A program made the translations under genes and the position numbers. A DNA stretch of 24,588 nucleotides from a virus, in IMG/VR virus record IMGVR_UViG_3300002040_000429, positions 1 through 24,588 of that record, one strand, 5' to 3'. This document shows positions 1 through 24,588 of the stretch, piece after piece (the first letter of the stretch is position 1; every line of letters starts with the position of its first letter). The notes under the pieces were generated by a model. That model saw only the letters and a list, made by a program, of their open reading frames with translations, searched no databases and had not been told where the DNA came from.

Positions 1-75
1 CCAATTAGTTTTGGAAAATATCCATAAAAAGATTATGTTGATGCTATTGTAGATGCTGCAAAACAATATCAAGAT

Positions 76-402
76 ATGTTTACTCCTTTAAAAGCTATAA
101 AAATAAGAGTCAGTAATATATTTAATATTCAAAAATATCCTAAAGGTGGTGCTTATTTTGTTTGGCACTCTGAACGACAAAAAGATTCAGGAAAAACTAA
201 TGCAAGAGTTTTAGCATTTATGACATACTTAAATACAATAGAAGAAGGTGGACAGACAGAGTTTGCTATGCAACAAACAGCTTTTAAACCAATAAAAGGT
301 AGAACATTAATATGGCCTTCAGAATGGTCACATTTACATAGAGGTGTTCCAGCACCTAATGAAGAAAAGTATATAGCAACAGGATGGTTCGAATTAGCAT
401 GA
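76..402 (+). CDS. 2-oxoglutarate/Fe(II)-dependent oxygenase, C-terminal part (frame interrupted upstream)
   Basis: This is the catalytic core of a 2-oxoglutarate/Fe(II) dioxygenase of the prolyl-hydroxylase-like type found in marine phages. Such enzymes hydroxylate a protein or nucleic-acid side chain while decarboxylating 2-oxoglutarate; the substrate here is unknown. The visible iron ligands are H31 and E33 in WHSE and H88 in HLHRG. The late motif KYIATGW carries K98, where many relatives have the 2-oxoglutarate-binding Arg or Lys. The ATG at 76 has no convincing ribosome-binding site. Homology-like sequence (KDYVDAIVDAAKQYQ) continues upstream in the same frame to codon 28, directly after a TAA at 25-27. 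The gene therefore probably began before the window and is broken by a nonsense codon, an indel, or a sequencing error in the A-run at 29-33. Its end overlaps the next start by four bases (ATGA). Confidence 0.72.
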   Translation: MFTPLKAIKIRVSNIFNIQKYPKGGAYFVWHSERQKDSGKTNARVLAFMTYLNTIEEGGQTEFAMQQTAFKPIKGRTLIWPSEWSHLHRGVPAPNEEKYIATGWFELA

Positions 403-854
403 ATAAAATAACAGCTTTTATAATATTTGCATGGATAGTTGCTATAGTTACTGCTGCTTATCCTACTTTTGTAAAAGCAAGAGTTATCTGTGGAGAACGA
501 GAAGCTATCTTAACAAGTTTAGAAAGTTCTTTTGAAGAAAAGATAACAGAACAAGGAGTAGATGAAGGTTTATTAGTTGTTATAACTGTAAACTCAGAAG
601 GAAAATGGTCTTTTTTAATAACACCAAAAGGACAACCTAATACATTTTGTGTACCTGCAAGTGGTGATAAATGGATACAAGAAAATAATACTTCTAAAGG
701 TATTACAAATAGTGGTTCAGTATTAAGCATAATTCATGAAGATAATGGTGATTGGCAAATGTTATATTTTGATAATCGAACAGGACAAATAACAAGTGTT
801 ACTACTGGGTATGCATGGGAACGTGTTATAGATTTAAATAAATTAGATAATTAG
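399..854 (+). CDS. exported or membrane-anchored protein of unknown function
   Basis: This protein has 151 residues and I do not recognise a family. The N-terminus (MNKITAFIIFAWIVAIVTAA) is a clear hydrophobic segment after one Lys, fitting a signal peptide or a single anchor. The remainder is soluble with two cysteines (in ICGE and TFCVP), so a disulphide in the periplasm is possible. A start at 384 in the same frame is also open, but the ATG at 399 overlaps the oxygenase stop as ATGA, which is the common coupling pattern here, and puts the hydrophobic segment right at the N-terminus. The function is unknown. Its place before the putative internal virion genes suggests a late-expressed envelope protein. 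Confidence 0.65.
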   Translation: MNKITAFIIFAWIVAIVTAAYPTFVKARVICGEREAILTSLESSFEEKITEQGVDEGLLVVITVNSEGKWSFLITPKGQPNTFCVPASGDKWIQENNTSKGITNSGSVLSIIHEDNGDWQMLYFDNRTGQITSVTTGYAWERVIDLNKLDN

Positions 855-863
855 GAAATAAAT

Positions 864-2405
864 ATGGCTAGATTAACTTTAAGAAAACCTCCACCACAAA
901 AAATGCAGACAGGTGGAGTTCCTGTAGGTGGACCAACAGAAGATGATATCACTAGGACAATACAACCTATAGGACAACTAACACCTGCTGAACAAAATTT
1001 AACACAACAATTTCCTAATTTGTTAAATTTACTTAATCAACAACAACAACCTACTACTACACAAAGTCCACTACAACAAACTACAGGATTAACTGGTGGT
1101 GCAGAATCTGCTGCTAGAGCAGAGGCTCAAGATTTATTACCTCTTCCTCAAATACCAAATGTCCCTTCATTACAAACAACACCTCTTACTCCTACTGCTG
1201 ACCAAACTATTGCAGAAACAGGTTTAACTGCTCCAGAAAGACCAGATGTAGATGCAACACAAATTTCAGAAACAGGATTAACTCCCTCTGTTCCAGATAG
1301 ATTTACTGCTCCTCAAGTAACTACTGCTACAGTTACAGATACAGGACAAGCTCAAGCAGCTACACAAGCAGCTCCTACATTTCAAATAGGAGACATTCAA
1401 GAACAATTACTACCTAGCGAGTTAGCTACTGCTGCAACTGAAACATTAGACCCTCAAGCAACAGTACAATTTCAATTAGAACAAATTACTAATACTATTC
1501 AAGAAGGACAACCTTTACCTCCTTGGGCTGCACCTGCTGCTCGTAATGCAGATGCTTTTGCTTTACAAAGAGGATTAGGTTCTTCAAGTATGGCTGTTGC
1601 TGCAAGAACTCAAGCATTGTTAGAAGCTGGTGTTAAGATTGCTGCTACAGATGCAGCTTCTTATGGTAGAATACAACTACAAAATTTAAACAATAAACAA
1701 CAAACTGCTTTACAAAATGCTAATAATCTTGCTAATATGAGAACACAAAACTTAAATGCAAGAATGACTGCTGCTGTTAATAATGCTAGAAACTTTCTTA
1801 GTATTGATACACAAAATTTAAATAACCAACAAGCTTCTAATACATTATCTTACAATGCATTTACAAATAGTTTGTTTAGAAATCAAGCAGCAGAAAATGT
1901 TACAAGACAAACTAATGCTAGGTCTACTCAAGAAGTAGAAAAGTTATTTACAACTTTAGAAGCTAATACAGAAACAGCTAATGCAAATAGATTACAAGCT
2001 GTAAGACAATTTAATGCTGGACAAAAAGATGTTATGGCACAATTTAATCAAAACCAAGCATTTGCTAGAGATACTTTTAATACACAAATGTTATCTTCTA
2101 TTAGAGCTGCTAATGCTAATTGGTTTAGGTCTATTGCTACTATAGATAACAGTAATCAAATGTTAGCTAATTCTTTTGCAGCTCAATCAGTATTAGGATT
2201 ACTAGATAAAGAATATAATAACTTATGGCAAAGACGTAGAGATGATGCATTTTTTGTTTTTGAGTCAGCAGAGAGACAGTTAGATAGACAAGCACAAACT
2301 GCTGCATTAGCTCAACAAGAATCTATAGCAAGGTCAGCTCAATCTTCTAATAGGAGTAATAATATATTTGGTGCAATAGGTTCTATTGTATCAGGATTAT
2401 TTTAA
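864..2405 (+). CDS. Ala/Gln/Asn/Thr-rich putative internal virion (ejection) protein
   Basis: This 513-residue protein is very low in complexity. Residues 1-200 are rich in Gln, Pro and Thr, with stretches such as LNQQQQPTTT and repeated ETGLT. Residues about 225-470 are rich in Ala, Asn and Gln, look almost entirely helical, and contain a recurring QNLNN/QNLNA motif. The tail (IFGAIGSIVSGLF) is a short glycine-containing hydrophobic helix that could touch a membrane. Its position directly before two further unknown proteins and a very large membrane-seeking protein recalls the T7 gp14-gp15-gp16 ejection-protein group, and I assign it there by context. I cannot show homology. A tail-associated structural protein is the main alternative. 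The ribosome-binding site is TAGGAAA just upstream of the ATG. Confidence 0.6.
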   Translation: MARLTLRKPPPQKMQTGGVPVGGPTEDDITRTIQPIGQLTPAEQNLTQQFPNLLNLLNQQQQPTTTQSPLQQTTGLTGGAESAARAEAQDLLPLPQIPNVPSLQTTPLTPTADQTIAETGLTAPERPDVDATQISETGLTPSVPDRFTAPQVTTATVTDTGQAQAATQAAPTFQIGDIQEQLLPSELATAATETLDPQATVQFQLEQITNTIQEGQPLPPWAAPAARNADAFALQRGLGSSSMAVAARTQALLEAGVKIAATDAASYGRIQLQNLNNKQQTALQNANNLANMRTQNLNARMTAAVNNARNFLSIDTQNLNNQQASNTLSYNAFTNSLFRNQAAENVTRQTNARSTQEVEKLFTTLEANTETANANRLQAVRQFNAGQKDVMAQFNQNQAFARDTFNTQMLSSIRAANANWFRSIATIDNSNQMLANSFAAQSVLGLLDKEYNNLWQRRRDDAFFVFESAERQLDRQAQTAALAQQESIARSAQSSNRSNNIFGAIGSIVSGLF

Positions 2406-2426
2406 AATTATATAAAGGTTTAAGAA

Positions 2427-3287
2427 ATGTCTGAACAACAAGAAAATATCCCAGAAGTTGAAGTTAGTTTTTTAGATATAGAAACTGAGATACCATCACA
2501 AAAAATGGAGGAGGATAATTCTATTGAAGGAATAGCTATGCAACAACAAAATGAAATGTTAATAACAGCTATTAGTAGATTTGAAGGTGGTATAGATGAG
2601 ATAGCACAATTAATTGAACAAGATATTCAAGACATAAAACAGTTTAAAGAACAAGATGATATGCTTCCTGATTTAAATAATCAAGTTAACCCTGATGAAG
2701 ATGTAGAAGAAGACCCTACTGCATTTATAGCAGGAAGTGTACCAGGAGCTAGTTTAACTGGAGATTTAAAAGACCCAGAAAAAGGAACATTAGGAAAGTA
2801 TCCTTGGGAAACTCCTCCTGAGTTACCTTCTCCTATTGATTCTTTACAATATCTTTTAGATAAACAAAGTGAACCTGAGAACAATGCTAATTTAATGAAG
2901 CTTTTATTAGCTGGTATTCCTGTAGAAGCTATAGCAAGAACAGCTACATTTATGGGATACATGGAAGGACTATGGACTCCTGATATTGCAGAAATTATTT
3001 TAACACCTTTAATGTTACATTTATTAGCAGATGGTATTGAAGCACAAGTTAATCCTAGAATATTTAACGATATTCCTGATGATGGGATTAGTCAAGAAAC
3101 TGTATTAGAACTCATGGAAGATTTTGACCCTGAATCTTTAGCAGTAATTGAACAAGATAGTCAACAAGAAAGGCAAACAATGCTTTTAGAGGAAGAAGTA
3201 GATGAAGAGGAAGAAGAATTAGCAGAACTAGAAATGGGGAGTTTCTTAGATATTGAAGAAGAAATGCCTGAAATGGAGGTAAGATAA
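2427..3287 (+). CDS. acidic virion-associated protein of unknown function
   Basis: This protein has 286 residues and is strongly acidic, ending in a long Glu run (LLEEEVDEEEEELAELE). SFLDIE occurs near both termini (about residues 14 and 271), possibly a duplicated short peptide used for binding. The centre (about 130-215) looks folded and contains PVEAIARTATFMGYMEG followed by a WTPDIAEIILTP-like helix; I recall similar segments in unknown structural proteins of marine phages. It sits between two putative internal virion genes and overlaps the next one by a single base (TAATG), so the two are probably translationally coupled. A chaperone or scaffold for ejection proteins would explain the acidity, but this is inference. 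Confidence 0.6.
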   Translation: MSEQQENIPEVEVSFLDIETEIPSQKMEEDNSIEGIAMQQQNEMLITAISRFEGGIDEIAQLIEQDIQDIKQFKEQDDMLPDLNNQVNPDEDVEEDPTAFIAGSVPGASLTGDLKDPEKGTLGKYPWETPPELPSPIDSLQYLLDKQSEPENNANLMKLLLAGIPVEAIARTATFMGYMEGLWTPDIAEIILTPLMLHLLADGIEAQVNPRIFNDIPDDGISQETVLELMEDFDPESLAVIEQDSQQERQTMLLEEEVDEEEEELAELEMGSFLDIEEEMPEMEVR

Positions 3288-4465
3288 TGGCTAGAATAGG
3301 AGGACAAGAATTAAATTTTGGAGCAGGAGTTGAAGGATTTTTAACAAAGTTTGCAGAAGGTCGTGCTAATGACCCTACAAGAAAAGCGTTAGCACAACTT
3401 AAAGCTAAACAAGCTGTAGAAGAAGCAGCTAAAATAAATATAATTAATAGAGATATTCTTCCTTACATTTCAAATGAAACAGAAAGAGAAACTATTGCAG
3501 AAAAATTACTTAGTCCAGAAGGTCCAAGCTTTAACTCAATTGATGCAGTTGCTAGAGGTTTAGTTGATGGAACTCTTACTATTGGTACTACTTCTCAAAC
3601 AAAACAACCAGGTGTTTTAGATAATAGAAAGTATACAAATTGGGCTAATACAGGTATAGTGATTGGTCAAAAAGGAACAAAACAAACTTTAGAAGAACAA
3701 AGACTTGACGCAAATATTAAAGTTAAATCTCGTATGGACCAATTAAAACAACAAGACCCAACAATAGTTGATAATCCTGCATTATATAAACAAGAAATAC
3801 AAAAATTTTATAACAACAATTTAAGCACTAGAGAAAAAGTATTATATAGAGAGTATCTATTTGGAACAGGTAAAGCTAGTGCAGAAACAGATTTACGAAT
3901 TAAAATTGCAAAAAGTTTAGGTGTTTTAGGAACAGGTTTAGAACGAGAAACTATTATTCCTTTATCAATAAAAAATAGTAAAGAATATAGAGATAGACCG
4001 ATTAGATGGTTAATACAGAATCATCCAGAAGTTAATAGTCAGTATTTTAGTATGTTGTTTGGTCTTGGTGATATGAACCCTAAAGTTATGGAACTTTATT
4101 CAAATGCTGAACAAACTGCACAAGTAGAACATCAATTACAAAAAGATAGTCTAACAGAAAATTTAGCAGACCAAATATCTGATGTAGCAGCAGCAGATAT
4201 ATCTGATGTAAAGTTAAATGAATTTTTAATAGACCAAGCTGAAGGATTAAGAGGATTAACTCCTACTGATATTATAAATTCTGAACTATTTCAACCTGCT
4301 GCTTTAGAACAAATTATTAGGTCAAGACCTCCTGGGAAAGACCCTGTAGAATATACAGAGGAAATAACACAATTAATTTCAGTAGCAGCACCAAATATTC
4401 AACCTGTTTTATTAAATGAATTTAGAGAAATATTAAGAGAACGTCTTGAAAATATAAGAAGCTAA
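3287..4465 (+). CDS. putative internal virion protein, unknown family
   Basis: This 392-residue protein is mostly helical and charged, with no transmembrane segment, signal peptide, or enzyme motif that I can see. It starts on the last base of the preceding stop codon. Its position between an acidic protein and the 1172-residue protein matches the slot of the middle ejection protein (gp15-like) in T7-type podoviruses, but at 392 residues it is far shorter than T7 gp15 (about 750). I do not recognise a domain. A structural or virion-associated role rests on context only. Confidence 0.6.
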   Translation: MARIGGQELNFGAGVEGFLTKFAEGRANDPTRKALAQLKAKQAVEEAAKINIINRDILPYISNETERETIAEKLLSPEGPSFNSIDAVARGLVDGTLTIGTTSQTKQPGVLDNRKYTNWANTGIVIGQKGTKQTLEEQRLDANIKVKSRMDQLKQQDPTIVDNPALYKQEIQKFYNNNLSTREKVLYREYLFGTGKASAETDLRIKIAKSLGVLGTGLERETIIPLSIKNSKEYRDRPIRWLIQNHPEVNSQYFSMLFGLGDMNPKVMELYSNAEQTAQVEHQLQKDSLTENLADQISDVAAADISDVKLNEFLIDQAEGLRGLTPTDIINSELFQPAALEQIIRSRPPGKDPVEYTEEITQLISVAAPNIQPVLLNEFREILRERLENIRS

Positions 4466-4479
4466 AGGAGTAATATATT

Positions 4480-7400
4480 TTGGCTGAACCATTAGATAAT
4501 CAAATGGATACATTGGGATTATTCGATAAAGAAAAGAAAGAGGATGAAACATTAAATCAACCTTTCTCTCTTGGACCTAGTGCTGTTGATATAGCAAAAG
4601 ATTATACAAGAGGAGAGGCAATAGCTTTTGCTACTAAGTTAGGTACACTAGATACATTTCGAGGTGCTAAACAACTAATAGGATTTGATAGAGTACATTC
4701 TGCAAGAGAACAACGAAAACTAAAAGCTCTTATGGAGAATGAAGAGTTTGGAGATGAAGTAAAATATGCATACTATGGTGGCATGATTTTAGACCCTGTA
4801 GCTTGGTTGCTTCCTGCTGCTAAAGTTGCTCAAGCAGGAAAGTTAGGATATAAAGTTGGTAAAACTGCATGGGGTGGAGTTAAGTCAGGAGCTGTTGCAG
4901 GATACCTTGGTTATGTAGATGAGGATACAAGTGATAGATTAATTCAATCAGCAGGAGGAGCAGTTGCAGGAGGAGTTCTTGCACCTGTCTTCGGCATAGG
5001 TGGTAAAAAAGCTGTAGACTTTATTAGAGGAAAATCATCTAAAGAGTTAATAGATAATTCTCCTAAAATAGTAGAGGATATTGCAGGACCACAACCTCAG
5101 TTAGCTTCTTCTGTTAAAAGTATTTTTTATACACCTTTTATAACTGGTAAAAGTTATTATCAAAAAGGAACAACAGCTTTAACAAGAGGAGTTTTTAATA
5201 ATCCTATAGCTTCTGCTGGAGCATTTGGTTCTTTTATTGTAGGAGAAGAAGTAGGTTCAAGTATTGCTGAAGATATAGAATTAGAACAAGGGTTAAAAAC
5301 AGGTGAGTTAGATAGTAACTATATGAGTAAGAGCATGATAGGTATGATGTCTGGTTTTGCTGCTGCTATCCCAACTTTTTTAGCAGGAAAAAAATTTCTT
5401 ACTAGAGATTCTAAAGTATCTCAAATTTTAGGTAGAGCTTTTATAGATAACTTTGAAATGGATAAAGCTTATATTCAATTAAAGAAAAATGCTAGTAATG
5501 AGACAAGAGGTTTTCAAACAGAAATAGCAGACATTGTTGTTGAAGCTAGACAACTAGCTAAAAAATCTCCTCAAGCAAATAAATTATTATATTATCTTTT
5601 AGATGGTCAATTAACTGATAGACAATTAACTAAACAAGCTAAAGAATTAGGTGAAGAAAAAGAATTACTTTTAAAAATTTCTAAAGATGCAAGAGCAAAG
5701 ATAAATGATATTGGTTCACGCATGGTAGATATAGGGATTTTAGATGAAAATACTTGGAACGCTAACTTAAATAAATATATTCATAGAACATATTTAAGAT
5801 TAGATAGAGACCCAAAAACAGGACAAAAATTAACTAATGCACAAAAGGAAGCACGAAAAATAGAAGTAGCAAGAGACCTTAATCCTTTTGGAAAAGAATT
5901 ATTAGCAAGAGGAAAAAGAGAAACTTTGTATGAAGCAGTAAATCCTTTGACTAATCCTAGAAAAGCATCAGCAGAATTTAATGAAAGAATAAAACAAGGT
6001 TATGAAGTTTTAGGAACTCCTAAAAAAACAAGTACAGGTAACTATGAAGTTACTGTTCGTAGACAACTTACTCCAGCTGAAAGAAAAAATTTAGGAGAGT
6101 TGGAAGACGGAGCTTATGCTATTGCAGAAACAGGTAAGCTTATGACCAATGATTTAGCAGTTTATAAATTTTATAATGATGTAGCTAAACAATTTGGTAT
6201 TACAAAAAAAGATTATCAAAAATTACCTAATGTTCAAAGAGTAGAATATGTACAAGTTCCTAATACAAAACTTAGAAATTCTGATATTCCTCAATGGGGA
6301 AATTTAAATGGTATGTATCTTCCTAAAAATATGTATGAAGATATTTATGTTACAAAAATAATGTATGAAAATGTTGTAAATCAACGAGGACCATTTATAC
6401 AAAATACAGCTAAATTTTATAACAAAGCAAATTCTTTTTGGAAAAGAAGTAAAACATCTTGGAATCCTGTTGTTCATTTTAATAATACTACATCAAACTT
6501 TTTTTTACTAGATGCACATGATGTTCCTGTCTCATATTTAATGAAGTATGGCAGTAAAATTTGGACAAAAAAAGGAAGACAAGCTTTATCTAATGACCCT
6601 GTACATGGTGATATTAATAGAGATGTTCTTAGATTTGGTTTATATGATGCATCTTTTGCTAGGTCTGAGCTTGGACTGCGTTCTGATAGTTGGATGAAAC
6701 CACATCTTATAGCACAGAAAAAAGCATTTTTAAAAAGTGCTAAAAAAGAAAGTATTGATACGTTTGATGTTGCTGAATACTCTAGAGCTTATGTAAATGG
6801 GTTAATGAATTTAACAACTAAAGTACCAAAATGGTTTGATAGAAGTGTAACAGATATTTATTCTAAAGAAGATGCTATGTTTAGAGTAGCACTATACGTT
6901 AATCGTTTAGATAAATTTATGCCTGATTTACAAAAAGCAGTTGATGAAGGAACACTTGTTAAAGGTTCTGATAAATATTTAAAAGAACTTAATAAAGTAA
7001 AAGAGTTAGCAGCAGCAGATGCTAGAAAATCTTTTATTGATTATGAAATTGAAGCTCCTGCAATTAGATTTTTAAGAGGCGCTCCTTTACCTTTTGTTTC
7101 ATATTCTTATCGTATAATTCCTATATTAGCAGAGATTGCTACAACTAAACCACATAAGTTTTTAAAATGGGCTGGTTTAGGATATGCATTAAATTATGCA
7201 GGAAGAGAAAAATCAAATGAGGATGCAGAGTATGAAAAGACGTTAATGTCTGAAAGAGATAAAGCTAGAATGTTTGGTATTCCTTTTATGCCTCCTACCT
7301 TTTTAAAAGTTCCTGATAGTTTTGGTAAAGCTTTTACATTAGGTCAAGATACTGACCCTATTACTGGTAGAACTATGCCTAAACGTAGTTTTTATTTTGA

Positions 7401-7998
7401 TATAACAAGAAGTATACCTGGTGGAGATGTCTTACAATCAGTTCCTGAAGGTACAAATACATTGCTTCCTTTTTTACCTGCTCCTTTTCAACCTTCTTTT
7501 GGAATGTTAGGTGAAATATTCTTACCTTTTATGTTTGGTATAGACCCTTTTACTTATAAAAAAGTTCCAGAGTTAGAAGTAACAGGTACGTTTGAAAGTT
7601 TAGGAGCTAAGTCTAAATTTGTTGCTCAACGATTAATTCCTAATAATCCTATCTTAACAACATTTGGAGATACTAGTTCATTTAGTTCATGGAGTTATCA
7701 AAAAATATATAAAGCTGTGAAAGATGTAGATAGTCCTTATGCTGAAACTCTTCCTGTTTTTCTAGCTGTTTCTCAAACACTAGGTCTTAAACTATGGCCT
7801 TTTGAACCAATTAAAAGAGGAAGAAAAATTGATGCTGAGTTTAAAAGAAAACGTGGTATTTATCAAAAACAAATACGAAGTATCTTACGAAAGAAAACTG
7901 ATGGTCGTATAACTGATGAAAATGCTACAGAACAAATTATAAAGTTAGAAAAAAAGATAGAAAAAGAATATTTAAAATATTATAAAAAACAATTTTAG
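4480..7998 (+). CDS. large internal virion / DNA-ejection protein (gp16-like by size and context), TTG start
   Basis: At 1172 residues this is the largest gene here. The start is TTG at 4480, supported by AAAGGAG at 4464-4470 nine bases upstream and by the lack of a better ATG. Gly/Ala-rich hydrophobic stretches lie at about 97-180 (YYGGMILDPVAWLL, then GGAVAGGVLAPVFGIGG), 240-265 and 285-307, and another at about 865-910 (LPFVSYSYRIIPILAEIA). This is the pattern of proteins that insert into the host envelope during DNA ejection. A segment near 659-683 (SWNPVVHFNNTTSNFFLL) resembles one I recall from large marine phage internal proteins. The C-terminus is Lys/Arg-rich. I see no clear lytic transglycosylase signature of the kind found in T7 gp16. 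It forms a tight group with the three genes before it. Confidence 0.7.
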   Translation: MAEPLDNQMDTLGLFDKEKKEDETLNQPFSLGPSAVDIAKDYTRGEAIAFATKLGTLDTFRGAKQLIGFDRVHSAREQRKLKALMENEEFGDEVKYAYYGGMILDPVAWLLPAAKVAQAGKLGYKVGKTAWGGVKSGAVAGYLGYVDEDTSDRLIQSAGGAVAGGVLAPVFGIGGKKAVDFIRGKSSKELIDNSPKIVEDIAGPQPQLASSVKSIFYTPFITGKSYYQKGTTALTRGVFNNPIASAGAFGSFIVGEEVGSSIAEDIELEQGLKTGELDSNYMSKSMIGMMSGFAAAIPTFLAGKKFLTRDSKVSQILGRAFIDNFEMDKAYIQLKKNASNETRGFQTEIADIVVEARQLAKKSPQANKLLYYLLDGQLTDRQLTKQAKELGEEKELLLKISKDARAKINDIGSRMVDIGILDENTWNANLNKYIHRTYLRLDRDPKTGQKLTNAQKEARKIEVARDLNPFGKELLARGKRETLYEAVNPLTNPRKASAEFNERIKQGYEVLGTPKKTSTGNYEVTVRRQLTPAERKNLGELEDGAYAIAETGKLMTNDLAVYKFYNDVAKQFGITKKDYQKLPNVQRVEYVQVPNTKLRNSDIPQWGNLNGMYLPKNMYEDIYVTKIMYENVVNQRGPFIQNTAKFYNKANSFWKRSKTSWNPVVHFNNTTSNFFLLDAHDVPVSYLMKYGSKIWTKKGRQALSNDPVHGDINRDVLRFGLYDASFARSELGLRSDSWMKPHLIAQKKAFLKSAKKESIDTFDVAEYSRAYVNGLMNLTTKVPKWFDRSVTDIYSKEDAMFRVALYVNRLDKFMPDLQKAVDEGTLVKGSDKYLKELNKVKELAAADARKSFIDYEIEAPAIRFLRGAPLPFVSYSYRIIPILAEIATTKPHKFLKWAGLGYALNYAGREKSNEDAEYEKTLMSERDKARMFGIPFMPPTFLKVPDSFGKAFTLGQDTDPITGRTMPKRSFYFDITRSIPGGDVLQSVPEGTNTLLPFLPAPFQPSFGMLGEIFLPFMFGIDPFTYKKVPELEVTGTFESLGAKSKFVAQRLIPNNPILTTFGDTSSFSSWSYQKIYKAVKDVDSPYAETLPVFLAVSQTLGLKLWPFEPIKRGRKIDAEFKRKRGIYQKQIRSILRKKTDGRITDENATEQIIKLEKKIEKEYLKYYKKQF

Positions 7999-8010
7999 GA
8001 GAATAAATAA

Positions 8011-8418
8011 ATGATAAAAGCAGGAAAAGTTCGTATTAGTCCAGGAAAAACTAGTGCATATAAGATGATGACAGCAGGGTTAGCACAGGTAAGAAGTTTA
8101 GATAAAACTCAATACTCAAAATTTCATTCTGCTAAAGCACCTCGTATGCCTTCTGCTTCAAGTGTTGTTCAACCAAGAGCAGGATTTGATAGGTCTAGAA
8201 CAACTGTTCCAGGTTTACAAATTGATGCTTCAGACTTTGGTTCAGTACCAACTTTTGCTACTCGAAGCTTTGAAGATTTAGGAAGAAAATTAGCAGGAAA
8301 ACAAAAGAAAGAAGAACAAACCTCACCTACTGCATTTAGTTCTACTTTTCTTTCTCCTATAAAAAACCTAGCTAGTTCTTTTAGAGAAACAATTCGTAAT
8401 CCATTTGAACGAACATGA
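8011..8418 (+). CDS. basic late protein of unknown function
   Basis: This 135-residue, Ser/Thr/Lys/Arg-rich protein has no recognisable domain, membrane segment or cysteine. It follows the large ejection protein by 12 bases with a good ribosome-binding site (TAGGAG), and its stop overlaps the next start as ATGA. It is largely disordered-looking, with a short folded-looking stretch in the middle (SFEDLGRKLAGK). A minor virion protein is possible from context, but the function is unknown. Confidence 0.6.
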   Translation: MIKAGKVRISPGKTSAYKMMTAGLAQVRSLDKTQYSKFHSAKAPRMPSASSVVQPRAGFDRSRTTVPGLQIDASDFGSVPTFATRSFEDLGRKLAGKQKKEEQTSPTAFSSTFLSPIKNLASSFRETIRNPFERT

Positions 8419-8831
8419 ATCCATCAGAACTTGCAAACTTAGTAGAAAAAGTAGGGATACCTCTGTTAACAGCAGGTGCTGCTGGTTATGCTTTATGGTG
8501 GTTAATCCGTTGGTTAACAACATCTTTTAAAAAAGATTTAACAGCAGACCATGAGCAGTCTATTAATGAGATAAGAGATTTAAAAGAAGAATTAGATGAA
8601 GAAGTTAGAGACACAAGAGAAATTTTATCTAAAGAATTACAAGCATTAAATACAATGACAGTAAGATTAGTAGATAGAATTAGAACTTTAGAATTAAATT
8701 TTATAGAGCATGATGAAACAGTTAGAGCATTGTATGGTTTGACTAGGGCTAATAGAAGAAGAACTAGGCATGAAACTGTAGAAGATTTGCATGAACAAAT
8801 TAAAGATGCAGGAAAAACTAATGGCGACTAA
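8415..8831 (+). CDS. membrane-anchored coiled-coil protein, holin or inner-spanin candidate
   Basis: This 138-residue protein has one hydrophobic segment at about 14-34 (GIPLLTAGAAGYALWWLIRW). A long heptad-like helix follows at about 40-95 (DLKEELDEEVRDTREILSKE and onward), then a basic tail. This layout, an N-terminal anchor plus coiled coil, fits an Rz-type inner spanin or a BhlA/UviB-like small holin. The position among the last late genes also fits a lysis role. A structural anchor protein is an alternative. The start overlaps the previous stop by four bases. It is only a candidate, because no family-defining motif is visible and the matching lysis partner is not adjacent. Confidence 0.6.
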   Translation: MNPSELANLVEKVGIPLLTAGAAGYALWWLIRWLTTSFKKDLTADHEQSINEIRDLKEELDEEVRDTREILSKELQALNTMTVRLVDRIRTLELNFIEHDETVRALYGLTRANRRRTRHETVEDLHEQIKDAGKTNGD

Positions 8832-9120
8832 AAAAAGAAAACCCTCTAATATGAAAGGCATCACTATTAAAGGTGGATACAAACGTCCTACTAAAAAAGG
8901 TGCTGGTATGACTGCTAAAGGTGTTGCAAAATATCGTAGACAAAATCCTGGAAGTAAGTTAAAAACAGCAGTGACTGAAAGCAAACCTCGTACAAAAGCT
9001 AGAGCAGCTAGACGTAAGAGTTATTGTGCAAGGTCAGCAGGTCAAATGAAAAAATTTCCTAAAGCTGCTAAGAATCCTAATAGCAGACTTAGACAAGCTA
9101 GAAGAAGGTGGAAGTGCTAA
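8821..9120 (+). CDS. small highly basic protein, marine-phage type (KGVAKYRRQNPGSKLKTAVT family)
   Basis: This protein has 99 residues with very high Lys/Arg content. The segment MTAKGVAKYRRQNPGSKLKT, the later RRKSYCAR and the terminal RRRWKC match a small protein I recall in many marine phage genomes (possibly the DUF6321 family, from memory). I chose the ATG at 8821 (MATKKRKPS) because it has an AGGA site ten bases upstream and starts like the next gene (MATKKRK). The upstream in-frame ATGs lie deep inside the preceding gene. It overlaps that gene by 11 bases. Nucleic-acid binding is likely from charge alone; whether it is packaged or acts in the cell is unknown. Confidence 0.75.
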   Translation: MATKKRKPSNMKGITIKGGYKRPTKKGAGMTAKGVAKYRRQNPGSKLKTAVTESKPRTKARAARRKSYCARSAGQMKKFPKAAKNPNSRLRQARRRWKC

Positions 9121-9314
9121 TGGCTACAAAGAAACGTAAAACAAAGAGTAGAGTAAATGAGGCTGGAAACTATACGAAACCTACATTACGGAAACGAATA
9201 TTTGCAAGAATTAAAGCTGGTAGCAAAGGCGGAAAGCCTGGGCAATGGTCAGCAAGAAAAGCACAGATGTTGGCGAAAGCCTACAAAAAAGCAGGAGGAG
9301 GATATAGAAGCTAA
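9120..9314 (+). CDS. small basic protein with GGKPGQWSARKAQ motif
   Basis: This 64-residue protein starts at the ATG that shares one base with the previous stop (TAATG). Residues about 34-62 (IKAGSKGGKPGQWSARKAQM then LAKAYKKAGGGY) match a short conserved module I recall from marine phages and large algal viruses (possibly DUF5872). An upstream in-frame ATG at 9108 is less likely because it lies inside the previous gene. Strong positive charge suggests nucleic-acid binding. Its codons are richer in G and C than those of the ejection genes. Confidence 0.75.
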   Translation: MATKKRKTKSRVNEAGNYTKPTLRKRIFARIKAGSKGGKPGQWSARKAQMLAKAYKKAGGGYRS

Positions 9315-9559
9315 TGGCAAAAGGAGTCCCACATTTTTTCAAAGACGGAAAGGCACATGGGTCTGATGGAATGGCTGCGTACCATAAAATGAAAGATGGT
9401 ACATTACATTCTGGTGCAACTCATACTGCTACAAGTAAAAAACTTTTTCATTACAATGAACTTTCTAAAACTGCACAGAAAAAAGCTAAACCAGTTTATG
9501 ATAAATTTTTAACAAAGAAGAAAAAAAATGGCACTCAAAAAAAGTCAAAGAAGTCTTAA
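9314..9559 (+). CDS. small basic protein, HFFKDGKAHGS type
   Basis: This 81-residue protein has a histidine-rich N-terminal half (GVPHFFKDGK, YHKMKDGTLHSGATH, KLFHYNEL) and a Lys-rich tail. I recall relatives beginning MAKGVPHFFKDG in marine phage genomes, always near other small basic proteins. It is coupled to the gene before by a one-base overlap, and the strong GGAGGAGG at 9294-9301 serves as its ribosome-binding site. Several His residues could bind metal. The function is unknown. Confidence 0.75.
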   Translation: MAKGVPHFFKDGKAHGSDGMAAYHKMKDGTLHSGATHTATSKKLFHYNELSKTAQKKAKPVYDKFLTKKKKNGTQKKSKKS

Positions 9560-9776
9560 AGCATGGACCAAACAAAAGTGGCGAACCAAGTCTGGGAAGA
9601 AATCAAGCAAAACTGGGGAGAGATACTTGCCAGAGAAAGCTATCAAAGCCCTGACACCTGCGGAGTATGCGGCAACGACAAGAGAGAAGCGAAAAGGAAC
9701 AAGAAAGGGCAAACAGTTTGTGAAGCAACCGAAGAGAATTGCAAAGAAAGTTAGAAAATATAGGAGGGTTTCTTAA
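9528..9776 (+). CDS. small highly basic protein (GERYLPEKAIKAL motif)
   Basis: This 82-residue protein is Lys/Arg-rich throughout, with the conserved-looking core SLKAWTKQKWRTKSGKK, GERYLPEKAIKALTPAEYAA and KGKQFVKQPKRIAKK. I recall this protein type in marine phages and other aquatic viruses, with no assigned function. It overlaps the preceding gene by 32 bases, the longest overlap in this arm. Codon choice is distinctly richer in G and C (GCG, CCG, CTG, AAG) than in the late genes to its left, which suggests a recent arrival or a constraint from a second frame. Nucleic-acid binding is the obvious guess. Confidence 0.75.
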   Translation: MALKKSQRSLKAWTKQKWRTKSGKKSSKTGERYLPEKAIKALTPAEYAATTREKRKGTRKGKQFVKQPKRIAKKVRKYRRVS

Positions 9777-9925
9777 TGGATTTAACTTCTACTTCTTCTT
9801 GTAAAACTGAAACGTGTGATATGCCAAATTGTGATTGTATGTGTGGAGATTGTATTGAAAACTTAGTAGCAGATACTTGTCAATGCACTTGTCATTTTTT
9901 AGAAGATAGTCCTCTTAAAATTTAG
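9776..9925 (+). CDS. 49-residue cysteine-rich protein, metallothionein-like
   Basis: This protein has 49 residues with nine cysteines at 9, 14, 19, 21, 23, 26, 35, 37 and 39, followed by H40. Four CxC pairs are visible in CDCMCGDC and CQCTCH. That density and the CxC spacing fit metal binding (Zn, Cu or similar) and resemble small metallothioneins, though no family is recognised. The start is well supported: AGGAGG at 9762-9767 lies eight bases upstream, and the ATG shares a base with the previous stop. It is the last gene of the + arm, and its stop overlaps the stop of the converging gene by four bases. An isolated zinc-finger-like regulator is the alternative. Confidence 0.7.
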   Translation: MDLTSTSSCKTETCDMPNCDCMCGDCIENLVADTCQCTCHFLEDSPLKI

Positions 9926-10167
9926 AAATAAGTTTTTAATGATTTCTCTAATTCTATTGTACTATTTTTTAAATACTCTAAAAAATTACCAATAACAATT
10001 TTATTATCATAAGCAGGATAATGTTTCTTTACAGCTTTATCCCACTCTTCAGGAGACAAAAAAGTTTTTAATACTTCAATGTTTCCTTCTTCATTTAAAG
10101 CAACTTTAAATTCTAACAGAGTAGCAAGTTTATTACTCTGTATTTTTTTGTTCAATATCTGAGTCAT
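9922..10167 (-). CDS. hypothetical protein, last gene of the minus-strand arm
   Basis: This 81-residue protein of mixed charge has no membrane segment or motif that I recognise; the middle contains FLSPEEWDKAVKKHYP. It overlaps the upstream minus-strand gene by 35 bases, so it is probably translated by coupling, since the region before its ATG lacks a clear Shine-Dalgarno. Its stop codon overlaps the stop of the convergent cysteine-rich gene. Confidence 0.6.
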   Translation of the reverse strand: MTQILNKKIQSNKLATLLEFKVALNEEGNIEVLKTFLSPEEWDKAVKKHYPAYDNKIVIGNFLEYLKNSTIELEKSLKTYF

Positions 10168-10360
10168 TATTGTTTATAATTTCTGATGCTTTTTTAGAGT
10201 CTTGTTCATGTACTTCTAACTCTTGTATTCTAAGATGTAAATAATCTTTTACATTTTTTCTTTGTAGTCTTTGATATTTATTAGCATGAATATTAACATA
10301 CTCTAATTCTTGTTTAAGAAAATTTAAAGTATTATAATCAGCAGAATTAAATAATCCCAT
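10133..10360 (-). CDS. hypothetical helical protein
   Basis: This 75-residue protein is predicted largely helical from its Leu/Glu/Lys pattern (LNFLKQELEYVNIHANKYQR) and has an acidic Asn/Asp-rich tail. No domain is recognised. It follows the ribonucleotide reductase by 11 bases with a clear AAGGAG ribosome-binding site, so it belongs to the same transcript. Confidence 0.6.
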   Translation of the reverse strand: MGLFNSADYNTLNFLKQELEYVNIHANKYQRLQRKNVKDYLHLRIQELEVHEQDSKKASEIINNNDSDIEQKNTE

Positions 10361-10371
10361 TCTATTCTCCT

Positions 10372-12291
10372 TTATACGAGGTCAACAATTTCACAAGTAT
10401 CTCCTGTGCAGTTTAGTGTTTGAGAGCTACGAGTGTTATCTTCTTTTTCATATTCAGATAATTCAGACCAGTCTACATTCTGTGGCATTTTAGCTAACAG
10501 TTCTTTGTATTCTTGTTCTGTGCAATCTTGATAAGGTGCTTGTCTATAAGTATGTTCTGACATAGGTAAGAAACTAATACCAGACATCTTATCAAAGTTA
10601 TCATAAACATATGCCCCTACTTTCATCCATTCATTTTCTTTAACACTTACTGTAATACTAGGTTTGTGTTCGCACCAATGTTCTGCATAGATAGTCCAGA
10701 TATCTAAATGGTCTATAGCAGTTAAGTCATGTCGTGTTAATGCATGATTAGGAGACTGCATAGGAAAACTAAAGACAGCCATTGAGTCTGGTTTAAGTAC
10801 ATCATCTTCTACTGGAAATCCTTTCTCTGTCATAAACAAAGTAAGAGGGTCTTTCTTATCAGCTCTTACAGTACGAATATAATATTGAGAGTGACGAGGG
10901 TGAATACCACTAGCAGCATCTACTAATTGACTAACAGTACCACTAGGTTTAACACAAGTAATAGCAGCAGAAGGTTCTATCTGTAATCTAGCTGACCAAT
11001 CTTTGTTAACTTTAACAGCATACTCTCTAAGAGAAGCTAAAACTTCTGGTAAGTTATCTTTAGTTTGATTAGCCATTAAAGCATTGTCTAAGATACCTGT
11101 TAAGCTAACACCAAGTAATCGTTCTTCTTCTGTATTGCGTAACCATTGTCTACCTAATCCTTTAAAATCTGTAAAGCAGGATTGTATTGTTCCTAATATA
11201 GTAGCAATACGAACTTTTTCTTTTAAAGAATCATAATTATCTTTTTGTCTTACAACAATCTCAGATAGATTACAAAATTGTTTAGGGCGAAGTATAATTT
11301 CAGAACAAGGATTAGTTCCATAATCAATATCAGCTTCTCTTCTCCCATATTTAGAAGCTTGTTGTTGTGCAGCTTTTCTATTAAAGATACCTCTTTCTCC
11401 TGATTTACTTTCATAAAGAGAAGTCCATTCTCTCATAAAAGAACCCATATCACTATTACCATCAGTATAGCACACACTATTGTTTGCCAATGCTCGTTGA
11501 GGTTCTGTTTCCCACCAGCTTCCAGATTTTGCATGACGCATCCTATCATCTGATAAGTTTGATAAACTAATAAGTGCAGACCTACGAACACCACCGACAA
11601 CCACAACATCAGCAATCTTACACATAAGGTCATGACACTCAATGCTTGTAAGCTTACGTCCTTTAGCCTTCTCAAATAAACTAACAGTAAAATTAAATAA
11701 ATCATTAAGCGGTTCTGGACCACTAGCTCTACCTCCAAAAGTTTTTAAACGTGAACCTGCTGGACGAACTTTACTCATATCCCATAGAGGAATCATTCCT
11801 GCATATAAAATATTAATAAGTTCTTTGAAAGCTCTATACCATCCTTCTTTAGAATCTTGTACAATAATAGTTGTTTCACTATTTTCTAAGGTATCTGGAA
11901 TAGATGGAAGTTGGCTAACATATTGTCTTTCCACAGAAAATCCTACACCAGTACCATGCATCAATACATACAAACATTCATCAAAAGCTCTAGGACTATC
12001 AACAGCAAGATAACTACAGTTGTAAGCAGAAATGTGATTACGTTCTAAAGCTGTTCCTGCTGTCATCATAGCTCTCATACTAGGCATAACATCTAGTTGT
12101 TCTATAGCTTTTAAAATAGATTGTTTATCTCTATCAGATATTTGATAAGAGTGTTTAGACTCTACATAATCAGCATAAAAATTAACTAAACGAGAAACTG
12201 TTTCATGCCAGTTTTCTCTACGACCTTTTTCTTCTGTCCAACGAGAGTAACGTGATTGATGTATGAAGCTTTGATAATCAGTTGGTAGCAT
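10372..12291 (-). CDS. nrdJ: class II adenosylcobalamin-dependent ribonucleoside-triphosphate reductase (monomeric)
   Basis: This enzyme reduces ribonucleotides to deoxyribonucleotides for phage DNA synthesis, using coenzyme B12 to make a thiyl radical, so it needs no oxygen-dependent second subunit. At 639 residues it fits the monomeric Lactobacillus leichmannii type (about 740) in slightly shortened form. Visible active-site elements are C92 in NCSYLAVD and the NPCSE motif at 327-331 with radical-forming C329. C340 lies 11 residues after C329, the same distance as C408 to C419 in the L. leichmannii enzyme, and KPSGTVSQL lies at about 448-456. The C-terminal redox pair is C628/C633, again with the same spacing as C731/C736. 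It closes a nucleotide-metabolism run with the MazG-like and DUF3310 genes. The host must supply cobalamin. Confidence 0.95.
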   Translation of the reverse strand: MLPTDYQSFIHQSRYSRWTEEKGRRENWHETVSRLVNFYADYVESKHSYQISDRDKQSILKAIEQLDVMPSMRAMMTAGTALERNHISAYNCSYLAVDSPRAFDECLYVLMHGTGVGFSVERQYVSQLPSIPDTLENSETTIIVQDSKEGWYRAFKELINILYAGMIPLWDMSKVRPAGSRLKTFGGRASGPEPLNDLFNFTVSLFEKAKGRKLTSIECHDLMCKIADVVVVGGVRRSALISLSNLSDDRMRHAKSGSWWETEPQRALANNSVCYTDGNSDMGSFMREWTSLYESKSGERGIFNRKAAQQQASKYGRREADIDYGTNPCSEIILRPKQFCNLSEIVVRQKDNYDSLKEKVRIATILGTIQSCFTDFKGLGRQWLRNTEEERLLGVSLTGILDNALMANQTKDNLPEVLASLREYAVKVNKDWSARLQIEPSAAITCVKPSGTVSQLVDAASGIHPRHSQYYIRTVRADKKDPLTLFMTEKGFPVEDDVLKPDSMAVFSFPMQSPNHALTRHDLTAIDHLDIWTIYAEHWCEHKPSITVSVKENEWMKVGAYVYDNFDKMSGISFLPMSEHTYRQAPYQDCTEQEYKELLAKMPQNVDWSELSEYEKEDNTRSSQTLNCTGDTCEIVDLV

Positions 12292-12475
12292 CTAAGGGTA
12301 ACTCCTCTTGGTTAGTATCTTCTTTTACAGGGTCTGGTCCTTTGTTTAAAGAAACAGAATAGGTTTTTATTTCTTCTCCTAATTTATTTAACAAAGGGCT
12401 AACTTCATAGTAAGGTTTTCTTTGTAAATATTTTTCTAAACTTTGGAGTAATTCCACACTAATAGGTATTTGCAT
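12278..12475 (-). CDS. small hypothetical protein between MazG-like and NrdJ
   Basis: This 65-residue protein has a helical N-terminal half (ISVELLQSLEKYLQRKPYYE) and an acidic, Pro-containing tail, with no recognised domain. It is coupled on both sides: its ATG shares a base with the stop of the MazG-like gene, and its end overlaps the reductase start by 14 bases. That tight packing supports it being a real gene of the nucleotide-metabolism group. The function is unknown. Confidence 0.6.
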   Translation of the reverse strand: MQIPISVELLQSLEKYLQRKPYYEVSPLLNKLGEEIKTYSVSLNKGPDPVKEDTNQEELPLDATN

Positions 12476-12867
12476 TACACTAATCCTTTCATACTTGGGG
12501 GTTTATAATTATCAGACTTTAAAACTTTACCATCTTCTCGGTAAATAGGTTTACCTTTATCATCAAGTTTAGACATATTAGAACTATGTACTCTATTAAA
12601 TGCAACATCAAAATCCCATCCATAAGATACACACATTCCTACACAGACATAAACTAAATCACAAAGCTCTTTTAAAACTTCTTCATCAGATTTGTTTTTA
12701 ATAGCATCCATTACTTCATGGTATTCTTCTTTAATTAAATCTCTTCTTAATTTTTTTAAGGTATGAATTTTATGATTAGGAGGAGGAAAAGATTCATCAA
12801 TAGGATGTCCAAATGCACTATGAAACTTTGTAAGTTTATCTTGTAGTGTTTCTGCTTTACTTATCAT
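12475..12867 (-). CDS. MazG-like nucleotide pyrophosphohydrolase (all-alpha NTP-PPase)
   Basis: This 130-residue protein matches the phage MazG-like/all-alpha NTP-pyrophosphatase type. The metal-binding helices are visible as IKEEYHEV (E47, E48, E51) and LKELCDLVYV (E67, D70), the ExxE...ExxD signature. The C-terminal half has the typical NRVHSSNMSKLDDKGKP and REDGKVLKS segments. Such enzymes hydrolyse (d)NTPs to monophosphates and pyrophosphate; in phages they are proposed to shape nucleotide pools or alarmone levels. The neighbouring ribonucleotide reductase and DUF3310 gene support a nucleotide-pool role. A GAGGAAG ribosome-binding site precedes the ATG. Confidence 0.85.
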   Translation of the reverse strand: MISKAETLQDKLTKFHSAFGHPIDESFPPPNHKIHTLKKLRRDLIKEEYHEVMDAIKNKSDEEVLKELCDLVYVCVGMCVSYGWDFDVAFNRVHSSNMSKLDDKGKPIYREDGKVLKSDNYKPPSMKGLV

Positions 12868-13123
12868 TAGATACTTCCTCTATTAATTTATTTAAATACC
12901 ACTTTGCTTTTTGTAAATCTTCTAGTGGTTTGTTTTTATAATTATATCTCCATAAATACTTTTCAACATTACCTTTAAGGTATCCCCTAAAAGCTTCTTG
13001 ACTCATAGAAGCACGAATACTATCAATACATTCTATACCATACTGATTGTAATGTTTAGGTTTATTAACAACATCTTCTGGAGTTGCTTTTCTTGTTAGA
13101 ATATCTTTAATAACTTTAGGCAT
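12857..13123 (-). CDS. DUF3310 protein, related to the domain in T7 gp1.7
   Basis: This 88-residue protein carries the DUF3310 signature: NKPKHYNQYGIECIDSIRAS, FRGYLKGNVEKYLWRYNYKN and DLQKAKWYL. In T7 the gp1.7 protein carries this domain and acts as a nucleotide (dGMP/dTMP) kinase, so a nucleotide-pool role is plausible here, next to MazG-like and NrdJ. Whether the stand-alone domain has kinase activity is unknown. I chose the ATG at 13123, one base after the preceding stop. The open frame extends to a TTG at 13147, but that lies inside the upstream gene without a ribosome-binding site. Confidence 0.85.
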   Translation of the reverse strand: MPKVIKDILTRKATPEDVVNKPKHYNQYGIECIDSIRASMSQEAFRGYLKGNVEKYLWRYNYKNKPLEDLQKAKWYLNKLIEEVSNDK

Positions 13124-13124
13124 A

Positions 13125-13427
13125 TCAATGAGGTTTCTTAAAAGCAATTACATTATCTTTAATAAAAGGTTCAAGTTCTTTATAGTTTCTATCTCGCATT
13201 ACAGCATCACCAATGTCTCTAATTTTTTCAAAGTCATGTTCTAAAACAGACATTAAACCCCAAGCAATTTTATGAATGTCTTGAGGAGCAGAAGTATTAG
13301 GGTCTTCAATAATACGATAAACAACTTCTTGAGTTATGTCATCATACTCTAAAGAGATTAATGTTTTTCTATCTATATTATTTAATGTATCTTCTAATAA
13401 CTCTGCTAGTTTTTTAAACTCTGCCAT
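13125..13427 (-). CDS. hypothetical protein
   Basis: This 100-residue acidic, helical-looking protein has no cysteines and no membrane segment, and I recognise no family. It has a strong AGGAGG ribosome-binding site directly upstream and lies in the replication transcript between a nuclease gene and the DUF3310 gene. Confidence 0.65.
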   Translation of the reverse strand: MAEFKKLAELLEDTLNNIDRKTLISLEYDDITQEVVYRIIEDPNTSAPQDIHKIAWGLMSVLEHDFEKIRDIGDAVMRDRNYKELEPFIKDNVIAFKKPH

Positions 13428-13436
13428 AGTAACCTC

Positions 13437-13844
13437 CTAGGGTAATCGACTCATAAGTTCTGAGTAGTTTATTAAATGTTTAATTTCTCGGTTAGCAGTA
13501 TCAGTATTCTTAATTAATTTTAATAACATATCTGCGTTCATAATAGCAAGAGGTTCTTTTCTATTACTTTTAATAACTAAGATTGACTCTCCTGTATCAT
13601 CATTTAAATCAACTTGTTCATAAGCTGTATAAATACCTTTAAACTTTTCTTGATTTTTACATTCAAACTTATAAGGAATAATTGCTTTAGCTTTAGGAGA
13701 CATCTTAATATCAGAACCTGTTTCTCCCATGATAGCACCTTTAACATCTCCTTGTTCTAAACAATGATTAAAATAGTGTTGTAGTTTTTCTACTACCCAA
13801 TTTTGTAATGCTCTACCTTTTGCTTTTCTAGAACTGGTTTTCAT
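13437..13844 (-). CDS. PD-(D/E)XK-type endonuclease, Holliday-junction-resolvase-like candidate
   Basis: This 135-residue protein has the layout of a small PD-(D/E)XK nuclease. It has a basic N-terminal helix (RKAKGRALQNWVVEKL, with E19), then ETGSDIKM with D45, then KFECKN with E61 and K63 as the E-x-K catalytic pair, then a Gln-containing helix start (AYEQVD). It occupies the place of an endonuclease in a T7-type replication module (T7 gp3 resolves junctions and degrades host DNA), but its sequence is not gp3-like. Branch resolution, or host DNA breakdown to feed nucleotides, would fit the neighbours. The start overlaps the previous stop region by 17 bases. Confidence 0.7.
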   Translation of the reverse strand: MKTSSRKAKGRALQNWVVEKLQHYFNHCLEQGDVKGAIMGETGSDIKMSPKAKAIIPYKFECKNQEKFKGIYTAYEQVDLNDDTGESILVIKSNRKEPLAIMNADMLLKLIKNTDTANREIKHLINYSELMSRLP

Positions 13845-14196
13845 GAAATCTATCCCATGTTAAACTTGAAATTTTATCAGCTAAAAATTGTTTTGTCTTT
13901 GGACAATGTTCTTCCATCTCTGCTAGTATCTCTGTTAGTTCTTCTGTAGATACAACTAAAACATATTGATTACCAAGCATTAAAGATAAAGAAGCAACAT
14001 CTTCTTTAATTTTTTTACAGTTGTCTTTATAAAAATCATCAGACCAATGTGTTGATAAAGTTTTTTTATAACGTAAAGGTAAATAATTTTCTAAAGGTAC
14101 TTTGCTTTTTTCATCTTTAAAATACAAATAATATACTTGAGGATTTAACTCAGGGTCTCTTTCATGTATTCTTACTTGTAATACAACAGGCATCAT
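13828..14196 (-). CDS. hypothetical protein in the replication cluster
   Basis: This 122-residue protein has a beta-rich-looking N-terminal part (VVLQVRIHERDPELNPQVYY) followed by helices. I recognise no family or motif. It overlaps the primase-helicase stop by four bases (ATGATG with a GGAG site just upstream) and the following nuclease by 17, so it is translated with them. A replication accessory role is only a guess. Confidence 0.6.
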   Translation of the reverse strand: MMPVVLQVRIHERDPELNPQVYYLYFKDEKSKVPLENYLPLRYKKTLSTHWSDDFYKDNCKKIKEDVASLSLMLGNQYVLVVSTEELTEILAEMEEHCPKTKQFLADKISSLTWDRFHENQF

Positions 14197-15776
14197 TCAA
14201 ACTCCTCTTCTACTTCAGATAGTCTGCCTGTTTCAAGATTATAAAATACTCTACAAGCTGGTCCTGTCAGTCCAGAAAATCTATTTTTAATAACACGAAC
14301 TGTAGTAGTGTGTCTTTCTCTCTCATCATCATGCTGTCCATTTCTTTCTAAGCCAATAACAATATCACTAAGTTGTCCAATACTAGCAGACCCTCTAAGT
14401 TGACTAAGAGAAGTTGCAGCCCCTTCTTCATGTCCAGCAGTTGAGGGTCTGCGTAAATGAGAAACCATAATCAAACAGATATCTAACTCTTGAACAACTG
14501 TTCTAATCTTAGTCATGATTTCATCTAATGCTCTACGTTCATCTCCGTTTTGTTGGTCTGAAACAATAATACTTACATGGTCTAAGACTACATATTTACA
14601 ATGTAAAACTTTTCCAAAGTATCTAATTCTACTAACAATAGAGTCAACAGTATTAGAACCAAAGTGGTCATAGAAAAATAATCGTTCTGTTCCTAGTGTA
14701 TTATCAAAGTATTTTTTAAACTCTTCTTTAGAAGTGTTGTTAAAAATCTCTGGAATATGTAAGGGTTTATCAGCATCTAAACTCATAATAGATAAGCCAC
14801 TACGTTTAACAGACTCTTCCATAAACATCATACCAATATTATCAGGAGTATTTTTAAAGATATGCCATATTAATTCTCTAACAAACTGAGACTTACCTAA
14901 TCCAGAACCAGCAGTTAATGTTACTAATTCACCTTGTCGTAAACCATAAGTAAGTTTTTGTAATCCCTGGAAGGGATAATTAACAGCAGCTTCTGTAACA
15001 CCTTTGTTAATTATATCCCACATATTTTTACCAGATATAATACCATCTGGTGTATGTGTTTTAGCTTCCCACCAATCTTCAACAAATTGTTTCTGTTTAC
15101 TTTTTAATAAGTAATCATTGGCATCTTTAAATCGTAAAGGCATAATCTTTGCTTTAGGAGATAACATCTCTGCTGCTTTTACAGCTGCCTTCTTACCTGC
15201 CTCGTCATTGTCAAAAGATATGATAATGTTGTCATAAGACATAAGATAATCATAACTGTCAGCAATATCATTAGCAACAGAGGCAGCACCATTACGAATA
15301 GAAACAACACTAAACTTGCTTCCAAGCATTTGATAAGCTGACATTGCATCTACTTCTCCTTCACATAGAGTAATGTATTTACCTTTCTCTCTAAAAGCTT
15401 GTTGTCCAAACAAACCTGCTTTTTGAATTTTACCTTCAGAAAAGAAAGCCTTCTTCTCTGTATTACGAACTTTATTTGCAACGTGTTGACCTTCACTATC
15501 AAAGTAAGGGTAGTAATGTTTTGTTCCATTTAAAGTAGTACCATATTTTTCACAAGTAGACTCTGAAATATTTCTATCTATAATAGGTTTTAGTTCTCCT
15601 ATACTCAAAGATTTTGTATTAGAAGTAGACTCTTGTGTTTGCAATTTCATCTCCTTATTTTTTGGTGGACTCCAATGATTACAATCTGGAGTAAAACATT
15701 TCTCACTTCCGTTTTCAAATATTGCTAAGTTATTTTTGCTGCCACATTTAGGGCAGGGCATATGTAGGGTTGTCAT
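14193..15776 (-). CDS. T7 gp4-like DNA primase-helicase
   Basis: This 527-residue bifunctional protein unwinds the replication fork and makes RNA primers. The N-terminal zinc-binding motif has C8, C11, C27 and C32. The TOPRIM primase core shows E139 in LCEGE and D189/D191 in SFDNDEAG. The RecA-like helicase has Walker A GSGLGKS at 290-296, the EES element at 330-332, Walker B YVVLDH with D399, the SH pair at 439-440, and the late motif SQLRGSASIGQLSD. All elements of T7 gp4 (566 residues) are present in order. It sits just downstream of the exonuclease and SSB genes, overlapping the exonuclease stop by four bases. A possible internal start after the zinc motif is described in the findings. 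Confidence 0.95.
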   Translation of the reverse strand: MTTLHMPCPKCGSKNNLAIFENGSEKCFTPDCNHWSPPKNKEMKLQTQESTSNTKSLSIGELKPIIDRNISESTCEKYGTTLNGTKHYYPYFDSEGQHVANKVRNTEKKAFFSEGKIQKAGLFGQQAFREKGKYITLCEGEVDAMSAYQMLGSKFSVVSIRNGAASVANDIADSYDYLMSYDNIIISFDNDEAGKKAAVKAAEMLSPKAKIMPLRFKDANDYLLKSKQKQFVEDWWEAKTHTPDGIISGKNMWDIINKGVTEAAVNYPFQGLQKLTYGLRQGELVTLTAGSGLGKSQFVRELIWHIFKNTPDNIGMMFMEESVKRSGLSIMSLDADKPLHIPEIFNNTSKEEFKKYFDNTLGTERLFFYDHFGSNTVDSIVSRIRYFGKVLHCKYVVLDHVSIIVSDQQNGDERRALDEIMTKIRTVVQELDICLIMVSHLRRPSTAGHEEGAATSLSQLRGSASIGQLSDIVIGLERNGQHDDERERHTTTVRVIKNRFSGLTGPACRVFYNLETGRLSEVEEEFE

Positions 15777-16615
15777 AATAATCTCTTTTCTTCTGTAATA
15801 TCAGGAACATTTGGTAATCGTTGTACTGATGTTAAGTATCTCTCTCCTTCCTTGTATTTAAAGATTCGCATATGTGGGTAACAGCTCCATTTGTGGGAAC
15901 AATACACACAGTTTTTATTTAATCTCATGTTACCAGATTTACCATCTGGTTCTGGGTAGTAACATGGAATAGGTTTCTCACTACTATTAATAACTTCTTT
16001 AATTTCTTTTATTCTTTTACCTGCATCTATTAAAGCTAACTCATCTAATTGTACAAGAGCAAGTTCTCCAGTAACTTTGTTAACACCTAATAAAAATCCT
16101 TTATCTTTTCCTTCTGCTTGAACATAACCACTTACTTGTTCTATGTAACCAAAAGGGTCATCATTTTCTATGGTACTATTCTTAAATTTTCTAAATGAAA
16201 AATTACTTGCAGATTTAATATCTACAACTTCATCATCTATCTTACAATCCATATGTCCAGTAACACCTTCTAGTGAGACTTCTTTTTGTAGGGAGTCTAC
16301 TTTGTGTCCTGACTCTTTGGCTAACAAAATAATTAACTCTTCTATAATAGAACCATATAAAAATTTAATTAGAGTAGCACCAGAAAAAAAGTTATTCTCT
16401 GGTGGCTCATGTATGTCTAGCCATATCTTACGATTAGGTTTACCAATAGAAGACATTCGTATTGTTCTACTATCAGTAGACGTTCTTTCTTTTTCTAAAA
16501 ATTCTACAATAACATTTTTAATACCATCAAGAAAATTGTTTAAGTTCTCTTCTTTAATTTTCTTTTTGTCATTCATTCTATCGTAGATATGATTAACTAA
16601 TTGTGAAATGTGCAT
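15773..16615 (-). CDS. PD-(D/E)XK exonuclease (RecB/Cas4-like) with C-terminal cysteine cluster
   Basis: This 280-residue protein is a probable exonuclease taking the place of T7 gp6 in recombination, primer removal or host DNA degradation. Residues below are counted from the longer open frame (eight more at the N-terminus). Catalytic motifs are E100 (IIEELI), D131 in GHMDCK, D140-I-K142 in VVDIKSAS, and Q168/Y172 in EQVSGYVQA. The cysteines C226, C244, C247 and C253 (CVYCSHKWSC) recall the Fe-S or Zn cluster of Cas4/AddB-type nucleases. The open frame reaches a TTG at 16639, but the ATG at 16615 has GGGAAAGGGG seven bases upstream, so I start there. Its stop overlaps the primase-helicase ATG. 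Confidence 0.82.
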   Translation of the reverse strand: MHISQLVNHIYDRMNDKKKIKEENLNNFLDGIKNVIVEFLEKERTSTDSRTIRMSSIGKPNRKIWLDIHEPPENNFFSGATLIKFLYGSIIEELIILLAKESGHKVDSLQKEVSLEGVTGHMDCKIDDEVVDIKSASNFSFRKFKNSTIENDDPFGYIEQVSGYVQAEGKDKGFLLGVNKVTGELALVQLDELALIDAGKRIKEIKEVINSSEKPIPCYYPEPDGKSGNMRLNKNCVYCSHKWSCYPHMRIFKYKEGERYLTSVQRLPNVPDITEEKRLL

Positions 16616-16694
16616 AGCAGCCCCTTTCCCTCGCTTCAACTATACGTCTTGGTCATTCGTACCCCTACTTGTACATCGCAAGCCCAATTAAACA
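16616..16694 (-). promoter_or_regulatory. gene-free leader of the exonuclease/primase-helicase genes, GC-rich compared with neighbours
   Basis: These 79 bases separate the SSB stop from the exonuclease start in an arm where genes otherwise overlap. Base composition is visibly richer in G and C than the surroundings. The - strand carries GTAC-AAGTAGGG-GTAC, flanked farther out by TTGG and CCAA, a weak nested hairpin, and ends in the ribosome-binding site GGGAAAGGGG. There is a TATAGT that could be a -10 box, without a convincing -35. A transcript start or structured leader is likely, but its type is uncertain. Confidence 0.35.
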
Positions 16695-17111
16695 TTATGC
16701 TAACTCTTCATCAAAATCTGAATCTTCGTTACCATACTTTACTAAATCAACAACCTGTACCTTATTAAGATACAAAGAAGTTCCATACTTATCAACCATT
16801 GGATGAGACTTATTAAAAGCCACTCTAGTTTTTACACTACTACCATTACCAATAAGTGTTTCAGCATTAAAAGTTTTCTTATTTGAATCCATAACTGGAA
16901 CAGAAAACTTAGAACGAGCTGTGATAAAGTCTCCTCTATCATCCTCCTTGTTCTTTACTTTAACACCGTTCTCTTTGAGTAACTCTTTAGTTTCCTCAGA
17001 AAGATTACCAATGTCCATTTGATACTTATCGCTATACTCATCTTTCTTGTTGAGTTTACTCCAATAAGCTTTGCCTTCTATTACAGCAGTCTCTCTTTGT
17101 GCAGCCATCAT
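16695..17111 (-). CDS. single-stranded DNA-binding protein (gp2.5-like role)
   Basis: This 138-residue protein has a mixed beta-type sequence containing the phage SSB-like stretch AETLIGNGSSVKTRVAFNKS and NKVQVVDLVKYG. It ends in the acidic tail EDSDFDEELA typical of SSBs, which recruits polymerase and helicase. It would coat single strands at the fork and help annealing. I place the start at 17111 because AAAGGAG lies just upstream of the double ATG at 17111/17108. The in-frame ATG at 17126 precedes that site and has no site of its own. It is upstream of the exonuclease and primase-helicase genes, as expected for a replication operon. Confidence 0.8.
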   Translation of the reverse strand: MMAAQRETAVIEGKAYWSKLNKKDEYSDKYQMDIGNLSEETKELLKENGVKVKNKEDDRGDFITARSKFSVPVMDSNKKTFNAETLIGNGSSVKTRVAFNKSHPMVDKYGTSLYLNKVQVVDLVKYGNEDSDFDEELA

Positions 17112-17162
17112 GTTGGCTCCTTTCATCTAAGGGTTAAAATTAAATACTAAACTACCACACTA

Positions 17163-17300
17163 CTAAACTTTTTTCAAACTCTTTGCTTCATAAGAGTTTT
17201 CAAACCTTGCAATATAAATTATGTCAGGTTTATTTGCAACCTTAATAACATCAAAAGGTTTTTTTCTAACCTGTTTTTTTATTCCATTGGATTTCTTCAT
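17163..17300 (-). CDS. 45-residue basic small protein
   Basis: This short gene begins MKKSNGIKKQVRKK, continues with a beta-like stretch (PDIIYIARFENSYEA) and ends KSLKKV. The ATG at 17300 has AGGAATAACT upstream; a farther ATG at 17318 would give 51 residues. It overlaps the preceding 55-residue gene in another frame by 35 bases and fills what would otherwise be a long gap before the SSB gene. The family is unknown. I infer it is real from its ribosome-binding site and the packing. Confidence 0.5.
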   Translation of the reverse strand: MKKSNGIKKQVRKKPFDVIKVANKPDIIYIARFENSYEAKSLKKV

Positions 17301-17433
17301 AGTTATTCCTGTATTCATCTGAAGTATACTTCTGTCTTTCTTTTCTAGCAGAAGGTATTGACCAACGTGGTTTGGTACTTTGGTTTTTAGAAGGTCGTAA
17401 CTTCTTTGGTGATTTGGTACTCTTTAAACTCAT
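17266..17433 (-). CDS. 55-residue basic small protein
   Basis: The protein starts MSLKSTKSPKKLRPS and is rich in Lys, Arg and Ser in its first half, with a more acidic, aromatic second half (YTSDEYRNNYEEIQW). The ATG has an AGGAG ribosome-binding site and overlaps the upstream stop as ATGA, the same coupling used across this arm. I recognise no family. Nucleic-acid or protein binding would fit the charge. Confidence comes from the start context rather than from homology. Confidence 0.55.
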   Translation of the reverse strand: MSLKSTKSPKKLRPSKNQSTKPRWSIPSARKERQKYTSDEYRNNYEEIQWNKKTG

Positions 17434-17657
17434 TTAACTCTCCTATGTTCTAAATCACCTATTCTCCAGTAGTACCTAGGTTTTGTTTCTTTATGACTTT
17501 CAATAAGTATAGCTGGTCCTTCATTGTTCCAAAATTGTTTACCAGTATATTCCCATTCGTGTCCTTGTTGTTTTAATTCTTCAACTGTATTAAAGAACTC
17601 TGAGTTGGTTGCAAAAATAATTGACCAACCTAATAATAATCCTACTACTATATCCAA
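17430..17657 (-). CDS. small single-pass membrane protein, TTG start
   Basis: This 75-residue protein has one N-terminal hydrophobic segment (DIVVGLLLGWSIIFA) and a soluble tail with many aromatic residues (HEWEYTGKQFWNNEG, RYYWRIGD). No ATG is available before the hydrophobic segment. The TTG at 17657 has GGGGGA seven bases upstream and overlaps the stop of the preceding membrane protein. The function is unknown; it may act with that protein in the host inner membrane. Confidence 0.55.
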   Translation of the reverse strand: MDIVVGLLLGWSIIFATNSEFFNTVEELKQQGHEWEYTGKQFWNNEGPAILIESHKETKPRYYWRIGDLEHRRVK

Positions 17658-17860
17658 TTATAAATCCCCCATATTCCTGCGGTTAAATAACAAATCTCCA
17701 TCAACATTCGTGGAGTATCTCTATCTTGTTTAGCGAACCATATCCAAGCTACACAAGACAATGAAGAAACAGCCCACCCAATCCATTGTAAATGTACATG
17801 ACCAGAAGTCAGTAACAGTAGGGAGAAGACCGCTCCTATAAAAGCTAACCAACGATACAT
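17648..17860 (-). CDS. small multi-pass membrane protein
   Basis: This 70-residue protein has two or three hydrophobic segments (WLAFIGAVFSLLLLTSG, WIGWAVSSLSCVAWIWFA, ICYLTAGIWGIYNWI) joined by short loops. The pattern loosely recalls half of a PnuC/SWEET-like transporter or a small holin, but there is no decisive motif. It follows a nuclease-like gene by two bases and overlaps the next membrane gene by ten, so the two membrane proteins are likely co-made. Confidence 0.55.
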   Translation of the reverse strand: MYRWLAFIGAVFSLLLLTSGHVHLQWIGWAVSSLSCVAWIWFAKQDRDTPRMLMEICYLTAGIWGIYNWI

Positions 17861-17862
17861 TA

Positions 17863-18342
17863 TTAGTCAACTAGAATAAACTTTTTTAAAGGAACAAGAT
17901 ACATTCTACTAGCATTATTATCACCACCATTAACTATGTGAGTATTTTTAACTTTATCTTTTAAATCTGCAACACTTTCAAGTAATCGTGTATGAACTGT
18001 AGTAGTACCATCTGGTAATCTTTTATGTAATTCTATAATCCAATATTCTGCTTTAGTTGCATCAATACCACTAGCTTTACCATAGTTTACAAACTCGATA
18101 GCAACATTCCCTGTATCTTGCCACATGAAATCACTCTTAACTTCAATCAAAGATTCAGTAAGAATATTATATAATATCTTCTCTCTTTCATTTCCCTCTG
18201 CAAACATTCTATGTAGTCTATCTTTAGTAGACTCAGGTATATTATTTAATTTTAAATCACAATCTTTACGTTCTTCAACTGTAGGTTGCACCTCTTGTGG
18301 TACGTTTAAGATTCCTTCTTTTGGAAATTCAAGTGTTGGCAT
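17863..18342 (-). CDS. nuclease-like protein with EVKSD...TGN motif
   Basis: This 159-residue protein has a central segment combining IEVKSDFMWQDTGNVAIEF (E67, K69, D71, G78, N79, E83) with GKASGIDATKAEYW, which I recall from unknown phage proteins with a restriction-endonuclease-like fold. The E-x-K pair resembles a PD-(D/E)XK active site, but the preceding acidic residue is not certain. It lies just downstream of the DNA polymerase, with its AGGAG site overlapping the polymerase stop. A role in DNA processing during replication is likely by context; a non-catalytic relative is possible. Confidence 0.55.
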   Translation of the reverse strand: MPTLEFPKEGILNVPQEVQPTVEERKDCDLKLNNIPESTKDRLHRMFAEGNEREKILYNILTESLIEVKSDFMWQDTGNVAIEFVNYGKASGIDATKAEYWIIELHKRLPDGTTTVHTRLLESVADLKDKVKNTHIVNGGDNNASRMYLVPLKKFILVD

Positions 18343-18351
18343 AATAAACTC

Positions 18352-20076
18352 CTAATGTGTTTCAGCCCAAGACATTCCGACCTTGGCATCTGCATTGAGC
18401 TGTATGTGCATATTAAAAAAATCTGATACCTTACTTATGCATGGGTCAGCAAGGCTAACAAGTTCCTCCGCTTGGTCTTTTCTTACTTCATATTGTTGTT
18501 CATCATGAATAGTGTTAACTAGGTATGCATCTAGTTTTCTTTTCATAATTTCTTCATCTAAAAATATAGACCATTGCTTACAACAAATAGCACCAGCTCC
18601 TTGAAGTAAACTATTTAATGCTTTTCTTTGTTGTCTAATCATTAATCTCCTTCCATCAATACCTCTAACGTATCCTCTTTTGGCAGCACGTTCTACATTT
18701 CTAATAAGATTAGCTAACTTAGGAACATTAGACAAGAATTTTTTTCTTAACTGACTACCTTGTTGTACTGAACCATTAATTATAGCACCTAGTTTTTTAT
18801 CTGAAGCACCATAATTAAAAGCATAAATAAAAGTTTTTGCATCAGCTCTTGTAGGTAAACCTGCAAGTTTCTGATTGTAAGCATGAGGGTCTCCATTGAC
18901 TACCTCATGAGAATACGCATCATCTTTCATATAATTTGCTAACATTCTTAACTCTAAACCTTTTGCATCCATTCCTACAAGAACATAATCATCATTAGGT
19001 ACTGTCCAACAACTACGAAACTCATATCCGTAGGGTTTATCATTAGCTACAATGTTTGCCATGTTAGGATTTCTATGAGTCATTCTACCTGTAACAGCTC
19101 CCATAGTATATACATCTCCATGTACTCTACAGGTGTCATCTACTTCATCTAACCATGCTTCAATAGTTTTAGCTCTTGTTGTTAACATCTTCCATTGTGA
19201 TAACTTTTGTAATGCTTCTGGTGCTTTATCTGATATTGTTTCTAAATTTATTTCTGTAATCTTAGGTGAACCTTTAGGTGTAAACTGTGTAGGTTTCCAA
19301 CCATACTGATTCAGTCTATCTATAATTTGTTTAGGGCTACCTAAATTAAACTTCTGAAACTCAACAATACTAAATGCACCAACAACATTTTCTATTTTTT
19401 GCAGACCTACACTAGACAACGTACCATCTTTTTTAATACGAGGTGTAACTTCCTTTACTAATTTTGGTTTAAGAGGAACTTGAGTAAGGATATCATATTC
19501 AATCTGATTTGCTTCCTGTTTAATTTTAGCCATTAACGTATGAGCTTTTCTAACATCTAAATAAAACCCACGATTCTGTTGCCTGTTAATAACGTGTCGT
19601 ATCTTATGCTCTAAGATAATAGATTTGTAAGAAAAATCTTGTCGTTCTTTCTCCATAAGATAGGTATACAAAGCACTTGTAATCTCAACGTCCATCTTAC
19701 AATACTCTAACATCTCTTCAGAGAAACCAGAGAAATCATTGAAGTCTATCTTAGTCATTCCCACAAGAGGAGCAAGGGCAGCAAGACTGTGTTTACCTTC
19801 TCTATCAGGATTAAACAACTGTGAAAGAACAAGAGTATCTCTAATCTTATTTATTGGTAAAGCAGTACCCCACAATTTGTTAAGTATTGGAGCATCAAAA
19901 GAAAGAATGTTATGTCCCACATAGTAATCATATTTTTTTAACTCCACTAGAAGTTTATCTGGTTCTCTATAAAAAGAAACGTCACCTGTTTGTAAATCCT
20001 TGGTGACGCATACATAAATTGTATTAGCATTAAGAGCATCTGTCTCAATGTCTAATACTAAAATCTTTTCTTCCAT
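18352..20076 (-). CDS. family A DNA polymerase, T7 gp5-like but short
   Basis: This 574-residue replicative polymerase has a proofreading exonuclease domain. Exo I is D9/E11 (LDIETD), Exo II has D61 in HNILSFDAP, and Exo III has Y125/D129. Polymerase motif A is D370 with LELR at 374-377, motif B runs from R410 with K414, Y418 and Y422-G423, and motif C is H524-D525-E526. Y418 equals T7 Y526 (E. coli F762). T7 gp5 has 704 residues. The distances between exo III and motif A here are about 60 residues shorter than in T7, suggesting that the thioredoxin-binding insertion is missing. It is coupled one base after the stop of a small upstream gene. Confidence 0.95.
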   Translation of the reverse strand: MEEKILVLDIETDALNANTIYVCVTKDLQTGDVSFYREPDKLLVELKKYDYYVGHNILSFDAPILNKLWGTALPINKIRDTLVLSQLFNPDREGKHSLAALAPLVGMTKIDFNDFSGFSEEMLEYCKMDVEITSALYTYLMEKERQDFSYKSIILEHKIRHVINRQQNRGFYLDVRKAHTLMAKIKQEANQIEYDILTQVPLKPKLVKEVTPRIKKDGTLSSVGLQKIENVVGAFSIVEFQKFNLGSPKQIIDRLNQYGWKPTQFTPKGSPKITEINLETISDKAPEALQKLSQWKMLTTRAKTIEAWLDEVDDTCRVHGDVYTMGAVTGRMTHRNPNMANIVANDKPYGYEFRSCWTVPNDDYVLVGMDAKGLELRMLANYMKDDAYSHEVVNGDPHAYNQKLAGLPTRADAKTFIYAFNYGASDKKLGAIINGSVQQGSQLRKKFLSNVPKLANLIRNVERAAKRGYVRGIDGRRLMIRQQRKALNSLLQGAGAICCKQWSIFLDEEIMKRKLDAYLVNTIHDEQQYEVRKDQAEELVSLADPCISKVSDFFNMHIQLNADAKVGMSWAETH

Positions 20077-20077
20077 T

Positions 20078-20365
20078 TTAATTATCCAATTTCAAATAAG
20101 TTTCCTTTATATTATTTATCTTAGCTTTCTCCAAAGCCTCTTTATTTGTTTTCGCAACACCAACAACTACCCACTTGTAAGGAGAATTAAAAAAACTTTC
20201 CTTAGATTTATTATACATTCTCCACTTCTGTTCGTCCCATTTTTCTACTAAAGACAAATGCATCTTAGCCCAAACCTTGAAGCTCCCACTTAACTTTTCG
20301 TGAACGACTTCGGATTTCTTTACGATTTTTTTATTTTTTAAGTATTTTTTTATTAGATTTTCCAT
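20078..20365 (-). CDS. small basic protein upstream of DNA polymerase
   Basis: This 95-residue protein is Lys-rich with several Trp residues (FKVWAKMHLSLVEKWDEQKW) and a second half resembling an alpha/beta unit (KWVVVGVAKTNKEALEKAKI). I recognise no family. It is the first gene after a 112-base gene-free stretch, and its ATG follows TATAGGGTACA, where AGGG can serve as the ribosome-binding site. The DNA polymerase starts two bases after its stop, so it is likely expressed with the polymerase and could be an accessory factor. Confidence 0.6.
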   Translation of the reverse strand: MENLIKKYLKNKKIVKKSEVVHEKLSGSFKVWAKMHLSLVEKWDEQKWRMYNKSKESFFNSPYKWVVVGVAKTNKEALEKAKINNIKETYLKLDN

Positions 20366-20477
20366 TGTACCCTATAGGTTATTTAAGGTTTATACTATTA
20401 CTTATTTTAAATCTTTAACATTTGTTATCCTTATAGGTAACATATAATTGTGTCAGAATCAAGGCAGATATGTTGTA
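20366..20477 (-). promoter_or_regulatory. gene-free stretch before the polymerase operon, candidate promoter region
   Basis: These 112 bases are unusually AT-rich. The - strand holds CTGACA (resembling a -35 box) 15 bases before TATAAG (resembling a -10), then a second AT-rich block with TATAAA. Two related short motifs occur: TACCTATAAGGATAAC and AACCTATAGGGTACA, the latter containing the palindrome CCTATAGG next to the downstream start codon. This is a plausible site for transcription start and operator binding for the polymerase genes. It is a motif-level guess only. Confidence 0.35.
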
Positions 20478-20852
20478 TTATTGCATCACTTTGTCATAAA
20501 GATACTGAACAAACCATTTATTATCAAATAACAAAGCAGTTAAAGCATTAGCTTGAGTTAAAACAAACTTCTCTTCTGTATCTTCATCAGATAACACACC
20601 ACCTTTACCTGTTTCTCCCATATCACTTACAATAGCATGAAGTAATTCATGTACAAAAGTATTAACTTCATCTCTTACTTTAAGTTTATCCTGTAAGTCT
20701 ATAGTAGAAATACGTTCTTGATATTGACCATACTCTTCACACATATGGCCTTTATTAAAATTAGCAGGAGTAACTTTTATTTTAACAATACGATACCCTA
20801 CTTTAATTTCTTTGTTATGAAGAGGATTAATAGTTGTTTTTTTAGTAACCAT
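20478..20852 (-). CDS. HExxH zinc metallopeptidase-like protein
   Basis: This 124-residue protein contains VHELLHAI (H68-E69-L-L-H72), the zinc-binding HExxH helix, and a later Glu-containing helix (TEEKFVLTQANALTAL, E93/E94) that could supply the third ligand, as in short gluzincins related to ImmA/SprT-type proteins. Such proteins cleave regulators or act near DNA-protein crosslinks; the target here is unknown. No signal peptide is visible, so it should act in the cytoplasm. It has a good AAAGGA site before the ATG and is alone between two gene-free gaps. Confidence 0.7.
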   Translation of the reverse strand: MVTKKTTINPLHNKEIKVGYRIVKIKVTPANFNKGHMCEEYGQYQERISTIDLQDKLKVRDEVNTFVHELLHAIVSDMGETGKGGVLSDEDTEEKFVLTQANALTALLFDNKWFVQYLYDKVMQ

Positions 20853-20900
20853 TACTGTCCTTTCTTTTTAAATTATTGATAGTCAACACAAATCTAACTC

Positions 20901-21113
20901 TTAAACTAAATCATTTCTTCTAAAATAGTCAACAGTTTTTACCAATCTTCTTTGAAATTCTTTAGTTTCATGAGGACAATTATTAATACCGCAAGGAAAT
21001 ATGGCAGGTTTATTGCCTGTTTTTTCCCAACATTTAATAGTACAAACAGGACAAGCTCCTGTACAATTACCAAAATCTTTTTCTACAAATCTACTGTTCC
21101 AATACCGCTTCAT
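20901..21113 (-). CDS. six-cysteine small protein, probable metal binder
   Basis: This 70-residue protein has cysteines at 17, 21, 24, 28, 41 and 46 plus H48 (NCTGACPVCTIKCW and PCGINNCPHE), a spacing that fits a Zn or Fe-S site. It also has many Arg/Lys residues near the end (RRLVKTVDYFRR), consistent with DNA or RNA contact. I recognise no family. AAGGAG lies just upstream of the ATG. It could be a transcription or replication regulator, but that is inference. Confidence 0.6.
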   Translation of the reverse strand: MKRYWNSRFVEKDFGNCTGACPVCTIKCWEKTGNKPAIFPCGINNCPHETKEFQRRLVKTVDYFRRNDLV

Positions 21114-21116
21114 ACT

Positions 21117-21269
21117 CTACTCCTTTTCTTTCTGCTCTCTTAAAGCTTTAAGAATAGTTTGTTCTACTAACATTAAAAACCAATCACTCTTAATAAGTTC
21201 TTCTAATCTAACTGTTATCATTTCCTCTAACAAGTTTGCTATTTGTTGGCTAGATTTTTTTGCTGTCAT
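21117..21269 (-). CDS. 50-residue helical small protein
   Basis: The protein starts MTAKKSSQQIANLLEEM and is one long amphipathic helix by pattern, with alternating Leu/Ile and Glu/Lys (RLEELIKSDWFLMLVEQ). It has a GGAGG element upstream of the ATG and overlaps the zinc-finger gene by 20 bases. The next gene starts four bases after its stop. The function is unknown; it could be a small regulator or partner protein. Confidence 0.55.
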   Translation of the reverse strand: MTAKKSSQQIANLLEEMITVRLEELIKSDWFLMLVEQTILKALREQKEKE

Positions 21270-21429
21270 TATATTTTTCCTCCATTTTTAAAGTAGTTCC
21301 AGCAACAATGCCTTTTCCATCACAATCATAACAAGTGGCGGCATCATCTATCCCTACTAACAACTCACCTGTCCCACCGCACAACCAACATTCTTCGTCA
21401 TGTGTAATGTATCTAATAACTTTATCCAT
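21250..21429 (-). CDS. free-standing DnaJ-type zinc-finger protein
   Basis: This 59-residue protein has two CxxCxGxG repeats, CWLCGGTG (C14, C17) and CYDCDGKG (C33, C36), which together form one zinc site of the DnaJ central domain; full DnaJ has four repeats and two sites. I start at the ATG at 21429, which overlaps the methyltransferase end by eight bases with GGGGGA just upstream. The open frame continues farther into the methyltransferase gene but is not needed. There is no J-domain. Similar half-domains are known inserted in the DNA polymerase of some marine podoviruses (HMO-2011 type), so a replication or protein-folding partner role is possible. Confidence 0.7.
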   Translation of the reverse strand: MDKVIRYITHDEECWLCGGTGELLVGIDDAATCYDCDGKGIVAGTTLKMEEKYNDSKKI

Positions 21430-22537
21430 GCATCCCCCATCTTTTCTCTCTATTATGGTAGTCCTTAATAATATTATCATCATATAAAATGCCTTTTAAA
21501 ATATGAGCTATAACATCAACTGTAAAACCATTACCAAGCATCTTATACCTCTGTGTATTGCTTACACCTTTGTCTGTGTACCCATCAGGTAGGGTTTGCA
21601 GTCTCTCACATTCCAGAGGTGTAAGTTTTCTCCAATGTAAATCTTTTATATCTACTGCTACATTATCTTTCTGTACTGTAGTAAGTGTATTTGTTTTACC
21701 ATCTGTGCGAACTTCAAGACGTTGCTCTGTCAAACCTGCAACCTTTTGTTTATGGTCTTGACGCACACCATCTATTGTATATCTTCCTCTCCATGCACCA
21801 CATAAAACTTTTGGTTCTCTATGTCCACCCTGCATAGTAGTTAGTGCAGGTGCTTTACCCTGTGGGTGATACACTCGCTTGATACTGTCGTGTCCTTTGA
21901 GGTCTGCATCTCCCACATGACACAATCCATCTTTACTAAATACTAATTGTCTTCGGTGTTTCTCAAAGTATGATTTAAGATTACCACCTTTATACACTAT
22001 ACCATCTTCCAATATATCCTGTAAAAGTATACCTTTGTCATCTGGCTGTGTAACATTAGATATGTTTGTCCAATACAATCTGTATCTATTTTGAGCAGAA
22101 ACTAATCGACTATTAATAGCTATAGGTTCTACTCCAAGATGCTCAGATATAACATCTTGATGTTCTTTTTTCATCCGTACATTTTCAAGCAGAAAGTATT
22201 TAGGTTTTAATAAGTTCTTTAGTTTTACAAACTCAAAAAACAATTTACTTCTAGGGTCATCAAAATTTAACTGCTTACCAGCAAAACTAAATCCCTGACA
22301 TGGGCTACCACCTATCATTATGTCTACCTCTGGATAGCCACGTTCTGTCCAAAGATGTTCACATTCAGTTACATCTCCTATGTGATGTATGTCTGGGTAG
22401 TTTCTCTTGGCTACTTGGATAGCATACTTATCTATCTCACTTGCCATGTGCCACCTAACATTTATACCTGCTCTATCTAATGCAACTCTGTCCATAGAAC
22501 AACCAGAAAAAAGTGATAAGACATTGTACTTAGTCAT
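21422..22537 (-). CDS. DNA (cytosine-5) methyltransferase
   Basis: This 371-residue complete C5-methyltransferase transfers a methyl group from S-adenosylmethionine to cytosine. Motif I is VLSLFSGCSMDRVAL, motif IV GGSPCQGFS with catalytic C80, motif VI LLENV with E118, motif VIII QNRYR at 149-153, motif IX RKLTPLECERLQ and motif X MLGNGFTVDVI. Motif I has Cys-Ser-Met after FSG where Ile-Gly-Gly is usual. No restriction enzyme gene is nearby, so protection against host restriction or marking of phage DNA is more likely than a full restriction system. The recognition site cannot be read from sequence. GAGGAG precedes the ATG. Confidence 0.93.
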   Translation of the reverse strand: MTKYNVLSLFSGCSMDRVALDRAGINVRWHMASEIDKYAIQVAKRNYPDIHHIGDVTECEHLWTERGYPEVDIMIGGSPCQGFSFAGKQLNFDDPRSKLFFEFVKLKNLLKPKYFLLENVRMKKEHQDVISEHLGVEPIAINSRLVSAQNRYRLYWTNISNVTQPDDKGILLQDILEDGIVYKGGNLKSYFEKHRRQLVFSKDGLCHVGDADLKGHDSIKRVYHPQGKAPALTTMQGGHREPKVLCGAWRGRYTIDGVRQDHKQKVAGLTEQRLEVRTDGKTNTLTTVQKDNVAVDIKDLHWRKLTPLECERLQTLPDGYTDKGVSNTQRYKMLGNGFTVDVIAHILKGILYDDNIIKDYHNREKRWGMHG

Positions 22538-22548
22538 TAGTTATCTCC
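22523..22548. repeat. 26-bp direct repeat, copy 1 (over methyltransferase start)
   Basis: This copy matches the one at 22656-22681 at 24 of 26 positions. It spans the ribosome-binding site, the ATG and the first codons (MTKYN) of the methyltransferase, in the same frame as in the other copy. Confidence 0.8.
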
Positions 22549-22670
22549 TCAATAATAACATCATCATATCCATCATCAATCCATTGGTCATAATCTCTCT
22601 CCGCATCTTTATAATCTACATAATAATCTGGAGTATCTCCTACCCAAACTACCCAATTATACTTAGTCAT
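22530..22670 (-). CDS. 46-residue acidic small protein
   Basis: This short protein is acidic and Tyr/Trp-rich (MTKYNWVVWVGDTPDYYVDY, then QWIDDGYDD). It has an AGGAGG ribosome-binding site and overlaps the methyltransferase start by eight bases. Its first five residues are identical to those of the methyltransferase because both starts lie in a direct repeat. Acidic small proteins in phage early regions often act as inhibitors or DNA mimics, but nothing here proves it. Confidence 0.6.
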   Translation of the reverse strand: MTKYNWVVWVGDTPDYYVDYKDAERDYDQWIDDGYDDVIIEEITND

Positions 22671-22681
22671 TAGTTACCTCC
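22656..22681. repeat. 26-bp direct repeat, copy 2 (over start of the 46-residue gene)
   Basis: This is the partner of 22523-22548, 133 bases away, covering the ribosome-binding site and start of the 46-residue gene. Confidence 0.8.
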
Positions 22682-22686
22682 TTCAA

Positions 22687-22908
22687 TTAATCACGTTGGA
22701 TAAATAAAAACCCACCACCATTACCTTCTTGGTCCATGCTTACATCAACTTGATAAGTATTTCCTTTTTTATCTTGAGTAACAAAAATAGGAAATGGATT
22801 TAATCCGTGTTCCGTATCATTAAAATGAAACTCTTTTATTGTATGACCAATTAATTGACTAAAATGTTCAATCGCATACTCTTTATCTTCAATTTTAAAA
22901 TTACTCAT
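22687..22908 (-). CDS. small hypothetical protein
   Basis: This 73-residue protein starts at the ATG at 22908 (MSNFKIEDKEY), chosen because GGAGGT lies five bases upstream; the open frame runs to a TTG at 22923. The sequence looks alpha/beta (IGHTIKEFHFND, NPFPIFVTQDKKGNTYQVDV) and ends in a Gly-rich, Phe-rich strand. No family is recognised. The following 46-residue gene starts 16 bases downstream of its stop. Confidence 0.55.
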   Translation of the reverse strand: MSNFKIEDKEYAIEHFSQLIGHTIKEFHFNDTEHGLNPFPIFVTQDKKGNTYQVDVSMDQEGNGGGFLFIQRD

Positions 22909-22999
22909 GTGTACCTCCATCAATACTTATCTCATTAATTAATGATTTTAAATGTTCAACGGAACAATGTGCATTGTTTTTATTTGCATTTATAATCAT
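22901..22999 (-). CDS. 32-residue possible small protein
   Basis: A short reading frame (MIINANKNNAHCSVEHLKSL and 12 more residues) has GAAAGGATACA before its ATG and overlaps the next start by eight bases, the same spacing as neighbouring genes. It fills a stretch otherwise empty of genes. It may also be a translated leader that couples the next gene. Confidence is low because of its size. Confidence 0.4.
   Translation of the reverse strand: MIINANKNNAHCSVEHLKSLINEISIDGGTHE
22903..22922. repeat. 20-bp ribosome-binding-site/start cassette, copy 1
   Basis: It matches 23172-23191 at 18 of 20 positions and spans TGATGGAGGTAC plus ATGAGT on the - strand at the start of the 73-residue gene. Confidence 0.6.
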
Positions 23000-23024
23000 T
23001 GTATCCTTTCTATGTTGCTATTTT

Positions 23025-23177
23025 TTAAGTTAAAAGCTGTATCTCTAATAGTAATACCCTCAGTTCCTCATAGGTTAATCCTGCTTCAATCCATTCAGGA
23101 ATAATCTGCTCGGCTTGTTCTAAGGCTTTGTAATACCTCGCTTCTTTATCTATTGTTGCTCTATAATCTTCACTCAT
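23025..23177 (-). CDS. 50-residue acidic helical small protein
   Basis: The protein (MSEDYRATIDKEARYYKALE and onward) is helical by pattern with a Leu-rich end (LRVLLLEIQLLT). It has GGAGGT five bases before the ATG and overlaps the upstream gene's end by eight bases. I recognise no family. It may be a protein-binding early factor. Confidence 0.55.
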   Translation of the reverse strand: MSEDYRATIDKEARYYKALEQAEQIIPEWIEAGLTYEELRVLLLEIQLLT

Positions 23178-23388
23178 TCGTACCTCCATCATCATCTACG
23201 TTAGGTCTATTCCTACCCATAGCAAACTCACCTAGAGTTTTCTTTTTATCTTTAGTTTCAATAGCCATAGCCCACAGTGAACAGACCACAACAGTAGGCA
23301 AAACAAATACCATCTGCTCTGTTAGAAAGGCAACTGTCCAACAAGGAATTAAGACCACTAAAGATTTTTTAATTAATGCTACTATCAT
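23170..23388 (-). CDS. small membrane protein, two hydrophobic segments
   Basis: This 72-residue protein has two adjacent hydrophobic segments (VALIKKSLVVLIPCWTVAFL and MVFVLPTVVVCSLWAMAI) followed by a charged, Asp-rich tail (NRPNVDDDGG). The function is unknown; it could be an envelope-modifying early protein or an exclusion factor. Its ATG shares one base with the preceding stop (TAATG). Confidence 0.55.
   Translation of the reverse strand: MIVALIKKSLVVLIPCWTVAFLTEQMVFVLPTVVVCSLWAMAIETKDKKKTLGEFAMGRNRPNVDDDGGTNE
23172..23191. repeat. 20-bp ribosome-binding-site/start cassette, copy 2
   Basis: This is the partner of 22903-22922 at the start of the 50-residue gene; both have GGAGGTAC five bases before ATGAGT. 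Confidence 0.6.
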
Positions 23389-23768
23389 TAGTATAACTCC
23401 GCCTCAAAATTACAAGAACCATTTTCATTAACACAGTCTAAAATTTCATTACCTAATTGTAAACGTGCATACCACACTAGTAACTCTGTCAATCGTTCTT
23501 TAGATACTTTTAAATGTTCTTCTAATTCTTTAGATGTATATCCATTATGTTCCTCAAAGAAAGCATCTATCTTTTCTTTGAAATCTCCTAATTGCATTAC
23601 ACAAAATTCAATACCAGAGATAATACTTTCTTTATGTTCATCTTCATCAAAGTAGTATTCCAAAGTATTAGGAGCTTCTCCTGTACTTCCAAAGAAATCT
23701 GCATCATCACTATCTTGAACGGCAAACCAAAATTTACCATTGATATCTCCACGATAGTATCTACCCAT
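23388..23768 (-). CDS. conserved-type hypothetical protein (MGRYYRGDINGKFWFA)
   Basis: This 126-residue protein has an N-terminal motif MGRYYRGDINGKFWFAVQDS followed by DDADFFG, which I recall from proteins of unknown function in phages and marine metagenomes. The second half is helical and charged (SKELEEHLKVSKERLTELLV). It ends in an acidic tail. AAAGGAG precedes the ATG, which overlaps the upstream gene by eight bases. No enzymatic motif is visible. Confidence 0.65.
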   Translation of the reverse strand: MGRYYRGDINGKFWFAVQDSDDADFFGSTGEAPNTLEYYFDEDEHKESIISGIEFCVMQLGDFKEKIDAFFEEHNGYTSKELEEHLKVSKERLTELLVWYARLQLGNEILDCVNENGSCNFEAELY

Positions 23769-23916
23769 TAGTCTTCTCCTTTAATAATTGTAAATATTTA
23801 GTGTGATAATAATGTAATTGTTTTTCTAATTCCATTATCTCTCTCTTTAACATCTCTTCTCTTGTTAAAACTTTAGGAGCATCTTTAAGATACTCAAACT
23901 CTTCATCACCATGCAT
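23761..23916 (-). CDS. 51-residue helical small protein
   Basis: The protein (MHGDEEFEYLKDAPKVLTRE and onward) has a coiled-coil-like middle (EEMLKREIMELEKQLHYYHT). Its ATG follows GGAAAGGATAAGCT, and its end overlaps the next gene by eight bases. It is the first gene after the structured 118-base gap described separately, so its ribosome-binding site may be controlled by RNA folding. No family is recognised. Confidence 0.55.
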   Translation of the reverse strand: MHGDEEFEYLKDAPKVLTREEMLKREIMELEKQLHYYHTKYLQLLKEKTNG

Positions 23917-24034
23917 AGCTTATCCTTTCCTTAAATGTGAGTGGTAGGTGTGTAGGTTCTGAACTATGGAAGGAAGGATACTGATACAAAACCTACACTA
24001 AAGACTCTACCATGCCTAAAGGACTACCAGTATC
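23917..24034 (-). promoter_or_regulatory. structured leader: two interleaved inverted repeats and a ribosome-binding site that can be sequestered
   Basis: This is the longest gene-free stretch of the window. On the - strand, arm A (24036-24025, AGGATACTGGTA) can pair with A' (23986-23975, TATCAGTATCCT): 12 pairs, one of them G-U. Arm B (23998-23990, GTGTAGGTT) pairs perfectly with B' (23958-23950, AACCTACAC). The order A-B-A'-B' gives a pseudoknot or two mutually exclusive hairpins. An outer TGGTAG (24012-24007) can pair with CTACCA (23947-23942). The TATCCTT in A' also complements AAGGATA in the ribosome-binding site (23927-23921) of the next gene. Arm A overlaps the upstream stop codon. A cis-acting RNA switch is the best reading; a small RNA is an alternative. 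Confidence 0.5.
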
Positions 24035-24196
24035 CTAACTGATAATACCTTTTGTTTTTACAAATCGTTTACTAACTTGTTTTTTAATCTCTTCTTTTAT
24101 TTGTTTGTTTCTTTCTGGAGTTAATCCTATAACCTCAACTCTAGAATCAAACCAATCTTTTTCAGAAGATTTGTCCTTAGTATTTTTACTAGACAT
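24035..24196 (-). CDS. 53-residue basic small protein
   Basis: The protein (MSSKNTKDKSSEKDWFDSRV and onward) is charged, with a helix rich in Lys and Glu (TPERNKQIKEEIKKQVSKRF). AAAGGAG lies eight bases before the ATG. Its stop codon is part of arm A of the downstream inverted repeat. No family is recognised. Confidence 0.55.
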   Translation of the reverse strand: MSSKNTKDKSSEKDWFDSRVEVIGLTPERNKQIKEEIKKQVSKRFVKTKGIIS

Positions 24197-24211
24197 TAAA
24201 CATACTCCTTT

Positions 24212-24588
24212 CTATTTATCACAAACATAAAATAAATGATTATCTACTTGTCCTAAATATACCATACATTCTGCAAAAATCCAATAAGGAGTAACAAAAG
24301 GAGTATGATAATGCGTAGCACCTTGCACACTCGCAATCGTTGCTCCAGATGCAATAAAAAATTCTACTGCTTTTTTTACTTCACCTAAATCTCGCAGATT
24401 ACCAAATCGTTCTGGTTTCCCATCACACCAATAAGAGAAAGCACACTTATACTTTACAGGCATACCCTCTCTATACACTCCATCATGCACAACTCCACAG
24501 ATAGAGTTAGGAAAGTAACGAGAGTCTACTCTTTCAAGTATGACATTAATTACTGCTACTTTCCCTGCTAAACTTTCTCCTCTTGCTT
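24212..24588 (-). CDS. SleB-type cell-wall hydrolase, 5' end outside the window
   Basis: The frame is open to the window edge: the GTG at 24490 is an internal Val codon, and the sequence continues upstream as ARGESLAGKVAVINVILERV and DSRYFPNSICGVV. ARGE (catalytic Glu), the FPNSICGVV turn, CAFSYWCDG, GATHYHTPFVTPYW and the final HLFYV match the Hydrolase_2 (SleB/CwlJ) family, which cleaves peptidoglycan glycan strands. The visible part has about 124 residues, nearly the whole domain. In this phage it could be the endolysin or act on the wall early in infection. Its place in the early arm recalls T7, whose lysozyme gene is also outside the late region. Confidence 0.85.
   Translation of the reverse strand, partial: ARGESLAGKVAVINVILERVDSRYFPNSICGVVHDGVYREGMPVKYKCAFSYWCDGKPERFGNLRDLGEVKKAVEFFIASGATIASVQGATHYHTPFVTPYWIFAECMVYLGQVDNHLFYVCDK

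Follow-up and report, generated by a model that had tools for sequence, protein, structure and literature searches.

To our knowledge, natural pseudoknots in the mRNAs of DNA phages have seldom been described. In the rpsO/S15 and alpha operon/S4 operators, the binding of a protein to an mRNA pseudoknot that overlaps the start codon region controls translation. In the repZ/repA leaders of IncI-alpha and IncL plasmids, whether a pseudoknot forms depends on termination of a ribosome at an upstream leader frame; the pseudoknot joins a loop to a site beside the rep start, and activates translation. In SAM-II, a pseudoknot occludes the Shine-Dalgarno sequence (PMC9373788). The operator of T4 gene 32 is a phage mRNA pseudoknot of two coaxially stacked helices, placed 67 nt upstream of the start codon, and an A+U-rich stretch that follows the pseudoknot covers the ribosome-binding site (PMC3014915). 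We describe here what is very probably a real, undescribed RNA element in the mRNA of an uncultured marine phage, with a knotted three-stem fold.

The window, which is the whole stretch of DNA that was analysed, corresponds to the 24.6 kb virus record IMGVR_UViG_3300002040_000429. Its primase/helicase is closest to those of the Pelagibacter phages HTVC103P, HTVC104P and HTVC115P, at 51-52% identity. The element occupies an intergenic gap on the minus strand (23917-24034), with a gene for a 53-aa protein on the 5’ side and ORF51 on the 3’ side. This gap had been singled out, in a reading made from the sequence alone, as a 118-base interruption of an arm where genes overlap; its length is indeed 118 nt from stop to start, and the description of the arm is roughly true, although other gaps of about 100-150 nt occur on the same arm. 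The product of ORF51 is a coiled-coil-like protein of 51 aa, and an orphan that matches no single-strand-binding family. Downstream of ORF51 lies a 126-aa gene (ORF126, 23388-23768, minus strand) of phrog_33624, a phage family of unknown function found at 35 viral-contig loci, in which the best DNA similarity sits at the 5’ end of the gene and its ribosome-binding site. Elsewhere in the window, a simple scan of the gap between the convergent plus and minus gene arms (9777-9921) found no intrinsic-terminator-like site, and the plus strand at 8791-9776 encodes, after the structural genes, several small proteins in a row that are very rich in Lys and Arg, one of which matches DUF6321.

The same element was identified ahead of an ORF51 homologue in a diverged viral contig, IMGVR_UViG_3300009603_001145 (hereafter L134). 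The features of the locus in the window are as follows:

24035..24196, minus strand: upstream orphan gene, 53 aa; its TAG stop codon (24035-24037) overlaps P1
23942..24041, minus strand: whole conserved element, a three-stem H-type pseudoknot (CAGUUAGG start, P1, P2, J2/3 and P3); 85% identical to L134:1026-1126 though non-coding, with a score of 123 bits there
24025..24036, minus strand: P1 5’ arm (A), AGGAUACUGGUA; starts within the stop codon of the upstream gene and forms 12 pairs with 23975-23986
24007..24012, minus strand: P2 5’ arm, UGGUAG; a U-A pair in the window is G-C in L134, changed on both sides
23999..24006, minus strand: J2/3 bulge, AGUCUUUA; faces a 2-nt strand (AC) and is identical at 8 of 8 positions in the alignments with L134
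23987..23998, minus strand: P3 5’ arm (B), GUGUAGGUUUUG; abuts A’ directly, with 12 pairs in the window and 11 in L134
23975..23986, minus strand: P1 3’ arm (A’), UAUCAGUAUCCU; pairs with A
23950..23961, minus strand: P3 3’ arm (B’), CAGAACCUACAC; pairs with B
23942..23947, minus strand: P2 3’ arm, CUACCA; pairs with 24007-24012
23921..23933, minus strand: ribosome-binding-site region of ORF51, UAAGGAAAGGAUA; outside the modelled pseudoknot
23761..23916, minus strand: ORF51, the downstream gene, 51 aa; starts 25 nt past P2 and is homologous to L134 1155-1316

P1 and P3 each consist of 12 pairs, one of them G-U, and P2 wraps P3 across an 8-by-2 internal loop, the long side of which is AGUCUUUA. 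Most of this architecture had been anticipated by the sequence-only reading. The 12-pair inverted repeat of 24025-24036 with 23975-23986 is present as placed, with its one G-U pair; the 9-pair repeat of 23990-23998 with 23950-23958 is also present, and grows to 12 pairs (23987-23998 with 23950-23961); the arms are interleaved in the A-B-A’-B’ order that it had claimed, and the TAG stop codon at 24035-24037 overlaps A. The third helix, P2 (TGGTAG with CTACCA), had been overlooked. The distance from B to A’ is 0 nt in both the window and L134, which is a hallmark of H-type pseudoknots whose helices can stack coaxially, the stacking itself being predicted. We assign the element to the H-type class on its interleaved A-B-A’-B’ helices, on covariation between two lineages, with double-sided changes in one pair of P1 and one of P2, and on the absence of an inter-helix loop from both sequences.

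L134 was found by searching viral contigs with the P3 arms, the other matches being unrelated and due to chance. Its ORF51 homologue (1155-1316) is 41% identical to ORF51 over the alignment (E 5e-10). Nine substitutions separate the paired positions of the two elements, yet 29 of the 30 pairs are retained, so that the compensatory changes that had been named as a check on the structure are found in this homologue. All 12 pairs of P1 are kept, with four of them changed, one of these four on both sides; these counts were made on an ungapped anchor, as the MAFFT alignment places a gap wrongly in the P1 5’ arm. The two double-sided changes are at position 11 of P1 (U-A to A-U) and position 1 of P2 (U-A to G-C), four further changed pairs stay paired by moving to G-U or back, and one terminal pair of P3 is lost. 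Retention of this extent has a probability of 0.0002 if substitutions are placed at random, and of 0.011 if the sites are fixed and the bases random. The segment lengths (window/L134) are 12/14, 8/8, 0/0, 13/12 and 2/2, and the block P2a-J2/3-P3a-A’ is identical at 37 of 38 positions, compared with 75-86% DNA identity in the neighbouring coding genes. Because a G-U pair on the sense strand would be A-C on the opposite strand, the constraint is on the sense RNA, which argues against a DNA palindrome.

The gene upstream of the element in L134 (184-1032) encodes a 282-aa protein, weakly DUF932-like but below the curated cut-off, and no significant similarity was found between it and the 53-aa protein of the window. 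The element thus stays with ORF51 while the upstream gene differs. Both upstream genes end in CAGUUAG, and in each phage P1 takes in the stop codon from its second base onwards. The last ~50 nt of the two genes (24035-24196 against L134:184-1032) also share AAGTTAGTAAA and AAGGT..TT..CAGTTAG, and this common 3’ end may be what a deletion left behind, or may mark a joint made by recombination at the element. Since some 3’ sequence (AAGTTAGTAAA, AAGGT) is shared, the overlap of P1 with the stop codon could be inherited by descent rather than selected.

The structure is more than chance would give, and in a second lineage compensatory substitutions on the sense strand preserve it. When the 131-nt region was shuffled 20,000 times with its dinucleotides preserved, interleaved stems both scoring at least 25 never arose (observed scores 27 and 28), and 15 of the shuffles attained 22. 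Of the interleaved pairs on the window’s minus strand P1/P3 is the best, and other phage DNA, about 0.7 Mb with both strands counted, had no interleaved site scoring at least 25. For L134 taken alone, one of 20,000 shuffles equalled its interleaved scores. The minimum free energy of nested folding, a calculation blind to pseudoknots, is ordinary (z = -0.57, with 48 of 200 shuffles equally stable), and on this measure the region does not stand out from shuffled sequence. The helix energies are -19.7 kcal/mol for P2 and P3 together and -15.7 kcal/mol for the P1 duplex, against a nested optimum of -25.7 kcal/mol. With the usual pseudoknot penalty of about 10 kcal/mol taken off, the summed helices are estimated to lie near or below the nested optimum. 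Elements of this kind are overlooked by nested folding statistics, and are detected by a scan for interleaved stems combined with a relative.

Among the sequences searched, the element is narrowly distributed. Two independent lineages are known to carry it, those of the window and of L134, and a third, near-identical contig (L119, 6,774 bp, 99% identical) has the element unchanged. A search with a covariance model of the P2 and P3 helices, covering all the loci together with 50 complete records, returned only the window lineage and L134; the covariance search that had been proposed for related marine phages recovered the element in L134 but added no further lineage. Weaker covariance matches (for example in L103, L133 and HTVC103P) were set aside as chance, either on inspection or because they fall within coding genes. 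The element is missing from the 35 loci with ORF126 relatives and from records related through other genes. The proteins used as bait (ORF126, the hydrolase, ORF51, the 53-aa gene product and the DNA polymerase) led either to relatives without the element or to contigs that stop short of it, as in L121-L123 and L125, whose replication genes are about 80-90% identical to those of the window and which stop before the element region. A looser pattern of J2/3 plus A’, run over viral and bacterial genome contigs, gave chance matches only, besides L119 and L134. The strict pattern found nothing in bacterial genomes, and no relative of the element was found in named phages. Perfect GTGTAGGTT/AACCTACAC hairpins were noted in other phage contigs, at L128:12662-12722, L126:349-384 and L129:5921-5953, and are apparently unrelated to the element. 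Rfam 15 gave no match in the window at the gathering score, and nothing relevant over 23700-24300 at E<=10. The lack of an Rfam match, together with the compensatory changes seen in an independent relative, gives good support to an undescribed structured RNA; of the undescribed RNA switch that had been proposed, the structured RNA thus stands, while the masking of the ribosome-binding site is not supported.

The best explanation, to which we give about an even chance, is a cis-acting mRNA pseudoknot in the intercistronic region of the early arm, which controls or insulates ORF51 and the genes that follow. The folded pseudoknot, 25-28 nt upstream of the start codon, would control ORF51, and perhaps genes beyond it, as the operator to which a protein or ligand binds at J2/3, with the identical AGUCUUUA bulge as the putative and likely recognition site. 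A terminating ribosome covers roughly a dozen bases past the stop codon. Because P1 begins in the stop codon, it would be opened at each termination, while P2 and P3 could persist; that termination and P1 should be mutually exclusive is the firmest part of the proposed mechanism, and in line with it the masking of A by a ribosome at the upstream stop, as put forward earlier, finds the start of P1 inside the stop codon conserved in both phages. The folded state would then report that the upstream gene is not being translated. Classical termination-reinitiation was rejected as a mechanism, as the distances from stop to start of 118 nt in the window and 122 nt in L134 are too long, and a distance of ~20-38 nt already nearly abolishes such coupling (PMC10666635).

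The main rival to an operator or insulator, possible but clearly less probable, is a barrier for mRNA stability or processing, in which the pseudoknot stops exonucleases or marks where cleavage occurs; the polycistronic early mRNA would then decay separately on its upstream and downstream sides, and the translation of ORF51 would not be gated. The element starts exactly where the upstream gene ends in both phages, its fold is stable, the ribosome-binding site is left outside the helices, and around the element there is neither an intrinsic terminator (a G+C-rich hairpin followed by a T run) nor a clear promoter-like signal, all of which suit a barrier. In contrast, J2/3 is identical and the element is tied to ORF51, not to the gene upstream, which suggests a role beyond that of a simple barrier. 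A bolder extension of the operator reading, which we offer tentatively and hold to be somewhat less probable than the barrier, is a new class of element, in which a pseudoknot fused to a stop codon senses upstream translation and switches the next gene, possibly with a ligand or protein at the AGUCUUUA bulge.

The switch proposed by the sequence-only reading is unlikely. There, a terminating ribosome masks A and leaves A’ to repress the ORF51 site, whereas P1 forms and the site is free if the upstream gene is untranslated. A’ is complementary to AAGGATA (23921-23927) in the downstream ribosome-binding site, as had been claimed, and pairs with UAAGGAAAGGAUA in the window through 7 contiguous pairs, or up to 11 with a bulge (-12.2 kcal/mol); in L134 the pairing with the ribosome-binding site is weaker (6+3 pairs with a mismatch, -8.9 kcal/mol), although A overlaps the stop codon in both phages. 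Among the start regions of each sequence, the pairing of A’ with the Shine-Dalgarno of ORF51 ranks third of 40 in the window and sixth of 13 in L134, and for this reason is not specific; a CCUU segment would pair about this well with any Shine-Dalgarno. The repression of the site by a freed A’ is therefore not borne out. Only about 9 nt or more lie between P2 and the ribosome-binding site, and for A’, inside the P3 loop, to reach that site, opening of the conserved helix P2 would probably be needed.

A little less likely again is an RNA embedded in the operon that is either a small phage RNA acting in trans or a self-cleaving RNA of an uncharacterised kind: the element is compact, conserved and highly structured, as such an RNA would be, but it sits tightly between co-directed genes, promoter-like and terminator-like signals are absent from its flanks, and it matches no ribozyme family even at E<=10. 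Chance pairing, or a palindrome acting in the DNA as a protein-binding site or origin, is very improbable; it would agree with the occurrence in two lineages only and with a nested fold no more stable than shuffles, and is opposed by the tests on interleaved stems, the pair retention in L134 and the confinement of G-U pairs to one strand. Least likely is a recoding signal, with the pseudoknot directly 3’ of the UAG stop stimulating readthrough or frameshifting, since P1 starts inside the stop codon with no spacer and the extensions made by readthrough, 13 residues long in the window and 10 in L134, would both end soon, in unrelated sequence that is not conserved.

The virus is related to the phages of Pelagibacter, a very abundant ocean bacterium, and its conserved three-stem pseudoknot, beginning in a stop codon, offers a compact and testable case of an RNA whose fold each terminating ribosome would reset. 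Of the known systems, the T4-type gene 32 operator is the nearest in layout, as a coaxial pseudoknot in a phage leader upstream of the start, with an A+U-rich stretch over the ribosome-binding site after it. The two have no detectable sequence relation, and the element differs in its 12-pair P1 and P3, its extra outer helix P2 and its 8-nt bulge, in preceding ORF51 rather than the gene for a single-strand DNA-binding protein, and in its fusion to the upstream stop codon; gene context, helix sizes and the third helix rule out membership. The element resembles the SAM-II and preQ1 riboswitches as a compact pseudoknot before a gene, possibly with a ligand at conserved unpaired bases, but its modelled helices, which are much longer, leave the Shine-Dalgarno outside, and it matches no Rfam family. 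The rpsO/S15 and alpha operon/S4 operators reach the start codon region, whereas the element ends 25-28 nt before the start codon. With the IncI-alpha and IncL leaders, where homology was compared through Rfam only, it shares a pseudoknot whose formation is tied to termination at an upstream frame; in the element, by contrast, a complete gene stands in place of the leader frame, and the pseudoknot would be opened by the ribosome that terminates there.
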